This document shows positions 1 to 64,000 of a stretch of DNA of 64,000 nucleotides, in pieces; within the stretch, counting starts at the first letter, position 1, and every line of letters starts with the position of its first letter. The translations under genes and the position numbers were made by a program. This stretch comes from Candidatus Woesearchaeota archaeon. Its GTDB lineage: Archaea > Nanobdellota > Nanobdellia > Woesearchaeales > WJIZ01. The notes below the pieces were generated by a model that ran no database searches, was not told the DNA's origin, and worked only from the letters and a program-made list of their open reading frames with translations. The stretch is taken from the NCBI GenBank assembly GCA_014729995.1, contig WJIZ01000027.1, forward strand, positions 1 to 64,000. The letters run 5' to 3'.

Positions 1-81
1 GTCACAGTTGGCTATAACCAAATCTCTGACACTGTGAAATATATTATGGAACAAGAACAGCATCACGCTATCTCTTGTTAG
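1..81 (+). pseudogene. C-terminal end of a probable IS200/IS605-type (Y1) transposase, cut by window start
   Basis: An open frame enters from the window edge and stops at TAG 79-81. The visible 26 residues include a V-K-Y-I-x-x-Q-type helix near the C-terminus, which resembles the catalytic-Tyr helix of Y1 (HUH) transposases. A perfect palindrome lies 26 nt downstream, as is usual at the subterminal ends of IS200/IS605 elements. Only the tail is visible, so the family call rests on little sequence. It could also be another small protein. Confidence 0.42.
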
Positions 82-107
82 GAAGACTCAGCTTCCATGG
101 CTGGATA

Positions 108-127
108 CTGTGGACTTTAGTCCACAG
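108..127. repeat. Perfect inverted repeat, 9-bp arms with a 2-nt spacer
   Basis: CTGTGGACT and AGTCCACAG flank TT. The hairpin lies just downstream of the transposase-like tail, and its right part overlaps the end of the frameshifted reverse-strand gene. It could be the subterminal recognition hairpin of an IS200-like element or a terminator hairpin. Confidence 0.6.
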
Positions 128-442
128 AGGAGGTCATTTTATCAAAGAAGCTAAATATATCCTCAGCAAAATCAGAGCCGACTTTTTCTCCAGCTAAATC
201 CAAAATATCCTCTTCTTTTATATCTTTCACTTGGTCCAGTAAGACATCCATCATTGTCTGTAGTGTGCTTATCCTAAGGTTACTCTTTCAACATCTGGTA
301 GATATGATAATGTTGAGATGTTTTTTTGGAAAAGTTCCAGCGCTTTTTCGACAGGTTTTACAATTTCTTTTATGGTCTGGGAATTAGATTCAGCAAATAC
401 CTCTTCAATATCTTCCTCCCCTATTAAATCCATGTGCGCCAT
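117..442 (-). pseudogene. Frameshifted small hypothetical gene
   Basis: On the minus strand a 57-codon frame starts at 442 and stops at 269. An overlapping frame continues to a stop at 117 with a similar acidic, Lys/Glu-rich composition. Shifting frame near 280-290 would give a single protein of about 105 residues that is predicted to be helical. I do not recognise the family. The break may be a real decay event beside a mobile-element scar or a base error in the assembly. Confidence 0.45.
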
Positions 443-535
443 AGGGATGCAATTCTGCAGAATTATATAAGTTTTTTGAATTAAATTTAGTTTTACCAGA
501 GCTGCAGAATGAGATACCCGGAATGCATTCTCATA

Positions 536-1768
536 CTAGGCAGAATACAGCCTAAATAACCTCTTTATAGGAATCCTGCCTTTTAATGTCCCCGGGTCTG
601 CTACCTGGGGCAAAACCTTGACCAGGGCATAGGGCACTATTTCCAATATTTTCCTGATGAATTCATTCCTTGCATTTTCATCCAGCTTTACGGCTTTTTC
701 CGGGTATATTACATAATCTGTGAAATAAACTATTATGCCGCCGTTATAGTCTTCCTCCTCGATGCGCCGCAAACAGTCGAGAAACTGCTTATTGCTGAAA
801 GGCTTTCCATACTTCTTTCTCACATCTTCATTTCCTGCTATAGGTGAAAAAACAAAGTCAAATGAAGGAAAGGAGCCTTTTAGCTTCCTTAATTTGCATA
901 AGTCGGCTGTGTGGAAAAACTCATTTCTAAGATTAGAGTTAAATTTTTCCTTTGATAGTCTTTCAATTAATTCATCGGGCATCAGGCTCAGGTCCAATGA
1001 GAAATTCACTGTCTCAGCACTTATTGATTTCAGATCTTTGACTACATTTTCAGGGGAGCGGAATATTGTACTGTTCCTGCCAAACAATGCCTTTGTCTTG
1101 TGGTGTGAGCCGTCGCAGTGCTCGCAGTTGAACGGGCAGCCTTTGCCGACCATTAGCCAGAAATCGAACATGCTTATATATGCTTCACTGTCTTCGAGGA
1201 AACCCATATTCACATAGTCGTAATTGTCTATGTCTGTGCATGAATACGTTATTTCGTTATCAAAATTTCCCGAGGCAATGTTCTGTATTTTGTTTTTCGG
1301 CTTATTCCCCAATATTGCGCTGCACAATTCTGCCAGGGGCTTTTCTGCATCGCCTTTTAGCACGTAGTCTATATAGCTGATTTTCAGCAGCTCTTCATAG
1401 AATAATGTTGCTGACATGCCCCCTATAATGATTTTGCAGCCATGGATTTTTTTGCACTGCCTTGCTGTCTCTAACCCGTTTTTTATCTGCACATACCAAT
1501 GCATGTCAATCAGGATAACCTTAGGATTGTAGAATTTCAGGCATTCTTCCAGGCTGAAGGAAGGGTTAATTCTCTTTTTTAATGGGAGGCTGATTCCCCT
1601 GACTTTCAGGCCATGCTTAATTAAATTGTTTATCACCCCGATTATGCCCATGGGAATAAAGCCAAAGCAGTGCTCAGCTGCTGTTTTTCCAGCCTTTTTG
1701 AAGTATTTCCTGCTGAAAGCCGGGTTTTTCCCAAGGGGATGGATGTATAATACGTCTATTTGCGGCAT
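536..1768 (-). CDS. B12-binding-type radical SAM protein
   Basis: This 410-residue protein has an N-terminal cobalamin-binding-like region (about residues 1-150, with the G-G-x-S-A-T and D-Y-V-L-K-G-D-A-E segments usual there). A radical SAM core follows, with the cluster motif C-P-F-N-C-E-H-C at about 211-218. Such enzymes use a [4Fe-4S] cluster and SAM to make a 5'-deoxyadenosyl radical, often for methylation or rearrangement. The substrate cannot be told. It is a single gene: upstream, an AT-rich TTTAAA element on the minus strand near 1790-1800 could be its box A. There is no biosynthetic neighbour to suggest a pathway. Confidence 0.8.
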   Translation of the reverse strand: MPQIDVLYIHPLGKNPAFSRKYFKKAGKTAAEHCFGFIPMGIIGVINNLIKHGLKVRGISLPLKKRINPSFSLEECLKFYNPKVILIDMHWYVQIKNGLETARQCKKIHGCKIIIGGMSATLFYEELLKISYIDYVLKGDAEKPLAELCSAILGNKPKNKIQNIASGNFDNEITYSCTDIDNYDYVNMGFLEDSEAYISMFDFWLMVGKGCPFNCEHCDGSHHKTKALFGRNSTIFRSPENVVKDLKSISAETVNFSLDLSLMPDELIERLSKEKFNSNLRNEFFHTADLCKLRKLKGSFPSFDFVFSPIAGNEDVRKKYGKPFSNKQFLDCLRRIEEEDYNGGIIVYFTDYVIYPEKAVKLDENARNEFIRKILEIVPYALVKVLPQVADPGTLKGRIPIKRLFRLYSA

Positions 1769-1891
1769 GAGCTATCGGCAGTTACACCAGGTTTTAAATT
1801 TTTTTATAAATCTGCAGAATATTCTAAGAAATTCTGCCAGCCGAAGACAGCATTATTTTTTAAGCAAATCTGCATGCATTTCGATTAGAAA

Positions 1892-1903
1892 CGCTTTTAA
1901 AGT
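1892..1903 (+). promoter_or_regulatory. Box A (TATA) of the tRNA-Leu/tRNA-Thr transcription unit
   Basis: CGCTTTTAAAGT lies about 32-40 nt upstream of the first tRNA base at 1935, the expected distance for an archaeal TBP site. The two tRNAs are 1 nt apart and probably share this promoter. Confidence 0.55.
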
Positions 1904-1942
1904 TCGTCAAACCTGTCTAAAGAATCAGGCTTATGCGAGGGT

Positions 1943-1973
1943 TGAACTCGAGCCGATTCTCGATTTTCCTCAG
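1943..1973 (+). other. tRNA intron 1 (between positions 8 and 9)
   Basis: This is a 31-nt intron at a non-canonical site. The bulge-helix-bulge is complete: central helix GAGG 1937-1940 with CCTC 1968-1971, 3-nt bulges 1941-1943 and 1972-1974, and an inner 9-pair helix (1944-1952 with 1959-1967) with one mismatch. Cutting after the second base of each bulge restores T8-A9. Confidence 0.85.
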
Positions 1974-1998
1974 AGCGAAGCCTGGTCAAACGCGCAGG

Positions 1999-2018
1999 TA
2001 TAGCAATGCTATTGCGAA
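1999..2018 (+). other. tRNA intron 2 (between positions 30 and 31)
   Basis: This is a 20-nt intron inside the anticodon stem. The bulge-helix-bulge is perfect: CGCA 1993-1996 pairs with TGCG 2013-2016, the bulges are 1997-1999 and 2017-2019, and the inner stem ATAGC/GCTAT closes on a 3-nt loop. Removal places A31 opposite T39 and completes the anticodon stem. Confidence 0.87.
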
Positions 2019-2025
2019 ACTTAAG

Positions 2026-2061
2026 ACTAGGCCTTATGGACGCTTTTGTTGTAAGGAAGAT
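2026..2061 (+). other. tRNA intron 3 (canonical position 37/38)
   Basis: This is a 36-nt intron directly after the purine 3' of the anticodon. Its central helix is weaker: CTTA 2020-2023 against GAAG 2056-2059 gives three pairs and an A-G mismatch. The outer helix is the anticodon stem, which exists only after intron 2 is removed, so splicing is probably ordered. Confidence 0.75.
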
Positions 2062-2108
2062 ATCCTGTCCCTTAGTGGGTCCGAGGGTTCGAATCCCTCC
2101 CCTCGCAT

Positions 2109-2180
<72 letters not shown>

Positions 2181-2221
2181 TTTCAATAAATTATTTATAC
2201 GCAGGAATTCTGTGATTATTC

Positions 2222-2746
2222 ATGAAATATGTAATTCTTATCTTAATGCTGCTCGCTGCAGCATGCGAGAAGCCCTCTCTCACAGGAGAAGTCATATTCG
2301 AATCGAGGAACTGCAGGAAGATAAATGTGCCTTATGAGACAGAAGGTTATTATCTCGAGGAGGAGGGGTATGAAGAGCAGGAATGCATTCAGGTGCAGTA
2401 TAACCATTCTATAGAATATGTTACGCTGTACAGGAATAAAGGGAGGCTTGTCTTATATTATTATGTCGTGAACAGGGACAATGGAAAATTCAGGCTTAAG
2501 GCTGGGGCCACATGGTTTATCAACGGCACTGAACTGGATTCAGGGAATATGAGAGAATATAGGGTCTTTCCGGGCGGCAGGTTATTGATAGAGAGGCATT
2601 TCCTTAATGCAAGCCCCCAGCATTCTGGGACGTATAATGTGGAAATTCCAAATAAGACAATATGCAGGAATGTTACGAAGACAAGGGAATCTGTCAGGCA
2701 CGGAACAATAATGAAGAACAGGACAGAGACTATCTGCAGGACCTGA
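2222..2746 (+). CDS. Putative lipoprotein or secreted protein
   Basis: The 174-residue product starts with a short hydrophobic signal and a lipobox-like L-A-A-A-C with Cys15, so it is probably anchored outside the membrane. The rest has paired Cys residues, several N-x-S/T sites near the C-terminus and a beta-rich appearance. I do not recognise the family. A TATA-like ATTATTTATA at about 2190-2200 lies about 25-30 nt upstream of the ATG, which suggests a leaderless mRNA. Its end overlaps the convergent flavodoxin gene by 17 nt. Confidence 0.65.
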   Translation: MKYVILILMLLAAACEKPSLTGEVIFESRNCRKINVPYETEGYYLEEEGYEEQECIQVQYNHSIEYVTLYRNKGRLVLYYYVVNRDNGKFRLKAGATWFINGTELDSGNMREYRVFPGGRLLIERHFLNASPQHSGTYNVEIPNKTICRNVTKTRESVRHGTIMKNRTETICRT

Positions 2747-3203
2747 TCTGTGCTATGAACCGGTTAAGCTTCTCCCCTATTTTTTTTGATTTTACATCTT
2801 TTGCAGAAAGGGAGAGCTGAGCCACAAGCTTAGAGCCAAGCGCTATTTCAAGCATATCTGAAAATGTCACTGCCTCTTTTCCCGAGCCTGAAGTGCAGAA
2901 GAAAGCTGCTTTCTTTATCTTGTGCTGGTTCAGGTATGTCCTTATTGCCGGCGCCATAGTGCCTGCCCAGACAGGGGTTCCGATAACAACTAAATCATAT
3001 TCTTTCGGATTTTTTTTTATTTCAGTTATATCTGCCGGATTTTTTGTTGCGGCGTCTTTTCCTGCGCTGAGCCATCCTCTGATGCCTTTTCTGCTTTTCT
3101 TATCTTTTATTTCTTCAATTTCAGCATTGAGATTTTCAGCAATGCCTAATGCTGCTTCCCTTGTCGTGCCTGTTCTGGAATAATAAACTACCAATGGCTT
3201 CAT
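2730..3203 (-). CDS. Flavodoxin-like protein
   Basis: This 157-residue protein begins with a beta strand followed by S-R-T-G-T-T at residues 9-14, the FMN phosphate-binding loop of flavodoxins. It then has the alternating strand/helix order and a V-I-G-T-P-V-W-A-G-T segment typical of the flavodoxin isoalloxazine loop. It would act as an FMN electron carrier or a small quinone/disulfide-type reductase. The start at 3203 is chosen because a longer frame would run into purB and lacks family similarity. It lies downstream of purB on the same strand. Confidence 0.8.
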   Translation of the reverse strand: MKPLVVYYSRTGTTREAALGIAENLNAEIEEIKDKKSRKGIRGWLSAGKDAATKNPADITEIKKNPKEYDLVVIGTPVWAGTMAPAIRTYLNQHKIKKAAFFCTSGSGKEAVTFSDMLEIALGSKLVAQLSLSAKDVKSKKIGEKLNRFIAQIRSCR

Positions 3204-3241
3204 AACAGAACTGATACCTGTGTTATTATAAATTTTCTGAT

Positions 3242-4639
3242 TTACATATCCAGCAGCTTTTCTTCCCATTCCCTGCAGACGGATAATGCCTTCTTTTCAG
3301 CTATCCCTGTGTATTTTTCGGGCTCTCTTATTATATCAAGCTGCTCTTTTGTGAATTTTTTTAAGTATGGTTTTAGGGAATTATCACCAAGGACAAGGTC
3401 CTGGAAAGGCGCTTTCTTTTTTTGAGCTTCCAAAGTCAGTTTCCTTACATGCTCGTGCGCATCAGGATGGTCATGGGCTGCCAATAAAATATATGCCGGC
3501 TCCGCAGATATCATGTCCCTGTTCTGTCCGAAGTTTTTCTGCAGGCTGGACTTGTCGACGACAAGCTTTGACATGACCCTGTTAAGCCTTCCTACTGATA
3601 AGTATAGTGCTGCCAGTATTTCGGGCACAAACCTTGAAGTTACACTATTGGTAAGGTCCCTCTGGTGCTCACAAAGCTGGTCCATGTAGAGGGTTGACAT
3701 CCGCGGCATGAATTCCTTCCACATTCCCTTGACATTTTCAAAGTTGATAGGATTCCTTTTATGGGGCATTGTGGAAGAGCCTACCTGCTTTTCTCCAAAT
3801 GATTCTGCCACTTCGGCTATTTCAGACCTTTGCAGATGCCTCATATCATCAGCCAGACTGGCCAAAATGCCGAAAGCGCTTGTTACGGCGTGAATGTAAT
3901 CAGCCATATACTCTGCTTCCACAACCTGGGTTGATATCGGGGAGGGCCTTATGCCCAGCTGCTCTAAGACTTCATATTCGAAAACTTCCGGGTCTTTTAT
4001 GAATAGGGACGAGGCATTATAGGCTCCAACAGCGCCTGCTATCTTTCCCCTGAGATTGTTGCCTGTTTCCCTTAGCTTTATTATCCTTTTTCCCAGCCTT
4101 GAGACATACTGTGCTATGGCAAACCCGAAGGTTATTGGCTCGGCGTGCTGGCCGTGGGTTCTTCCTATCTGAAGTGTTTTTGCTTCCCTTTTTGCCAACC
4201 CAATCAATGTTTTTTCGAACTCAACAAGCGCCGGCACAAGGATATTATTGGTGAAATCCCTGAATCTTGCCGCATCTGCGGAGCAGATTATGTCATGGCT
4301 GGTAGCTGAGAAATGCACAAAAGGCTTTGCTTCTTCGCTTACCTTATCCCTTATTGAATTTGCCAGAGCGCGAATATTGTGCTTAATCCTGTCTTCTTCG
4401 GCATAGACCTCTTCTGCTTTTAACTGGCCGGCTGCCCTTTCTATCTCGCCTGCTATGCTGTCAGGGCATATCCCTTTTTTTGCCAAAGCTTTTGCCAGGG
4501 CTGCCTCTACCTTTGCCATGTATGCAATCATCGCAGATTCAGAGAGATAAGGCTTCAGTTCTTCCAGTGCTTTTTTGCTCCTGCCGTAATACCTAAAATC
4601 TATTGGAGAAATATTGTCGAAAAGGTTTATGCCTGCCAT
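3242..4639 (-). CDS. purB: Adenylosuccinate lyase
   Basis: This 465-residue enzyme cleaves SAICAR to AICAR and adenylosuccinate to AMP, both releasing fumarate. The fumarase/aspartase superfamily signature G-S-S-T-M-P-H-K-R-N-P is present with the catalytic-loop Ser, as are T-S-H-D-I and R-T-H-G-Q-H-A-E-P. Length is normal. It is physically separate from the purine operon at 10-13 kb, but the window also encodes PurC, PurE and PurP, so several late steps of IMP synthesis are covered. Confidence 0.95.
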   Translation of the reverse strand: MAGINLFDNISPIDFRYYGRSKKALEELKPYLSESAMIAYMAKVEAALAKALAKKGICPDSIAGEIERAAGQLKAEEVYAEEDRIKHNIRALANSIRDKVSEEAKPFVHFSATSHDIICSADAARFRDFTNNILVPALVEFEKTLIGLAKREAKTLQIGRTHGQHAEPITFGFAIAQYVSRLGKRIIKLRETGNNLRGKIAGAVGAYNASSLFIKDPEVFEYEVLEQLGIRPSPISTQVVEAEYMADYIHAVTSAFGILASLADDMRHLQRSEIAEVAESFGEKQVGSSTMPHKRNPINFENVKGMWKEFMPRMSTLYMDQLCEHQRDLTNSVTSRFVPEILAALYLSVGRLNRVMSKLVVDKSSLQKNFGQNRDMISAEPAYILLAAHDHPDAHEHVRKLTLEAQKKKAPFQDLVLGDNSLKPYLKKFTKEQLDIIREPEKYTGIAEKKALSVCREWEEKLLDM

Positions 4640-4704
4640 GGACAGATGGAAAATTCCTGTTTTTTTAAGGTTTTTGATTTGCCAATGGATTTTATTCTAG
4701 GCAA

Positions 4705-4779
4705 AAAAACAGTAACCTTTATAAAATATTTATAAAACCACTACCCTTTAGTGAAATAGTGAATTAAAGGTGGAATGTT
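4705..4779 (+). promoter_or_regulatory. Promoter and ribosome binding site of the 4780-7044 pair
   Basis: TTTATAAAATATTTATAAAA at about 4718-4737 provides box A. Downstream, CACTA...TAGTG...TAGTG half-sites (4740-4762) could bind a regulator. AAAGGTGGA precedes the ATG. Confidence 0.5.
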
Positions 4780-5208
4780 ATGGAAGATGCGGAACTTGCA
4801 GAAAAATTGCTAGGAGAGATTGGGAAAAAGAAAGATTTAGGCAGCAAGAGAACCAAGGATTTGCTTGATACACTCAGCAGCTCAAGAATCACTTCGCTCA
4901 AGGAGGCTATATCTGAGATACAGAGCCAGATTGAGTTCAGGGAGAACCTTCACAAGGAAATGCTGGACAGCATAGAAGAGCTAAAGTCTACCATAAACAA
5001 TATGACCCCTCCCATGACTGCGGAGAATGCAAAAGTCATTGTGGAGTTCCAGAAGAAGCTTGTTGCGGCCGAGGAGATGAAGATAAACGAGAAGCTTAAC
5101 TGCTTTAGGGATATAGCACAGCTTAAGAAGGAGCTGAGGGAATGGATACGCGAATTCAGGGACAAGGAAAACAGGGCTTCCCTGCTAGGGGATTTGCTTT
5201 CTGATTAG
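4780..5208 (+). CDS. Coiled-coil protein paired with HerA-like ATPase
   Basis: This 142-residue protein is highly charged and almost entirely helical, with heptad-like patterns over about residues 40-130 that predict a coiled coil. I do not recognise a family. It ends 3 nt before the ATPase gene at 5212, so the two are very likely co-transcribed and may form a complex. The strong AAAGGTGGA ribosome binding site upstream supports the ATG at 4780. Confidence 0.7.
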   Translation: MEDAELAEKLLGEIGKKKDLGSKRTKDLLDTLSSSRITSLKEAISEIQSQIEFRENLHKEMLDSIEELKSTINNMTPPMTAENAKVIVEFQKKLVAAEEMKINEKLNCFRDIAQLKKELREWIREFRDKENRASLLGDLLSD

Positions 5209-5211
5209 ATT

Positions 5212-7044
5212 ATGAAAATGCAGCGGGAACTGACAGCTGAACAGATTTGTAGGAGACTTCGCCCGGTGATGGGTGATAAGATAGACAAGATTTACCTACG
5301 GTATGCGCTGTCAGAGAATAATGATGAGAAATTAGAGATGGAGCATGCTTTCAAGCTGCTGTATGAGAAGCACCTTAATACACACCTACTGTCTGAGAAA
5401 GTTCTCCTGGAGCCGCCTGAAAAGGACATTGTCCATGGGGAATACTGCCTTGGGACAGTGAATTATGCTGATAAGGATTATTATGATTTTGGCCTGAGGG
5501 AAAAGGAATGGATAAGGCATGTCTGCATAACAGGGATGACAGGATCGGGGAAAACAAACCTTGCTTTCCTGATAGCAAAGAAATTCATAAGCAAAAACAA
5601 GTCTTTCTGGATATTTGACTGGAAGAAGAGCTTCAGGCAGCTGCTGCTGCTTGACAAGGATATACTGTGCTTCACAGTCGGAAACCCAAGGGTAGCGAAT
5701 CTTCTCAGGATAAACATAAACAGGCCACCAAAGAATGTCGATCCCAAAGAATGGCTGAGCGTGCTTACTGACCTTATAACAGAGAGCTTTTTTGCGAGCT
5801 ACGGCGTGCACAAGCTTATCAGCGAGGTGCTTGACGAGGCTTTCCGCGATTTTGGGGTTTACAAGGGAAGCGACAATTACCCCACATGGTACCAGATCAA
5901 GGACAGGCTGGAGGAGTGGTCAGATGAGCCTTCCATGAGAAGGGGACGTGAGTCCGAGTGGCTGGAATCCGCTATCAGGATTGCCCATGTCCTTACTTTC
6001 GGCCATTTCGGGCAGGCTATAAACCACAAGGGAAAATATGAAATGTCCGTAGAAGAGATGCTCGGCAGCAAGATAATATTCGAGCTGCATACACTGAACA
6101 CTCCCGAGAAGAAGTTTTTTTCCGAGTTTTTGCTTGCGTACATACACAAGCTCAAGAAGGCCAACCAGGAAGGCGCAGCAGGATTCAGGAATGCTATTCT
6201 TGTTGATGAGGCTCACAATATCTTCCTTAAGGACAAGACCAAGTTCCTGAAAGAGAGCGTAACAGACATGGTTTACCGTGAGATAAGGGAATATGGGGTT
6301 GCGCTAATATGCATGGACCAGCACATATCCAAGCTTTCTGAGACAGTCATAGGAAACTCTGCTACAAATATCGCTTTCCAGCAGATTCTGCCTGATGACG
6401 TCTATACGGTAGCTAATCTTATGCAGATAAGGGATAATATGAAGTATTTTTCCATGATACCTGTGGGGCAGGCGATAGTAAGGCTGAGCGAGAGGCACTT
6501 CCAGCCCTTTTTGGTCAGAATTCCGCTTGTTCCTGACAGGCAGGAAACTGTTACTGATGAGGCTATCCGGAAAAGGATGCACGGCAGGATAAAGGATGAG
6601 AAAAGGCTGAAGATATTCAATGACTCTGTCAGGACAACAAATCTCAGAAAGGAGGTCGAGAAGCTTAACATGATTATGAAATCAAGCGGAGTCGGCACAC
6701 TGGATGATTATTCTGACCTGCCTTATGACGAGAGGATGAAGAAAGAGATAGAAGATGCGCGCAATATAGAAAATGTCAAGTCGTACATCAGCAATAATCA
6801 GGGCAGCCTTGATTTCCTAAAGAAGCTCAAGGGGAAAAATATGCCGACTACCCACCTTTATAGCCTGCTGAAGAAGGTTTCGACAAGGAAATGCCACCAG
6901 TACAGGAATGATTTTGCATTTATGAAGCTTATCAATGTCAAGGAAGAAAGAAATAAAAAGGGGGTGAAGAAGGTGTTGAGCCTGACTGAAAGGGGAGATA
7001 AAATTTTGACTGTGATTACAGCTGCAAAAAGAAAGAAGAGATAA
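5212..7044 (+). CDS. HerA/VirD4-like P-loop ATPase (DUF87 type)
   Basis: This 610-residue protein has a Walker A motif G-M-T-G-S-G-K-T-N (about 108-116) and a Walker B motif I-L-V-D-E-A-H (about 329-335), as in the HerA/FtsK superfamily of hexameric DNA pumps. The N-terminal 100 residues and a basic C-terminal third (about 500-610, possible winged helix) are not recognised. It could be a DNA translocase for repair, a conjugation-type coupling protein or part of a mobile element. It is not accompanied by NurA, the usual partner of true HerA; its partner here is the coiled-coil protein at 4780. Confidence 0.75.
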   Translation: MKMQRELTAEQICRRLRPVMGDKIDKIYLRYALSENNDEKLEMEHAFKLLYEKHLNTHLLSEKVLLEPPEKDIVHGEYCLGTVNYADKDYYDFGLREKEWIRHVCITGMTGSGKTNLAFLIAKKFISKNKSFWIFDWKKSFRQLLLLDKDILCFTVGNPRVANLLRININRPPKNVDPKEWLSVLTDLITESFFASYGVHKLISEVLDEAFRDFGVYKGSDNYPTWYQIKDRLEEWSDEPSMRRGRESEWLESAIRIAHVLTFGHFGQAINHKGKYEMSVEEMLGSKIIFELHTLNTPEKKFFSEFLLAYIHKLKKANQEGAAGFRNAILVDEAHNIFLKDKTKFLKESVTDMVYREIREYGVALICMDQHISKLSETVIGNSATNIAFQQILPDDVYTVANLMQIRDNMKYFSMIPVGQAIVRLSERHFQPFLVRIPLVPDRQETVTDEAIRKRMHGRIKDEKRLKIFNDSVRTTNLRKEVEKLNMIMKSSGVGTLDDYSDLPYDERMKKEIEDARNIENVKSYISNNQGSLDFLKKLKGKNMPTTHLYSLLKKVSTRKCHQYRNDFAFMKLINVKEERNKKGVKKVLSLTERGDKILTVITAAKRKKR

Positions 7045-7523
7045 AAAAAGAAGGCTGGACAGCCCGGCAATTCTGCTGGGAGTTATCAATTAGATAATGT
7101 GATGTTATTTACCCTGATTCATGTTTATAAATTTCATTTGGTTTTTTCGGATAAAGAATTGGCGATTTTTTATCCGCGTTTGCGGTTATTACATAAGGTG
7201 TTCCTGACTTATTACAGCAGGAAATTGCTTTATGCCAAAGCTGCATGAGCAAAGGGCACATGAACTGTTTTGCTGATAGATGAGACTTGCTCCAAAGATG
7301 ACAGATTCTTGATGCCTAAGCTGGGAAACGCCTGAAAAAAGCTGAAATGCCTTCTTTCAGCGGGCATAGGAATGCAATTTTATATAGCTTTAGCTCTGAG
7401 AAAAACAGACAAGAATTGCTGATTCTTGATAATTATAAATGGAGAGAAGCGGTATTATTAATTTTAAGAACTAATAGAGGGCCGAAAATGTCTAAATTGG
7501 AATATTTAAAGAAAGGAGTCTCT
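7045..7523. other. Long intergenic region at the left edge of the atypical island
   Basis: No convincing gene is visible in these 479 bases. A hairpin GCTGAAA-TGCCTTC-TTTCAGC lies at about 7340-7360. The composition changes from the archaeal ATPase gene to a region with bacterial-like expression signals downstream. Confidence 0.4.
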
Positions 7524-7880
7524 ATGAATCTAATCCAAAGACCAAGGCTGCCGCCTGAAAGATGTTGTGCAGTAACCCGTATTTGTAACTTTATTTGGAT
7601 TTTCAACCAGCCAGATAACGAAAGCTTCTCCAAAGCGCTGACGTTCGTAACGTCACTAACAAAAGTATGCGAGCAAGCCAGCATCCTCAGACAGCTGGCT
7701 GCAATGGAGGCAGAGGCTATCGAGGAAGCCAGCAGGGTTTCCATGAAAGCCTGGAGCTACCATTTACGGGATTGCGATGAAACGGAAAACAATGCAGCCC
7801 CCCGGGCTGCGCATATTAAAAGGAGTGAAAATGGAACTGACAAAAACCTCAGGAAGACCAAGACACTCAAGACACTTTAA
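7524..7880 (+). CDS. Hypothetical protein of the atypical island
   Basis: The start at 7524 is chosen because GAAAGGAG at 7511-7518 is a strong Shine-Dalgarno site at good spacing. The 118-residue product has a Cys-containing N-terminal region, a possible helix around residues 40-90 and a polar, Lys-rich tail. I do not recognise it. Its last 50 bases overlap the next gene in another frame, which is long for a functional overlap, so the C-terminus may be degraded. Confidence 0.4.
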   Translation: MNLIQRPRLPPERCCAVTRICNFIWIFNQPDNESFSKALTFVTSLTKVCEQASILRQLAAMEAEAIEEASRVSMKAWSYHLRDCDETENNAAPRAAHIKRSENGTDKNLRKTKTLKTL

Positions 7881-8199
7881 CATAGGGGTGCACGGAACAA
7901 TATGCATAGAACCTTCGGGGGTGAAATTCACAACACCGAACCCCTGTCCGAGTTCCATTCTTCTAACCAGGGCCTCATGCAGATGGCAGGTGAGGTCAAG
8001 AAATTTCTCCCCCGAAGAAATTGTTACAACAGGGAACACTGAGTTATCTGAGGAATGCGAGGAGCTCTTAAAGCATTTTATGTTAGTAACGGAAGAAAGA
8101 GAGCTTTGGGCTAAGGTGAGGGATTATAACTCACGGGTGGATAAGATGGGACCTGGATTCCCTCGCGCACGGCTCGTATTAGAAATAAAGAAAAAATAA
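7831..8199 (+). CDS. Hypothetical protein of the atypical island
   Basis: The ATG at 7831 follows AAAAGGAGTGAAA, a strong ribosome binding site, and is preferred over an upstream in-frame ATG at 7777. The 122-residue product has no recognised domain, no signal peptide and no membrane segment; its C-terminal half is charged. The preceding gene overlaps by 50 nt. Functional status is uncertain. Confidence 0.45.
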   Translation: MELTKTSGRPRHSRHFNIGVHGTICIEPSGVKFTTPNPCPSSILLTRASCRWQVRSRNFSPEEIVTTGNTELSEECEELLKHFMLVTEERELWAKVRDYNSRVDKMGPGFPRARLVLEIKKK

Positions 8200-8633
8200 A
8201 TTCAGCTTGGAGGTAACTCATAGCGGCCTTGTTTCTGTTTTACTTAGACTCGAATAGAAACACAAAGGCTGTTGAAACGGATGTTAAAATCTCTGCTAAC
8301 TTGGGCAAGTGAAAGGATAAATTGTAAAAAATAACTTTGGATTTCCAGGCAAATACCTTCACTAAACTAACAGCTCAAAAAATCGAATTTGGAGTGATTG
8401 AGTTTAGAAGTATTTGTCCTGTTTATGATATTCGTCAAAAAATGAATTAGCTGACTTTTTATACGGATTAAGGCTTGCGGAAAGGATTCCAGGAGAATTC
8501 TTCAATTGTACATCGGGAGAGGTGTACTCAGGGAACCTCTAAAAAGGAATGTATTGGTTGGATACACGGCTTATAATATGCACCCCTGCAGGTGCGGACT
8601 AAAGTCTAATCAATCACTTTTAGGAGAACAGAA
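8200..8633. other. Intergenic region of the atypical island
   Basis: No gene is seen in 434 bases. Contents: an imperfect inverted repeat around 8222-8275 (GGCCTTGTTTCT against AGAAACACAAAGGC), TATAAT at 8572-8577 that could be a bacterial-type -10 element, and a hairpin GCACC/GGTGC at 8580-8595 just before the next ribosome binding site. Confidence 0.4.
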
Positions 8634-8906
8634 ATGAGTACAATAGCGAGAAAAATTCTGTTGCTGGGATTTGCTTTATCCTTTGTTTTTCTGGGCGGCT
8701 GCAACGGTTCTTTCGAAAGCGGAAAGGACTGGGCTTTGCTCAGAATAGGCGTGTGCGAAGGCAGGTCTGCTTTACGCCTGACAACGGACAAGGGTGAGCA
8801 GATTCATCATGCTTCTAAAAAGCCAACGGTTTATGAAGCTGACATAAGGGAAGCTGAAATCGTCGCTGGCTTAAGGAAACGTTCGGATGAAATACTCGAA
8901 CACTAA
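8634..8906 (+). CDS. Small lipoprotein with bacterial-type lipobox
   Basis: The 90-residue product has a basic N-terminus, a hydrophobic segment and F-L-G-G-C with Cys23, a standard lipobox. The mature part is short, charged and unrecognised. TAGGAG lies 8 nt before the ATG. A strong hairpin/T-run follows at 8922-8972, so the gene looks like a single bacterial-style transcription unit. Confidence 0.6.
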   Translation: MSTIARKILLLGFALSFVFLGGCNGSFESGKDWALLRIGVCEGRSALRLTTDKGEQIHHASKKPTVYEADIREAEIVAGLRKRSDEILEH

Positions 8907-8921
8907 GTTCTTTATTAACCC

Positions 8922-8972
8922 AAGGGCTTGCTTCCAGCTGCGTTAAACTGGCTGGCAGGCCCTTTCTTTTTT
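8922..8972 (+). terminator. Intrinsic terminator-like hairpin with T run
   Basis: AAGGGCTTG (8922-8930) pairs with CAGGCCCTT (8956-8964) and CCAGC (8934-8938) with GCTGG (8951-8955), followed by TCTTTTTT. This is the form of a bacterial Rho-independent terminator, which archaea do not normally need. Confidence 0.75.
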
Positions 8973-8985
8973 GAAAGGTGAGCTT

Positions 8986-9462
8986 ATGGAAAATCGGGTA
9001 TGGAACATCCGGAAGTATCTGGTCAGCTTTCTGCTGGTTACCATGTTATTGTCCATATTCCTGGTGCATCCGGAATTATCAGCTTTGCGCGAGACAGCTA
9101 TTGCCTTGGCATGGACAATGCTGGTCTGGATCATAACAGGCTATTACGTGCCAGATATGATGGTAACCAAGAATTTAATCAGGCTGATCATAATCCCTGC
9201 CTTAATGCAGCTTGCGGTAATGGTTTTTCTTGCAGCAGGGGATGCTGTCCAGCAGTTTTTCTCAATGAGGATACATATCAGCATGGTAAAAATCCTGAGC
9301 GGCTGCCTGCAGCAGTTCAAGACAGTATGGCATACAAGAAGCTGCTCGGGCCTTGATCCGCTGTATGTTGTCCTTGACATAGTCCTGCTGGCAGCAGCAA
9401 TAAATATTGCGGCAGGAGTAGCCTATCGGTCGCATAAACCATGGATGAAAGGATTCTTATGA
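8986..9462 (+). CDS. Four-helix integral membrane protein, unknown
   Basis: The ATG at 8986 follows GAAAGGTGAGCTT. The 158-residue product has about four hydrophobic segments (near residues 13-31, 37-58, 64-85 and 125-147) with a polar loop before the last one. I do not recognise the family. The next gene starts inside its stop codon (ATGA), so translation is coupled. Confidence 0.55.
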   Translation: MENRVWNIRKYLVSFLLVTMLLSIFLVHPELSALRETAIALAWTMLVWIITGYYVPDMMVTKNLIRLIIIPALMQLAVMVFLAAGDAVQQFFSMRIHISMVKILSGCLQQFKTVWHTRSCSGLDPLYVVLDIVLLAAAINIAAGVAYRSHKPWMKGFL

Positions 9463-9614
9463 AAGAAAGCGTTAAAATTTTAATAGCGGCTGTCATAACA
9501 GTTTTGGCAGTGCTTTTTGCACTATATTGCTCCTATCAGGATAACCTGCGTGAACTTAAGCAGGCAAAGAATCCTGTAAATGCAAGGAGCTTAGAGTACA
9601 TGTTAAGGAGATAA
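9459..9614 (+). CDS. Small single-pass membrane protein
   Basis: The 51-residue product has one hydrophobic segment (about residues 6-26) and a charged tail. Its ATG overlaps the preceding stop in the ATGA arrangement, which supports co-expression with the four-helix membrane protein. No family is recognised. Confidence 0.5.
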   Translation: MKESVKILIAAVITVLAVLFALYCSYQDNLRELKQAKNPVNARSLEYMLRR

Positions 9615-9675
9615 ATTGGACTGGTTTCGGAGTAGGGAAACTCATATTAAACAGGAAGAAAGTTATTTGCTGCAA

Positions 9676-9723
9676 AGCCTTGCACGTCGCTTACTTTGCT
9701 TTTTAGCAGCGTGCAGGGCTTTT
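9676..9723 (+). terminator. Intrinsic terminator-like hairpin
   Basis: AGCCTTGCACG (9676-9686) pairs with CGTGCAGGGCT (9710-9720), 11 pairs with one G-T, followed by TTT. It lies about 60 nt after the stop of the small membrane protein. Confidence 0.65.
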
Positions 9724-10093
9724 AGCCTGAATTGATTTATGAAAAAAGGAGTATAAAATGTACACTGTAATTTCTTGAGAAAGGACTGCCTTGAGATAGA
9801 ATAACTATTGCCAAGGCCCTTGATATAAGTTTTATTGAGGGCCTATTGTGTTTTTTGAATGAATAATATTTTTTTCCTTATTTATTTTCTATATAGCAAA
9901 TAATAGACGCAAAAAAAAACTTATTTCAGCAGGCGTGGGTATATTTCCGCTTACCGGATTATGAGCTAATGGTGAAAAAGCCTGAAACCGCTATATATTT
10001 ACAATGTTTTTTCACAATAGAATTTATCCAGTATGTTCCTTTTTTCTGTTCCCCTCATCATCCGGATAAATGAGATGATTTTTATAAAGTTTT
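9724..10093. other. Non-coding right end of the atypical island
   Basis: No gene is seen. A strong ribosome binding site (AAAAAAGGAGTATAAA) leads into ATG at 9758, which stops after six codons (TGA 9776-9778), and a terminator-like hairpin follows at 9814-9844. This looks like the remains of a gene whose body was deleted, or a very short leader peptide. After about 9860 the sequence is AT-rich without structure that I can name. Confidence 0.45.
9814..9856 (+). terminator. Intrinsic terminator-like hairpin
   Basis: AGGCCCT (9814-9820) pairs with AGGGCCT (9838-9844), extended by weaker pairs through GATA/TATT, and a run of six T follows shortly after. It is the third such structure within 1 kb. 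Confidence 0.6.
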
Positions 10094-10873
10094 TTAGTAT
10101 GCCCTGTTCAGAACTTTCAGCATCTTGTCATGTATCTTTCCGTTTGAAGCGACAACATAGCCTGCCTTTATGCCCAGATGCTGCCCTTTCCTGTCAGTGA
10201 CTATTCCTCCAGCCTCTTCGACAATAAGCGAGCCTGCTGCAAAGTCCCACGGGTTAAGCCTGAATTCCCAGAAGCCTGATGCCCTGGCCGATGCCACATT
10301 GCACAGGTCCAGGGCTGCACTGCCCAGCCTTCTAAGGCCGAGTATTTTCCTGAGAAAGAAATACTTGATATTTACAAGATTGTTGAGCATCATATAGCCC
10401 CTGTTATAGTAGAAGCCTGTTATTAACAGGCAGTCCTTAAGCTCATTATTCGAATCTACACGGATTCTTTTTCCGTTAAGATATGCTCCCCTGCCCTTTT
10501 CTGCATGGAACAGCTCTTTTGCAACAGGATTGTAAACAACCCCGATGATAATCCGGCTGCCTTTGGCAAGCGCAACTGAAGAGCAGAAAATCGGCATTCC
10601 TGAAGAGAAGTTATTCGTTCCGTCTAACGGGTCGATTATCCAGGTGTACACTGACTTTGTTTTCCTGTATTTTTTTTCTTCTGCAAGAAAATTATGCCTT
10701 GGGAATGATTTTTTTATTTCCTTTACTATAGCTTTCTCGGATTCTGTGTCTGCTTTTGTTACACGGTCGTTGTAGCTTGATTTAGTCCTGATTTTAATTT
10801 TTTTATTGAAGTATCTGAGATGCACCTTTCCAGCCTGTTTGGCAGCCCTTACTGCTGTTTCAAGGAATCGCAT
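10094..10873 (-). CDS. Inositol monophosphatase family phosphatase
   Basis: This 259-residue protein has the family's metal-site motifs: the E-E segment F-L-A-E-E-K, W-I-I-D-P-L-D-G-T-N-N-F, and near the C-terminus N-P-W-D-F-A-A-G. Archaeal members hydrolyse inositol-1-phosphate and often also fructose-1,6-bisphosphate or NADP; the exact substrate cannot be told. The start at 10873 is chosen because the upstream extension is the coding region of the small membrane gene, which overlaps by 25 nt. It is the last gene of the nucleotide operon. Confidence 0.88.
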   Translation of the reverse strand: MRFLETAVRAAKQAGKVHLRYFNKKIKIRTKSSYNDRVTKADTESEKAIVKEIKKSFPRHNFLAEEKKYRKTKSVYTWIIDPLDGTNNFSSGMPIFCSSVALAKGSRIIIGVVYNPVAKELFHAEKGRGAYLNGKRIRVDSNNELKDCLLITGFYYNRGYMMLNNLVNIKYFFLRKILGLRRLGSAALDLCNVASARASGFWEFRLNPWDFAAGSLIVEEAGGIVTDRKGQHLGIKAGYVVASNGKIHDKMLKVLNRAY

Positions 10874-11028
10874 TTTTCTTTTAGCAGGCTGATGCCAATG
10901 TATAATCCTCCCATGACAGCAGCAGCATGCATTATTTCCCAATAGAGGGAGTTTTGAATGGTGAATCCTGCAAGAAAGAGCAGGGAAATCAGGACAAGGA
11001 TTATTCCGTATAATCTGTTCTTTTTCAT
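10849..11028 (-). CDS. Small two-helix membrane protein in the purine operon
   Basis: A 59-codon frame begins at 11028 in an ATGA overlap with the purC stop and ends 25 nt inside the IMPase gene. The product has a basic N-terminus and two hydrophobic segments (about residues 7-25 and 31-49). No family is recognised. The tight overlaps on both sides are the main support for it being real. Confidence 0.65.
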   Translation of the reverse strand: MKKNRLYGIILVLISLLFLAGFTIQNSLYWEIMHAAAVMGGLYIGISLLKEKCDSLKQQ

Positions 11029-11990
11029 AGGAATCCCTTTTCTTTCAAGCTGTTTTCGATCCTCTGCCTGACGTCGCCCACTTCAGCCTTAAACTTCTTT
11101 CCTGTTATCATCTGGTACAGCCTGATGTACCTTGCTGACAGCTCTATTACTAGTTCTTCAGGTGCTTCAGGCAAGACCTCATCCTTATAAGGATCGCAGT
11201 GCTTCCTGAACCACAGCCTTAGAAATTCCTTGTCAATATTTTCTGGCTCTTCGCCTTTGGCAAACCTCTCTTCATAGCTGTCTTTCAGCCAGTACCTTGA
11301 TGAGTCGGGTGTGTGGATCTCGTCTATGAGGTAGATTTTTCCCTCCTCGTCACAACCGAATTCGTACTTTGTATCGACCAGAATTAAGCCGTTTTTTGCA
11401 GCAATTTCCTGGCCTTTCAAAAATATCTTCATTGTCTTATCCGCGATAAAATCCCACTGCTCCTGCGTCATAAGTCCGCGCTTCACTATTTCCTTTGCAG
11501 AGATTTTTTCATCATGCTCATCTGATTTTGTGGTGGGAGTTATTATGGGCCTGTCGAATTTCTGGTTTTTTTTCAGGCCTTCAGGCAGAATGTTCCCGCA
11601 GAACTCCCTTTCACCTTTTGAATATGCTGTCCATGCGCTTGTTGAGGTAACTCCTGTAATGTAGCCCCTAATCACAAACTCAACCGGAAATACATTCAGC
11701 TTTTTGGCAACAACAACATTAGGATCAGGAGTGCTGATAATGTGGTTTGGGATGATGTCTTTTGTCTGCTCAAACCAAAAATTGCTTGTCTGCGTCAGCA
11801 CCTGGCCCTTGAAAGGTATGTTTGCTAGATTCCTGTCGAATGCTGACTGCCTGTCTGTGGCAATAAGGAAAAGCCTGTTATCAGCTATGTATATGTCCCT
11901 TACCTTGCCCTTTATTCTCTTTCCTATGCCAAGGCTGGTCTCTTTCAGAGTAAATGGTATCTGTTTCTTTATGTCTTCCTTTGATATCAT
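11025..11990 (-). CDS. purC: SAICAR synthetase (phosphoribosylaminoimidazole-succinocarboxamide synthase)
   Basis: This enzyme condenses CAIR with aspartate using ATP. The 321-residue length fits the longer form of the family. Visible signatures: G-K-V-R-D-I-Y near the N-terminus, D-R-Q-S-A-F-D, F-V-I-R-G-Y-I-T-G, L-V-D-T-K-Y-E-F-G and D-E-I-H-T-P-D-S-S-R-Y-W. Its start overlaps the purE stop by 4 nt, and its own stop overlaps the next small gene, so the genes are translationally coupled. Confidence 0.95.
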   Translation of the reverse strand: MISKEDIKKQIPFTLKETSLGIGKRIKGKVRDIYIADNRLFLIATDRQSAFDRNLANIPFKGQVLTQTSNFWFEQTKDIIPNHIISTPDPNVVVAKKLNVFPVEFVIRGYITGVTSTSAWTAYSKGEREFCGNILPEGLKKNQKFDRPIITPTTKSDEHDEKISAKEIVKRGLMTQEQWDFIADKTMKIFLKGQEIAAKNGLILVDTKYEFGCDEEGKIYLIDEIHTPDSSRYWLKDSYEERFAKGEEPENIDKEFLRLWFRKHCDPYKDEVLPEAPEELVIELSARYIRLYQMITGKKFKAEVGDVRQRIENSLKEKGFL

Positions 11991-12772
11991 TTTCTTACCT
12001 CCTTATCGTGGCTTATGACCTTTTCGGCCCCCTTTTTCCTGAACTGCCTTAGCTTTTCCCTTAATTCGTATTTCTTTACCGCCATTATCTGTATTGCTGC
12101 CAGTGCAGCATTGTCTCCGCGGTTCAGGCCGACCCACAAGCCGTTAGCAGAGTTTCTAAGTATATTTATCGCTGCTTCTGCCCTGTCATCCTCCTTTTCC
12201 AGTAAAGGCACATAGATTATCATGTTCCCGGAATCTTGCGCCTGCTCGCCCAAGTCTATGAATTTCACGTTTATGCTGCCTGCTGCGGGGATATCAGAGA
12301 ACTCGTAGCCCATTCCGAAGCTGTCCAGTATTTTTAGGGCTTTCTGCACCTGGCTGGAACCTTTATCTCCTATAAGGGTTATTCCGTTATATTCTTCCAG
12401 CATCGAGGCAGCCATCCTGGCTGCAACATCCGCCTTATCAACCCCCACAGACATCACCGGTATGCCGGGAGGCATCTGCATTATCGAAAGCAGCGCGTCC
12501 AATCCCTGGTAATTGCCTGAAACAGGAACCCCTATTATGGGAAAGATTGTTTTTGAAGCCACTACTCCCGGCAGGTGGGCTGCGAGGCCTGCTCCCGCTA
12601 TTATTACCTTCGCGTCTGTCGAGTCCAGGATCTTGACCAGTTCATCGGGAGTCCTGTGGGCAGAACAGATGCGCATTTCATAGTGCAGGTTCTCATGCTG
12701 CTTAAGAACACCGACAATATTATTATATACAAACTCATCTGATTTTGAGCCGAAGATTATCAGTATTTTTGG
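11987..12772 (-). CDS. purE: AIR carboxylase / N5-CAIR mutase with duplicated domain
   Basis: The N-terminal half (residues 1 to about 150) has G-S-K-S-D, C-S-A-H-R-T-P and G-A-G-L-A-A-H-L-P-G-V-V-A, the active-site segments of PurE. The protein is 261 residues, about 100 longer than single-domain PurE; the C-terminal half (W-V-G-L-N-R-G-D-N-A-A-L-A-A-I-Q-I-M) looks like a degenerate second copy, as known in some archaea. The start at 12772 has a GGTGA site. No purK is seen here. purC follows with a 4-nt overlap. Confidence 0.9.
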   Translation of the reverse strand, partial: PKILIIFGSKSDEFVYNNIVGVLKQHENLHYEMRICSAHRTPDELVKILDSTDAKVIIAGAGLAAHLPGVVASKTIFPIIGVPVSGNYQGLDALLSIMQMPPGIPVMSVGVDKADVAARMAASMLEEYNGITLIGDKGSSQVQKALKILDSFGMGYEFSDIPAAGSINVKFIDLGEQAQDSGNMIIYVPLLEKEDDRAEAAINILRNSANGLWVGLNRGDNAALAAIQIMAVKKYELREKLRQFRKKGAEKVISHDKEVRK

Positions 12773-12890
12773 CATTAGTTTCACCCCAAGAAAAATGATA
12801 AGCATGTTCTTTATATAGTTTATGTTAGGAATGGAACAAACTGAATTGCTGAGCTATCTTTCTCAGAACTATGTTTAAATTTTTGTCATT

Positions 12891-14603
12891 TTACCTGCCT
12901 TTGCATGCCTTAACAAACCCAAGGAACAGTGGGTGGGGGTTTCCCAAGCCTGATTTGAACTCAGGATGGGCCTGGGTGGCAACAAAGAAATCAAGATCAG
13001 GAAGCTCGATGAATTCCATCAGCTTTTTATCGTCGCCCCTTATATGATGGCCGGAAAAGGCCAGGCCTTTTTCTTTCAGCCTGCTGACAAATTCAGGATT
13101 TACCTCATACCTGTGGCGGTGCCTTTCCAGGATAAGCTCGCCGCCCTTCAGCTTTCCGAGCCTGAATCTCTGGGATTTGTCTTTCTGCAGCCTTTCTATT
13201 TTTTTCTTATCCTCCCTGAGCCTGCCTGTTTCCCCATATAATGAATATACCCTGCTGTTCTTTTCAAGCTTTGCTGCATATGCTCCCAGGCGCATCGTTC
13301 CGCCGTAATCGTGATTTTCAAGGACTTCTTTCTGCGAGGGCAGCACGTCTATCACAGGATACTTTGTCTTTTTATTGTTCTCGGTCGTGTTTGCCCCTTC
13401 CAGCCCCGCAACGTTTCTTGCGAATTCGACAACAGCCAGCTGGAGACCGTAGCACAACCCTAGATAAGGTATGTTGTTCTCGCGCGCATACCTTATGGCA
13501 TTGATTTTTCCCTCAACCCCTGAAGAGCCGAATCCGCCCGGCACGATGATGCCGTTATACTTTTTTAATACGCCTGTGAGGCCTTTTTCCAGGTTTTTTG
13601 CATCTACCCAGTCTATGCAGACCCCTGTATCAAGGGCTGCGCCGGCGTGCAGCAGGGACTCGTTTATCGAGATATAAGAGTCTTTCAGTGTGAAGCTGCC
13701 AATATCAACATATTTTCCGACCAGGGCAATCCTTATTTTCTGCTTTGGCTTTGCTATCCTTTCAACATGGTCTGCCCATTTTTTGAAGGCCGGCTTTCTT
13801 TTCAGCTTCATATGGAATTCTGCAAGTATCTTCAATCCCAGGTTCTCTTTTTCCAGGTCAAGCGGTATTCTGTAGATGGTGTCTATATCAGGCTCTGAGA
13901 TTATATATTCAGAGGAAATATTTGCATAGGTTTCTACTTTTTTCTTTCTTACATCATCCAAAGCCTTGGATGCCCTGCATATGATGAAATCGGGGAATAT
14001 GCCTGTTTCAGAGAGCATCCTTATTGCCTGCTGCGTAGGCTTTGTTTTCATCTCACCCATATGGCCGGGAATCGGAAGATAAGTTACCAGCACATACAGC
14101 ACATTGTTTTCGCCGATTTCCCGCTCCAGCCTTTTTGCTGCGAACAGGAAGGGGATGTTCTCAAAATCACCTATGGTGCCCCCTATCTCCACAAGGCAGA
14201 AATCATAGCCTTTTCCTGATTCCTTTAATCTTCTGATAATTTCCTCGGGAATGTGGGGTATGAACTGCACTGTCCTCCCCAGGAACTCGCCTTTCCTTTC
14301 CTTGTCAATGACTTTCCTGTATATCTGGCCAGATGTTATATTGTTTTTCTTTGGAATGGACACGTTAAGAAAACGCTCATAATTTCCAAGATCCTGGTCT
14401 ATCTCACCGCCGTCTTCGGTTACCCATACTTCCCCATGCTCAGTAGGCCTTAGCGTGCCTGCATCATAGTTGAGATAAGGGTCTATCTTGATTGCGGTTA
14501 CGCTGTAGCCATACTCCTGGAGTATCTTTGCTATGGAAGCTGTTGTTACGCCCTTGCCCACGCCCGAAATGACGCCGCCAGCGACGATTATGTATTTTGT
14601 CAT
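12891..14603 (-). CDS. pyrG: CTP synthase
   Basis: The 570-residue enzyme aminates UTP to CTP with glutamine and ATP. The N-terminal synthetase domain begins with G-G-V-I-S-G-V-G-K-G and has D-P-Y-L-N-Y-D-A-G-T. The C-terminal class I glutaminase domain has G-G-F-G and the nucleophile Cys in G-L-C-Y-G-L-Q, with H-P-E near the end. It is 20-35 residues longer than typical, with an insertion around residues 440-490 in the glutaminase domain. It lies between carB and purE on the same strand. Confidence 0.96.
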   Translation of the reverse strand: MTKYIIVAGGVISGVGKGVTTASIAKILQEYGYSVTAIKIDPYLNYDAGTLRPTEHGEVWVTEDGGEIDQDLGNYERFLNVSIPKKNNITSGQIYRKVIDKERKGEFLGRTVQFIPHIPEEIIRRLKESGKGYDFCLVEIGGTIGDFENIPFLFAAKRLEREIGENNVLYVLVTYLPIPGHMGEMKTKPTQQAIRMLSETGIFPDFIICRASKALDDVRKKKVETYANISSEYIISEPDIDTIYRIPLDLEKENLGLKILAEFHMKLKRKPAFKKWADHVERIAKPKQKIRIALVGKYVDIGSFTLKDSYISINESLLHAGAALDTGVCIDWVDAKNLEKGLTGVLKKYNGIIVPGGFGSSGVEGKINAIRYARENNIPYLGLCYGLQLAVVEFARNVAGLEGANTTENNKKTKYPVIDVLPSQKEVLENHDYGGTMRLGAYAAKLEKNSRVYSLYGETGRLREDKKKIERLQKDKSQRFRLGKLKGGELILERHRHRYEVNPEFVSRLKEKGLAFSGHHIRGDDKKLMEFIELPDLDFFVATQAHPEFKSGLGNPHPLFLGFVKACKGR

Positions 14604-14732
14604 GTTAACACTTTTTAACCCCTGCCTATATATAATTATTGCTGAATCAGGCCCAATACCTTATGCTTTAGCTTATGGATACGGTGGCCATAGCAGGCAT
14701 TATAATGATTAGCCGATTTCTGCTCTCCAAAA

Positions 14733-17700
14733 TCACTCTCCGTATTCGCCCCATGCCTTGATCTTTAAATCTTTTTCCCTATACAATGATATTGCCCTTA
14801 TGAAAAGCTTCGCCAACTGGGTATTGGTTACCAGCGGTATATTGTAGTCTATTGCCGCTCTCCTTATCAGATAGCCGTTGGAAAGCTCTTTTTTCTTATG
14901 TGATTTGGGGATATTTATCACGAAATCTATTTTCTTTGTTTTGATAAAGGACACGGCATTGGGTTCTGTCCTGTCAAGGGGCCAGTTTAGCTTTATTGAT
15001 GGTATGCTGTTTTCCCTGAGGTAGGCATGTGTCCCCCTGGTTGCATAGAGTTTATAGCCCATCTTATTGAGCATGATGCAGCTATGCAGCAAATCAGCCT
15101 TGTTTTCCGGCGTTCCGGTCGATAAGAGGATATTTTTTTTAGGTATCCTATACCCTACGGATATGAATGCTTTGAGGAAGGCTTCGTATATATCATCCCC
15201 GAAGCATGCTACCTCGCCTGTTGATGCCATTTCCACGCTTAGCCTGGGGTCTGAGCCCCTGAGCCTTGCAAAGCTGAACTGCGGAGCCTTGCAGCCCACA
15301 TAATCAAGCTCAAAAGCAGACCTTTCTATCTTTGGAATCTTCTTATTCAGCATAGCTTTAGTGGCCAGGTCGATAAAATTCAATTTGAAGACCTTTGACA
15401 CAAACGGAAAGCTCCTTGAAGAGCGCAGGTTAAGCTCGATGACCTTTACTTTGTTATTCTTGGCTATGAACTGCATATTGAACGGGCCTGTAATGTTGAG
15501 ATGCTTTGCCAGTGTCTTGGCTATCTTCTTTATCCTTCTTGATGTTTCAAGATAAAGCCTTTGCGGCGGCAGCACCATGGTAGCATCCCCCGAATGCACC
15601 CCAGCATTCTCCACATGCTCGCTTATTGCCCAGCACACAAGGCTGCCCCTGTTGGCTACAGCATCTATCTCTATCTCTTTTGCCTCTGTTATGAATTTAG
15701 ACACGACCACAGGATGCTCTTTGCTTACGTCTGATGCCTTTTCAAGATATTGCTCAAGGCTTTTTTGATTCAGCGCTATGCTCATCGCCGCACCGCTCAG
15801 GACATAGCTTGGCCTTATAAGTACGGGATAGCCGACTTTTAATGCAAAGCGCTTTGCTTCCTTTATTGTTGTGAGCTCCCTCCATTCGGGCTGGTCTATT
15901 TTCAGCCTGTCCAGCAGCGAGGAAAACTTATGCCTGTCTTCAGCGTTGTCTATTGACACAGGAGATGTGCCGAGAACTTTTGCTTTCTGTTTATGAAGCC
16001 TTAGTGCAAGGTTGTTGGGAATCTGCCCGCCCATTGAGAGTATAATGCCTGAGCATCCCTGCTTCTCGTATATGTCCATGACAGCCTCGAAGCTTATCTC
16101 GTCGAAGAAAAGCTTGTCGCAGATGTCGTAGTCTGTGGAGACTGTCTCGGGGTTGTAGTTGAGCATTATTGTTTTATGGCCTAATTTCCTTAAGGTAAGG
16201 ACCGCATTAACACAGCACCAGTCAAATTCAACAGAGCTTCCTATCCTGTATGCGCCTGAGCCAAGCACCATTACCTCTTTGCTGCGTCCGGCTATGTCGT
16301 CTTCTGAGGCATTATAAGTGAGGTAGAGGTAGTTCGTTCTGGCAGGGTATTCTGCTGCAAGTGTGTCAATCTGCTTGATGAAAGGCATTATGCCCGCTTT
16401 CTGCCTGTGATTCCTCACTTTGAGCTCATCTATACCTAGAAGAACCGCTATCTGCATATCTGAGAAGCCGTGCTGCTTTGCCTGCAGCAGGATTTTTTTA
16501 TCGAGCCTGCCAATCTTTTTTGCCTTCTTTACCTTTTTCTCTGTCTCTATGATGTTTTTTAATTTATGCAGGAACCATTTGTCTATGTGCGAAAGGCTGT
16601 ATAGCTTATCTATGGAATAGCGCCTCTTCAGCGCTTCCGCTATTGCGAATACCCTTTCGTCTGTTGGATTTTTAATCTGCTTGTCTAAATCTTTCAGCCT
16701 AATACCGTTGCATACAAGGCCCTGCATTCCAGTCCCGAGCATCCTCAAGGCTTTCTGAAGCGTTTCCTCAAAATTGCGGCCTATTGCCATCACCTCTCCA
16801 ACAGACTTCATCTCAGAGCCTATTTCCTTTTTCACATGCCAGAACTTCTGTAGGTCCCATCTTGGAATTTTTACCACAATATAGTCGAGTGCAGGCTCGA
16901 AGCATGCTTTTGTTGCAAGCGTAATAGAGTTCCTGACTTCGGTAAGCGGCATGCCCAGCCCGAGCTTTGCTGCGACGAATGCAAGAGGGTAACCGGTAGC
17001 TTTGCTGGCGAGAGCAGAGGACCTTGATAACCTTGCATTCACCTCGATTATGCGGTAATCCTCTGAATTGGGGTCGAAGGCGTACTGTATATTGCATTCT
17101 CCGATAATGCCAAGATGCCTTATCACGCGAATAGCTACCTCCCTGAGCATATGGTATTCATTGTTTGTGAGGGTCTGGGAAGGGGCTACAACTATCGATT
17201 CGCCTGTATGTATACCCATGGGGTCGAAGTTTTCCATATTGCAGACTGTTATGCAATTATCATAGGAGTCTCTCACTATTTCGTATTCTATCTCTTTCCA
17301 TCCTTCGAGGTATTCCTCTATAAGGATCTGGGGGACTTTTGAGAATGCTTGTTCGCATTTTTCCTTCAGCGCCTGTTCAGTATAGCAGACTCCTGAGCCA
17401 AGTCCGCCTAAGGCATAGGCAACTCTTGCCATTACAGGATAGCCCAGCTTTTTTGCTGCTGCCAATGCCTGCTTTACGTTCTGTGTTGAGATGCTTTTGG
17501 GGGTTTTTGCATTTATCTGCTTGAGCTTTCTCTTGAACAGCTCCCTGTCTTCTGTTACTTCGATGCTTTCTACAGGGGTTCCCAGAACTTTTACTTTGTA
17601 TTTTTTCAGCGTCCCCCTTTTTTTCAGCTGCACCCCGCAGTTCAATGCTGTCTGGCCGCCGAAAGCCAGTAAAATGCCGTCGGGCTTTTCTTTTTTTATG

Positions 17701-17951
17701 ACCTGCTCTACAGTATATGCGGTTATCGGTATGAAGTATATCTCATCTGCAAGTGCCTCACTCGTCTGTATTGTTGCGATATTTGGGTTTATCAGGACTG
17801 TTCTTATCCCTTCTTCCTTCATGGCCTTGATTGCTTGCGAGCCGCTATAATCGAATTCTCCAGCCTGCCCGATTTTTATGGCCCCGGAGCCAAGTATGAC
17901 TACTTTTTTTATGTTATGCTTTACGTTTTCTTTCTTAGTTTTATTTTTCAT
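14733..17951 (-). CDS. carB: Carbamoyl-phosphate synthase large subunit
   Basis: This 1072-residue subunit has two ATP-grasp halves. The first starts with K-I-G-Q-A-G-E-F-D-Y-S-G-S-Q and the second with Y-R-I-G-S-S-V-E-F-D-W-C. A C-terminal MGS-like domain (about 930-1072) would be the allosteric region. It makes carbamoyl phosphate from bicarbonate, ammonia and two ATP for pyrimidine and arginine synthesis. Length is normal and undivided, unlike the split carB of some archaea. It follows carA by 25 nt. Confidence 0.97.
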   Translation of the reverse strand: MKNKTKKENVKHNIKKVVILGSGAIKIGQAGEFDYSGSQAIKAMKEEGIRTVLINPNIATIQTSEALADEIYFIPITAYTVEQVIKKEKPDGILLAFGGQTALNCGVQLKKRGTLKKYKVKVLGTPVESIEVTEDRELFKRKLKQINAKTPKSISTQNVKQALAAAKKLGYPVMARVAYALGGLGSGVCYTEQALKEKCEQAFSKVPQILIEEYLEGWKEIEYEIVRDSYDNCITVCNMENFDPMGIHTGESIVVAPSQTLTNNEYHMLREVAIRVIRHLGIIGECNIQYAFDPNSEDYRIIEVNARLSRSSALASKATGYPLAFVAAKLGLGMPLTEVRNSITLATKACFEPALDYIVVKIPRWDLQKFWHVKKEIGSEMKSVGEVMAIGRNFEETLQKALRMLGTGMQGLVCNGIRLKDLDKQIKNPTDERVFAIAEALKRRYSIDKLYSLSHIDKWFLHKLKNIIETEKKVKKAKKIGRLDKKILLQAKQHGFSDMQIAVLLGIDELKVRNHRQKAGIMPFIKQIDTLAAEYPARTNYLYLTYNASEDDIAGRSKEVMVLGSGAYRIGSSVEFDWCCVNAVLTLRKLGHKTIMLNYNPETVSTDYDICDKLFFDEISFEAVMDIYEKQGCSGIILSMGGQIPNNLALRLHKQKAKVLGTSPVSIDNAEDRHKFSSLLDRLKIDQPEWRELTTIKEAKRFALKVGYPVLIRPSYVLSGAAMSIALNQKSLEQYLEKASDVSKEHPVVVSKFITEAKEIEIDAVANRGSLVCWAISEHVENAGVHSGDATMVLPPQRLYLETSRRIKKIAKTLAKHLNITGPFNMQFIAKNNKVKVIELNLRSSRSFPFVSKVFKLNFIDLATKAMLNKKIPKIERSAFELDYVGCKAPQFSFARLRGSDPRLSVEMASTGEVACFGDDIYEAFLKAFISVGYRIPKKNILLSTGTPENKADLLHSCIMLNKMGYKLYATRGTHAYLRENSIPSIKLNWPLDRTEPNAVSFIKTKKIDFVINIPKSHKKKELSNGYLIRRAAIDYNIPLVTNTQLAKLFIRAISLYREKDLKIKAWGEYGE

Positions 17952-17976
17952 TTCTCCTGTTTTTCAAAGTGCGGCA

Positions 17977-19068
17977 TTATCTCCCATTTTTAATCGTGCT
18001 TATGAACTTATCAAATAAAAATCCTGTATCGACGGGCCCGGGAGCTGCCTCAGGATGGAATTGTACAGAGTAAAAGGGCCTGCTCCTGTGCCTTACCCCC
18101 TCGTTTGTTCCGTCATTTGCGTTTTCAAACCATGCATGCCATCCCCCGGGCAATTTTTTTGTGTTGACAGCGAAGCCGTGGTTCTGCGAGGTTATGTAGC
18201 ATCTTTTAGTGCCGAGCTCTATGCAGGGCTGATTTTGGGAGCGGTGCCCGAACTTGAGCTTGTAAGTGTCGCCGCCTGCAGCCAGAGCCAGAAGCTGGTT
18301 ACCGAGGCATATCCCGAAAGTCGGCTTCTCCTGCTGCAAAGCTATCCTTATATTTTCTATTGCGTCCTTTGCGGTCTTTGGGTCCCCCGGGCCATTGCTT
18401 ATAAACAAGCCGTCATATTTCTTGCCAGCGAAATCATAGTCCCACGGAACTCTTATGACCTTTACTTTCCTTCTTATGAAGCTCCTGATGATGTTGCTCT
18501 TGCAGCCGCAATCCAGCAGCATAACCCTTATTTTTCCACTGCCGTATAGGGCGGGATTGCGTATGCTTACCTGCTCAATCAGGTTTTCCTTATTGGGATC
18601 ATAGAAACCTATGTCTTCATTTTCCTGCACAATCCTGCCGAGCATTGTGCCCTTGCTTCTCAGCTTTTTAGTAAGGGCACGCGTATCTATTCCGTATATC
18701 CCCGGGATGTCTTCATCCCTCATCCACTCTGAAAGCGAGGAAAAGGCGTTCCAGTGGCTGTGCTTTTCCGAATAGTCCGATATTATCAGGCCCTTAACCT
18801 GTACCCTTTCTGATTCGAAATATTTGAGCAGGGAATTTTCAAACTCCTTAGGAGGGATTCCATAGTTGCCTATCAACGGATAAGTGAGCACGAGTATCTG
18901 GCCCCTATAGCTTGCGTCGGTCATGCTTTCCGGATAGCCTACCATCCCTGTATTGAAAACAACCTCACCTGCTGCAGAAACCTTTTTACCGAATGTTCTG
19001 CCTTCAAAAACAGAGCCGTCTTTCAGAATCAAGCGTGCTTTTTCCCCAGATTTCTTCAGTAATTTCAT
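17977..19068 (-). CDS. carA: Carbamoyl-phosphate synthase small (glutaminase) subunit
   Basis: The 363-residue subunit supplies ammonia to CarB. The N-terminal CarA domain has F-N-T-G-M-V-G-Y-P-E-S-M-T-D-A-S-Y, and the class I glutaminase domain has F-G-I-C-L-G-N-Q with the nucleophile Cys and V-Q-F-H-P-E-A near the end. It is the first gene of a run that continues through carB, pyrG, purE, purC and IMPase, with a TATA-like element about 20-30 nt upstream (near 19090-19105). Confidence 0.96.
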   Translation of the reverse strand: MKLLKKSGEKARLILKDGSVFEGRTFGKKVSAAGEVVFNTGMVGYPESMTDASYRGQILVLTYPLIGNYGIPPKEFENSLLKYFESERVQVKGLIISDYSEKHSHWNAFSSLSEWMRDEDIPGIYGIDTRALTKKLRSKGTMLGRIVQENEDIGFYDPNKENLIEQVSIRNPALYGSGKIRVMLLDCGCKSNIIRSFIRRKVKVIRVPWDYDFAGKKYDGLFISNGPGDPKTAKDAIENIRIALQQEKPTFGICLGNQLLALAAGGDTYKLKFGHRSQNQPCIELGTKRCYITSQNHGFAVNTKKLPGGWHAWFENANDGTNEGVRHRSRPFYSVQFHPEAAPGPVDTGFLFDKFISTIKNGR

Positions 19069-19258
19069 ATCTGGGATTTATAGGAAAATACATTTGTTTA
19101 TATAGTTTTGTATTTTTGAAAAGCAGTTTTGTCGTCGATAAGAGAGAGCTGACAATAGACTGTTGCCTTGGAAATGCTTTTGCTTTTTAAAGGTTTGGAT
19201 TTTTCCTGCAGCAGCCACAAACCGAATCATTTATAAGAGCAGGAAACTTTCTTTTTTC

Positions 19259-21940
19259 ATGCGCAACATAAGGAATAAAATCACTGCTGCATTGTTCCTG
19301 GCGGTATTTATTGCCATAATGTCTTTTTCATCTATTGCCAGGCTTATAACAGACTACCAATGGTTTGAGAATCTTGGATTTGAGCAGATATTCCTTATCA
19401 GCCTCAGGACAAAGGTGCTGCTTTTTTTTGCAGCAGCGCTGCTTTTTTTTGCCTTTGCGGCTGCCAACCTATTTGTTTCCTCAAAAACTGCCAAGTCTGA
19501 GATCAGCTTAAAGCTAAAGCTTTTGATAGCCGCTGTAGTGTCTTTTTTTGTCGGCACTGCTGCGATACAGAAATGGTTTGCCTACCTGCAGTATGCCTGG
19601 CAGGTGCCGTTTGGTGTTGTAGAGCCTATTTTTTCAAGAGATGCGGCATTCTATGTTTTTTCGCTGCCCTTTATGCTTGCTGCCTGGAGATTTTTGCTTG
19701 CTATTGTTATCCTTACCCTGATTTTGGTTACTTTGGATTATCTCCAGAATTTCCTGAAGGAATTATTCATGCAGAAGAGGGATGTCAGCCAGAGTGAAAT
19801 ACCCATGAAGGGCATAAGGCTGCCGAAGATAAAGCAGGCAGCTTTGATTCATATGTCTGTGCTCGGCTCCCTAGTTTTTATTCTGCTTGCGGTGAGGCAT
19901 TATCTTGAGCGCTATCTTATCATGTATTCGGAGAAAGGAATAGTGGTGGGCGCGGGCTATACTGATGTTGTTGCCTATCTTCCTATCTTGAAGTTCCTGA
20001 TGGTATTTGCCCTTATTGTTGCGGCGCTGTTTTATGCATGGATATTCTTTACAAGAAAATTAAGGAAAAGGCACATATTGTTCGGGGGAATAATCCTTTA
20101 CCTGACTGCTTTTCTGTTTGCCCCCACAATAATTCCGGGCATTGTACAGGCATTAAAAGTAAGCCCAAATGAGCTCAATCTTGAGGAGCCGTATATAGCC
20201 AATAACATAGAATTCACCAACAAGGCATACGGGCTCGATGAGGTTGAGAGAAGGGATTTTTCGGTTGAAAGGAATTTAAGCGCTGATATCCTGGCAGAAG
20301 AAAAAACCACTCTGGAGAATGTAAGGCTGCTTGACTGGAGGCCCCTTACCCAGACCTATAAGCAGACCCAGGAAATCAGGCTCTATTATGACCTTTCAGG
20401 AATAGACATAGACCGGTATGATATCGGCGGGAAATATACGGAAGTTATGCTTTCTCCGCGGGAAATGAACCAACGGCAATTAGCTGAGAATGCAAAGACA
20501 TGGGTGAATGAGCATCTTGTATATACACATGGATATGGTGTTGTGATGAGCCCGGTGAATAAGGTAACAGAGGAAGGCCTGCCTACTTTCTATATCAAGA
20601 ATATCCCGCCTGAGTATGAGGCAGACGGCAATTTGAAAATAGACAGGCCGCAGGTATATTACGGTGAAAAAGGCAACGAATATGTTATTGTCAATACAAA
20701 GCAGAGGGAATTCGATTATCCCAAGGGCAGCACTAATGAATATATCCATTATGACGCTGAAGGAGGGGTGCAGCTTGACTCTTTCTGGAAGAAGCTGCTG
20801 ATGACCATAAGGTTTTTTGACATAAAGATACTGCTTTCTTCTGATATAACTGCGGAGAGCAGGATAATGTTCAACCGCAATGTCCAGGACAGGATAGCGA
20901 AAATAACTCCTTTCTTAAGGCTGGACAACGATCCATACATAGTGATAAATGAGGGCAGGCTTTACTGGGTCCAGGATGCATATACTGTTACGGGCAATTA
21001 TCCCTATTCAGAGAAAAGAATGGGCATAAATTATATCAGGAACAGCGTAAAGGTTGTTGTTGACGCTTACACAGGCTCTGTAACATATTATGTTGTTGAC
21101 ATTGACGATCCTTTAATAAGAACTTATGCGAGGATATTTCCCAATGAGTTTAAAAGCTTTGACTCAATGCCTGCGGGCCTGAAACAGCATATAAGATACC
21201 CCGAAGACCTGTTCAGGATACAAAGCTCTATCTACACCACTTACCATATGGATGATGTTACTGTTTTCTATAATAAGGAAGATGCCTGGGAGCCTACTAA
21301 GGAGATATACGGCACAGGACAGAAGATAGAGGTCGAGCCGTATTACATAATAATAGAGCTTCCAGAGAAGGAGAGTGCGGAATTCGTACTTATGAGGACA
21401 TTTACTCCGCTGAGAAAAGATAATATGATTGCATGGCTTGCTGCGAGGTGCGACGGCGAGAGCTACGGCAAGCTGCTGCTGTACAAGTTTCCAAAAGAGA
21501 AATTAGTGTACGGCTCCCTCCAGATTGAGGCTAAGTTTGACCAGGATTCCGAGATTTCACAGCAGTTAACATTATGGAGCCAGAGGGGCTCAAGCGTGAC
21601 AAGGGGCAACCTCCTGGTGATACCCGTAAGGAACAGCATACTGTATATAGAGCCGCTTTACCTTCAGGCAGAGCAGGGCCAGCTTCCCCAGATGAAAAGG
21701 GTGCTGATCTCAGACGGAGAGAAGGTTGTGATGGAAGAGTCGCTGGGAGCTGCTCTGGAAGAACTGTTTGGCAGGAAAACAGCTGATGAAGATGAATCTG
21801 TGTTGTCTGAAGACCTGATTGCTGACGCCAACAGGTATTATGATGAGATTCTCGGAGCGATGAGGCAGAATGACTGGAATGCTTTCGGCAGCAGCTTTGA
21901 CAAGCTGGGCCAGGCTCTTGAGAAGCTCGGGCAGGAATAG
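19259..21940 (+). CDS. UPF0182 family integral membrane protein
   Basis: The 893-residue protein has about seven transmembrane segments in the first 300 residues (starting at about 8-28, 55-80 and 89-112), then a large domain that probably lies outside the membrane, matching the plan of the UPF0182/COG1615 family. Segments such as R-P-L-T-Q-T-Y-K-Q-T-Q-E-I-R-L-Y-Y and the P-Q-V-Y-Y-G-E region are typical of that family. Function is unknown. The start at 19259 is chosen because a TATA-like CATTTATAAG about 30 nt upstream fits a leaderless mRNA. The gene is divergent from carA. Confidence 0.88.
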   Translation: MRNIRNKITAALFLAVFIAIMSFSSIARLITDYQWFENLGFEQIFLISLRTKVLLFFAAALLFFAFAAANLFVSSKTAKSEISLKLKLLIAAVVSFFVGTAAIQKWFAYLQYAWQVPFGVVEPIFSRDAAFYVFSLPFMLAAWRFLLAIVILTLILVTLDYLQNFLKELFMQKRDVSQSEIPMKGIRLPKIKQAALIHMSVLGSLVFILLAVRHYLERYLIMYSEKGIVVGAGYTDVVAYLPILKFLMVFALIVAALFYAWIFFTRKLRKRHILFGGIILYLTAFLFAPTIIPGIVQALKVSPNELNLEEPYIANNIEFTNKAYGLDEVERRDFSVERNLSADILAEEKTTLENVRLLDWRPLTQTYKQTQEIRLYYDLSGIDIDRYDIGGKYTEVMLSPREMNQRQLAENAKTWVNEHLVYTHGYGVVMSPVNKVTEEGLPTFYIKNIPPEYEADGNLKIDRPQVYYGEKGNEYVIVNTKQREFDYPKGSTNEYIHYDAEGGVQLDSFWKKLLMTIRFFDIKILLSSDITAESRIMFNRNVQDRIAKITPFLRLDNDPYIVINEGRLYWVQDAYTVTGNYPYSEKRMGINYIRNSVKVVVDAYTGSVTYYVVDIDDPLIRTYARIFPNEFKSFDSMPAGLKQHIRYPEDLFRIQSSIYTTYHMDDVTVFYNKEDAWEPTKEIYGTGQKIEVEPYYIIIELPEKESAEFVLMRTFTPLRKDNMIAWLAARCDGESYGKLLLYKFPKEKLVYGSLQIEAKFDQDSEISQQLTLWSQRGSSVTRGNLLVIPVRNSILYIEPLYLQAEQGQLPQMKRVLISDGEKVVMEESLGAALEELFGRKTADEDESVLSEDLIADANRYYDEILGAMRQNDWNAFGSSFDKLGQALEKLGQE

Positions 21941-22215
21941 CCCCTGATTATATGCTACTGTCCAGGCTGCAGGGAGACATGAAAATACTTGGAATAGCAA
22001 ATTGCATATATTGGTTTTGTAAACAGGACAGTGACAACAAAATTAATTTTATCGTGCTTTAAAAGCCAGAATTATTTTTTTTCTATACCTCTAATCTATA
22101 TGTTTTATAACAGTAAATTATATAAAGAAAAGAATTGAGAAAAATATACCATAAATAGTGATATCTAAGCCTGAGCCACAATATATGGTATTTTTTAAAT
22201 AAAAAAAACAAAAGC
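21941..22215. other. AT-rich intergenic region upstream of the nrd operon
   Basis: No gene is seen between UPF0182 and nrdR (371 bases in all to 22311). The right part carries the promoter and regulatory sites listed separately. Confidence 0.5.
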
Positions 22216-22225
22216 TTTAAATATG
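22212..22225 (+). promoter_or_regulatory. Box A of the nrd operon
   Basis: AAGCTTTAAATATG fits an archaeal BRE/TATA element. Transcription would start about 25 nt downstream, at about 22245-22250, inside the region of the two NrdR boxes. Confidence 0.6.
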
Positions 22226-22232
22226 CGATTGT

Positions 22233-22248
22233 ATACGATATGTTGTGC
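22233..22248 (+). promoter_or_regulatory. NrdR box 1
   Basis: ATACGATATGTTGTGC matches the right half of the NrdR consensus ACACWATATATWGTGT well. Its centre is 31 bp from that of box 2, the usual spacing of paired NrdR boxes (about three helical turns). Confidence 0.65.
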
Positions 22249-22263
22249 TTAAAATTTTAAGAT

Positions 22264-22279
22264 ACACTATATATTGATA
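22264..22279 (+). promoter_or_regulatory. NrdR box 2
   Basis: ACACTATATATTGATA matches the NrdR consensus perfectly in its left half and core. It lies 32 nt before the nrdR start codon, downstream of the predicted transcription start, so a bound repressor would block initiation or escape. Confidence 0.72.
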
Positions 22280-22311
22280 ATAAGTAGCTACTAGAAGGTG
22301 AAAATCGAAAA

Positions 22312-22752
22312 ATGCTGTGCCCTTACTGCCTGAAAGGAGAGACAAAGGTTGTTGACAGCAGGGACAGCGCCGAAGGGGTAAGAAGGAGAAGGGAATGCCT
22401 GAAGTGCAAAAGGAGATTTACAAGCTATGAGCGGCCTGAGATAATCGACCTTATTGTTGTCAAGAAAGACGGCAGGAGAGAGGCATTTGACAGGACAAAG
22501 CTGATGAACGGCATAATAAGGGCGTGCGAGAAGACCCGTGTCAGGGTAATCCAGATCGAAAGGATAGCCGATGAGATTGAGCTTGAACTAAGAAACAATG
22601 ATAATGTGGAAGTGGGCAGCAGCGATATTGGTGAGCTTGTCATGTCCAAGCTCAAGCAGCTGGATAAGATAGCGTACATAAGGTTCGCATCTGTTTACAG
22701 GGAGTTTACCGATGTCGACGCTTTCAAGAAAGAGCTGAGAAAGCTTGCTTAA
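22312..22752 (+). CDS. nrdR: NrdR transcriptional repressor of ribonucleotide reductase genes
   Basis: The 146-residue protein has an N-terminal zinc ribbon (C-P-Y-C at 3-6 and C-L-K-C further on), an R-R-R-E-C-L-K-C-K-R-R-F-T-S-Y-E-R segment typical of NrdR, and an ATP-cone domain from about residue 46. NrdR senses ATP/dATP through the cone and represses nrd operons. It is mainly a bacterial protein and only some archaea have it. It sits first in the operon behind two matching operator sites, which supports autoregulation. nrdD starts 12 nt downstream. Confidence 0.95.
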   Translation: MLCPYCLKGETKVVDSRDSAEGVRRRRECLKCKRRFTSYERPEIIDLIVVKKDGRREAFDRTKLMNGIIRACEKTRVRVIQIERIADEIELELRNNDNVEVGSSDIGELVMSKLKQLDKIAYIRFASVYREFTDVDAFKKELRKLA

Positions 22753-22764
22753 AAGAGGGGAAAC

Positions 22765-24786
22765 ATGGAGAAAGACGAAAAAAGAATAAGAAAGGTAAGA
22801 AAGAGGGACGGAAGAATAGTTGAGTTTGTCCAGGACAAAATAACAAAAGCCATACTGAAAGCTGCGGAATCAGTCGGTGGGAAAGACGATAAGACAGCGC
22901 AGATGCTTTCTGACAAGGTAATGACTATTCTCGAGTACCAGTTCAGCGAGAAGCATATCCCTACAGTTGAGGAAATACAGGATATAGTTGAAAGAGTGCT
23001 GATAAAATCGGGCCATGCCAAGACAGCGAAAACATACATACTATACAGGCAGCAGCATGCCAAGATAAGGGCAACCAAAGACACGTATGTTGATGTCGTG
23101 AATACAATTGGCAGCTACCTTGGCCAGACAGACTGGAGAGTAAAAGAGAATTCCAATGAGGATTTTTCTTTTTCCGGGCTGATGCTCTATATCTCGGGGA
23201 AAGTGATTTCCAATTATATGCTCAGCGAGGTATACACTCCTGAGATAGCCACAGCGCACAGGGAAGGGCATATGCATATACATGACTTAAGCCACGGCAT
23301 AATAGGCTATTGTGCAGGATGGTCGCTGAAAAATCTGCTTAAGATGGGCTTCGGCGGGGTTAAGAACAAGGTTGATGCTAACCCTGCAAAGCACATGGAT
23401 GTTGTCGTGCACCAGATGGTGAACTTCATTGGCTGTCTGCAGATGGAATTTGCAGGAGCGCAGGCATTCTCCAGCGTGGATACACTATTGGCGCCTTTTG
23501 TCAAGACCGACGGGCTTTCGTACAAGCAGGTAAAACAGTGCATGCAGGAGCTGGTGTTCAGCTTAAATATACCTTCAAGATGGGGATCGCAATACCCATT
23601 TTCGAACCTTACTTTTGACTGGGTTGTTCCTGATGATATGAAGAGCGAGAAGGCCATTGTAGGGGGCAAGAAACAGGACTTTACCTACGGCGAGTGCCAG
23701 AAGGAGATGGGCATGATAAATAAGGCATTTATTGAGGTAATGCTTGAGGGAGATGCGAACGGAAGAATCTTCACATTTCCAATACCGACATATAATCTGA
23801 CAAAGGGTTTCAAGTGGAATGGAGAAAATGCTGAGCTGCTTTTTGAGCTTACAGCGAAGTACGGCTCGCCTTATTTCCAGAATTATATCGGCTCGGGTCT
23901 CGATCCCAAGAGCATAAGGGCGATGTGCTGCAGGCTTAACCTTAACCAGCTTGAATTACAGAACAGGCCGGGCCATATCTTTGCGGCAGGCGACAGCACG
24001 GGCAGCCTCGGGGTTGTCACTATCAACCTGAACAGGCTGGCTTATGAGTCAAAGGGAGACAAGGAAAAATTCTTCGACAAAATAAGCCATTACATGGAGC
24101 TGGCAAAGAACTCGCTGGAGATAAAGAGGAAGATAGTGAACATGAACCTTAAGAGGGGGCTGATGCCTTACACCAAGACCTACTTGGGAACTTTCAGGAA
24201 CCATTTCTCCACCATTGGGTTATGCGGCATGCATGAGGCATGCATGAACCTATTGGGAAAGGGTATACACTCAGAAGAGGGGAAGCGGCTGGCTATAGAT
24301 ACACTGAACCATATGCGGGAAGAGCTCAAGAAGTTCCAGCAGGAGACAGGCAACCTCTATAATCTTGAAGCCACTCCCGCAGAATCGACATCTTACAGGC
24401 TGGCTAAGCTTGACAGGCAGAAATATCAGAATATCTACACTTCGGGCAAAGAGACGCCTTATCTTACTAACTCATCCCAGCTGCCGGTGGGACATACAGA
24501 CGATGTTATTGAAGCGCTGCAGCACCAGAATGACATACAGCACCTTTATACAGGCGGGACGATTTTCCATACTTTTCTCGGTGAGAGGCTGACGGACTGG
24601 AAATCTTCCATGCAGCTTGTCAAGAAGATCGCTGAGAATACAAGGATTCCCTATTTTTCAATAACCCCCACTTTCAGCATATGCCCTGAGCATGGATATA
24701 TACAGGGCGAGCATTTTAACTGCCCTTATGACGGCAAAGAGCTGCAAACCGGGGGCGAGGAGAAAATACCTAAAGAGGTGGAATAG
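22765..24786 (+). CDS. nrdD: Anaerobic ribonucleotide reductase, catalytic part without the glycyl-radical loop
   Basis: The 673-residue protein has an ATP cone (about 10-100) and the NrdD core, including the Cys pair in R-A-M-C-C-R-L-N-L around residue 390, the expected thiyl-radical Cys. It reduces ribonucleotides anaerobically. The C-terminal zinc region is present only in part (C-P-E-H-G and C-P-Y-D-G near 640-660), with D where a third Cys is usual. The frame then ends in TAG (24784-24786), just before the glycyl-radical motif, which is encoded in the same frame as a separate ORF. The GAGGTGG at 24775-24781 serves as that ORF's ribosome binding site. Confidence 0.93.
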   Translation: MEKDEKRIRKVRKRDGRIVEFVQDKITKAILKAAESVGGKDDKTAQMLSDKVMTILEYQFSEKHIPTVEEIQDIVERVLIKSGHAKTAKTYILYRQQHAKIRATKDTYVDVVNTIGSYLGQTDWRVKENSNEDFSFSGLMLYISGKVISNYMLSEVYTPEIATAHREGHMHIHDLSHGIIGYCAGWSLKNLLKMGFGGVKNKVDANPAKHMDVVVHQMVNFIGCLQMEFAGAQAFSSVDTLLAPFVKTDGLSYKQVKQCMQELVFSLNIPSRWGSQYPFSNLTFDWVVPDDMKSEKAIVGGKKQDFTYGECQKEMGMINKAFIEVMLEGDANGRIFTFPIPTYNLTKGFKWNGENAELLFELTAKYGSPYFQNYIGSGLDPKSIRAMCCRLNLNQLELQNRPGHIFAAGDSTGSLGVVTINLNRLAYESKGDKEKFFDKISHYMELAKNSLEIKRKIVNMNLKRGLMPYTKTYLGTFRNHFSTIGLCGMHEACMNLLGKGIHSEEGKRLAIDTLNHMREELKKFQQETGNLYNLEATPAESTSYRLAKLDRQKYQNIYTSGKETPYLTNSSQLPVGHTDDVIEALQHQNDIQHLYTGGTIFHTFLGERLTDWKSSMQLVKKIAENTRIPYFSITPTFSICPEHGYIQGEHFNCPYDGKELQTGGEEKIPKEVE

Positions 24787-24993
24787 ATGGCATGCGGAAA
24801 AAGATGCGAGGTATATTCAAGAGTGGTAGGGTATTTCAGGCCTGTGGGCAACTGGAATATCGGCAAGAAGGAGGAATTCAGGGAAAGGCAGGCATTTGAT
24901 AACCAGAAAGCCGTTATAAGCGAGTTTGCTGATGAGATAAGCATTAATGAGACGGCTGGAATGCCTGAAGGCAATGCAGCAAGGGCTGATTGA
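24787..24993 (+). CDS. Separate glycyl-radical domain of NrdD
   Basis: This 68-residue ORF starts with ATG directly after, and in frame with, the nrdD TAG. It contains C-G-K-R-C-E-V-Y-S-R-V-V-G-Y-F-R-P-V, the conserved C-terminal motif of archaeal NrdD, with Gly15 as the expected radical residue and Cys3 and Cys7 as the missing zinc ligands. About 35 residues with no usual counterpart follow. GAGGTGG ends 5 nt before the ATG, so independent translation is likely; readthrough of UAG would instead give full-length NrdD. It would function like a detachable glycyl-radical subunit, comparable in idea to the spare radical domain GrcA/YfiD of pyruvate formate-lyase. Confidence 0.85.
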   Translation: MACGKRCEVYSRVVGYFRPVGNWNIGKKEEFRERQAFDNQKAVISEFADEISINETAGMPEGNAARAD

Positions 24994-24994
24994 A

Positions 24995-25267
24995 ATGGGC
25001 CTGAAGATATTTACTATGCCGACATGCGACAAATGCAATGATATGAAGGAATACCTTATGGATAATAATGTTGATTTTGAGGATATCAATATAGGCGATG
25101 ACGAGGGTGTCAAAGAGCTCAGGAAGATATACCCCAAGTTCAAGGACAGGATCGAAAGGTCAGAAGACGGCCAGCTGCCCATACCCCTTTTGGTTATGAC
25201 TGAGCAGGAAGAAATCCGGGACACTGCACACACCCTGGAGCAGGCCAAGGCTATACTTAATAAATAA
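24995..25267 (+). CDS. Glutaredoxin/NrdH-like redoxin
   Basis: The 90-residue protein starts with K-I-F-T-M-P-T-C-D-K-C-N, a thioredoxin-fold CxxC active site, followed by the D-x-x-D-I-N-I strand and a P-I-P-L-L cis-Pro segment. It probably supplies electrons or acts as a thiol reductant for the neighbouring anaerobic reductase. The start at 24995 lies 1 nt after the stop of the glycyl-radical ORF; an upstream in-frame extension overlaps that ORF and is not used. Confidence 0.85.
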   Translation: MGLKIFTMPTCDKCNDMKEYLMDNNVDFEDINIGDDEGVKELRKIYPKFKDRIERSEDGQLPIPLLVMTEQEEIRDTAHTLEQAKAILNK

Positions 25268-25320
25268 TTATTCTCAAAGAAAAGACTAAAGGGGATTGGA
25301 AGTTTTCCTGATATGTGAGA

Positions 25321-26019
25321 ATGGCTATAATCAAAGGAATCCAAAAAACAAGCATGGTTGATTATCCGGGCAGGATTGCGGCAGTCTTATTCACTTCCGG
25401 CTGCAACATGAGATGCCCTTTCTGCCAGAACCCTGACCTTGTTCTGGATAACAGGGATATTCCTGAACTGAACACTGAAAAAATTCTTGATTTCCTGAGG
25501 CAGAGAAGAAAATGGCTTGATGGTGTGTGCATTACAGGGGGCGAGCCGCTGCTTTATCCTGATATTATCGAGCTTATCAGGAAGATAAAGGGCATTAACC
25601 TTATGGTTAAGCTGGACACAAACGGGCTTAATCCCGGATTACTGAAAAAAATCACCAGCATGGGCCTGGCTGATTATGTTGCCATGGACATAAAGTCGGA
25701 TAGGCAGCATTATAAGGAAGCAAGCGGAACAGACCTGGATATCTCCAAGATAGAGGAGAGCATTGAAATTATAAAGAATTCTGCTATAGACTATGAGTTC
25801 AGGAGCACAATCGTCCCCGATTTTTTTGACGAGGAAATAGTTGAAAACATAGGCAAATGGATCAATGGGGCAAAGAGATACTGCCTTCAGCAGTTCAGAA
25901 GCAACCTTCCATTATTGGACAAGAGCTTTGAGGGAAAGGAGCCTTATAAGAAAGAAATTCTTGAGAAATTCAGGCGGATTCTTGGGAAATATGCTGATGA
26001 AGTAATGATTAGGGCATGA
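25321..26019 (+). CDS. nrdG: Anaerobic ribonucleotide reductase activating enzyme (radical SAM)
   Basis: The 232-residue protein has the cluster motif C-N-M-R-C-P-F-C near residue 28 and the SAM-binding I-T-G-G-E-P segment, as in the archaeal/bacterial NrdG or pyruvate-formate-lyase-activase-like family that opens with I-K-G-I-Q-K-T-S-M-V-D-Y-P-G. It would generate the glycyl radical on the small NrdD ORF. It closes the nrdR-nrdD-glycyl radical-redoxin-nrdG group. A GTG two codons upstream (25315) is an alternative start. Confidence 0.92.
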   Translation: MAIIKGIQKTSMVDYPGRIAAVLFTSGCNMRCPFCQNPDLVLDNRDIPELNTEKILDFLRQRRKWLDGVCITGGEPLLYPDIIELIRKIKGINLMVKLDTNGLNPGLLKKITSMGLADYVAMDIKSDRQHYKEASGTDLDISKIEESIEIIKNSAIDYEFRSTIVPDFFDEEIVENIGKWINGAKRYCLQQFRSNLPLLDKSFEGKEPYKKEILEKFRRILGKYADEVMIRA

Positions 26020-26078
26020 TACCCAGCAAGCCTGAAAATTTCGCAACATTAATATACCATTAATTCAGATTTTAGCAT

Positions 26079-26897
26079 ATGCTGGCATTATTATCGTTTA
26101 TAATAGTTATACTGTTTTCGCTGATTGTCGTAAAGATAGGGGCTATTGCACTTGAAGCTACGGGGCTTTCCAAAGAGATATCACAGTTCCAGTCGCAGTC
26201 AGCCTTTTCCGGGGTTGGCTTTACTACACAGGAAAGCGAAACCCTGATGGGGCATCCGTTAAGAAGGAAGATTCTCCGCTTCCTTATGCTGATGGGAAGC
26301 GCTGGCCTTACATCTGCTGTAGCTACCTTAATCTTGACATTTATGAATACTTCCGGAGTTGTTGAGATATACGGCTTTCAGACGTCTTCTCTTGTTTTTA
26401 ACATAACTACCATAATAGTTGTGCTGCTGATACTATTCCTGATATCAAGGACAGAGACCTTTGACCATATATTCAGAAGAATACTGCATAAGCCCCTGCA
26501 TCTGATAAAATCAAAGATAGCACTTTATGATTATGAAAAAATGCTCGGATTGTCCAAAGGCCACAGTATCTTGTCTTTTGATGTTTTTAAGAACCATTGG
26601 ATGGCTAACAAGAAAGTCAAGCATTTGAAGATGGAGAAAGAGGGCGTGACCATATTAGGCATATTCAGGAACATACATGGCCATGAGGAATATGTGGGTG
26701 TACCGAGCGGTGATTTTAAGATTGAGCCTAGGGATAAGGTTGTTGTCTATGCGCGTGAGCCGGCTATCGCCAATCTTGTTATCAGGGAGAAAGGGCAGAA
26801 AGGAAAGGTTGCAAGGCAGGAAGCTGAGAGAAGGTATTCCAAAATGAACATAATAAACAGGCTTGATGAAGAAAAGATGGCTAAGGCAAAAAAATGA
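26079..26897 (+). CDS. Potassium-transport-like membrane protein with TrkA-C (RCK_C) domain
   Basis: The 272-residue protein has three hydrophobic segments: about residues 2-25, 67-90 and 105-128. Between the first two is Q-S-A-F-S-G-V-G-F-T-T, which resembles a selectivity-filter loop of TrkH/KtrB K+ transporters. A cytoplasmic part follows with a TrkA-C domain (about 190-245: G-V-T-I-L-G-I-F-R ... I-E-P-R-D-K-V-V-V-Y-A). Only one pore-like loop is present, so it would have to oligomerise to form a channel; regulation of another transporter is also possible. Confidence 0.7.
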   Translation: MLALLSFIIVILFSLIVVKIGAIALEATGLSKEISQFQSQSAFSGVGFTTQESETLMGHPLRRKILRFLMLMGSAGLTSAVATLILTFMNTSGVVEIYGFQTSSLVFNITTIIVVLLILFLISRTETFDHIFRRILHKPLHLIKSKIALYDYEKMLGLSKGHSILSFDVFKNHWMANKKVKHLKMEKEGVTILGIFRNIHGHEEYVGVPSGDFKIEPRDKVVVYAREPAIANLVIREKGQKGKVARQEAERRYSKMNIINRLDEEKMAKAKK

Positions 26898-26943
26898 TTT
26901 TACTGCCTGCATGGACAGCAGGCAACGTAATTAATAAATAATC

Positions 26944-27552
26944 TTATCCTATCCAGGTGCAGTTCTGGAAATTATAGTCTATTATCTCGAACGTGCCCAC
27001 ATACTCCAATGAAGGCTCTTTTACTATCCTGATTTCCCTGAAAACAGGCTTTAATATGAATTCGTTCTCTCCTGCAACTCCACTCCCAGCTATGACCTTT
27101 TCCGAATATTTCCAGCCGCCCACACCGAATAATTTTTCGTTCTGTATGTTGCGGGTGTAATAATAGTTGATATTTTCTCCCTCATGCCTTCCTTTCTGGT
27201 ATTTTACATCGCCTTTCCATGAGAGCTTTTTCCCGTTTTTCCATGTAGTGTTCCTTTCCAAAGCCCAGTAGCCGGTATCTGGCTTTTTATCATTGGCCAA
27301 AGTCATCTTTACTATCTTAGGTATAAGCTTTTTGGCATGCTCTTCGCAGCTAAGCTCTTCTTCTGCCCTTTCTTTTGATTGCCTTTCTTCCTGCTCTTCG
27401 CTGCTCTGCCCTTCTTCCCGGGCTTCTGTGCCAACCTCTTTCTGGTTCTCGGGAGTTTCTGCGGAATCTATTCCCGGAACATTTGCGCTGTCCTGATTTA
27501 CACAGCCAATTACAGCTATGAGGAATATTGCGATAATAATTTTCAGTTTCAT
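26944..27552 (-). CDS. Putative lipoprotein with acidic linker
   Basis: The 202-residue product has a signal with lipobox-like V-I-G-C (Cys17), then an acidic Glu/Ser-rich linker (about 25-70), then a C-terminal domain with strands and a Cys near each end (E-E-H-A-K... and N-C-T-W). It is probably anchored at the cell surface. No family is recognised. It is convergent with the TrkA-C gene and divergent from the ferritin-like gene. Confidence 0.65.
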   Translation of the reverse strand: MKLKIIIAIFLIAVIGCVNQDSANVPGIDSAETPENQKEVGTEAREEGQSSEEQEERQSKERAEEELSCEEHAKKLIPKIVKMTLANDKKPDTGYWALERNTTWKNGKKLSWKGDVKYQKGRHEGENINYYYTRNIQNEKLFGVGGWKYSEKVIAGSGVAGENEFILKPVFREIRIVKEPSLEYVGTFEIIDYNFQNCTWIG

Positions 27553-27665
27553 AATTTCACCTCTGATGGTATATTAATGCCCATATTATATAAGCTTTTC
27601 TGAATCGAATATTTTATAAATGAGGATTCTTTGCCTTTTTGGATAGGGGGCATGGAGGTCACAAT

Positions 27666-28193
27666 ATGGTATCTGAAAAAACCATCGAAGCTTTAAAGAC
27701 AGCATTGCAGATGGAGGACAAGTCTGTTGAGCTTTACCAGGAGGCTGCTAACAGCACAAAGAACCCTGTGGTGAAAAAAACAATGCTTTTTTTAGCAGAT
27801 TGGGAGAGAGAGCATGCGGAGAAGATAAAAAGGCTGAATGCCCATCTTATGGGCGAGCTGGCGAGCATGGACATAAAGACAGAATGCAGCCAGGATGCTA
27901 TGTGTGTTGTAAAGGACTTCTTCGGCAAGAACAGGGATGATTTTGATAAGAAGCTTAAGGGCGAGCCTGATGATATAAAAGTGTATGAGGCAGGCATGGA
28001 AATAGAGAAACAAGGCCACGATTATTACAAGAAACTTGCTGAGGATGCGGATGAGGGGGAGGCTAAACAGCTGTTCAGCTTTTTAGCCAAAGAAGAGGAT
28101 ATTCATTATAAGTTTTTGGAGGACCAGCATAATTATCTTGCCGATCCGGAGTCATGGTTTTTGGATGAGGAGAAGTGGATATTGGAAGGATAG
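27666..28193 (+). CDS. Rubrerythrin/ferritin-like diiron protein
   Basis: The 175-residue protein consists of four helices with ferritin-like metal-ligand patterns: E-D-K-S-V-E-L-Y, D-W-E-R-E-H-A-E-K in the first half and E-I-E-K-Q-G-H-D-Y-Y and K-E-E-D-I-H-Y-K-F-L in the second. It lacks the rubredoxin-type C-terminal Cys motif. It would act in peroxide reduction or iron handling in an anaerobe. The start at 27666 is set by GGAGG just upstream; earlier in-frame codons overlap that site. Confidence 0.82.
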   Translation: MVSEKTIEALKTALQMEDKSVELYQEAANSTKNPVVKKTMLFLADWEREHAEKIKRLNAHLMGELASMDIKTECSQDAMCVVKDFFGKNRDDFDKKLKGEPDDIKVYEAGMEIEKQGHDYYKKLAEDADEGEAKQLFSFLAKEEDIHYKFLEDQHNYLADPESWFLDEEKWILEG

Positions 28194-28294
28194 GCAAATT
28201 GCCCCGCAGATTTGCCACACGGCATCAGGCGGCGGATAACAGTGTGATCCATAAAATATAGATTATGCTTTATACCCTACCAAAGTTCGATAAA

Positions 28295-28498
28295 ATGGAA
28301 TGCAAACAAGAGCAGAATAAGGAAGATTGCAGCTGTTCTTATGAGCCCTGCTCAAGAAAGGGGGTTTGTTGTGAATGCATAAGCTATCACCTGGGCTCAA
28401 GGGAGCTTCCTGCATGCTGTTTTCCTAATGATACTGAGAAGAGCTACGACAGGAGCTTTGAGAAATTTGCTGAACTGGTCAATGATAAGAAACTTTAA
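28295..28498 (+). CDS. Small Cys-rich protein (DUF6485-like)
   Basis: The 67-residue product contains [18 protein letters not shown] and later L-P-A-C-C-F-P, the Cys pattern of a small family found beside redox genes in anaerobes. A metal or Fe-S site is likely; the function is unknown. The ATG at 28295 is preferred because ATGCTTTATACCC (about 28264-28276) looks like box A, which would place the upstream ATG before the transcript start. It precedes a flavin reductase-like gene by 24 nt. Confidence 0.72.
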
Positions 28499-28522
28499 AA
28501 TTTTAATAGCCCGAGTGATAAA

Positions 28523-28996
28523 ATGGGAATATACAACCCGAGAAATACAATAATTGTAACCTGCAGGGATAAGGGATTTGATGATGCTGTGACTCTTTCC
28601 TGGCACAGCCCCGCGAGCCACAAGCCTTTCCTTTATTCAATTTTTCTCGCAGGAAAGAGAAAAAGCTATAAGATGATAAAGAACAGCAGTGAATTCTGCG
28701 TGAATTTCATTACAAAGGAGCAGGAAAAGCTGGCATTGTTCTGCGGCACAAAATCGGGCCATAATGCCGATAAGTTCAGGGAAGGGGGTATAGAAAAAGA
28801 GGAATGCTCAGATATCGACTGCCCCAGGATAAAAGACTGCTCTGCTTATCTTGAGTGCAAGGTTGTCGATATAATCGAGGTCGGGGACCATTTTATGGCA
28901 GTCGGCAGGGTTGTCAAGGAAGTTGAGGGCAACAATAAGAAAAGACTGTTCCAAAGCAACATTACGGGAAATTATACTTTTACTACAACAAGTTAA
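28523..28996 (+). CDS. Flavin reductase-like FMN-binding protein
   Basis: This 157-residue protein has the split-barrel flavin reductase layout: N-P-R-N near the start, W-H-S-P-A-S-H-K-P-F-L-Y-S-I, then K-S-Y-K-M-I-K-N-S-S-E-F-C-V-N-F and C-G-T-K-S-G-H-N-A-D-K-F. Such proteins bind FMN and pass electrons from NAD(P)H or ferredoxin. The true partner is unknown. It lies in a co-directional group with the Cys-rich protein, dCMP deaminase and DUF1858 protein. Confidence 0.85.
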   Translation: MGIYNPRNTIIVTCRDKGFDDAVTLSWHSPASHKPFLYSIFLAGKRKSYKMIKNSSEFCVNFITKEQEKLALFCGTKSGHNADKFREGGIEKEECSDIDCPRIKDCSAYLECKVVDIIEVGDHFMAVGRVVKEVEGNNKKRLFQSNITGNYTFTTTS

Positions 28997-28997
28997 G

Positions 28998-29498
28998 ATG
29001 GGAGACCCATTCAAAAGAGCTGTAAAGCCCAGGGCAAGCTGGGACAAATACTTCATGAAGATAGCTATGCTTGTCGCCGAGAGGAGCACGTGCAGGAGGC
29101 ATCACGTGGGAGCGGTTATCGTGAGAAACAGGAAAATCCTCACTACGGGCTACAACGGCGCTGCTTCCGGTGTTAAAGACTGTATTCAGCTTGGCTGCCT
29201 GAGGGACGAGATGGACATTCAATCAGGGAAAAACCATGAAGTCTGCAGGGCAATCCATGCTGAGCAGAACGCTATAATACAGGCTGCCCTGCACGGCGTG
29301 AATACAGAGGGAGCTACAATATACTGCACACACCCACCCTGCATATTGTGCGCGAAGATGCTTATCAACGCGGGAGTGAAAAGATATGTCAGCTATGGAG
29401 AATATCCTGATGATGCGGCAATGGGGCTTCTTAATGAAGCGGGCCTGGAATTCCTTAAAATGGAAAAGCCCACTAAGGAAATATATGAAATACAATAG
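28998..29498 (+). CDS. dCMP deaminase-family zinc enzyme
   Basis: The 166-residue protein has the cytidine/deoxycytidylate deaminase zinc motif H-A-E-Q-N-A and P-P-C-I-L-C, plus the G-Y-N-G substrate segment near residue 45 usual in dCMP deaminases (ComEB type). It would make dUMP from dCMP for thymidylate synthesis. The ATG at 28998 follows the previous stop by 1 nt; a longer frame overlaps the flavin reductase gene and is rejected. Confidence 0.92.
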   Translation: MGDPFKRAVKPRASWDKYFMKIAMLVAERSTCRRHHVGAVIVRNRKILTTGYNGAASGVKDCIQLGCLRDEMDIQSGKNHEVCRAIHAEQNAIIQAALHGVNTEGATIYCTHPPCILCAKMLINAGVKRYVSYGEYPDDAAMGLLNEAGLEFLKMEKPTKEIYEIQ

Positions 29499-29507
29499 GT
29501 GATACTG

Positions 29508-29714
29508 ATGCCTGAGAAAATAACAAAGGACATGAACCTGAAGGAAATAGTACAGAAAAATCCAAAAGCAGCCGAGATTATGATGGAATACGGCCTGCAC
29601 TGCCTTGGTTGCATGGCGTCACAGTTCGAAAGCCTGGAGCAGGGATGCGCTGCCCACGGAATTTCCGAGGATAAGATAGATGAGATGGTTAAGAAGATAA
29701 ACAAGGCAGAATAA
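29508..29714 (+). CDS. DUF1858-type small protein
   Basis: The 68-residue helical protein contains M-N-L-K-E-I-V-Q-K-N-P-K-A-A-E-I-M-M-E-Y-G-L-H-C-L-G-C, the pattern of DUF1858 with a CxxC pair that may form a disulfide or bind a metal. This domain often accompanies redox or cell-surface repair proteins. The ATG at 29508 has GGTGA 4 nt before it and starts 9 nt after the deaminase gene. Confidence 0.8.
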   Translation: MPEKITKDMNLKEIVQKNPKAAEIMMEYGLHCLGCMASQFESLEQGCAAHGISEDKIDEMVKKINKAE

Positions 29715-29763
29715 AAAACCTTATAAATAATCCCTTAACCAGCTTTAAGCAAAAGGTGATAAA

Positions 29764-29955
29764 ATGGCTTTTAAAGTAGAATTAAACCAGGATGAATGCA
29801 TTGGGTGCGGAGCATGCGCTGCCACCTGCCCTGATGTCTTTGAGATGGAAGGGGACAAGGCAAAGGTCAAGGAAGCGGAGACAGACAAGGAATGCGCGAA
29901 AGAGGGTGCAGAGGGATGCCCTGTGAACTGCATCAAAGTCACAGAGATGAAATAG
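29764..29955 (+). CDS. Single-cluster [4Fe-4S] ferredoxin
   Basis: The 63-residue protein has C-I-G-C-G-A-C-x4-C-P (residues 12-22) and a further C-P-V-N-C near the end. This fits one [4Fe-4S] cluster plus a possible disulfide in the manner of thermophile or sulfate-reducer ferredoxins. It is a likely electron carrier for PorGDAB and other redox enzymes here. A box A (CCTTATAAATA, about 29719-29729) and GGTGATAAA lie directly upstream, so it has its own promoter. Confidence 0.93.
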   Translation: MAFKVELNQDECIGCGACAATCPDVFEMEGDKAKVKEAETDKECAKEGAEGCPVNCIKVTEMK

Positions 29956-29996
29956 AATCTAAAGTTTTTTAATAGCTTTCTTTTTCCTTACTTTTT

Positions 29997-31115
29997 ATGG
30001 ATGTGAGTATTATTGAATGCAGTTCTTATGAGCAGGATGAAGTAGATAATGCAGTCGGGAAAGCTTTAGCGGGCATAGGCTTTGACATTCCCAAAGGAAA
30101 GAGGATTCTGATAAAGCCTAATGTACTGGGCCAGCACCTGCCTGAAGACAATGTCACTACACATCCGTCTGTTGTCGGGGCTTTAGTCAGGATGTTTATA
30201 AAGGATAATGAGGTAATTATAGGCGAAAGTTCAGGTTTTTATCATGAGGGGGGCACTAATAAGGCTTTGGAAATGTCGGGGATGAAAGTGCTGGCTGAGA
30301 GGCATAAAGCCTCCCTGGTTAACCTGGAGCAGAAGCCTGTTAAGAATATGGAGGATAAAAAAGCAGCTGTCTATAAGAATCCCCATATATCCAGTGCTGT
30401 ATTTGATGCTGATATGGTTGTCAATGTCCCGAAGCTGAAGACACACACGCTGATGATGTATACGGGAGCTGTAAAAAACCTGTTTGGTACCATTCCAGGC
30501 GGAAGGAAGCAGAAGCTCCATGTCCTGGCTAAAACCCCCGAGCAATTCGCAAATATATTAGTGGATATCTACCAGAACATAAAGCCGCAGCTCAATGTCA
30601 TGGATGCTGTCGTAGGGCTGGAGGGAAACGGTCCGGGCTCTGCCGGGACATCCAAGAAAACAGGGCTATTGTTGGCTTCCAGAAGCGCCCCCTGCCTTGA
30701 TATCGTGGCGAGCGGCATTATAGGATATGACCCATTGAAAGTATATACCAACAGAGCCTGCTTTGAAAGAGGGCTTATAGATGATATTAATGTTGTAGGC
30801 AGGAAGCCGCGAGTCCCATATAAAAAGCCTGTCAATGTTTCCAGAGTGCCTGCTTTTATATCAAGATGGTTTGTTAACCAGGCGGTGATGCATCCCTATG
30901 CCATAAAAGAGAAATGTGTAAAATGCGGAATCTGCAAAGGGGTTTGCCCTGTGGAAGCTATTAAATTAAACCCTTACCCTGAAATAGACAGCAAAAAATG
31001 CATCAACTGCTATTGCTGCCATGAGAACTGCCCGCATGATGCTATGGACTTAAAAGGCAGCGATATTTACAATATGCTGAAGGGAATAAAGGAGCTTATT
31101 TTTGGAAGAAGATGA
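29997..31115 (+). CDS. DUF362 protein with C-terminal 2[4Fe-4S] ferredoxin domain
   Basis: The 372-residue protein has a DUF362 domain (about 1-290, with K-P-N-V-L-G and the V-V-N-V-P-K-L-K-T-H segment) followed by two CxxCxxCxxxCP motifs (about 303-350). Such proteins are redox or assembly factors of unknown substrate in anaerobes. The stop overlaps the start of the next gene by 4 nt, so a link with the tRNA thiolation protein is possible. Confidence 0.88.
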   Translation: MDVSIIECSSYEQDEVDNAVGKALAGIGFDIPKGKRILIKPNVLGQHLPEDNVTTHPSVVGALVRMFIKDNEVIIGESSGFYHEGGTNKALEMSGMKVLAERHKASLVNLEQKPVKNMEDKKAAVYKNPHISSAVFDADMVVNVPKLKTHTLMMYTGAVKNLFGTIPGGRKQKLHVLAKTPEQFANILVDIYQNIKPQLNVMDAVVGLEGNGPGSAGTSKKTGLLLASRSAPCLDIVASGIIGYDPLKVYTNRACFERGLIDDINVVGRKPRVPYKKPVNVSRVPAFISRWFVNQAVMHPYAIKEKCVKCGICKGVCPVEAIKLNPYPEIDSKKCINCYCCHENCPHDAMDLKGSDIYNMLKGIKELIFGRR

Positions 31116-32014
31116 AGCCTGTTCATACTTTAGAAGGGGGAGAGAAATTAACCAAGAAAGGATTTCTAAAATATTTTGAAAAAAAAGTCAGGAAGACGAT
31201 AAGGGTAAATAAGTTAGTTGGAAAGAGGGAGAGGATACTGGTTGCATGCTCGGGCGGAAAAGACAGCACTGCTGCTTTGTATTTGATGAATAAAATTGTT
31301 GCTAATCGAAATATTAAGGTTGAAGCGATGCATGTTGACCAAAGCATTGGTGAGTATTCTAAAGTTAATAGGAGGAATATAGAGAAGTTTTGTTCTGAGC
31401 AGGGAATAAAACTGCATGTTACTTCGTTTAGGGAGTTTTTCGGGATGGCGCAGTGCTATATAAAAGATGCGCTGCGCGATAAGGGCATCAACTGGAAGAG
31501 CTGCGCCATATGCGGGGTGCTCAGGCGCTATATAATAAATAAATTCACACGCGACCTCAAAGCTACAAGGATTGTTACAGGCCATAATCTGGATGATGAA
31601 GCGCAAACCACGCTGATGAACCTTTTCAATAACAGGATTGATCTTCTTGCGCGACAAGGACCCAAATCCGGCCCGATGAAGCATAGGCATTTTGTTCCCC
31701 GCATCAAACCGCTTTACATGTGCAAGGAGGAAGAAGTTCTGCTTTATTCCAAACTCATGAAGTTTCCTGTGCAGTATGAGCCATGCCCGTGCAGGACTGA
31801 TTCTTACCGGCTTTCTGTGCTGAAATTGCTGGACGAATTTGAGAAAAGTAATAAGGGTACTAAATCTGGCATTGTTAATTCTTATCTTGAACTGATGCCC
31901 TTATTAAAGAAAAATTTCAAGAAAGGAAAGATTAATTCCTGTGATAAGTGCGGTGAACCGACTTCCGGAGAGGTTTGTAATAGTTGTAAGATATTGGGGA
32001 AGATTTGGAAGTGA
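31112..32014 (+). CDS. tRNA 2-thiolation protein, TtuA/NcsA (TtcA) family
   Basis: The 300-residue protein has the PP-loop S-G-G-K-D-S-T near residue 47, the conserved C-A-I-C-G motif near 135 and T-G-H-N-L-D-D-E-A-Q-T, typical of archaeal/eukaryotic Ncs6/Ctu1 and TtuA enzymes that 2-thiolate uridines. The Cys pair and a further Cys (C-P-C) near 230 could hold a [4Fe-4S] cluster. A C-terminal zinc ribbon (C-D-K-C...C-N-S-C) takes the place of the usual N-terminal one. It overlaps the DUF362 gene by 4 nt. Confidence 0.87.
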   Translation: MKPVHTLEGGEKLTKKGFLKYFEKKVRKTIRVNKLVGKRERILVACSGGKDSTAALYLMNKIVANRNIKVEAMHVDQSIGEYSKVNRRNIEKFCSEQGIKLHVTSFREFFGMAQCYIKDALRDKGINWKSCAICGVLRRYIINKFTRDLKATRIVTGHNLDDEAQTTLMNLFNNRIDLLARQGPKSGPMKHRHFVPRIKPLYMCKEEEVLLYSKLMKFPVQYEPCPCRTDSYRLSVLKLLDEFEKSNKGTKSGIVNSYLELMPLLKKNFKKGKINSCDKCGEPTSGEVCNSCKILGKIWK

Positions 32015-32134
32015 TTATTTGGCAGGCTAAGCTTTGGATTTATCTAACTTACCCATTATTTTTTTTGCAGGCTCATTGGTATTCAGAATCCCCCATAGAA
32101 AAATATTAAGTGAAATAAATAGGGAAAAACAGAA

Positions 32135-33067
32135 TCAATCCCTGCACAAATTAACCAGCTTTTCCCACTCTTCGTTAACGTGCTGCTGTATTTTTTCGAT
32201 TATCTGCTTGTTATCAGGTCTGAACAAGTGCTTATACCTTCCCTGTGGTTTGAGGTATTCTTCTATCGGAACATTCTTTGAGGGCTTGTAATTGAGCTTG
32301 TATTTGCCGTTTTCCACTTCGTACAACGGCCAGAACTTTGATTCTACAGCAAGCTTTGCAATCTCCATCGTCTTTTCCATGGGATATTTCCATCCTGTCT
32401 GGCAGGGCTGGAACACTATAAGAAAGGCAGGCCCTTTTGTGCTGAATGCCTTCTCTGCTTTCATGGAAAGATCTATTGGATTATGCACAGAGGCCTGCGC
32501 CACATAAGGAATGTTATGAGCAACTGCAATCTTTGCCATGTCCTTTTTCCACTCTTCCTTGCCCTGGTGCACTTTGCCTGCAGGAGCTGTTGTTGTGGAA
32601 GCGCCCATTGGAGTCCCGGAGCTTCTCTGTATTCCAGTATTCATGTATGCTTCGTTGTCATAAAGGACATACACAAAGTCATGACCCCTTTCCAGAGCGC
32701 CGCTTAAGCTTTGCAGCCCAATGTCAAATGTGCCGCCGTCCCCGCCGAAAGCTACAAACTTGATTTCCTTGTCTTTTGGAATTTTTCCGCTTCTTTTCAA
32801 CGCCTTATAAGCTGCCTCAACTCCTGAGATGGTAGCAGCCGAGTTTTCGAATGCAGAATGTATGAATGGTATTTTCCAGCTGGTGAAAGGGTATATGGTT
32901 GTTGTGACTTCCAGGCAGCCTGTTGCGCAGCTCGCGACTATAGGAGAGTCTGTGGAAGCTAAGACAGTCCTTACTATAGGCGGGAAGCCGCATCCCGCAC
33001 AGCTTCTGTGGCCCGGCGCTAATTTCTGAGGCTTGTTGACTAATTGCTTGTAATTCATTTTATTCAC
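32135..33067 (-). CDS. porB: Pyruvate:ferredoxin oxidoreductase, beta subunit
   Basis: The 310-residue subunit binds thiamine diphosphate: G-D-G-G-T-F-D-I-G and Y-D-N-E-A-Y-M-N-T-G are the TPP/Mg2+ segments. N-terminal C-A-G-C-G and later Cys residues ligate a [4Fe-4S] cluster. With PorG, PorD and PorA it oxidises pyruvate and CoA to acetyl-CoA and CO2, reducing ferredoxin. Last gene of porGDAB; its start overlaps porA by 8 nt. ThiL and ThiC encoded at the window end supply its cofactor. Confidence 0.94.
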   Translation of the reverse strand: MNKMNYKQLVNKPQKLAPGHRSCAGCGFPPIVRTVLASTDSPIVASCATGCLEVTTTIYPFTSWKIPFIHSAFENSAATISGVEAAYKALKRSGKIPKDKEIKFVAFGGDGGTFDIGLQSLSGALERGHDFVYVLYDNEAYMNTGIQRSSGTPMGASTTTAPAGKVHQGKEEWKKDMAKIAVAHNIPYVAQASVHNPIDLSMKAEKAFSTKGPAFLIVFQPCQTGWKYPMEKTMEIAKLAVESKFWPLYEVENGKYKLNYKPSKNVPIEEYLKPQGRYKHLFRPDNKQIIEKIQQHVNEEWEKLVNLCRD

Positions 33068-34235
33068 CTCTCAGGCCTATGTAGCCAGTCTCTAAATGAT
33101 CGAATTTGCCGGAAAGGAGCTCATCATAGACTTTTTCTATATCGGGCTCCAGTATATTCCTGCCACCCAAACCAAATATATAGCTTTTCAATTTGGGCTT
33201 TGAGTCTGCTTCATAAAGCGCGCTTTTGATTTCTGCGTATAAGGGGGCATTTGCGCCGTAGCTTTCTGACCTGTCAAGGACAGCAGTGTATTTCTTATGT
33301 TTCAATGCCTCTGCTATTTCCTTATACGGGAAAGGCCTGAATAATCGCGGCTTTAGAAGGCCCACTTTCTTTCCATCTTTTCTCATCTTATCTATAACTG
33401 CTTTTGTGTTTCCTGCAGTGGAGTTCATCACAATGACCACTGCTTCTGCGTCATCCATCTGATATTCCTCAAATAATGGATATTCGTTTCCTGTAATCCT
33501 GGCCAGTTCCTTTCCGATTTTCAGATATTCTTCCTTAGCCTGTATCATAGCATCTGCCCTCTGCTTCTGGGTCTCGAAATAATAGTCCTGCAATTCCAGC
33601 GGGCCCACTGTATGGGGATCGTCGGTATTGAGCAGCCATTTCTTCGGCTCATAGTCCCTGACAAAGCCTTTCATCTGCTTATCGTCATGCAATGTTACGT
33701 TCTGGACACCATGGCTTGTTATAAATCCGTCAAGGCAGATCATGCAGGGCAGCATTACCTTTTCAGCCAGCTTAACTGCAAGGAAGACCGATTCGTAGGC
33801 TTCCTGGTTTGTCTCGTTGTAAATCTGTATCCAGCCGTGATCGCGGCATCCCATTGAATCGCTGTGGTCGCAATGAATGTTTATTGGCGAGCTTAATGCC
33901 CTGTTGACAACTGCCATTGCTATGGGCAGCCTCGATCCTGAAGCAACTCCTAGGATTTCCCACATCAGTGCGAGGCCTGCTGAGGCTGTTGCTGTCATAG
34001 CCCTTGCACCTGCTGCGCTTGCTCCCACGCAGCACGACATTGCGGAATGCTCTGATTCCACCCTTACAAGCTCGGTATCTACCTTGCCGTCCGAATGAAA
34101 CTTTGCGAAGTTCATCATTATGTCTGTCTGCGGCGTAATAGGGAAAGCTGCTACAACGTCAGGATTTATCTGGCGCATGGCATGGGCAACTGACTGTGCC
34201 CCGGTCAACGGCATTTCTTTATTCATCTGCATCAC
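33060..34235 (-). CDS. porA: Pyruvate:ferredoxin oxidoreductase, alpha subunit
   Basis: The 391-residue subunit has A-F-P-I-T-P-Q-T near residue 35, V-E-S-E-H-S-A-M and the R-A-M-T-A-T-A-S-A-G-L segment of domain I, as in archaeal PorA. It overlaps porD by up to 17 nt and porB by 8 nt. The 2-oxoacid cannot be proved from sequence; pyruvate is favoured by the four-subunit order G-D-A-B. Confidence 0.93.
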   Translation of the reverse strand: MMQMNKEMPLTGAQSVAHAMRQINPDVVAAFPITPQTDIMMNFAKFHSDGKVDTELVRVESEHSAMSCCVGASAAGARAMTATASAGLALMWEILGVASGSRLPIAMAVVNRALSSPINIHCDHSDSMGCRDHGWIQIYNETNQEAYESVFLAVKLAEKVMLPCMICLDGFITSHGVQNVTLHDDKQMKGFVRDYEPKKWLLNTDDPHTVGPLELQDYYFETQKQRADAMIQAKEEYLKIGKELARITGNEYPLFEEYQMDDAEAVVIVMNSTAGNTKAVIDKMRKDGKKVGLLKPRLFRPFPYKEIAEALKHKKYTAVLDRSESYGANAPLYAEIKSALYEADSKPKLKSYIFGLGGRNILEPDIEKVYDELLSGKFDHLETGYIGLRGE

Positions 34236-34518
34236 CTTTTTTCATCTCTATGCATTTTACAGGGCAGACCTGTGCGCATATGCCGCAGCCCTTGCAGTAA
34301 TCAAGGTCCGTCTCTTTTCTTACCGGCTTTTCCCCCTTTTCAACAGGTATGCAGTCCTCAGGGCAGAGAACAGGGCAGACCATGCAGTTTGTGCATTTTT
34401 CACTGTTCCAGACAGGCTTAAACGTCTTCCAGTCCCCTGTCTTGAACTCTTCGGAATTACCAGCTTTTTCAATCCTTCCCCCGATAGGAATTTCCCTGTA
34501 TGGTTTTAACTCTGCCAT
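34219..34518 (-). CDS. porD: Pyruvate:ferredoxin oxidoreductase, delta subunit (2[4Fe-4S] ferredoxin)
   Basis: The 99-residue subunit has two CxxCxxCxxxCP motifs (C-T-N-C-M-V-C-P-V-L-C-P and C-K-G-C-G-I-C-A-Q-V-C-P), so it passes electrons from the TPP site to ferredoxin. The start at 34518 is preferred because GAGGT lies 9 nt upstream; an in-frame ATG at 34536 overlaps the end of porG. Confidence 0.92.
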   Translation of the reverse strand: MAELKPYREIPIGGRIEKAGNSEEFKTGDWKTFKPVWNSEKCTNCMVCPVLCPEDCIPVEKGEKPVRKETDLDYCKGCGICAQVCPVKCIEMKKGDADE

Positions 34519-34519
34519 T

Positions 34520-35083
34520 TTATCCGACCTCATCATAAGCTCTTTTTACAGCATCTATGGTTGCCTGGGTCTTTTGCTCGCCGAGCTTTTTTTCGAATTT
34601 TTTCCTTATGGATTCTGATATGGCTTCGAGCTCTATGCAGCCTGTGGCCTTTACCAAAGCCCCTAATATGGGGGTGTTGGGGAGGTTTTTTCCGACTGCT
34701 TCCAGGGCTATCTTTGTTGCATCTACAGCCATGCATTTTCCGCCGAAGCCTGTTTTCTCCTTTAGCCATGCAGCATCTTTTGGGGTGTTAACTATCAGGA
34801 TGCCGCTTTCTGAAAGGCCCTGTGCAACGTCTACTGTGTCCAGCAGTGTGGCATCGATAACTAAAACCACATCGGGATTTGTTACCGGGGCTGTTGTCTT
34901 GATATCGTTGTCAGATATCCTGGCAAATGCCTTTACAGGAGCTCCTGCCCTCTCCGGGCCGTATTCGGGGAAGCTCTGGATATGCTTTCCCTTGCTTATG
35001 CCTGCCTCTGCTATGAACTGGGAAGCAGTCTTAGCGCCCTGTCCTCCCCTGCCATGCAAACGAATTTCAAAAATGCCTTTCAT
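34520..35083 (-). CDS. porG: Pyruvate:ferredoxin oxidoreductase, gamma subunit
   Basis: The 187-residue subunit begins with the I-R-L-H-G-R-G-G-Q-G-A-K-T-A pattern of 2-oxoacid oxidoreductase gamma chains and contains the Y-G-P-E-R-A-G-A-P segment that contacts CoA in the family. It is the first gene of porGDAB. A short AT-rich stretch (35084-35160) holds the promoter. Confidence 0.94.
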   Translation of the reverse strand: MKGIFEIRLHGRGGQGAKTASQFIAEAGISKGKHIQSFPEYGPERAGAPVKAFARISDNDIKTTAPVTNPDVVLVIDATLLDTVDVAQGLSESGILIVNTPKDAAWLKEKTGFGGKCMAVDATKIALEAVGKNLPNTPILGALVKATGCIELEAISESIRKKFEKKLGEQKTQATIDAVKRAYDEVG

Positions 35084-35162
35084 ATTTATAACCCCTCATT
35101 TAGTTTATTAAATGACTGTGAAAAATGGTTATTTTTAAAGGTATCGAAAGCATCATGAGGTT

Positions 35163-35897
35163 TCAAAGAGAATATTCCTGCATAGGCTGCGGCACGATTA
35201 TTTTTTTTGTTATTATTTTTTTTAGCCTGTTTTTTTGCTTTCTTAAACTTCTTTGGAGATGGGTCAGAGCAAGGCATTTTATTTTTGCCTTTTTAGCCAT
35301 TTCTATCAAGTTATAGATGCTGCCGTGGCCGGGCTTTTCCGGCTCTAACGAATATGCCTCATGTATGAGCAAATCAGAGCCTTTATACATCTGTTCTGCT
35401 TCTTTTGTGTATTTTCCATCCCCGCTGTAGCATATTTTGCTTTTGCTGTCATCAATGCTTACAGCCAGGTTTGGCTTCGAGTGAATCGTTGGAGCGAAGG
35501 AAAGCCCTAATTCATTTAGCTTAACTTTTTTGCCCTTTTCTGCTGTGATAAAATCCAGGCTGAATTCAAATTTTTGCCTTATGCCTGCATAGCCCAATTC
35601 GAGCATCTTTTCTATGTCTTTTTTGATTTGTTCCCGGCAGATAATTATTATAGGCTTTGTTCTTTTTTCCTCCCACATCCTTCCCAGTAAAGCGGGCAGG
35701 CCGAAATAATGGTCAGCATGTCCGTGTGAGATATAAATCGCGTCTAGGAAAGAAGGATCAGGATTATATTTCCATAACTGCGCGGGCATTGAATAGCCGC
35801 AGTCCAATAGCAGCCTTGTTTCAGATATAATAAGATGCGAGTTATTGGGGAGAGTTTCATCAAATGCCTCTCCTGTCCCTAAGAATATAATCTTCAT
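35163..35897 (-). CDS. Metallo-beta-lactamase-fold hydrolase (RNase Z-like)
   Basis: The 244-residue protein starts with F-L-G-T-G-E-A and has H-G-H-A-D-H, the dinuclear zinc motif, near residue 60, then an S-G-D-G segment and a C-terminal H at A-L-T-H-L. This matches ribonuclease Z-type MBL enzymes but lacks the long flexible arm of true tRNase Z, so a phosphodiesterase role is equally possible. The C-terminus is basic and Lys-rich. It is divergent from the MFS gene. Confidence 0.8.
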   Translation of the reverse strand: MKIIFLGTGEAFDETLPNNSHLIISETRLLLDCGYSMPAQLWKYNPDPSFLDAIYISHGHADHYFGLPALLGRMWEEKRTKPIIIICREQIKKDIEKMLELGYAGIRQKFEFSLDFITAEKGKKVKLNELGLSFAPTIHSKPNLAVSIDDSKSKICYSGDGKYTKEAEQMYKGSDLLIHEAYSLEPEKPGHGSIYNLIEMAKKAKIKCLALTHLQRSLRKQKNRLKKIITKKIIVPQPMQEYSL

Positions 35898-35983
35898 GGA
35901 TTAAGTAAGAAAAGGGCATATAAAAAAGTAATGTTTTGACACGTTTTGACAAATTTTATAAATCTGCGAATCAAGCCAATAAT

Positions 35984-37123
35984 ATGGATAACTTAATCCT
36001 GCTGAGCATTGTAAGCCTTATCAATGATTTCTCTTCTAAGATGATACTCCCCGTTCTGCCCCTGTATATAAAGCAACTGGGCGGAGCCGGGCTGGCTGTC
36101 GGGCTGATTTCAGGTATAGGGGAAAGCATAGCAAGCTTCCTTAAGGTGCTTTCAGGATATTGGTCTGACAAATACGGCGGGAGGAAGCCGTTTGTTTTGG
36201 GAGGGTATTTCACATCGGCTGTCGCAAAAATACTTTTCTTTTTTGCCAATTCGTGGCCTGTTGTGCTGGTTTTGCGCAGTTTAGAGAGGACAGGAAAGGG
36301 GCTGAGGTCTGCTTCAAGGGATGCGCTTATTGCTGTTACAGGCGGCAAAAGGGGGAAGGCATTCGGCATACACCGCGCATTTGACTCGGGAGGGGCTGTG
36401 CTGGGAAGCCTGTTCGTGCTGTTTTTGGTGTGGCGCCTTAAGGTTGAGATAAGATATGTATTCCTGATTGCAGGCATAATAGCTTTTTTTGCGCTGATAC
36501 CCATTTTTCCTGCGAAGGAATCTGACAAGAAGAAAGCGGGAAACAAGAAGCTAATAATATCATTCAAAGAATTCTCACCCAGGCTGAAGCTTTTTATGGC
36601 TGTGGCTGCAATATTTGCACTGGGGAATTTCAGCTGGATGTTTTTAGTGTTGAAAGTGCAGGATGCATTCAGCGCTGGGTTCGCTATCGTGATTCCAATA
36701 CTGCTTTATATCCTTTATAATGTGTTTTATACTGCGATGGCAGTTCCTTCAGGAATGCTTGCTGATAAATTCGGCAAGGACAATGTACTATTGGCGGGCT
36801 ATTCCTTGTTTGCATTAATCATGCTCGGCTTTATATTTTTCAATGAGCTGGCTTCTTTTATAGTACTGTTCATACTCTACGGGATTATGTATGCTTTCAT
36901 AGAATCCAATGAGAGGGCCTATGTCTCTGATTTGAGCGAGGACGAGACAAGGGGCACAGCCTTAGGCACTTTTTTCACCCTGACGAGCATAGTTGCGCTT
37001 CCTGCTGGCCTAATTGCAGGAAGCCTGTATGATGTGCAGCCTGAATTTACATTTGTATACGGCTTAGTGCTGTCTATGTCTGCTGTTGCATTGTTTCTTG
37101 TGCATAAGTGCAGCAGGAAATGA
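35984..37123 (+). CDS. Major facilitator superfamily transporter
   Basis: The 379-residue protein has about 11-12 hydrophobic segments and the MFS loop motif between helices 2 and 3 (G-Y-W-S-D-K-Y-G-G-R-K-P), with a second copy G-M-L-A-D-K-F-G-K-D in the second half. The substrate is unknown; R-S-x-E-R-x-G-K-G-x-R-S-A-S-R-D-A resembles a family of uncharacterised prokaryotic exporters. A box A (TTTTATAAATC) near 35950-35960 sits about 28 nt before the ATG, so a leaderless start at 35984 is chosen. Confidence 0.87.
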   Translation: MDNLILLSIVSLINDFSSKMILPVLPLYIKQLGGAGLAVGLISGIGESIASFLKVLSGYWSDKYGGRKPFVLGGYFTSAVAKILFFFANSWPVVLVLRSLERTGKGLRSASRDALIAVTGGKRGKAFGIHRAFDSGGAVLGSLFVLFLVWRLKVEIRYVFLIAGIIAFFALIPIFPAKESDKKKAGNKKLIISFKEFSPRLKLFMAVAAIFALGNFSWMFLVLKVQDAFSAGFAIVIPILLYILYNVFYTAMAVPSGMLADKFGKDNVLLAGYSLFALIMLGFIFFNELASFIVLFILYGIMYAFIESNERAYVSDLSEDETRGTALGTFFTLTSIVALPAGLIAGSLYDVQPEFTFVYGLVLSMSAVALFLVHKCSRK

Positions 37124-37408
37124 TTAATTAAGGTGCATCGGAAAGCCAGTTTGTATCATGCTGGTTTGAATTACACGCCCGGTTTGAGAATCACGAATTT
37201 GGTATTCAAATTTATCTTTATATTCTTCCATGAATTTGTATAACTGCTCTTTTTCCAGGTTAAGAAAGCAGTAGGATTTTGTCCGGTAGCCTGATGTATC
37301 TATAACATGCTGGCATTCTTTTATTATGCCGGGATATTTTGAGAGCATTATGTCTTCCAGAAGCTTATCAGCAGTAAAGAGATCAACCAAGCCATTGACC
37401 GAAACCAT
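37124..37408 (-). CDS. Hypothetical protein
   Basis: The 94-residue product is soluble, mixed alpha/beta, with L-N-L-E-K-E-Q-L-Y-K-F-M-E-E-Y and a short beta-rich C-terminus. I do not recognise the family. It is convergent with the MFS gene (stops adjacent) and lies 32 nt downstream of the purP-like operon on the same strand, so it may be read with it. Confidence 0.6.
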   Translation of the reverse strand: MVSVNGLVDLFTADKLLEDIMLSKYPGIIKECQHVIDTSGYRTKSYCFLNLEKEQLYKFMEEYKDKFEYQIRDSQTGRVIQTSMIQTGFPMHLN

Positions 37409-37440
37409 AGCTGTAAAGAATACCCTTTGCCTCTTAAATT

Positions 37441-38568
37441 TTACGTGCAGACCAGGTCCAGCTTGTCCTGCTCAATTGCCTGCCTTATCTCCATCGCTAT
37501 CCTCTCGCCATAGCTGATAGAGCTGCCGTATAAGTAGCCTGTATGCGGGGTAAACCTTGTCAGAGGGCTGCCGGGTATTCTCATGGAGATGTCAAAGCAG
37601 ACAAACTCTTCTTTCCCGCTTTCTGTGATGTATGAGCCCTGCAGGGCAAAAGGGCCTATTATGCCGGGGGGACATTCTTTTTTTGTAGTTTTGATGAATC
37701 TTTCTCCTAATTCGAATATTTTTTCTATTATGCTTTCTTTGGTTGTGGCAGCCATGTGACCGTTTTCAATCATCTTCGGCTTCATGTATTTCAGGACTTC
37801 GAGCTGCTCATCCGCGGGCAGCCTGAGGAAGCCGTCCAGGTTTGTCTGCCTTCTCGTGTCAGTGCCCATTATCTCAATCTCGTTGTTCAGGACAGAGTAG
37901 AAGTAATTGAAATTTATCTGCGCTCCTATCACGTATTCTTCGATTACCGCATTTTTCAATGCCCCTTCTGTTATTGCCCTTTCCTTTATCATTTGCCCTG
38001 CTTTTTTTTTGTAGTCCTGGAAGCTGTTTGCGAAGAAGAAAGCCCTCTCATAGCTGCGCTTAGCTTCATTGACCTTTACAATTACTAACCGGTCAATATC
38101 TTTTGGGCTCTTGTATATCTTAGGGAACCTTATCTTTGCCTTTTCCATGAGATAGTACTGGTTTTTGGGAATGTCCCTTTCTTCCAATTTCAGCATTGAC
38201 CTTGTGCCGTAAATCGGCACCCTGAACCTGTTCTCTATGTCGCTGAAATTAAAGTACACCCAGAAGTAACGGTTGTGGATGAAAATGGTGTTTCTTTTCA
38301 GCAGCTTCTCCTGTATTTCGGGCTTTATTATGCTGTCAAAGCTGTCCAAGACAATGGTTTCATCGACACAGCCTTTTCCGCCCCTTGTTTTGTAATATTT
38401 GGTGTAGGTCTTTTCCCTGCCTTTCCTGCATACAGCAAGAGTCTTAAAGCCCATCTTTTTTGCCCCCCTGCATATGTCAAGCCCGGAATGGCCCCCAAGA
38501 ACACCGATAGTTATGTTGTTCTTATCGTATTTTTCAAGTATTTTCCTTATTTCCTGCCTTTTTATCAT
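37441..38568 (-). CDS. PurP paralogue with altered ATP-grasp loop
   Basis: The 375-residue protein has the PurP layout (N-terminal DUF1246, C-terminal DUF1297), including G-V-L-G-G-H-S-G-L-D at the start and C-P-P-G-I-I-G-P-F-A-L-Q-G. PurP ligates formate to AICAR to give FAICAR. The Gly-rich ATP loop of PurP (G-A-S-G-G-K-G-Y-F in the neighbour) is replaced by N-E-A-K-R-S-Y-E-R-A-F-F here, so ATP binding may be lost or changed. It is the third gene of a purP operon, overlapping the middle gene by 4 nt. Confidence 0.85.
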   Translation of the reverse strand: MIKRQEIRKILEKYDKNNITIGVLGGHSGLDICRGAKKMGFKTLAVCRKGREKTYTKYYKTRGGKGCVDETIVLDSFDSIIKPEIQEKLLKRNTIFIHNRYFWVYFNFSDIENRFRVPIYGTRSMLKLEERDIPKNQYYLMEKAKIRFPKIYKSPKDIDRLVIVKVNEAKRSYERAFFFANSFQDYKKKAGQMIKERAITEGALKNAVIEEYVIGAQINFNYFYSVLNNEIEIMGTDTRRQTNLDGFLRLPADEQLEVLKYMKPKMIENGHMAATTKESIIEKIFELGERFIKTTKKECPPGIIGPFALQGSYITESGKEEFVCFDISMRIPGSPLTRFTPHTGYLYGSSISYGERIAMEIRQAIEQDKLDLVCT

Positions 38569-39314
38569 CTTCCGAACAATCCCCTAAGCCAGCTCCAGAA
38601 TTTTGTGAATATATTGGCATCTTCAACGACCACTGTTTCGGCTTTGCTTTCTTCCGCTGTATGCTCTTCACCTGCTGCATCCAGGATGATTTCTTCGCTT
38701 TCTTCATTAATCTCTTCAGGAAGCGGAGCTACCTTATCAGGAGGGGGCATGACTATGCTGCTTTCTGCTTCTTTTTCTTTTTTCTTAGCCTCTTCCTCGG
38801 GCCTGTCTTCAGTTGTTTCGATGCTGATTTCTACCTCATCCCCTTCCAGGGCATTTGTTTCGAAATTCGACAGGTATTCTGCTGCTTTCCTGGTTGCTGT
38901 GTTGCTGTAGCCGGCAACAACGATATACCTGACTCCTTCATCTTCATAATATCTTATATATGCCTTGCCTGAAGGGAAATCCTTGTTGCAAGGGGAGGGA
39001 TTACCTAAAAGCTCTGAAGTAAGGTCATTCACGCAGGGGTTTCCTATCAGTATGAGGTTGTTCTGCAATGATGCTTCGCTGTCAAGCTTATTTATGTTCG
39101 GCTGCATTTTGCCTGCATAAGAGCTCATCTTCATTGCTATCGTGCTTTGGCTGATAACGTCCATAGAGCCAGCGCCTTTTCCGACAACTATGTAGCCGTT
39201 GAATCTGTTGCCTTTCATGAAATTTTCAGGAAAGTCTGCCAAATCAGCCATGCAGATGCCTGCCAGCAGCAATATTATGGGCATAACCAATAACGCCTTT
39301 TTCATTTTTTTCAC
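38565..39314 (-). CDS. Exported protein with S-layer-like domain
   Basis: The 249-residue product has a cleavable-type signal peptide (about 1-23) followed by F-P-E-N-F-x-K-G-N-R-F-N-G-Y-I-V-V-G, which resembles the S-layer/surface-protein repeat of several archaea. Next come a Cys pair, an acidic Glu/Lys-rich stretch (about 165-225) and a short amphipathic end rich in W, L and R. It is probably a cell-surface protein. Its place between two purP genes, with 4-nt overlaps on both sides, is odd. Confidence 0.75.
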   Translation of the reverse strand: MKKMKKALLVMPIILLLAGICMADLADFPENFMKGNRFNGYIVVGKGAGSMDVISQSTIAMKMSSYAGKMQPNINKLDSEASLQNNLILIGNPCVNDLTSELLGNPSPCNKDFPSGKAYIRYYEDEGVRYIVVAGYSNTATRKAAEYLSNFETNALEGDEVEISIETTEDRPEEEAKKKEKEAESSIVMPPPDKVAPLPEEINEESEEIILDAAGEEHTAEESKAETVVVEDANIFTKFWSWLRGLFGR

Positions 39315-40330
39315 CCCAAAACCATTTTTAGCTTATCCTGCCTTATGGCTTCTTTTATCTCGCGAGCTATCCTTCTTCCTGTTGACATCGGCTCATTGTA
39401 TTTCAGCCAAGAGTAAGGCGAGCCATGAACATAAGGATTGGTGCCAGCAACAATCCTGGCGGAGATTTCAAAAACAACTATTTTTGCATCAGGGGTTATT
39501 ATTCCCTCGAGGCAGAAAGGGCCGAATAACCCAGGAGGGCATATCTTCCTGCTTTCTTCGATCACTTTCTCCCCTATCCTGAAAGCGTATGGGAGCAGGG
39601 ATTCCCTCACAACTAATGGAATGTTTCCCACGATAACGTAGCTTGGGTCAATCTTGGGCAAAACCATCTGGTCGCGGGCTGAGATTCTTCCGAGACTGTC
39701 GACATTGCTTTCGTAGCGCTTGTCAAAGCTCAGGATCTCTATTTCCTGCGAGAGTGGCGAGTAGAAATAATGGATATAGCACGGAACCCCAACAACATAC
39801 TCCTGTATCACGTAGTCTTCTTCGCCGGTGTAAGCCTGCATCTTCTTTTTCCAGTCTTTGTAATGCTTTGCCAGGAAATATCCTTTCCCGCCTGAAGCGC
39901 CGTGGAACTTGGTGATCACAGGCCTGTCTATGTCTTCTGGCCTGTCGAATATCTTGGGCATCTTTAGGCCTGCCTGCATGAGCCATTTTCTTTCTACGGT
40001 CCTGTTTGATTCCCAGTTGAGGATTTTCTTGTTTCCGAAATAGGGTATTTTGAGATTTTCTGTCCTTTTGATGCCCATATATGCTATGAAAGAGGCATGG
40101 GGAATTATTATGGCGTTTTCTTTTAACAGCTGCTGCTGCACTTTTTCGAAATTTGCGTAAGAATCGATTGTTATTATCTTGTCAGCTACGCTGAATGACC
40201 TATACGGCTGCTCCCTTCCCTTCAGGCAGATGCATATGGTCTCGAAGCCTTCATCTTTCGCGCCTTTCAATATCTGTAATGCAGAATGAGAGCCTATTGT
40301 TGCAATCCTGTACTTTTTTGTTTGCGCCAT
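39311..40330 (-). CDS. purP: Formate-dependent AICAR ligase (FAICAR synthetase)
   Basis: The 339-residue enzyme makes FAICAR from AICAR, formate and ATP, replacing the folate-dependent PurH step in archaea. It shows G-S-H-S-A-L-Q-I at the N-terminus, the ATP-grasp loop F-H-G-A-S-G-G-K-G-Y-F near residue 145, I-Q-E-Y-V-V-G-V and C-P-P-G-L-F-G-P-F-C-L-E-G near the metal site. It heads the three-gene operon. Confidence 0.93.
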   Translation of the reverse strand: MAQTKKYRIATIGSHSALQILKGAKDEGFETICICLKGREQPYRSFSVADKIITIDSYANFEKVQQQLLKENAIIIPHASFIAYMGIKRTENLKIPYFGNKKILNWESNRTVERKWLMQAGLKMPKIFDRPEDIDRPVITKFHGASGGKGYFLAKHYKDWKKKMQAYTGEEDYVIQEYVVGVPCYIHYFYSPLSQEIEILSFDKRYESNVDSLGRISARDQMVLPKIDPSYVIVGNIPLVVRESLLPYAFRIGEKVIEESRKICPPGLFGPFCLEGIITPDAKIVVFEISARIVAGTNPYVHGSPYSWLKYNEPMSTGRRIAREIKEAIRQDKLKMVLG

Positions 40331-40386
40331 ACTTAAGGATAGAACAGGAAATATTTAAGTTTATCGAAAATTACACAGCAGATGCT

Positions 40387-40971
40387 TTATTTCTTCAAAG
40401 ACTTCTTCCTTCTGTTTAAGTTGGCCCTTTTGCTGGGCCTTGCCTTTTCAGCGCCCTTGCCTTTTTTCCTCAGGCCTCTTGACCTTATTCCTGCCGAAGT
40501 CTTGCCCCTGAAAACGCGGCCTTTTTCAAGGCTGATCCAGTTTATGCCCCTGTCAGCCAGTATGTGGGGATTGGTCCTATCTACAAGAATCACTTCATGC
40601 CATACAAATTTTCCGTCGTCTGCCAGCCAGTATGAATTAAGCACTTCACAGTTCCTGTATTTCCTGGATGCCCTCTCCTCGGCCACTTGGCGGTATGACT
40701 TTTCGAGATTTTTTACCTGTGAGGAGGCCTTGGGCCTTCTTCCCCCTGTGCTTCTCCTGGGATGCTGCCTTCCCCCCCTTATGAGCCTTTGCCTTACTAT
40801 TACAAAGCCCTGCTTCGCCTTATAACCAAGAGAGCGTGCGCGGTCAAGCCTTGTGGGCTTTTTGACCCTTACTGTAGCAGGCTCCCTTCTCCATGCTATC
40901 AGCCTTGCTTTGTAGAACTCGCTTTGTTTCGGCCTTTTCCAGGCCTCCCTGATATGCTTGTATAAGCTCAT
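40387..40971 (-). CDS. rpl15e: Ribosomal protein L15e
   Basis: This 194-residue basic protein has the L15e hallmarks: N-terminal [33 protein letters not shown] and L-N-S-Y-W-L. It binds 23S rRNA in the large subunit. Length is normal. A TATA-like TTTATAAA on the minus strand at about 41052-41060 gives a leader of roughly 60 nt. Confidence 0.97.
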
Positions 40972-41179
40972 TTTTTTCCTCCGTTATCATTCTTTCGGCC
41001 AATTCAGGCAAGTTAAACCCACATCTTGGACAAGAACAGAATTGATTGGCGGTTTATAAATGTAACGGGCTTATCTGCGAATGCTGGATGTTGTTAATAC
41101 TTTGATGTCGTTTTTGTTCCGGCATGGTTATTTTTTCTGGCGCCAAGGTTTATAAATTAAAATTCATTCTTCTCATTTT

Positions 41180-41257
41180 ATGGAGCATGCATATTTCATA
41201 AGACATGGAAATGCTGTTGAGATTCTTAATTTTTTTTGGGTACCCTCGAGTTTTTGA
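41180..41257 (+). pseudogene. 5' fragment of a histidine phosphatase (SixA-like) gene
   Basis: The frame starts at the position expected for a leaderless mRNA (box A GTTTATAAATT at 41149-41159). It encodes the beginning of a phosphoglycerate-mutase/SixA-type protein: Y-F-I-R-H-G-N-A contains the catalytic R-H-G motif. After about 18 residues it becomes low-quality sequence and stops at 41257. No remainder of the gene is found downstream, where a truncated transposase lies. The element probably inserted here and a deletion removed the rest. Confidence 0.65.
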
Positions 41258-41352
41258 GTTTACCTGAAGTGCTTATTTATCATATCCATTTTTTAGACTT
41301 TCTTTCACAGTATAAGAGATTAACTTTTCTTCACTCTAAAGTTTATAGAAAA

Positions 41353-41377
41353 ATCAATGCAGGAGTCTTGCATTGAT
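41353..41377. repeat. Perfect inverted repeat before the transposase start
   Basis: ATCAATGCA (41353-41361) pairs with TGCATTGAT (41369-41377) around a 7-nt loop that contains GGAG. A hairpin hiding the ribosome binding site is common in insertion sequences, where it limits transposase translation from outside transcripts. Confidence 0.6.
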
Positions 41378-41385
41378 AGGTTTTA

Positions 41386-41901
41386 ATGCGAATCAAAACC
41401 CGAAAAAAGTATAGAAGCTTCATAATAAAAAACCTTGCATTAACTGAGGAAGACTCACAAATCCTTTTTGATGCTGCCAAATATAACTCTTATGTTGAAA
41501 CAATAAGCAACAAAGCAGATAACCTACATCTTAAGGTCAATAAAGAATATATTGAATCACTCCAGCCAGAATATAGCAACTATGCTTTAAAGCTTCTCAA
41601 GAAACAAAGGCCGGGGGCTGTTGACTTAATATGTGACATAACCTATGAGAACTTCTATGGAAAAATAGATAATCTGCATATTCATCCATGGACAGGCGAA
41701 AATGGAATCAAAGGGAAGTTTCACTATCTTGTTGTTTCGATCCTTTATAGAAATAAGATCATACCATTCTATGCAACCATAATAAGGCTAGGGTGCTCAA
41801 AAGCAGAGCTTATCGGAAAAGCAATTAATTACTGTAAAAAACTAAATCTCAAAATCAAAAAAATCCTTTTAGATAGGGGTTTTTATTCAGGTGAGAAATA
41901 A
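41386..41901 (+). pseudogene. Truncated DDE transposase (IS4-superfamily-like)
   Basis: The 171-residue frame has an N-terminal helical region and two DDE landmarks: D-I-T-Y-E-N-F-Y-G (about residue 84) and I-L-L-D-R-G-F-Y-S (near the end). It stops two codons after the second, before the region that carries the catalytic Glu, so it cannot be active. The family resembles archaeal ISH3/IS4-like elements. Base composition is more A-rich than the neighbours. Confidence 0.72.
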
Positions 41902-41984
41902 AGAGCTTTAGCATTTTTATATCCTTTCCTACCAAAAACTATTAATACTTCCTCTACTATAGAGTAGATAATGGGGTGTTGCGG

Positions 41985-43067
41985 ATGAAATTCGGGAAAA
42001 GCATGATCATTTTCTTGTCTATGGCGCTGTTAGCGGGCATTGTTTCTGGCGCTAAGTTTGAGGCAGGCGATACTGTCAGCATAGAGGAAACAGTCGAGGA
42101 AAACCTTTATGTGGCAGCTGGGGAGGTGAGGGTCAACAGCATTGTCAAGGGGGACTTGATTGTTGCAGGCGGCCAGCTGGAGTTTAATGATATTGTAACA
42201 GAAGACCTGACAGCTGCGGGCGGCCAGGTAGACGTAAACAACAATGTCCAGGGCGATGCAAGGATAGCAGGCGGCCAGATAACCATTGACAGCGCTGTAA
42301 ATGACCTTGTTGTAATGGGAGGCGACATAAAGATAAGGGAAGGAACTGTAGTAAACGGGGATGCTGCTGTTACAGGAGGCAGCATTAACATTAAGGGGAG
42401 CTATAACCGCAACCTAAAGGTTGCAGCAGGAATGATAGACCTTGATGCTGTTGTTGCAGGCAATGTTGAGCTGGAAGCTGGCAGCATAAGGATATCCAGA
42501 GATACCCAGATAAACGGCAACCTTACCTATACACTGGACAGGGAGCTGGACATCCCAGAAGGCCAGGTTAAGGGAAGCGTAAAAAGGCTGGAGCCCGAGA
42601 GAAAAGCCTATAATTACGCCTCATCCATATTTTTTAAGTTCGCGGCATTTATAGGGCTGCTGTTTATAGGATTAGTATGGATTGCTATCATGCCGCATTT
42701 TTTCGAGAATACAGAGAAAGCCCTGTCACAGAAATACTGGAAAAGCACATTATGGGGTCTTATCTTTCTGGTTGTTGTGCCTGCAGCATTAATACTTATA
42801 ATGCTGACCATTGTAGGCATACCTATAGCTGTGCTTGGATTTATACTGTATGGATTGTCTGTATACCTTAGCAGGGTTGTATTTGCCCGCTGGCTCGGCG
42901 GCAGGCTGTACAAGAGAGGAAGGTTCCTCAAGTTTATTATCGGGCTAGTCCTCTTATCCATCCTTGTCTGGATACCTTTTATAGGATGGCTGCTCCACAT
43001 CTTCGCCGTGATGGCAGGCATCGGGGCTGTAACACAGATTAAGAGGAAGAAGAAGAGAAGGAAATGA
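41985..43067 (+). CDS. Exported beta-solenoid and membrane protein (bactofilin-like repeats)
   Basis: The 360-residue protein has a signal peptide (about 1-22), then eight or so repeats of about 20 residues with A/V-A-G-G-Q/D cores (about 40-190), the look of a polymer-forming bactofilin-type or right-handed beta-helix. Four transmembrane segments follow (about 215-330) and a Lys/Arg-rich tail. Its repeat domain should lie outside the membrane. The ATG at 41985 is preferred over an upstream in-frame GTG/TTG. A 49-codon gene follows with ATGA overlap. Confidence 0.75.
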   Translation: MKFGKSMIIFLSMALLAGIVSGAKFEAGDTVSIEETVEENLYVAAGEVRVNSIVKGDLIVAGGQLEFNDIVTEDLTAAGGQVDVNNNVQGDARIAGGQITIDSAVNDLVVMGGDIKIREGTVVNGDAAVTGGSINIKGSYNRNLKVAAGMIDLDAVVAGNVELEAGSIRISRDTQINGNLTYTLDRELDIPEGQVKGSVKRLEPERKAYNYASSIFFKFAAFIGLLFIGLVWIAIMPHFFENTEKALSQKYWKSTLWGLIFLVVVPAALILIMLTIVGIPIAVLGFILYGLSVYLSRVVFARWLGGRLYKRGRFLKFIIGLVLLSILVWIPFIGWLLHIFAVMAGIGAVTQIKRKKKRRK

Positions 43068-43213
43068 AGAAAATAATCTCGGTATTGCTGATAATCATCC
43101 TTATAATCAATATGCTTTTGCTTGCTTTCGGGCTAATATCACCATTATATTTCTGGCTGGTTATTGCGTTTATCGCTTTGGCTGCATTCAAGGCCATACC
43201 GAAGATGAAGTAA
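43064..43213 (+). CDS. Small two-helix membrane protein
   Basis: A 49-residue product that is almost wholly hydrophobic, with two predicted helices (about 4-24 and 26-43) and a basic end. Its start overlaps the stop of the beta-solenoid membrane protein (ATGA), so the two are coupled and may form a complex. Its stop abuts the convergent nitroreductase gene. Confidence 0.68.
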   Translation: MKKIISVLLIIILIINMLLLAFGLISPLYFWLVIAFIALAAFKAIPKMK

Positions 43214-43813
43214 TCAGCTTAGCCATTCAATATCTGCCTTTTTTCTCGGCAAAGCTTTCCTTGGGAATTTTTCGGGATAGCCCAGGGCAATGGTTGCCAT
43301 AATCCTGTGGGATAAAGGTATTCTTAGCTTTTTCCTTATCTTCCTGCTCTTGTTTAGCGCTATATCTGCCAGGCCTATCCAGCAGCTTCCTATGTTGAGA
43401 GAGCGCGCAGCCAGCATGATATTCTGCGCTGCGCAGCTGCAGTCCTTCAGGAAAAACCTTTTTTTCCGGGAATGTATTACAATGACGCACGGCGCGTGAT
43501 AGAAGAAGAGGTCTTTTTCGGTCTTTGCCCTTGCGGACATCTCTTTCACAGAAGCTTTAACTTCCTCTATGAAAGAAAGCGGCTTTGCCAGCCTGATTAC
43601 AGACTTATACCACTCTTTTATGTCCCCTGAGATTTCATCAATCAGCTTTTTTCCTGTTATAACCTTAAAGTTCCAGGGCTGCCTGTTATGCGATGAGGGG
43701 GCATACAGGGCAGCATCGATGATCCGCTTAACCCTTTCAGGCGATATCTTCCTGTTCTTATATTTCCTAATGCTCCTTCTAGACCTGATATTCTCAATAA
43801 CAGAATTCAACAT
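43214..43813 (-). CDS. Nitroreductase-family flavoprotein
   Basis: The 199-residue protein has the family opening R-S-R-R-S-I-R-K-Y and S-H-N-R-Q-P-W-N-F-K-V-I (FMN phosphate contact). A later segment has A-A-Q-N-I-M-L-A-A-R-S-L-N-I-G-S-C-W-I-G, and L-G-Y-P-E-K near the end. It would be an FMN-dependent NAD(P)H oxidoreductase; the substrate is unknown. It follows tfe by 6 nt on the same strand. Confidence 0.9.
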   Translation of the reverse strand: MLNSVIENIRSRRSIRKYKNRKISPERVKRIIDAALYAPSSHNRQPWNFKVITGKKLIDEISGDIKEWYKSVIRLAKPLSFIEEVKASVKEMSARAKTEKDLFFYHAPCVIVIHSRKKRFFLKDCSCAAQNIMLAARSLNIGSCWIGLADIALNKSRKIRKKLRIPLSHRIMATIALGYPEKFPRKALPRKKADIEWLS

Positions 43814-43819
43814 ATCACC

Positions 43820-44419
43820 TTATGCAGCTGACATACTTTTTTCAAGCTCTTCTATCCTTTCCTTGAGATGGGCTATTGTCCTGGTATTTTCCTGCTGTTG
43901 CAACAGTGAGCCGCATTCGGGGCAACGGAATTCAAATTCGGATGCCTGGTCAAAATCCAGCCTTGCGCATGCCTTGGTGCAGATAAAGAATACGCCCTTA
44001 TTGGCCTCTTCTTTCTCAAGGCGCTCCTTAAGCTTGTCAACCTGCATTTTCTTCATGGCCTGTATCAGGCCTTTTATCCTGTCCCTGTTGAAAGTCCAGT
44101 AGCTGATATACCATCCTTTCTGCCTGTCTTTTTTCCTGATGTAGGTTGCAATATTATGCGTATGGAGCTTGTATAGTGTGTTCCTTATTGTCTGCATGTC
44201 CAGCTTGAGCTTATCTGCGATTATGAACTCAGAAACGTTTTTCTTTTCTCCAAGGTAGCTTACTACTTTGACTCCGTTTTCGCCTGCTATAGCAAATACA
44301 GTATCTTCAACTTTTTTCCTGGTAAGAGCGTCTTTTTTCCTTTTTTGCGGCTTTTTCTTAGGCCTGTGGCTAGCCTTAGCTTTTTTTCTCTTTCCTGACT
44401 TTTTTTTCTTTTTTGCCAT
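43820..44419 (-). CDS. tfe: Transcription initiation factor E, alpha subunit
   Basis: The 199-residue protein has a winged-helix domain (about 35-125) and a C-terminal zinc ribbon (C-T-K-A-C near 150 and C-P-E-C near 170) followed by a helix, as in archaeal TFE. It stabilises the open promoter complex. An N-terminal extension of about 32 residues is almost all Lys/Arg/Ser and is not usual for the family. Confidence 0.93.
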   Translation of the reverse strand: MAKKKKKSGKRKKAKASHRPKKKPQKRKKDALTRKKVEDTVFAIAGENGVKVVSYLGEKKNVSEFIIADKLKLDMQTIRNTLYKLHTHNIATYIRKKDRQKGWYISYWTFNRDRIKGLIQAMKKMQVDKLKERLEKEEANKGVFFICTKACARLDFDQASEFEFRCPECGSLLQQQENTRTIAHLKERIEELEKSMSAA

Positions 44420-44474
44420 TTTTTACATAACTTCAGCTAAACTTTTACGCTTGCTCTAAACCCCCAACCCAGAT

Positions 44475-44491
44475 AACATCCACTGGATGTT
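44475..44491. repeat. Hairpin in the predicted tfe leader
   Basis: AACATCC and GGATGTT pair perfectly around ACT. With box A at 44557-44567, the tfe mRNA would have a leader of about 115 nt that includes this hairpin about 55 nt upstream of the start codon. Confidence 0.5.
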
Positions 44492-44556
44492 AGTGCCAAA
44501 TGCCAAATCACTTCAGAAGGGGACTATCTTTGGCTTTCTTATTCTTTATTTTACAA

Positions 44557-44567
44557 CTATATAAAGG
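44557..44567 (-). promoter_or_regulatory. Box A of tfe
   Basis: CCTTTATATAG on the minus strand is a good archaeal TATA element. The 275-bp gap 44420-44694 otherwise contains only very AT-rich sequence. Confidence 0.55.
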
Positions 44568-44694
44568 TTTCGTTTTGAGTATACGAATTCCTATATTTTT
44601 TAAGACGATAAATAATATTATATAGTTATTATTGTTATTTTAAAGTAATAAAAATTTTATTATATAATTTATAAAAATTTTCAGCAAGGCATGC

Positions 44695-44961
44695 CTATTC
44701 TAAATGCACGACATTGGTTGTGGGAAGCTTGATTCCTGCTTTCTTGAGGTCAGCCAGGCTTTCTATCTGCTTTCTTGTTATCATCATATAATCATTGTAG
44801 CTTTCAGGCCTTATTTTTCTCAGCAGGAAATGGAACGTATTTATGTGTGTTCGGTATACCAGCCCCATTTCCTTATGCTTTTGGATGCACCTTTTGCAGA
44901 CAAAATTTTTGCCTATTACCTCAAGCCAGGGATCTTCTTTTTTGCAGTTGTCGCATTTCAT
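44695..44961 (-). CDS. Small zinc-finger protein
   Basis: The 88-residue protein starts with C-D-N-C and has C-K-R-C about 20 residues later, giving a four-Cys zinc site at the N-terminus. The C-terminal part is helical. No family is recognised. It is downstream of the helicase gene on the same strand (54 nt), with its own AT-rich upstream region. Confidence 0.68.
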   Translation of the reverse strand: MKCDNCKKEDPWLEVIGKNFVCKRCIQKHKEMGLVYRTHINTFHFLLRKIRPESYNDYMMITRKQIESLADLKKAGIKLPTTNVVHLE

Positions 44962-45015
44962 CTTATCAAATATGCTATTTACTGCGTTTGGAGGATATAT
45001 AAAAAGGTTTGTGAT

Positions 45016-46920
45016 TCAGCCTTCAAATTCAGCCTTGACAATATCCCTGTTTACCTGCTTTATGCAATTGGAAATCTTATCCCTCAACCCGTAATCTGTT
45101 GTGGCTTTCATTATCTGCTTCTCTATGTCTATCATCCTCCTGAACAGCCTGATAATATCGCCTTCGAGAAGGTTGCAGTAGTCAAGAAGCTCGCAGAATT
45201 CGCTGCCTTCTGCCCAGGCCCTTATCATGCCTGCCAGCCTTCCTAGGTGTTTTTTGTTGATGTTCCTGTGGACATAGCTGTTCCTGCCTATGACTTTTAG
45301 GATATGCACATACATAGCTTTGTTTCCTTTTGTCCTGAAGCGGTCCATCCTGCGCTCTTCATATATAATTGAAGCTATGAGGCAGTTGATTTCTGTCTCT
45401 GAAAGCTGCTGATATATTTTTGAGAAGAAAATCTCTGATATGAGGAGCTCTTCGAAATAGATGTGAGCTGCGAAATGGCCTTTTTTTGTAAGGCTGCCCT
45501 GCTCATCTATGTAGCCCATCTGACTGAGCTTCCTTACCTTGTTGTTGAAGCTTGCCTTTATCCTTATGCTTTCCTCGGATTTCTGCCTGAGGAAATAATC
45601 AAAATTAGAGCGCAGTATCGTGTCTATCTCCTCCTCATCATGGTTGTTCACCAGGTTGAGGACAGAATTGAATGAGAGCTTGAACTGGGAGATGATGGGC
45701 TCTATGTCCTTGCCTGTAAGCTTCTTCACTTTCTTTATGCTTGTCCTGACACTGTCGACAAGAGCGATGACCGTGCCTTCTTTGTCTATCCCCCTTCTTC
45801 CTGCCCTTCCGGCAAGCTGGAAATACTCCTTGGAGTTGAGATAGCGGTAGGAATAGCCGTCGTATTTTTCCAGAGAGTCGAAGCAGACTGTCTTGGCAGG
45901 CATGTTTACTCCGACAGCGAATGTTTCTGTGGCATAAAGCACGGAGATGAGGCCTTTTTCGAAAAGCTTTTCCACTATCTCCTTGAGATTGGGAAGCAGG
46001 CCGGCATGGTGGTAGGCTATGCCTTTGCCAAGGCACTGCCTTAATTTCTTGTAGGAGACCATCTGCTTAACATTGTCGGTTAGATAAAGGCTTATTATGG
46101 ATATTGCCTGCTTTTTCTGGCTTGCTGTTGTGTAGTCTTTCCTTTTTGAGAGCTGTACTGCATACTGCTCGCACTTTTTCCTGTTGAACACGAAGTAGAT
46201 GCAGGGCATCTTGTCGGGGATTTCTTTTACCAGGTCGAGATGATAAGCTGGCTTTTCCTTCTGCTGCCTTTTTCCCCTTAAGCACACTCTCGGGATGTGC
46301 CTTATTTCGGCTATGTTGCCTATCTTTGTTATTCCCAGATGCTTCTCATATACAAAATGGTTGAGAGGAACTGCCCTCTTGTCGTGCTGGACAACCTTCA
46401 CATCATGGCCCTTTATGGATGATATCCATTCTGCGAATTCACTTGCATTGGGTATTGTGGCTGAGAGGCAGAGAAACCTAACACTTTTCGGGGAGAAGAT
46501 TATGGACTCTTCCCATACTGTGCCCCGCTCGCGGTCCGAGATATAGTGGATTTCATCGAATATGACATAGCTCAGATGGGACAGTATATCATCTTTTGAG
46601 AGAAGCATGTTCCTGTATATCTCGGTTGTCATAACCAGCAAAGGCGCCTCAGGGTTGATAACAACATCGCCTGTCATTATGCCGACGCTCTCCCTGCCGA
46701 AATAATCGGTGAAATCCTTGTATTTCTGGTTGGAAAGCGCCTTAATGGGGGCGGTGTATATCACCCTTCTTTTTCCCTTCAGAAACTTGGCTATTGTATA
46801 GTCTGCTATCAGTGTTTTCCCTGTTCCTGTGGGAGCTGAAACAACAACCGAGTGATTATCTTCGATATGCTGTATTGCCTTTTCCTGGAAATCATCTAAA
46901 GTCAGGCCTTTGAACTGCAT
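45016..46920 (-). CDS. Ski2-type DExH RNA/DNA helicase
   Basis: The 634-residue protein has a Q-like region, Walker A A-P-T-G-T-G-K-T near residue 34, D-E-I-H in motif II, S-A-T in motif III and Q-L-A-G-R-A-G-R-R-G in motif VI. D-E-I-H plus the G-V-N-M-P-A segment place it with Ski2/Mtr4 and archaeal Hel308-like helicases; the sequence is closer to the RNA-processing Ski2/Mtr4 side. It is shorter than eukaryotic members and lacks an obvious arch domain. A role in RNA decay is inferred. Confidence 0.88.
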   Translation of the reverse strand: MQFKGLTLDDFQEKAIQHIEDNHSVVVSAPTGTGKTLIADYTIAKFLKGKRRVIYTAPIKALSNQKYKDFTDYFGRESVGIMTGDVVINPEAPLLVMTTEIYRNMLLSKDDILSHLSYVIFDEIHYISDRERGTVWEESIIFSPKSVRFLCLSATIPNASEFAEWISSIKGHDVKVVQHDKRAVPLNHFVYEKHLGITKIGNIAEIRHIPRVCLRGKRQQKEKPAYHLDLVKEIPDKMPCIYFVFNRKKCEQYAVQLSKRKDYTTASQKKQAISIISLYLTDNVKQMVSYKKLRQCLGKGIAYHHAGLLPNLKEIVEKLFEKGLISVLYATETFAVGVNMPAKTVCFDSLEKYDGYSYRYLNSKEYFQLAGRAGRRGIDKEGTVIALVDSVRTSIKKVKKLTGKDIEPIISQFKLSFNSVLNLVNNHDEEEIDTILRSNFDYFLRQKSEESIRIKASFNNKVRKLSQMGYIDEQGSLTKKGHFAAHIYFEELLISEIFFSKIYQQLSETEINCLIASIIYEERRMDRFRTKGNKAMYVHILKVIGRNSYVHRNINKKHLGRLAGMIRAWAEGSEFCELLDYCNLLEGDIIRLFRRMIDIEKQIMKATTDYGLRDKISNCIKQVNRDIVKAEFEG

Positions 46921-46942
46921 ATCATGACAGAATCAAGCCTGT

Positions 46943-47092
46943 TTATAAAACTTTACTCTTGGGTTGGTCTTCCTTTCTTTGCTCATAGCAGCCCACGCAA
47001 TAGGTATGGATCGTAATGCCGTCATTAGAATAGAGCCTGCAGTCAGCTGCCCTGAAGATTTGCTTTTTACAGGATTCGCACTGGTTGTACAT
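46943..47092 (-). CDS. Small zinc-ribbon protein
   Basis: A 49-residue product with C-E-S-C at residues 5-8 and C-V-G-C at 32-35, a plausible zinc ribbon, plus an extra Cys18. It lies 22 nt upstream of the helicase start on the same strand, so the two probably form one unit. No family is recognised. Confidence 0.68.
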   Translation of the reverse strand: MYNQCESCKKQIFRAADCRLYSNDGITIHTYCVGCYEQRKEDQPKSKVL

Positions 47093-47236
47093 GGTGTTAC
47101 ATCTATACGATTTTTTAATGTTAATTGCGCGTTTTTGTGCAAACTAAACAGTATAAGTCCGAATATAAGCTAATAATGCTTTGAGTTATAAATAATTTAT
47201 GGATAAGATAGAGTGACAAAGCCTAATGTATAATCA

Positions 47237-47497
47237 TCAATTCCTGACTTTTTTCTTCTTTGATTTGCTGCTTTTCTTTTTCTTATCCTTGGATTCCCAG
47301 AACCAGAAGAAAGGGTAGGCAACAATGCCTGCTATGACAGCAGTTATTACGATAAGAAACAAGCCGGTCATGCTGTCAGAATCTGCCCGGGCTACATATG
47401 CGCCGCTGACTGACTTGTCGGTATTGAGGAAAACCAGGCTAAGAATGACCAGAAGCGCGATAATGCCCAGAGTTAACTTAAGATGCTTCAGTATCAT
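47237..47497 (-). CDS. Small two-helix membrane protein with Lys-rich tail
   Basis: The 86-residue protein has hydrophobic segments at about residues 7-25 and 45-68, and a tail of about 18 residues that is almost all Lys, Ser and Arg. The region between the helices would lie outside. The function is unknown. Confidence 0.62.
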   Translation of the reverse strand: MILKHLKLTLGIIALLVILSLVFLNTDKSVSGAYVARADSDSMTGLFLIVITAVIAGIVAYPFFWFWESKDKKKKSSKSKKKKVRN

Positions 47498-47568
47498 AAC
47501 GACATTTTTATATTAAGTGTATTTAAACTTTTGTATTAATGGCTGAGTTGTGAACAAATGAAAAGGCT

Positions 47569-47715
47569 TTACGCCTTTCCAAGAATTCTAAACACTTTTG
47601 TTCCACAATTAGGACATACTCCCTTGACAGCTTTCATTCCGTTCTTCATAACAGTCTCTTTGCCGTCTTTGATCTCAACCTGTTTTTTGCATTTCATGCA
47701 TCTTCCTTCTGCCAT
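47569..47715 (-). CDS. Small zinc-ribbon protein (DUF5679-like)
   Basis: The 48-residue protein contains C-M-K-C at residues 6-9 and C-P-N-C-G-T at 34-39, with K-N-G between, the pattern of the short archaeal DUF5679 family. It is a likely nucleic-acid or protein-binding zinc ribbon. The stop codon is inside an AAAGGC/GCCTTT hairpin followed by TT, which may help end transcription. Confidence 0.78.
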   Translation of the reverse strand: MAEGRCMKCKKQVEIKDGKETVMKNGMKAVKGVCPNCGTKVFRILGKA

Positions 47716-47799
47716 TTTATCACCCTGATTTATAAATTACATACAAGAATAACTAAGTCAATATATAAATCTTTGGGAAATTTCCTATACAGAAGGCAT

Positions 47800-48471
47800 T
47801 TATGGATTTATGACAGACAATAGCTCGCTTATATCCCTGATTTCAAAGTCTGAGATTCTGGATGATGCAGCTGACTCATTGCCGTATCTTGCAAAACATG
47901 TCTTTATCCCAATGTTCTTTGCACCCTTTATGTCCTTTTCCGGCATATCACCAACCATGAGGCATTGTTCTGGCTTAAGCTTTAACCTGGCTAATGCTAT
48001 CTCAAAGGGCTTTCTTGCGGGCTTGCGCTTTTTCGTATCTTCGAAAGCTATTACAATATCGAAGAAAGGGTCTATTTTCATTGCAGTAAGCCTTATCCAT
48101 GCCTTTAATCTTGGAGCATCTGTGACTATGGCGAGCTTTATGCCCTTTTGGCTGAGTTTCAGAAGAGTATCTATGACATGCGGATATGCTTCGAGAAAGC
48201 CTGTGCGCACCCTCCTGTAGGCGTTAATGCCGTTTGCCAGAATGCGATAATTGACCTTTCCCTCTTTTTCTTTCAGGTAGCGCTGGAAAATAGTCTGATC
48301 CTCCCAGCCGTATTTGTCATACATCCTGAACAGGCTTTTTATTATGCCCTCTTTCTTATGGCTGAGGCCTGCATCTATCATAGCAGAAGCAGCTGCTTCA
48401 ATTGTCATGCGCTTCATCTTCATGAAGTCTATAAGAGTGTTGTCAAGGTCAAAGATTACTGCCTTTATCAT
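47800..48471 (-). CDS. HAD-superfamily phosphatase
   Basis: The 223-residue protein has motif I F-D-L-D-N-T-L at the N-terminus, motif II V-T-D-A near residue 117, Lys in K-R-K-P and motif IV G-D-M-P-E-K-D-I. A helical cap lies between motifs I and II (subclass I). It resembles glyceraldehyde-3-phosphate phosphatase or phosphoglycolate-phosphatase-like archaeal enzymes; the substrate is not known. Confidence 0.88.
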   Translation of the reverse strand: MIKAVIFDLDNTLIDFMKMKRMTIEAAASAMIDAGLSHKKEGIIKSLFRMYDKYGWEDQTIFQRYLKEKEGKVNYRILANGINAYRRVRTGFLEAYPHVIDTLLKLSQKGIKLAIVTDAPRLKAWIRLTAMKIDPFFDIVIAFEDTKKRKPARKPFEIALARLKLKPEQCLMVGDMPEKDIKGAKNIGIKTCFARYGNESAASSRISDFEIRDISELLSVINP

Positions 48472-48547
48472 ATGCCTTATCCAATCTGCTGGTATATATA
48501 AAATTATTGGAGTTAATTATTTATACTAGCCTGCGGGAAGCTTATCC

Positions 48548-48886
48548 ATGAAGCAGGTTATCATAGTGAGGCAGGACCTAAAGATGCCGAAAGGAAAGAT
48601 GGCTGCACAGTGTGCCCATGCGTCTTCTGAGGCTGTGCTTAAGAGCCATAAGGATGACCTTTCCAATTGGCGCAGGGAAGGAATGAAGAAAGTGGTCCTA
48701 AAGGTAAAGGATGACAGGGAACTGCTGAAGTACATGAACCAGGCCAAGGATGCCGGGCTGGTTACTGCTTTGATAACTGATGCAGGAAGGACAGTTGTTG
48801 AGCCCGGAACTATGACATGCGTGGGAATAGGGCCTGATAAAGAGGAGAAGATAGATAAGGTTACCGGCAAATTGAAGATGGTTTAG
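48548..48886 (+). CDS. pth2: Peptidyl-tRNA hydrolase, archaeal/eukaryotic type
   Basis: The 112-residue protein has the Pth2 pattern: V-R-x-D-L-x-M-x-x-G-K-x-A-A-Q-C-A-H-A near the N-terminus, and T-A-L-I-T-D-A-G-R-T and P-G-T-x-T-C-V-G-I-G-P near the C-terminus. It frees tRNA from dropped peptidyl-tRNAs. It is a single gene convergent with the ribosomal protein cluster. Confidence 0.96.
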   Translation: MKQVIIVRQDLKMPKGKMAAQCAHASSEAVLKSHKDDLSNWRREGMKKVVLKVKDDRELLKYMNQAKDAGLVTALITDAGRTVVEPGTMTCVGIGPDKEEKIDKVTGKLKMV

Positions 48887-48888
48887 GG

Positions 48889-49470
48889 TTAAGGCCTGCT
48901 CATCCCGGATTTGCCTTTTGGCGCATTCGGCCTTGCTTCGACTTTTTTCTCTTTTGCAGCTTCTTTTGGGGCGTGCTGCTTCGGATGTTCTTTTTGCAGC
49001 TCTTTTATTTCCTCTTTCTGCGTCTCTTTTGCCTTTTCTGCTTTTTCTTCCTTTGCTTTCTCTGTCTTTTCTTCGAGCTTTTTGAACTCCTCTTCAATGC
49101 TTTCTTTGCCTTTTTTCTTTGTTTCTTTGGCATCGACAGCTTTTTTAGGCGGCTTTTTAGCCTCAATAGGCGTTTCGACAGGCGCGCCCTCTAATTCCGC
49201 GAAGACATTGCCCTCTTCATCCTTTTTAGCTACTATTTTAATATGATGAGGAGGATTCTTTATCCCGTTCTCCCAGATTTTTAGGTTTGCGTATTTCCCT
49301 ATCCTGACCTTGCCTGATTTCATATGCCTGACCAGGAACTCCCTTAGCGCTGTTACTGCCTTCTTGCTTCTTTTTCTTTTTGAGGCTTTGAGGAACTCCT
49401 TTCTAAGCGGGACATTATAGACTCTTTCTAAAATGACCTTCTTTTCGGTTTTTTTATCTTTTTTTGCCAT
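48889..49470 (-). CDS. rpl31e: Ribosomal protein L31e with long charged C-terminal extension
   Basis: Residues 1 to about 90 are L31e (R-V-Y-N-V-P-L-R-K, A-V-T-A-L-R-E-F-L-V-R-H-M-K, I-K-N-P-P-H-H-I-K-I). Another 100 or so residues are rich in Lys, Glu, Ala and Pro and look disordered, doubling the usual length. The start at 49470 is chosen because upstream codons lack family similarity. It is last in the order S19e-PDCD5-L39e-L31e. Confidence 0.93.
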   Translation of the reverse strand: MAKKDKKTEKKVILERVYNVPLRKEFLKASKRKRSKKAVTALREFLVRHMKSGKVRIGKYANLKIWENGIKNPPHHIKIVAKKDEEGNVFAELEGAPVETPIEAKKPPKKAVDAKETKKKGKESIEEEFKKLEEKTEKAKEEKAEKAKETQKEEIKELQKEHPKQHAPKEAAKEKKVEARPNAPKGKSGMSRP

Positions 49471-49498
49471 TGTTATCACTTAGGCGGCCAATATGCTG

Positions 49499-49672
49499 TT
49501 AAGCCTTTATCTTTGTCCTTTTCCAGCTTCTCTTGACAGCAGTGTGCCTGCCTGGGTGCACTCTCCTGTTTTTGCCGTATATTTTAGGGACAGTCCAGAA
49601 AGGCGCCCATTTGGTTCTCCTGGCTGCTTTCGTAAGCCTTTTCTTCTTTCCCGGATGCTTTGAGGTTGCCAT
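49499..49672 (-). CDS. rpl39e: Ribosomal protein L39e
   Basis: The 57-residue basic protein carries the L39e hallmarks R-R-T-K-W-A-P-F-W and R-R-x-H-P-G-R-H, and lines the peptide exit tunnel of the archaeal/eukaryotic ribosome. Its ATG directly follows the PDCD5 stop codon. L31e starts 28 nt downstream. Confidence 0.95.
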   Translation of the reverse strand: MATSKHPGKKKRLTKAARRTKWAPFWTVPKIYGKNRRVHPGRHTAVKRSWKRTKIKA

Positions 49673-50008
49673 TTATTTTCTCCTTATCCTGAATTCCCTT
49701 TTTTCGGGCTCTAATTTTTTTAGTATCTCTTTCAACTGTTGGTCGCTTATCTTTGATGTGACCTGGCTGTTCTGTATAAGCTGGCTCAGGACAGCAAGCA
49801 GCCTGACGGCCTTTTCCTTATGTGCAACTTTAAGGTTGCTGTACCTTTCCAGGGCAGCCCTGTCAAGATACTGCTTAACCAGGGCCTCTAGCTGGGCAAG
49901 TTGTTGCTGGAGCTTCTGCTGCTCATCAGCCTGCTGTGCCATAGCCTGGCTTTGCCTTTCCTGAAGCTCTTTTAGTTTTCTTTTTCTTATTTCCTCTATA
50001 TCACTCAT
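49673..50008 (-). CDS. PDCD5-family DNA-binding protein (TFAR19-related)
   Basis: The 111-residue helical protein has the family pattern: a Gln-rich coiled region (about 10-45), then Y-L-D-x-x-A-x-E-R-Y-S-N-L and the C-terminal L-K-x-I-L basic end. Its role in archaea is unclear; it is commonly located beside rpl31e, rpl39e and rps19e as here. It overlaps S19e by 4 nt. Confidence 0.94.
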   Translation of the reverse strand: MSDIEEIRKRKLKELQERQSQAMAQQADEQQKLQQQLAQLEALVKQYLDRAALERYSNLKVAHKEKAVRLLAVLSQLIQNSQVTSKISDQQLKEILKKLEPEKREFRIRRK

Positions 50009-50547
50009 TTTTCAGCAGTTTCGGTTTTTTTAGCCTCTTTTTTTACTTCTTTCTTTTCCTGTTTTTTCTCAGCCTTCTCTTTTTCCAGCTTCTCTTTTTT
50101 TTTAGGATTTTCCGGCTTCTTATCTGCTATTCTTGAGGCGATCTTATCGAGCATTGAGCTTCCTTTGGGGCTTATTATTCTGCCCTTGTGCACTCCCTTT
50201 TCCCCTTTTTTTACCAGTTCAGCTTTTTCGAGCTGCTGCAATATAAGCCTTATTATTTTTCCCGAAGCCTTATAGAATTTTTCGGGTGCATGGCCGCGGT
50301 TTTTCTTGCTGCCGTAGCGTATCCTTAATTTTTGCACACCTATAGGGCCTTTAGACTTATAAATTGCCCTTAATATGGAGGCTGCCCTAAAGTACCACCA
50401 GTCCTGCCTGGCAGGCACCCTTTCTTTTGATGGAGCTGTCCTTACGAAAGCAGCCCATTCAGGCGGCTTTAGATGGTCTATTTTAGACAGCTCTTTAGCT
50501 GCCTCTTCTACGAGCGTATTCCCATTAATATCATATACGGTTGCCAT
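50005..50547 (-). CDS. rps19e: Ribosomal protein S19e with charged C-terminal tail
   Basis: The 180-residue protein has the S19e core (P-P-E-W-A-x-F-V, Q-D-W-W-Y-F-R-A-A-S-I-L-R, Y-G-x-x-K-x-R-G) over about 150 residues and a Lys/Glu tail of about 30. It is needed for small-subunit maturation. The start at 50547 is used because M-A-T-V-Y-D is the family start; an upstream Met would add three residues. Confidence 0.95.
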   Translation of the reverse strand: MATVYDINGNTLVEEAAKELSKIDHLKPPEWAAFVRTAPSKERVPARQDWWYFRAASILRAIYKSKGPIGVQKLRIRYGSKKNRGHAPEKFYKASGKIIRLILQQLEKAELVKKGEKGVHKGRIISPKGSSMLDKIASRIADKKPENPKKKEKLEKEKAEKKQEKKEVKKEAKKTETAEK

Positions 50548-50735
50548 TATTATCATCTCATTGCGCCTTTCGGCACCAGAACCGCTATGTATAGCGATAA
50601 TGCAGGGAATAAATGAGAGTTTTTAAAGGTTTGTGTTTTTATTGTTTTCTCTATTGAAAATAATGATTAATTCAACCTGGATATCAAAGGGATAAAAACA
50701 GATAATTTATAAATATTCAGATTAAATTTCTAGCT

Positions 50736-51470
50736 ATGAAAGCAATCATTCTTGCGGGAGGCTATGCAAAAAGATTATGGCCCCTGACCAAAGACACCCC
50801 AAAGCCTTTATTGATGGTGGGCAATAAGGAGATAATAACAAGAATAATTGAAAAGCTGGAGGATATTAAAGAGATTGATGAATTGGTAATCTCAACAAAT
50901 GCAAAATTCGAAAATAAGTTCAAACACTACCTGCAAAATATAACGGTTTCGAAGCAGTGCAGGCTTGTTGTCGAGCCCAGTATGGGAGAGGGCGAGAAAC
51001 TGGGCAGCATAGGCGGGCTCAATTACCTTATAGACCATCTCGGGCTTGATGATGATGTCTTGGTTATCGGGGGAGATAATATATTTGAGTTCAGCCTCAG
51101 GAATTTTATTGACTATTACTCGGATAAAGACGCTTCTGTAATTGCATTAAAAAAAATCGAAGACAGGGCGCTTCTTAAGAAATACGGCGTGTGCGTACTG
51201 GGCAAGGATGAGCTAATAACGGATTTCCAGGAGAAATCAGACAAACCCGTATCAGACCTTGCAAGCACAGCCTGCTATATCTTCACATACAGTGATATGA
51301 TGCTCATAAAAAAATACCTCGCAGGGCCCAATCCCCCGGATGCCATGGGCTTCTTTATAAGCTGGCTGATCAGTAATGCATCTGTCTATGGGTATGTGTT
51401 TGAGGAAGACTGGTATGATATAGGCAGCTTTGAGCAGCTGGATGGGGCAAGGGAAAGATATGGACAATGA
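50736..51470 (+). CDS. Sugar-phosphate nucleotidyltransferase (RmlA/GlmU-like)
   Basis: The 244-residue protein has L-A-G-G-Y-A-K-R-L-W-P-L-T-x-x-x-P-K-P-L-L, the NTP-binding signature, and later G-D-N-I and E-D-W-Y-D-I-G-S metal/sugar segments. It would make an NDP-sugar from NTP and a sugar 1-phosphate for surface glycans. It has only the catalytic domain, without the left-handed helix of GlmU. Box A (AATTTATAAATA, about 50702-50713) lies close enough for a leaderless start. Confidence 0.92.
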   Translation: MKAIILAGGYAKRLWPLTKDTPKPLLMVGNKEIITRIIEKLEDIKEIDELVISTNAKFENKFKHYLQNITVSKQCRLVVEPSMGEGEKLGSIGGLNYLIDHLGLDDDVLVIGGDNIFEFSLRNFIDYYSDKDASVIALKKIEDRALLKKYGVCVLGKDELITDFQEKSDKPVSDLASTACYIFTYSDMMLIKKYLAGPNPPDAMGFFISWLISNASVYGYVFEEDWYDIGSFEQLDGARERYGQ

Positions 51471-51471
51471 G

Positions 51472-52053
51472 TTAGCCCTTAATCCTGCCGTTTACCCCGA
51501 TTATCCTTTCTCCTGCCTCGTCTGTGGTAGCTCCCAGAGAGATTATGCCGTGGTTCTTCATCACGATGTAATCGTGGCTGCCTATTATTTTGAGGACTTC
51601 CGCCGCAAGCTCCCTGCTGCCGTAAGGGTATTCTTTTGCTGTGCACTTCAAGCCGAGCTCCTCGCATCTGCCTACAGCATATTCGTCGTGCACATGGAAT
51701 ATCACCCTGATTTCCGGCCTTTTCCCGTATACAGCGCAGTGCAGCATGGTTTCAGATGAGGGCTCCCTCCTGCCTATTACAGTAACTTTGCTATTATCAA
51801 GGCTGCAGCTTCTTACCTCGACAAAATCCTCATCATTCAGGCTGCCAAGGTTAGAGCCTGCTGCTGTTATTATATAGCCGCCGGCTGTCCTGAAGCTTAA
51901 ATTTCCTGCTGCACCAAAATCATATTCCGGGGTGAGACCCAGCAGCGAAAGCTTGCTTCCCCAGAACTTAAGCTTCTTTATTCCCGCATCTTGCGGAATT
52001 TCCTTTTTAAGAAAAACTGTCCCGAATTTTGTTCCTTTATATTTTTCAGGCAT
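51472..52053 (-). CDS. Class II aldolase/adducin-family aldolase (fuculose-1-P aldolase-like)
   Basis: The 193-residue protein has G-A-A-G-N-L-S-F-R, the catalytic E in E-P-S-S-E-T, zinc ligands in H-V-H-D-E-Y, and K-N-H-G near the end. It overlaps the mtnA-like gene by 8 nt. The pair fits the 5'-deoxyribose or methylthioribose (DHAP-shunt-like) salvage pathway, in which this enzyme would cleave 5-deoxy- or 5-methylthio-ribulose 1-phosphate to DHAP and an aldehyde. Confidence 0.85.
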   Translation of the reverse strand: MPEKYKGTKFGTVFLKKEIPQDAGIKKLKFWGSKLSLLGLTPEYDFGAAGNLSFRTAGGYIITAAGSNLGSLNDEDFVEVRSCSLDNSKVTVIGRREPSSETMLHCAVYGKRPEIRVIFHVHDEYAVGRCEELGLKCTAKEYPYGSRELAAEVLKIIGSHDYIVMKNHGIISLGATTDEAGERIIGVNGRIKG

Positions 52054-53107
52054 TTTCCCTTAATCTGCTTATCTCTCTAGGCTTAAATATGCCTTTTTCC
52101 GTGATGATGCCTGTTATATATCCTGCCGGGGTAACATCGAAAGCAGGGTTCCTTGCTGTGCTTTTTTCCGGAGATATCCTTACCCGCTCAAAATTGCCAT
52201 TATCAGACCAGCCCCACATATAGAGAACTTCTTCTCCGCTTCTTTCCTCAATCGGGATTTCATTTCCTGACTTGCAGCTGAAGTCTATTGTTGAGAAAGG
52301 CGCTGCTATGTAAAAGGGGATATCATTTTCGCAGGCAAGGACTGCTTTTTCATAGGTGCCTATCTTGTTGGCAGCATCCCCGTTTAGAGTAATCCTGTCC
52401 GCTCCGGTGATTACTAAGCTAATCTTATTCTGCTTCATAAGCAGGCCAGCTGCATTATCTGCTATTATGTCATGGGATATATTTTCTTCAGCCAATTCAA
52501 AAGCAGTCAGCCTTGCTCCCTGGCACCTTGGCCTTGTCTCATCTGCAAAGACATGGATATTTTTTCCTTTTTCTTTTGCTATCCTTATTGGTGCGAGAGC
52601 TGTCCCATAATCTACTGTCGCTAAGGCGCCAGCGTTGCAGTGTGTTAGTATTGTGCTGCCTTCTTTTATCAGCCTGTTCCCGTATTCACCTATCTTTTTG
52701 CAAGCTTCAACTGATGAATCTGCGTATTTCTGAGCTTCTTCCTCTGCGATTATTTTTGCTTTTTTTATTGGCTTGTTTTTTATTGCTTCAAGAATATGGT
52801 TTATACCATGAGTTAAGTCATAAGCGGTCGGCCTTGCTGATTTAAGATAAGCTGATATTTCATCTATATATTCCTTTAAATCACCTTCCCCATCATAGTT
52901 TCTAATAGCTTGTGCCATCCCGAAGCAGCCTGCTGCTCCTATAGCAGGAGCGCCCCTTACTATCATGTCCTTGATTGCGTCATAGACTTCGTTATGGTTG
53001 AAGCATTTTGCTATCCTAAAAGAATGGGGTAATTTAGGCTGGTCTATGAGATAGATGATGCCCTTTTCATACCAGACAGTTCGGTAGTTTTTTCCTTTTA
53101 TGTGCAT
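52046..53107 (-). CDS. mtnA: Methylthioribose/5-deoxyribose-1-phosphate isomerase
   Basis: The 353-residue protein has M-I-V-R-G-A-P-A-I-G (substrate site), T-H-C-N-A-G-A-L-A-T with the catalytic Cys, and T-G-A-D-R-I-x-x-N-G-D-A-A-N-K-I-G-T-Y with the catalytic Asp, so it belongs with MtnA and not the ribose-1,5-bisphosphate isomerases. The start at 53107 is chosen because the first 28 residues of a longer frame have no family similarity. The aldolase gene follows with an 8-nt overlap. Confidence 0.9.
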   Translation of the reverse strand: MHIKGKNYRTVWYEKGIIYLIDQPKLPHSFRIAKCFNHNEVYDAIKDMIVRGAPAIGAAGCFGMAQAIRNYDGEGDLKEYIDEISAYLKSARPTAYDLTHGINHILEAIKNKPIKKAKIIAEEEAQKYADSSVEACKKIGEYGNRLIKEGSTILTHCNAGALATVDYGTALAPIRIAKEKGKNIHVFADETRPRCQGARLTAFELAEENISHDIIADNAAGLLMKQNKISLVITGADRITLNGDAANKIGTYEKAVLACENDIPFYIAAPFSTIDFSCKSGNEIPIEERSGEEVLYMWGWSDNGNFERVRISPEKSTARNPAFDVTPAGYITGIITEKGIFKPREISRLRENA

Positions 53108-53210
53108 AATTGAGGCAAATAATAGTGAGTTTAATAGGTTTTCGGCTGATAAGCTGAGCTTAAAGCCTTTATTAATCAGGAAGATTTCCAAAGCTATATG
53201 GCCTTACAGG

Positions 53211-54083
53211 TTAGACATCTATCCCGAACAATATCCTGATAAGATAGCCGATTCCGAAGCTAAGCGCAGCTACTCCCAAACTTATGAATGCCATCTCCCA
53301 GAAGCGCTTCCTGAAGCTGTAATCTTTGGCAATAGAAATATAATAAGTAAAGATTAAGATTACTATTATGGCATTGGCCAGGGTCCAGGCCAGGGACAGG
53401 TAGAGGCTGTCCAGAATAAGGTATGGAAAAATAAGGAAAAATACTGTTAGGATATATGCCGAACCAGTGTATATGGCAGATTTCAATGGATGTTTTTCAC
53501 TTTTTTCCGACTTAGTCGATAAATATTCTGAAGCTGCCATCGAGAATGAAGCAGCTATTCCTGTAACAAGACCGGCTACAGCTACAAGATTTGATTTCTG
53601 GAGTGCTAGTGTTAAGCCAGCTAAAGCGCCCGTTAGCTCCACCAAAGCGTCATTAAGGCCGAGGACAATGCTGCCTACATATTTTAAACGCTCTTCGTCA
53701 AGCATATCCAGTAATTCATGCTCATGTTCGTCTTCTTCGCTGATAATTTTTTTTATCGCTGGGACATATTTCCTAAGCTTTTCATAATTCACCCGAGCAG
53801 TTTCCTCTCCTCTTTCCATCAACTTTACTCCAAAAGTTAATCCAAAAATTCTTGATATCCAGTAATATTTCCAGAGCTTGAACCTATTTGGCTCTATTTC
53901 TGTCTTTGTATATTCCTTAAAGACATTATAATGCCTTAATTCATCTTCTGCAATAGAATTGATAACCTGCTTGTTGTGCTGGCGCTTTATCTTTCCGGCC
54001 AGCCTCTTATAGATGTGGTACTCTGTAATCTCATTCTCCTGGGAAGCTGCAAGCTGCCTGATTATCTTATTGGGGAGATTCAT
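53211..54083 (-). CDS. VIT1/CCC1-type metal transporter with N-terminal ferritin-like domain
   Basis: The 290-residue protein begins with a rubrerythrin-type helical domain (about 1-130; metal-ligand patterns in E-N-E-I-T-E-Y, D-E-L-R-H-Y and E-E-D-E-H-E-H). A VIT1/CCC1 membrane domain follows (about 135-290) with G-L-N-D-A-L-V-E-L-T-G-A-L-A-G and M-A-A-S-E-Y-L-S. Such fusions export iron or manganese. It is the last gene of the 13-gene metal operon, 3 nt after the MinD-type gene. Confidence 0.9.
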   Translation of the reverse strand: MNLPNKIIRQLAASQENEITEYHIYKRLAGKIKRQHNKQVINSIAEDELRHYNVFKEYTKTEIEPNRFKLWKYYWISRIFGLTFGVKLMERGEETARVNYEKLRKYVPAIKKIISEEDEHEHELLDMLDEERLKYVGSIVLGLNDALVELTGALAGLTLALQKSNLVAVAGLVTGIAASFSMAASEYLSTKSEKSEKHPLKSAIYTGSAYILTVFFLIFPYLILDSLYLSLAWTLANAIIVILIFTYYISIAKDYSFRKRFWEMAFISLGVAALSFGIGYLIRILFGIDV

Positions 54084-54086
54084 AGC

Positions 54087-54980
54087 TCAGTGTAGTTTAA
54101 TATTGTTTATTAATTTATCTCTGATGCCGAAGAATAATCTTTCATATTTCTTCTCGTGCCCAATAATCGGCATAAGTCGCACCAAAGCATCGACAAAGCA
54201 TTTATCATAAGGGATTTCATATATAATCTCGATATTATTGCTTCCTGCAAATTCTTTAATCTCTTTTGTCTTTTCCGGATTTATGTCATGCCTGTTTATT
54301 ATTAGGCCATAAGGAATATTAAAGTGATCTACCATCTTTAAAGCTCTTTTTAAGTCCGCGAAACCAGAGGGAGTGGGCTCTGTTACTGCCAAAACGTAAT
54401 CTACTCCTGCAACTGAAGCTATGACCGGGCAGCCGATGCCTGCGGCTGCATCTATTAGCATGAGCTCTGCATTTATTTCTTTTCCTTTTTCTTCTGCCAT
54501 CTTTCTTACTTCTGTGACTACTTTGCCAGAGCCAGACTGCCCTATGCCTAGTTGTGCTGAAACAACAGGAAATCCATATTTTGTTTTTGCGTGGCCTAGC
54601 TCTGCATTGCCTATATTAACCAGTTTAACTGCATTTGCGGGGCAGACTAATTCACAGACTCCGCACCCTTCACAACCGAATTGTTTCAGCCTTGGCTTGT
54701 TGTTTTTCCAGCCAATTGCATGAAAATAGCATTCCTGAAAGCATTTCCTGCAGCCTGTGCATTTATCAAGGTCAAATTCCGCTGTCTGGTTTGTGGATAG
54801 CCTTTTCTTTTCCTTTAATTCCCCTATACCCAGCACCAGAGCAAGATTAGATGCATCTACGTCACAATCCGCAGCGACTATCCTGTGTTTTTTTGATAAT
54901 GCTGCTGCTAAGGAAGCTGTTATTGAGCTTTTCCCTACCCCTCCTTTTCCGCTCAATATGGTTATTTTTTTCATGCTCAT
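54087..54980 (-). CDS. MinD-superfamily ATPase with inserted 2[4Fe-4S] ferredoxin domain (copy A)
   Basis: The 297-residue protein has the deviant Walker A K-G-G-V-G-K-S-S at residues 12-19 and a switch/Walker-B segment L-I-D-A-A-A-G-I-G. Two ferredoxin motifs are inserted at about 70-115 (C-T-G-C-R-K-C-F-Q-E-C and C-E-G-C-G-V-C-E-L-V-C-P). This is the COG1149 type, related to Mrp/Nbp35 scaffold ATPases and proposed to act in Fe-S or metal-cofactor transfer. It sits between the ZIP and VIT transporters in the metal operon. Confidence 0.9.
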   Translation of the reverse strand: MSMKKITILSGKGGVGKSSITASLAAALSKKHRIVAADCDVDASNLALVLGIGELKEKKRLSTNQTAEFDLDKCTGCRKCFQECYFHAIGWKNNKPRLKQFGCEGCGVCELVCPANAVKLVNIGNAELGHAKTKYGFPVVSAQLGIGQSGSGKVVTEVRKMAEEKGKEINAELMLIDAAAGIGCPVIASVAGVDYVLAVTEPTPSGFADLKRALKMVDHFNIPYGLIINRHDINPEKTKEIKEFAGSNNIEIIYEIPYDKCFVDALVRLMPIIGHEKKYERLFFGIRDKLINNIKLH

Positions 54981-54982
54981 CC

Positions 54983-55711
54983 CTACAATAATTTAGTAAG
55001 CACAATAAATAATGCTAATGCTACTCCTGCCAGAAAAGAAAGGATAGAGTGGTGTTTCTCAGCTGCCCTTGCTTCCGGCAGAAGATGTGCAGCTGAAACA
55101 TATATTAAGACACCCACTACAAAACCCAGGAACAATCCTAAGACAGGCTGGCTAAGCTTATTTATGAAAGGATAAGCGACAAATGCTCCCAAAGGAGTTG
55201 TAAGAGCCGCCACAATAAAAGCATATATAATCGCTGTTTTCTCTTTCATGCCTCCCCTTATTAAAACAGAAAAAGTGATGATTCCCTCTGCAAATTCATG
55301 CAATACCAGCCCAATCCCAGACAAAAAACCAATCAATACACTCGCGCTGAATGTTACGGTATAGATTATTCCGTCTACAAAAGAGTGTATCCCGATGCCT
55401 TCGACTGCAGTGATACCAAACGCTAATCCTTTTCTTCTGCTTCTTTTTTTTATTATGTAACTGCTGGACAACATAAACAAGAATCCAGCCAAAGCTGCAA
55501 AACCCGCATAAAAGTTTTTTTTTACGGCATTTGGGAAAGCAAACACCAAGGGAGCGGAAATTAAAACCCCTGCTGCAAAGCACATCAGATAGGACTTCGC
55601 CCGTTCAGCCCATTTTTTATTCCTGTAGACTGCAAAAATCCCCAGGCTATTAATCAGCGCTGCTGAAACTGCAAATATTGCTATCCATGTGAAGGTAGAG
55701 AGTTCAATCAT
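54983..55711 (-). CDS. ZIP-family metal transporter
   Basis: The 242-residue protein has about eight hydrophobic segments, with the metal-site motif H-S-F-V-D-G in helix 4 and H-E-F-A-E-G in helix 5, typical of ZIP/ZupT importers of Zn2+, Fe2+ or Mn2+. It overlaps the Cys-rich gene upstream by 8 nt and ends 2 nt before the MinD copy A start, inside the metal operon. Confidence 0.92.
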   Translation of the reverse strand: MIELSTFTWIAIFAVSAALINSLGIFAVYRNKKWAERAKSYLMCFAAGVLISAPLVFAFPNAVKKNFYAGFAALAGFLFMLSSSYIIKKRSRRKGLAFGITAVEGIGIHSFVDGIIYTVTFSASVLIGFLSGIGLVLHEFAEGIITFSVLIRGGMKEKTAIIYAFIVAALTTPLGAFVAYPFINKLSQPVLGLFLGFVVGVLIYVSAAHLLPEARAAEKHHSILSFLAGVALALFIVLTKLL

Positions 55712-55907
55712 TTTTATCTTTCCCGTCTATCTGAGTTCCGTCCGGCAGAAGATTTCCATGCGGTATGCTTTTTTCTTCTAACTCGTATCTTCTGCAGTTT
55801 TTCCAGTTATTTTCACTTTCGCAATATTCCTTTTTCCATCTTAAATCGAGTTTGCCCTGCTGCTCAAATCTTCTCAATGGGCAGATATTTATCCATTTGC
55901 ATGCCAT
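55704..55907 (-). CDS. Small Cys-rich protein
   Basis: The 67-residue product contains C-K-W-I-N-I-C-P-L-R-R-F-E near the start and E-Y-C-x-x-x-x-x-W-x-x-C-R-R-Y near the middle, then L-L-P-D-G-T. The four Cys could bind a metal or Fe-S cluster. This pattern is shared with short proteins of unknown function in anaerobes. The start at 55907 is chosen because the upstream codons overlap the GIY-YIG gene and lack the pattern. Confidence 0.7.
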   Translation of the reverse strand: MACKWINICPLRRFEQQGKLDLRWKKEYCESENNWKNCRRYELEEKSIPHGNLLPDGTQIDGKDKND

Positions 55908-56281
55908 CTTATCTTCTTTAAGCTTTTTAACGATTTTAATCTGAATAAATGCGAGATGCATTTGCAGTCTGAGCTTCCGAAGCCTTTTACAGGATGTTCA
56001 GACTGCGATAGTATACATGCTATTTTGCATTCTATATCTTTCCCTTCCTCCTTATATACTGCTTTGTGGATTTTAACATTCCTGTTTTGTAATAAGTAAT
56101 CTATATGCCATTTGATTTTCTTTTTGTCTGAAAAATGCCTTTTAATTCTTTTTTCAACATTATTCTGGGCGGAGCCGACATAACAATAATTGCCTTTCTT
56201 GAAGTTTATTTTCCCTAAAGCACCTACTTTTATCCTGATATTCCTGTTTACATGGATTATTAGGCAATAGACTCCTTTCAT
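55889..56281 (-). CDS. GIY-YIG-type protein (DUF123)
   Basis: The 130-residue protein has G-V-Y-C-L-I-I near the start and G-N-Y-C-Y-V-G-S-A, a DUF123/COG1833 variant of the GIY-YIG motif, then R-I-K-R-H-F and W-H-I-D-Y-L-L. G-S-S-D-C-K-C lies near the end. It may be a nuclease; its place in a metal operon is unexplained. It overlaps MinD copy B by 4 nt and the Cys-rich gene by 19 nt. Confidence 0.85.
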   Translation of the reverse strand: MKGVYCLIIHVNRNIRIKVGALGKINFKKGNYCYVGSAQNNVEKRIKRHFSDKKKIKWHIDYLLQNRNVKIHKAVYKEEGKDIECKIACILSQSEHPVKGFGSSDCKCISHLFRLKSLKSLKKIRWHANG

Positions 56282-57114
56282 TCTAACTCCTTTGCTATCT
56301 TTTGGATAGCTTTGTTTTTGATAGTCAATGCATTTGCATATGCCTTAATTACCTCTCTGCTGTAGGGTATTTCAGCTGCTATTTTTGTTTTATATTTCTC
56401 AGCTAATTTTTCTATCATTTTTTTATCTCCAATGTCTGCCCTGTTTAGGATTATCTTTTTTTCTTTTTTTAACATATCAAGCAATTTTAGGATAAGTTCA
56501 ACATCATGCCGGCCTAATGGTGTGGGCTCTGTGACTGCAAAAGCAAAATCAGTATAATCTAAGGCAGATATCACATCACAGTGCGTGCCAGCTGCCGTAT
56601 CTATCAGTATGTAGTCATAATCTTGCTTCTTTTTTTCAAGAAGCCCTTTTAGCTTATCGATAACTATCTCTGATACCGGCTCATTTATCTTCAGTTCGCC
56701 GGCAAGAAAATCTAAGCTGCCTTTCTTTCCTTCAAAGATCCAGCCTATTTCTTTCTGTTTCCAGCTTATAGCTTTAGACGGGCATTTCAAGAAGCATGCG
56801 CCGCAGCCATTGCACTGCTGCCCCATAAATATCGGATAGTTCCCTTTTATTGAAACTACAGCTTTTGTCTTGCAGACTGTTCCGCACAGGCCGCATTTTG
56901 TGCATTTGTTTAAGTCGAATTTTGGGATTCTCTGGAAGATAGCCTTAATCTTTTTTCTTTGGATTCCCATGATGATATGATCGTCGGGGCAGTCCGCATC
57001 CATGTCTACAAGCAGTGTTTTATATTTTTTTGAAAGTTCTACAGCAAGAGCTGTCGAAACTGTTGACTTTCCTGTGCCGCCTTTGCCGCCTGTTATTCCG
57101 ATTATCTTTGCCAT
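56278..57114 (-). CDS. MinD-superfamily ATPase with inserted 2[4Fe-4S] ferredoxin domain (copy B)
   Basis: The 278-residue protein has K-G-G-T-G-K-S-T at the N-terminus and L-I-D-T-A-A-G-T-H-C in the switch II region. Two inserted ferredoxin motifs (C-T-K-C-G-L-C-G-T-V-C and C-N-G-C-G-A-C-F-L-K-C-P) lie at about 65-110. Same family as copy A. The start at 57114 is chosen from the family start M-A-K-I-I-G-I-T-G; the longer frame overlaps the J-domain gene. Confidence 0.9.
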   Translation of the reverse strand: MAKIIGITGGKGGTGKSTVSTALAVELSKKYKTLLVDMDADCPDDHIIMGIQRKKIKAIFQRIPKFDLNKCTKCGLCGTVCKTKAVVSIKGNYPIFMGQQCNGCGACFLKCPSKAISWKQKEIGWIFEGKKGSLDFLAGELKINEPVSEIVIDKLKGLLEKKKQDYDYILIDTAAGTHCDVISALDYTDFAFAVTEPTPLGRHDVELILKLLDMLKKEKKIILNRADIGDKKMIEKLAEKYKTKIAAEIPYSREVIKAYANALTIKNKAIQKIAKELE

Positions 57115-57128
57115 TTTATTTATTTCTT

Positions 57129-57392
57129 TTACGGAATTTCCGCCCCCCATATGGGATCATTGCCGTACTGTTTAAGCCACCACTCCTGATAATCCTGCCA
57201 TGGGCCAATAATATCAAATTCCCCTTTCATGATAATTTCATAAGCTTCATTAATCTCCATCATTTTGCCACTGTTTCCACTATTCAGGTCCGGATGATAT
57301 TCTTTGGCCAGCCTTCTATAATTTCCCCTTACCTCTTCTTTTTCTGTGTTTTCCCCCAATTCCAGCAGTTGTCTTGCTTCTCGTAAGTCCAT
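57129..57392 (-). CDS. J-domain (DnaJ-like) small protein
   Basis: The 87-residue protein is essentially one J domain: a helix, then Y-R-R-L-A-K-E-Y-H-P-D-L-N with the catalytic H-P-D, then N-E-A-Y-E-I. A Trp-rich tail follows (W-Q-D-Y-Q-E-W-W). It would direct an Hsp70 to a client, as HscB does for IscU in Fe-S transfer. The start at 57392 lies inside the scaffold gene, with a 77-nt overlap. Confidence 0.88.
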   Translation of the reverse strand: MDLREARQLLELGENTEKEEVRGNYRRLAKEYHPDLNSGNSGKMMEINEAYEIIMKGEFDIIGPWQDYQEWWLKQYGNDPIWGAEIP

Positions 57393-57747
57393 TTTTATAA
57401 TCTTCAACAGCTTTCCTGAAAGCTTCTATGGATAAATTAGAGCAGTGGAGATGCGTAACAGGCAATCCTCCTAATGCGTCTGCTATGTTATTTTCAGTTA
57501 TTCCGAATGCATATTCTATTGGCCTGCCTTTAATCATGTCTATGAAAACGTCAGTTGTGGCAATAGCTCCCGGGCAGCCAAAGACCTTGAATTTGGCATC
57601 GATAACTTTATCCCTGTGGAATTTTACCTGCATGTGAACAAGGTCGGAGCATTCAGGATCGCCTGCCTTTCCTTCTGCGTCAAAATCTTTTAACTTACCT
57701 GTATTTTTTGGATTCCTGAACCTCTTCAATGCCTCTTTTGTAAACAT
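57316..57747 (-). CDS. IscU/NifU N-terminal-type Fe-S scaffold protein
   Basis: The 143-residue protein follows the IscU pattern, F-R-N-P-K-N-x-G with ligand Cys in G-D-P-E-C-S-D, V-F-G-C-P-G-A-I-A-T-T and L-H-C-S-N-L. All three scaffold Cys are present. The final 20 residues (G-I-G-G-K-H-R-K-R-R-G-K-G-K-L) are basic and are encoded in the overlap with the J-domain gene. No cysteine desulfurase is seen nearby. Confidence 0.88.
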   Translation of the reverse strand: MFTKEALKRFRNPKNTGKLKDFDAEGKAGDPECSDLVHMQVKFHRDKVIDAKFKVFGCPGAIATTDVFIDMIKGRPIEYAFGITENNIADALGGLPVTHLHCSNLSIEAFRKAVEDYKNGLTRSKTTAGIGGKHRKRRGKGKL

Positions 57748-57765
57748 AATAGCCTCTAAGCGGCT

Positions 57766-58488
57766 TCAATGGCCGCAGCTTTCAGTCTGGTCTTCCAGCT
57801 TATCCAGATTTTCTACAGCTTCTTTTACTGTATTGAAATCACCTGTCTTGAGCTTTAGTCCTTTTTGTTGGATAATCTGTATTGCTCTTCCTCCAATGCC
57901 TTTTGCGAAGATAGTTGTGGGATTTACTGCTTCTTCAATCTGGCCAATTGGAGATTTTGCCGGATCAGTATGGTCTAAGTTATTTTCAATTATCCTAAGC
58001 TCTTTCTTTTCTGCGTCGTAAAGGCCGAAGAAAGGAGCATGGCCGAAATGCTGGCTGATTTCTGAGTCTTCACCTTTATTGTCCAGCAGGGGGAAGAAGA
58101 TTCTTTCTGCTTTGTTTTCCTGTTGTTTCTGTATTCCTGCATGAGGCTCTGCTACATTTTTTATTTCATTTAATTTCCCACCATTAAACTCAGCTATTAC
58201 TTCCCTTATGACACCCGACCCATGATAAGCCCTGATTCCTATCTTGTCTAAAATAGCGGTTGCATTCGGCCCAAGATTTCCTGTTATAACAGCCTTAACT
58301 TTTTCATTGCCGAGCTGCTGGGCTGCCTGAATGCCCGCTCCATGCCCATGGATTGCGCCTTGATTCTTTACTGCTTTGTAACCTTCCTGTTTGTTAGTGT
58401 CTACAATTATAAAATACCTGCATCTTCCAAATCTTTGGTCTATATTGCTATCCAAATTCTCGCCGTCTGAGCTTATTGCGATTTTCAT
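57766..58488 (-). CDS. Double NifX/NifB-like (dinitrogenase Fe-Mo cofactor biosynthesis) domain protein
   Basis: The 240-residue protein has two domains of the MTH1175/NifX family (about 1-105 and 125-225), each with a D-x-x-F-G-R/H core: N-I-D-Q-R-F-G-R-C-R-Y-F and E-I-S-Q-H-F-G-H-A-P-F-F. A His/Gly loop G-H-G-A-G is in the first. These bind metal clusters or precursors. No nitrogenase genes are visible, so a different metal-cofactor role is likely. The ATG lies 2 nt after the EncFtn-like stop. Confidence 0.9.
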   Translation of the reverse strand: MKIAISSDGENLDSNIDQRFGRCRYFIIVDTNKQEGYKAVKNQGAIHGHGAGIQAAQQLGNEKVKAVITGNLGPNATAILDKIGIRAYHGSGVIREVIAEFNGGKLNEIKNVAEPHAGIQKQQENKAERIFFPLLDNKGEDSEISQHFGHAPFFGLYDAEKKELRIIENNLDHTDPAKSPIGQIEEAVNPTTIFAKGIGGRAIQIIQQKGLKLKTGDFNTVKEAVENLDKLEDQTESCGH

Positions 58489-58490
58489 CT

Positions 58491-58745
58491 TCAATCGTGC
58501 TCCTCAAACTGTTTGTCCTGTTCAGTGTCATTTGCTCTAAGCCATTCCACCAGCATTGCTACATGCTCTTTCTCTTCGTCCCTGTTGTGCTCGAGTATCT
58601 TTTTCAATTCCCCATTCCTGCAGTTTTCCACTCTTTCAGCGTACCAGTTTATCGCTTCTAATTCTTCTATCAAGCTCTGCCTTGCCCTTTCCAAATCTTT
58701 TGTCTCATCTGAGAGATTTTCCCTTCCTTCATGTTCTCCAGCCAT
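58491..58745 (-). CDS. Encapsulated-ferritin-like (EncFtn) protein
   Basis: The 84-residue two-helix protein contains L-S-D-E-T-K-D near the start, E-E-L-E-A-I-N-W-Y-A-E-R-V and N-R-D-E-E-K-E-H-V-A-M-L-V-E-W-L-R. This is the ferroxidase signature of EncFtn, the half-ferritin that works inside encapsulin shells. No encapsulin gene is visible in this window. The product would oxidise and store iron, linked here to Fe-S assembly genes. Confidence 0.86.
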   Translation of the reverse strand: MAGEHEGRENLSDETKDLERARQSLIEELEAINWYAERVENCRNGELKKILEHNRDEEKEHVAMLVEWLRANDTEQDKQFEEHD

Positions 58746-58760
58746 TTTTACCTCCTTACC

Positions 58761-59234
58761 CTATTTTCTTGTCATTATAGTATCGCATTCAGGACATTTT
58801 ATCTTTGCGCAGGGCTGGCCTCTTGCATGCGGCTGTTGATGGCCGCATTCAGGGCAGATACAATCTCCATCCGGACCTGCTGCAAAGCCGCCCATTCTTC
58901 CTCTTCCTAAACCTCTTCCTAGTCTCATTCCTATTCCTTTGCCTGCCATCTTATATACACCTCCTTGTATCCTTATTGCCTTGCCATTTGTCAAAGCTTC
59001 TGCAATCTTTTTTCTTGCAGACAGCAGCAAACGATGAAAAGTGGGCTGTGAGATGTTCATCTTTTTTGCTGCTTCAGATTGGTCTAAGTTTTCATGATCT
59101 TTCAATCTCACAGCTTCAAATTCGCCCATCGTCAAAACTACCTCATCTAAGTTGCGTAATCTAATCCCTGCGGGCTTGAAATATGTTATAATTGGATCAA
59201 ACCCCACTCTCCTGAATCTTCTTGGCCTTGGCAT
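58761..59234 (-). CDS. DUF134-family DNA-binding protein with Gly/Arg and zinc C-terminus
   Basis: The 157-residue protein opens with the DUF134/UPF0251 pattern (M-P-R-P-R-R-x-R-R-V-x-F-x-P). A sigma70-region-4-like helix-turn-helix lies at about 36-85 ([10 protein letters not shown] ... S-E-A-A[12 protein letters not shown]). A Gly/Arg-rich linker and a four-Cys zinc region (C-I-C-P-E-C and C-P-E-C) follow. It is the likely regulator of the operon and a candidate for the palindrome at 60513. Confidence 0.88.
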
Positions 59235-59238
59235 CTTG

Positions 59239-60090
59239 CTATAGTAAGTTATTTTTGATTATAAATGTTCCTTTCTTTACTTTGATATGATCAGTAATGA
59301 CTGGACATTTTGTTATCAACAGAAAAAAGATATTAGCTTTTAATTCACTTAGGCATTCATAGTTTGCCTGGCCTTTGCTGATTATAACATCTTGATCCTT
59401 TAGGAATTTAACGAATGATGGGTTACTCGTAAAAGGAAAGGTTGTTCTTATCTTGTTTATCTTTAGATTAGCGACTTTATTTATGCCTGCCTGCTCTGCA
59501 TCTTCAATAGTAGCGTCATTGACTATCGGCTTGTTCCTGACAAAAAAATTGACCTCTGCTTGGGTTATCTTCCTTATCTCTTCAATGAATAGGCGGTCAA
59601 GTACTATCTCGCCTGCATTATCTGCCAAATAGGCTATCCTGGATGCCTGTTTTAGTTCTGCAAGGAGCTTTGCATAATGGTCTATAGATAGCTTTTCATC
59701 TACTGACCTACTGACAGTCTCCAGAATATTATAGTTGTTGTGATGTGCAAAATCCATTATATTGCCTGCTATAGCTGCCTTAGCTGCTGCTTTAAGAGGA
59801 TCTTTGGCTTTTTCAACAATCTCTTTTGTTTTTGCTAAGGCTTCGAGCGCAGCAAGATTGTCCTTTTGCTTAATCTTCTTGTAGAAGTCTATATTTGGAG
59901 ATACTTTTTCAATAGTATTGTAGACATAGAAAGCGAATTCAGGGGGCTTTTTATCCAGATCGATGCTTGATAATCTTTTTAATACTCTTCTGACTATCTT
60001 TTCTCTTGTTTTTTCATCTGCATCGATATGCTCGCATACATTTAATGCCTGTTTAATAAAGCAAGGGATGCATTCAAGATAGGTTTTCAT
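59239..60090 (-). CDS. DUF89 (ARMT1-like) metal-dependent protein
   Basis: The 283-residue protein begins with C-I-P-C-F-I-K-Q-A (Cys pair usual in archaeal DUF89) and contains [17 protein letters not shown] and a Lys-Gly segment, which line the metal site. DUF89 proteins include metal-dependent phosphatases that act on damaged sugar phosphates or cofactors. It stops 4 nt before the DUF134 start. Confidence 0.88.
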
Positions 60091-60128
60091 CTTTTATCAC
60101 AGTTAAAAAGACTATAAAAAATAAAAAA

Positions 60129-60452
60129 TTATTTCTTCAACTCTTCAAGCCTTTTGTTGGTGTCTTCTTTTTCCCTGTCTAATGCTTTCTGCTCTTCTTC
60201 CAGAGCTTTTATCTCATCTTCTTTGCTGTGAGCTCTTGTTGGTATGACTCTGTCTACAAAAGCCCTTGCTCTCCACGCAAAGCCTCTCCCTCTTCCCATA
60301 CCTCTTCCCATACCTCTTCCGAATCCTCTTTCTCTTCCTCTTCTATAGGTGTTGTCTGTGAAGCCCGGCTCGTCATAGCCTGCACAATAGCCTCTTGCCC
60401 TTCCTGTCATAGCACCTCTTCCTTCTGGTCCTGTTCTGTCTCCTGCTGGCAT
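60129..60452 (-). CDS. DUF5320-type Gly/Arg-rich protein
   Basis: The 107-residue protein opens with M-P-A-G-D-R-T-G-P-x-G-x-G-x-M-T-G-R-x-x-G-Y-C-x-G, the DUF5320 pattern. R-G-x-G-R-G-M-G-R-G repeats and a coiled-coil C-terminus (E-E-E-Q-K-A-L-D-R-E) follow. Such small proteins commonly accompany NifX-like and MinD-ferredoxin genes. The ATG at 60452 follows GGAGGTG by 7 nt. It is the first gene of the metal operon. Confidence 0.85.
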   Translation of the reverse strand: MPAGDRTGPEGRGAMTGRARGYCAGYDEPGFTDNTYRRGRERGFGRGMGRGMGRGRGFAWRARAFVDRVIPTRAHSKEDEIKALEEEQKALDREKEDTNKRLEELKK

Positions 60453-60512
60453 ATAGAACACCTCCACAATTTCATCAAATCTTGGCTTATGAATACCAAT
60501 CCATAACCAATA

Positions 60513-60528
60513 ATGAATATATATTCAT
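60513..60528. promoter_or_regulatory. Perfect 16-bp palindrome in the metal-operon promoter
   Basis: ATGAATATATATTCAT is fully symmetric, and a half-site copy TTATGAAT lies at 60487-60494. It lies about 60 nt upstream of the DUF5320 start, overlapping or near the minus-strand TATA region, and could be an operator (DUF134 or a metal-sensing regulator). corA starts divergently, about 90 nt away. Confidence 0.6.
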
Positions 60529-60614
60529 AATTATTTAAATATTTTTTGGTTTTTTTTGGCATTTTAAGATGCTTAAACAGAAACTTTATATTTAACGGCA
60601 TGTATTACAGCCTT

Positions 60615-61550
60615 ATGATAGACATATTCTCTTATGATGGCAGCCTGAAAAGGGAAAGCCTGCAGAATATAGGAAATGCCAAGGATAAGATGCTGTGGAT
60701 AGACATACAGCAGATCTCAGGGAAGGAAGCAAATATGCTGAAGTCTGTGTTCGGCCTGCATCCCCTTACTATCGAAGACTTAATGCACCTTAACACTCGC
60801 ATCAAGGCGGAGGAATTTCCAGACTACCTCTTCTGCATCTTTTACGGCATAAAATCAGAGACAGAGCTTAGGGAAGTTGATTTTGTACTGGGAAAGAATT
60901 TCCTGATAACCAACCACAAGAAAGAGATTGGCGCTTATACTGAGCTGAAATCAAGCTCCCAAAAGCTCGAAGCCCTGTTCAAAAAGGGCATTGAATTCAT
61001 ATTCCATAAGCTGCTAGACATGGAGATTGATAATTTCATCCCTGTTCTTGAAAATATGGATGACCATATAGAATCTTTGGAGGAGAAAGTTGTCAAGAAG
61101 CAGACTCCTCAGCTCCTTTCCAGGATACTTAAGCTAAAGAGAGACCTCATACAGGTCAAGAAGACTGCTTTGCCCCAGAGAGAGAAGATAGGGCTTCTGG
61201 TCAGATCGGAATACAAATATATATCAAAAAAAGCTATTCCTTATTTCAGGGATATCCATGACCATGCAATAAGAGTCTCTGATTTGGTGGAAAACCACAG
61301 GGAAGCGATAACCAATACTTTTGATGTTTACATCTCTGCTGTATCCAACAATATGAATGAGGTCATGAAGACATTGAGCATAATAGCCACGATTGCCCTC
61401 CCGCTAACAGTCATATCGGGAATATTCGGCACAAATTTTGCTAATCTTCCGGGCGAAGATTCATATTACGGCTTCTGGTTCATGCTTTTGGGGATGCTCC
61501 TGTTATCCCTGGGCATGATTTATTATTTCAGGAAGAAAGGCTGGTTCTGA
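60615..61550 (+). CDS. CorA-type divalent cation transporter with G-T-N filter
   Basis: The 311-residue protein has a cytoplasmic N-terminal funnel with long helices and two C-terminal transmembrane helices, as in CorA. The selectivity loop reads I-F-G-T-N-F instead of the usual Y-G-M-N-F, which may change ion preference. The start at 60615 is chosen because box A (TTTATATTTA, 60584-60593) puts the transcript start close to it; ATG at 60600 is the alternative. The next gene overlaps the stop. Confidence 0.85.
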   Translation: MIDIFSYDGSLKRESLQNIGNAKDKMLWIDIQQISGKEANMLKSVFGLHPLTIEDLMHLNTRIKAEEFPDYLFCIFYGIKSETELREVDFVLGKNFLITNHKKEIGAYTELKSSSQKLEALFKKGIEFIFHKLLDMEIDNFIPVLENMDDHIESLEEKVVKKQTPQLLSRILKLKRDLIQVKKTALPQREKIGLLVRSEYKYISKKAIPYFRDIHDHAIRVSDLVENHREAITNTFDVYISAVSNNMNEVMKTLSIIATIALPLTVISGIFGTNFANLPGEDSYYGFWFMLLGMLLLSLGMIYYFRKKGWF

Positions 61551-62197
61551 TGCTGAAGAAGAAGCAGAGGCTGACAATCTATCTTTTTTCCCTGGCAATC
61601 TACTTCCTCTTTACATTGTACAATTTTCTTGCAAGCTCAGACTGGCTTTTTGACAGCACCCTTTCTATGGCCTTAATTACAGCCGTTTTCATGATAAGCA
61701 GATGGATAAAGCTGGACAAATTTGAATTCATGATGATAAATCTTGCTTTGATCATCCATAACCTGGGAACGTTTGATTTCTATGAATGGCACTGGTGGAT
61801 AATCCAGTATGACCATGTCGTACATTTTGCAGCATCTGCAGTTTCAGCTTATATCATCTTTGACTTTCTTGCAAGAAAGCTCCATATCAAGGAGAAGCAG
61901 AGGAGGAAGCACACTGTTATAGATGAGAATAAGGCTATCTTCATCACCCTTGCCATCTCAATAGTAGTGCTGCTCGGCACAGCTATCGAATTAATAGAAT
62001 TTGCCGGCTTTACTTACCTGAGGGAAGGTGGAGGAATATTGTTTCCGGGCTCGGGCGATTCTGTAAAGATAGGGGACCCCACTTACCAGTACATTGATAC
62101 CATGTCTGACATAATCACTAACGTCCTTGGCTCAATTTCCGGAGTGCTTTATTATTATTTCACGCAATACAAGAGAAAGCCATGGCTTAAGTATTGA
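61550..62197 (+). CDS. YjdF-like (DUF2238) membrane protein
   Basis: The 215-residue protein has about six hydrophobic segments and the polar motifs Y-D-H-V-V-H-F, A-I-E-L-I-E-F and D-T-M-S-D-I-I-T-N-V-L-G, typical of DUF2238. These His, Glu and Asp residues sit in membrane helices and could bind a metal. It starts within the stop codon of corA, so a role with divalent cations is suggested. Convergent overlap of 11 nt with thiL. Confidence 0.82.
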   Translation: MLKKKQRLTIYLFSLAIYFLFTLYNFLASSDWLFDSTLSMALITAVFMISRWIKLDKFEFMMINLALIIHNLGTFDFYEWHWWIIQYDHVVHFAASAVSAYIIFDFLARKLHIKEKQRRKHTVIDENKAIFITLAISIVVLLGTAIELIEFAGFTYLREGGGILFPGSGDSVKIGDPTYQYIDTMSDIITNVLGSISGVLYYYFTQYKRKPWLKY

Positions 62198-63149
62198 AAT
62201 GCTCAAAGCCTTTCTTCAGCCTGGATTTTTTATTTTTTCTCAGCAGATAAATCCCCCTCTCCTTTGCCAGTATTTTTCCCACAACACTGAAATCAGAGAA
62301 TTCCTTTTTCAGCTTGCCAATATTATTTTCTGCAACAGTAAAGACAAGCTCGAAATCCTCTCCCCCATATAATGCAAAATCACGCGCATTCTGCCCCAGT
62401 TTTTTTGCGGATTCTGCTGTATTGGCCGATATCGGGATCTTATCGTAGTAAATTTCCGCACCCTTATTGCTCTGTTCGCAGATGTGCTCCACTTCAGAAG
62501 CAAGGCCGTCGCTCACATCAATCATCGCATTGCAGTATTTTCCTATAATCACTGCTTCCGCTGATGCCCTTGCCTTGGGCTCAAGATGCCCTTTTGTATG
62601 GCCTTTCCTGCCTGCCTGAAGAAGGCTCAATCCTGCCTTGCTGCCCCCCAAAGTTCCCGTAACACATATTAAGTTTTTTTCCCCAGCACCAGACCTTAAG
62701 CTCAAAAGTGTTTTATCGGCTTCTCCAAGAATGGCCGCATTGAACACGATATTTTTTCCATGGGTGGTGTCTCCCCCGATTATAAGCACATCATGCTTTT
62801 TTGCAGAAGCATACAATCCTTTGTAAACAGCGTCAATGAATTCCACTGTTGTATTATCTGCCAGGCACATTGAGATAAATGCATATTTCGGCTTTCCTGC
62901 CATGGCGATGATATCCGAAACACTTGATTCCATCACTTTCATCCCTATCTGCTCTGGGGTGAACCATTCTAGGGAGAAATGGTCGCCAGCTACAAGCATG
63001 TCGGTTGTGACAAGCAGGCATTTGTTCCCTGTATATTCAAGGACAGCGCAGTCGTCTCCCGCAGCCTTTATTACCGCCTTATCACTGATTTTCCTGCCTG
63101 TAATCCTTTCTATCAGCTTAAATTCGCCGCCCAGTTCCTTAATATTCAT
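62187..63149 (-). CDS. thiL: Thiamine-monophosphate kinase
   Basis: The 320-residue enzyme phosphorylates thiamine monophosphate to thiamine diphosphate. It has G-D-D-C-A-V near residue 30, T-T-D-M-L-V, G-G-D-T-T and the Mg-ATP segments D-V-S-D-G-L-A typical of ThiL/PurM-like kinases. It follows thiC directly (1 nt), so both supply the cofactor used by PorB in this window. Confidence 0.95.
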   Translation of the reverse strand: MNIKELGGEFKLIERITGRKISDKAVIKAAGDDCAVLEYTGNKCLLVTTDMLVAGDHFSLEWFTPEQIGMKVMESSVSDIIAMAGKPKYAFISMCLADNTTVEFIDAVYKGLYASAKKHDVLIIGGDTTHGKNIVFNAAILGEADKTLLSLRSGAGEKNLICVTGTLGGSKAGLSLLQAGRKGHTKGHLEPKARASAEAVIIGKYCNAMIDVSDGLASEVEHICEQSNKGAEIYYDKIPISANTAESAKKLGQNARDFALYGGEDFELVFTVAENNIGKLKKEFSDFSVVGKILAKERGIYLLRKNKKSRLKKGFEHFNT

Positions 63150-63150
63150 C

Positions 63151-64000
63151 TTAATATTTCTCCCTTTCTTCCCTGTTTATCCTGGCAGAGCAGAAGTCCC
63201 CGCACATTGTGCATGTGTCTTTTTTTGTCTTTCTGAGCTGCCTTGCCTTTTCCGGATTCAGGGCAAGCTTATACATTGCTTTCCAGTCTAAGTTTGACCT
63301 TGCTTCTGCCATCTTATCGTCGATATCCCTTGCGCCCTTTATTCCGCGGGCAATATCAGCAGCATGTGCAGCAATCTTTGAAGCTATTACCCCCTCTACT
63401 ACGTGGGCAACATCCGGCAGGCCAAGATGCTCTGCCGGAGTCAGGTAGCAGAGGAAATCTGCGCCATGGTAAGCAGCTAAAGCGCCGCCAATCGCGCCTG
63501 TAATATGGTCATAGGCAGGTGAGATGTCTGTAACCAGCGGGCCTAATACATAGAAAGGGGCCTCGCTGCAGTATCTTTTCTCGAGCTCAATGTTTTTCTT
63601 TATCTGGTCTAGTGGAACATGGCCGGGGCCTTCAATCATCACCTGCACGTTATGTTTTACTGCCCTTTTAGCCAGCTCTCCCAAAGTTTTTAATTCCTGT
63701 ATCTGGGCTTTGTCTGTCGCGTCTGCCAAGCAGCCCGGCCTCAGCCCGTCGCCAAGGCTTAGTGTTACGTCATATTTCTTTGCCATGCCAATAATCTTAT
63801 CATAATTGGTGTATAGTGGATTTTCCCTGTTATGATGTAGCATCCATTTCACCAGGAAGCTGCCCCCCCTGCTCACAACACCCATGAGCCTGTGCTTGAG
63901 CATGGGGATGCAGCCCTTTGTAAGGCCGCAATGCACTGTGATAAAGTCAACTCCGTCCTCTATGTGCTTCCTTATAGAATCCAGGAAATCCTGTTCGGTT
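63151..64000 (-). CDS. thiC: Phosphomethylpyrimidine synthase, C-terminal part (cut by window end)
   Basis: About 283 residues are visible and the frame runs off the window, so the start is not here. ThiC converts AIR to HMP-phosphate by radical chemistry. It shows [26 protein letters not shown] and the C-terminal cluster motif C-T-M-C-G-D-F-C. It is one of several enzymes here that make 5'-deoxyadenosine as by-product, relevant to the mtnA/aldolase pair. Confidence 0.96.

Follow-up and report, generated by a model that had tools for sequence, protein, structure and literature searches.

A three-intron tRNA-Leu(UAA) gene in a Woesearchaeota-type archaeon that encodes a single alpha-type splicing endonuclease

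Genes with three introns in one tRNA are already known in archaea. The multi-intron tRNAs of the Thermoproteales include Pyrobaculum calidifontis tRNA-Glu(UUC) and P. islandicum tRNA-Pro(UGG) (PMC4390854, PMC4090602). According to reviews, efficient removal of introns with relaxed bulge-helix-bulge (BHB) motifs is restricted to (alpha-beta)2 and epsilon2 splicing endonucleases, the specificity of alpha4 enzymes being narrow (PMC6379350, PMC4033280). A co-evolution model holds that broad-specificity enzymes, equipped with a special loop and a beta subunit, let non-canonical tRNA introns spread. Nanoarchaeum equitans has relaxed motifs and an (alpha-beta)2 enzyme (3iey), and ARMAN-2 Micrarchaeum, a small-genome archaeon with multiple-intron tRNAs, has an epsilon2 enzyme (PMC4033280). 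In the nanoarchaeon Nst1 a catalytic endonuclease subunit was found and no beta subunit, with introns in 2 of 41 tRNAs (PMC3655853). Methanocaldococcus jannaschii encodes its alpha4 enzyme (1a79), reported to be narrow in specificity (PMC6379350), in a single gene. A literature search on woesearchaeal tRNA introns found nothing specific.

The locus described here lies in a window of 64,000 nucleotides from a Woesearchaeota-type archaeon. Positions 1935-2107 (+) of the window hold a tRNA-Leu(UAA) gene, in itself of a known kind, with four exons and three introns (Table 1). The joined exons form a cloverleaf of 86 nt, a type II tRNA with a UAA anticodon, a type II variable arm, and acceptor, D, anticodon (CAGGA/TCCTG) and T stems of 7, 3, 5 and 5 bp. 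A first-pass annotation had already placed the three introns and predicted the 86-nt product; its coordinates were exact to the base and its exons agree with those of homologues. The exon and intron anatomy is established by sequence. The gene was missed by ARAGORN and by Rfam at the gathering score, both of which reported only the adjacent tRNA-Thr(GGU), because introns interrupt it; its Rfam score is a weak 17.9 bits. Such misses explain apparent gaps in the tRNA sets of genomes of this kind under standard tools. The two tRNAs are probably transcribed together.

Table 1. Features of the tRNA-Leu(UAA) locus, in window coordinates.
Feature	Position	Strand	Basis or remark
TATA-like box (TTTTAAA)	1895-1901	+	~34-40 nt upstream of the tRNA; sequence reading, function inferred
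Exon 1: 5' strand of the acceptor stem plus position 8	1935-1942	+	Spliced fold, homologue alignment
Intron 1, site 8/9, 31 nt, strict BHB; central helix 1937-1940/1968-1971	1943-1973	+	Same site in G018 and G076
Exon 2: positions 9-30	1974-1998	+	Spliced fold, homologue alignment
Intron 2, site 30/31, 20 nt, HBh'; central helix 1993-1996/2013-2016, inner helix 2000-2004/2008-2012	1999-2018	+	Same site in G015 and G036
Exon 3: positions 31-37, anticodon UAA at 2022-2024	2019-2025	+	Spliced fold, homologue alignment
Intron 3, canonical site 37/38, 36 nt, relaxed BHB	2026-2061	+	Outer helix is the anticodon stem once intron 2 is gone
Exon 4: from position 38 through the type II variable arm, T arm and 3' strand of the acceptor stem to discriminator A	2062-2107	+	Homologue alignment
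tRNA-Thr(GGU), without intron, 1 nt downstream of tRNA-Leu(UAA)	2109-2180	+	ARAGORN, Rfam

The first-pass annotation also described three bulge-helix-bulge structures, a description that holds in the strict sense for intron 1; introns 2 and 3 possess relaxed motifs only. Intron 1 has a full BHB, with a central helix GAGG/CCTC, 3-nt bulges (GT|T and AG|A), an outer helix of 2-3 bp and an inner helix in which a mismatch separates 3 bp from 5 bp. In intron 2 the central strands pair perfectly (CGCA/TGCG) and so do the inner ones (ATAGC/GCTAT), and since its outer helix is just 1 bp the motif is of the relaxed HBh' type. Intron 3 is likewise a relaxed BHB, as three of its four central pairs form (CTT/AAG, with an A.G mismatch) and its 5' bulge is enlarged; the 3' bulge (AT|A) is correct. 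The 20 nt of intron 2 had been considered close to the lower limit, a view not borne out, as archaeal tRNA introns span 11-129 nt with medians mostly of 12-25 nt (PMC4090602) and relatives of the host have introns of 11-16 nt. When introns were shuffled at fixed boundaries and scored for central plus inner helix, the observed pairing was reached in a fraction of 0.002-0.003 of shuffles for intron 1, <5e-5 for intron 2 and 0.034 for intron 3. Thus, for intron 3 the motifs alone are not decisive, and it is the exon comparison that decides. The 30/31 site of intron 2 is also a split site of tRNA-Lys(CUU) in N. equitans (PMC4090602), although the host introns, unlike those split tRNAs, lie in cis; the 8/9 site is absent from the position list of the same source, which is open-ended.

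Folding of the full-length precursor with RNAfold, which takes no account of modifications or proteins, gave a misfolded body without the intron 1 BHB; the mature sequence also folded poorly. In RNAfold the central helix of intron 3 is weak (3 bp, P about 0.07). Growing 5' chains were therefore folded in place of the full-length precursor alone. The central helix of intron 1 had P 0.77-0.93 in chains ending at 1975-2030 and <0.1 by 2062, and in the full-length chain it stood at 0.00, the acceptor stem occupying the same bases at 0.99. This motif draws on acceptor positions 3-6 and would lose its stability once the 3' acceptor strand has been transcribed. The intron 2 helix had P 0.71-0.94 at all chain lengths. 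On removal of intron 2 the anticodon stem, which is the outer helix of intron 3, rose from 1 to 6 pairs and, in the chain ending at 2068, from P 0.02 or less to 0.89, bearing out the earlier claim that this helix depends on loss of intron 2. We infer that the introns are spliced out, and the modelling favours 5'-to-3' co-transcriptional removal as the probable order. Intron 1 would be excised before the 3' acceptor strand is transcribed and intron 2 next, whereupon the anticodon stem could form as the outer helix and enable excision of intron 3. A splicing endonuclease encoded by one alpha-type gene, probably a homotetramer, would cut the bulges, and the exons would be ligated by RtcB, which the host genome encodes.

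Introns are not confined to this gene. The ~29 tRNA genes resolved in the host genome hold ~35 introns; ~25 of the 29 are interrupted, and ~19 of the introns lie at non-canonical sites, which include the D-loop, acceptor-stem 4/5, 8/9 and 30/31; the totals are approximate, five genes (Phe, Gln-UUG, Lys-UUU, Arg-CCU and Ser-GCU) having been resolved by hand or by homologue-guided alignment. Some D-loop boundaries (Leu-UAG, Val-UAC) were likewise set by alignment or by hand, and the alignment gave no result for His-GUG and the 5' part of Phe. The density of ~1.2 introns per gene is higher than the Thermoproteales mean of 0.84 and approaches that of P. calidifontis, with 71 introns in 46 genes (PMC8450103). 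The host resembles the Thermoproteales in density, in carrying as many as three introns, BHB or relaxed, in one tRNA and in using canonical as well as non-canonical sites, whilst belonging to a different phylum and possessing one alpha-type endonuclease gene where they have (alpha-beta)2. It also differs from Nst1 in the proportion of tRNA genes interrupted. Congener exons, and not motif scores, fixed the boundaries in Val-UAC, Glu-CUC, Arg-UCU, Arg-UCG, Asn-GUU, Thr-CGU and Leu-UAG. Each non-canonical intron so delimited has a complete central helix (4/4); those of Val-UAC, Glu-CUC, Arg-UCU and Leu-UAG have no adjacent outer pair.

Several further observations concern individual tRNA genes. 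tRNA-Phe(GAA) (L020, G000 C43 near 5910-6013) carries a 29-nt acceptor-stem intron at 4/5, with a central helix of 4/4, an inner helix of 8 bp and no outer helix, together with a 39-nt 37/38 intron that is nearly identical in the congener G001. GATGA-type motifs are common to the longer 37/38 introns, being present in 5 of 12 (L006, L030, L013, L241 and L247; Met, Leu-UAG, Tyr and Phe). Their enrichment over shuffles has P 0.0002, for a motif chosen post hoc and introns some of which are homologous. They are possibly guide-RNA or k-turn elements; an Rfam search of the long 37/38 introns of five host and two congener tRNA genes found no known guide RNA. In G001, two tRNA-Thr(UGU)-like matches 8 nt apart (C163:18363-18521; L223, L238), predicted to have the same sequence, may form a tandem pair that differs from the other Thr-UGU of that genome.

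One host gene (G000 C44, L024:1474-2040, -) carries both endonuclease domains, PF02778 and PF01974, in a single-unit protein of 188 aa, the composition of an alpha4 enzyme (one gene of ~170-210 aa with both domains and no beta). Its closest relatives from named genomes are Woesearchaeota and Nanoarchaeota MAGs, and it is 83% identical to the enzyme of isolate RS_5_44. By predicted fold the enzyme is nearest to M. jannaschii alpha4 (TM 0.83/0.91). The Tyr/His/Lys triad (Y124, H134, K165) and R158 are invariant in 31 sequences, as are the acidic residues D173 and E175, whose loop matches the L10 tetramer loop of M. jannaschii; the enzyme probably assembles as a homotetramer. Relative to M. jannaschii there is no CSL/ASL-type loop insertion with a Lys between YG and the LSL helix, and the ARMAN-specific loop of the ARMAN-2 enzyme is likewise lacking. 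Two further residues are leads rather than evidence of mechanism. W185, invariant near the C-terminus, aligns with the Trp of broad-specificity enzymes (chains from N. equitans, A. pernix, S. tokodaii and ARMAN-2) where M. jannaschii has Tyr, and we place it, by our own assignment, at what may be the second recognition position (Arg in the Arg/Arg pair, PMC6379350). K51 is located where the CSL/ASL lysine would be, Lys or Arg occupying this position in 29 of the 31 endonucleases. A 287-aa ORF without a Pfam match lies directly downstream of the endonuclease gene (L024:591-1454, -).

The surprise is the apparent coexistence of dense relaxed introns with a single alpha-type gene that lacks a beta partner and a CSL/ASL loop. 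The first-pass annotation had proposed determining the endonuclease type, in the expectation of one that accepts relaxed motifs; the gene found is a lone alpha-type one, not of a type known to accept them. Either the alpha enzyme of this lineage is exceptional, or there is a beta subunit that the searches missed, or refolding turns the precursors into strict motifs. The first of these, that in this DPANN order a lone alpha-type (alpha4) enzyme with neither a beta subunit nor a CSL or ASL loop tolerates relaxed HBh' motifs and so has allowed one of the densest known tRNA intron sets, is a proposal on which our confidence is evenly divided. If true, it would break the rule that reserves the cutting of relaxed motifs for (alpha-beta)2 and epsilon2 enzymes.

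An (alpha-beta)2 heteromer with a beta subunit diverged beyond recognition would accommodate the reviews, which tie relaxed specificity to the (alpha-beta)2 and epsilon2 types (PMC6379350), and the N. equitans alpha chain, the closest PDB sequence to the host endonuclease, does work with a beta subunit. However, a PF01974 search of 79 genomes revealed essentially one gene per genome and no separate beta gene. A 31-sequence profile specific to the order likewise found exactly one gene, and no beta, in each of 30 genomes, a single-contig genome among them, even though this profile picks up N. equitans beta at 2e-16. Furthermore, the acidic tetramer loop is retained in all 31 homologues, whereas it is shortened in N. 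equitans alpha. We consider a hidden beta subunit rather unlikely.

Alternatively, the enzyme could be an ordinary narrow alpha4, with introns 2 and 3 excised after chaperone- or modification-assisted refolding to strict BHBs. Real outer helices are indeed present in intron 1, in 59/60 introns and, after intron 2 removal, in intron 3. Yet the outer helix remains at 0-1 bp in Val-UAC, Glu-CUC, Arg-UCU and the 30/31 intron of Leu-UAA even with other introns removed, and refolding seems to us an unlikely explanation, slightly more so than a hidden subunit. Dense relaxed introns alongside one alpha gene make the co-evolution model directly testable with one small recombinant protein.

The mature sequence found matches in 78 of 79 genomes searched, a set made up of the host (G000) and 78 relatives drawn from the same genus, family and order. 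Spliced alignment covered ~46 tRNA-Leu(UAA) genes, of which, in an approximate tally, ~17 have no intron, ~19 the 37/38 intron only and ~10 at least one non-canonical intron. The exons of the host gene are nearly identical to those of homologues with no, one, two or three introns in ~45 other genomes belonging to the order. The congener G001 has introns at 37/38 and 59/60 and neither of those at 8/9 and 30/31. The 8/9 intron is found in G018, also a three-intron gene, and G076, and the 30/31 intron in G015 and G036, all from families other than that of the host; in each, the 3' end of the intron is complementary to the same exon bases. From the uneven intron sets and the recurrence of sites it follows that the extra introns turn over fast and that the same sites are hit repeatedly. 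Introns 1 and 2 are lineage-specific, at sites that receive introns repeatedly in the order.

No second tRNA-Leu(UAA) was found when the host genome was searched with the mature sequence, which answers the first-pass concern that another intact copy might exist, and UAA is not among the other anticodons resolved in it; at an assembly completeness of 97.9%, a missing second copy is possible, though unlikely. UUA codons occur in neighbouring genes. That the locus is a decayed pseudogene with random insertions for introns, as its escape from standard tools might suggest, was considered and rejected as most improbable, since its exon bases are all paired and agree with functional homologues, BHB-type pairing stands in exact register at all three insertions, two of the intron sites recur in other genomes, and it is the sole UAA copy found where UUA codons are used. 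The tRNA-Leu(UAA) locus is, from its sequence, a real and probably functional three-intron gene. With high confidence we regard it as a single-copy gene with three BHB-type introns, two of them lineage-specific, that would be processed by the alpha enzyme and RtcB, probably from 5' to 3'.

Within a single order the number of introns in this tRNA runs from zero to three, a natural series for the study of intron gain and loss. The 37/38 intron of tRNA-Leu(UAA) in G003 (L118) has 11 nt, the known lower size limit. The preferred non-canonical site varies between families of the order, and in the single-contig genome G016 six tRNA genes (L213, L214, L216, L218, L219 and L221) carry 59/60 introns for which the T stem serves as the outer helix.
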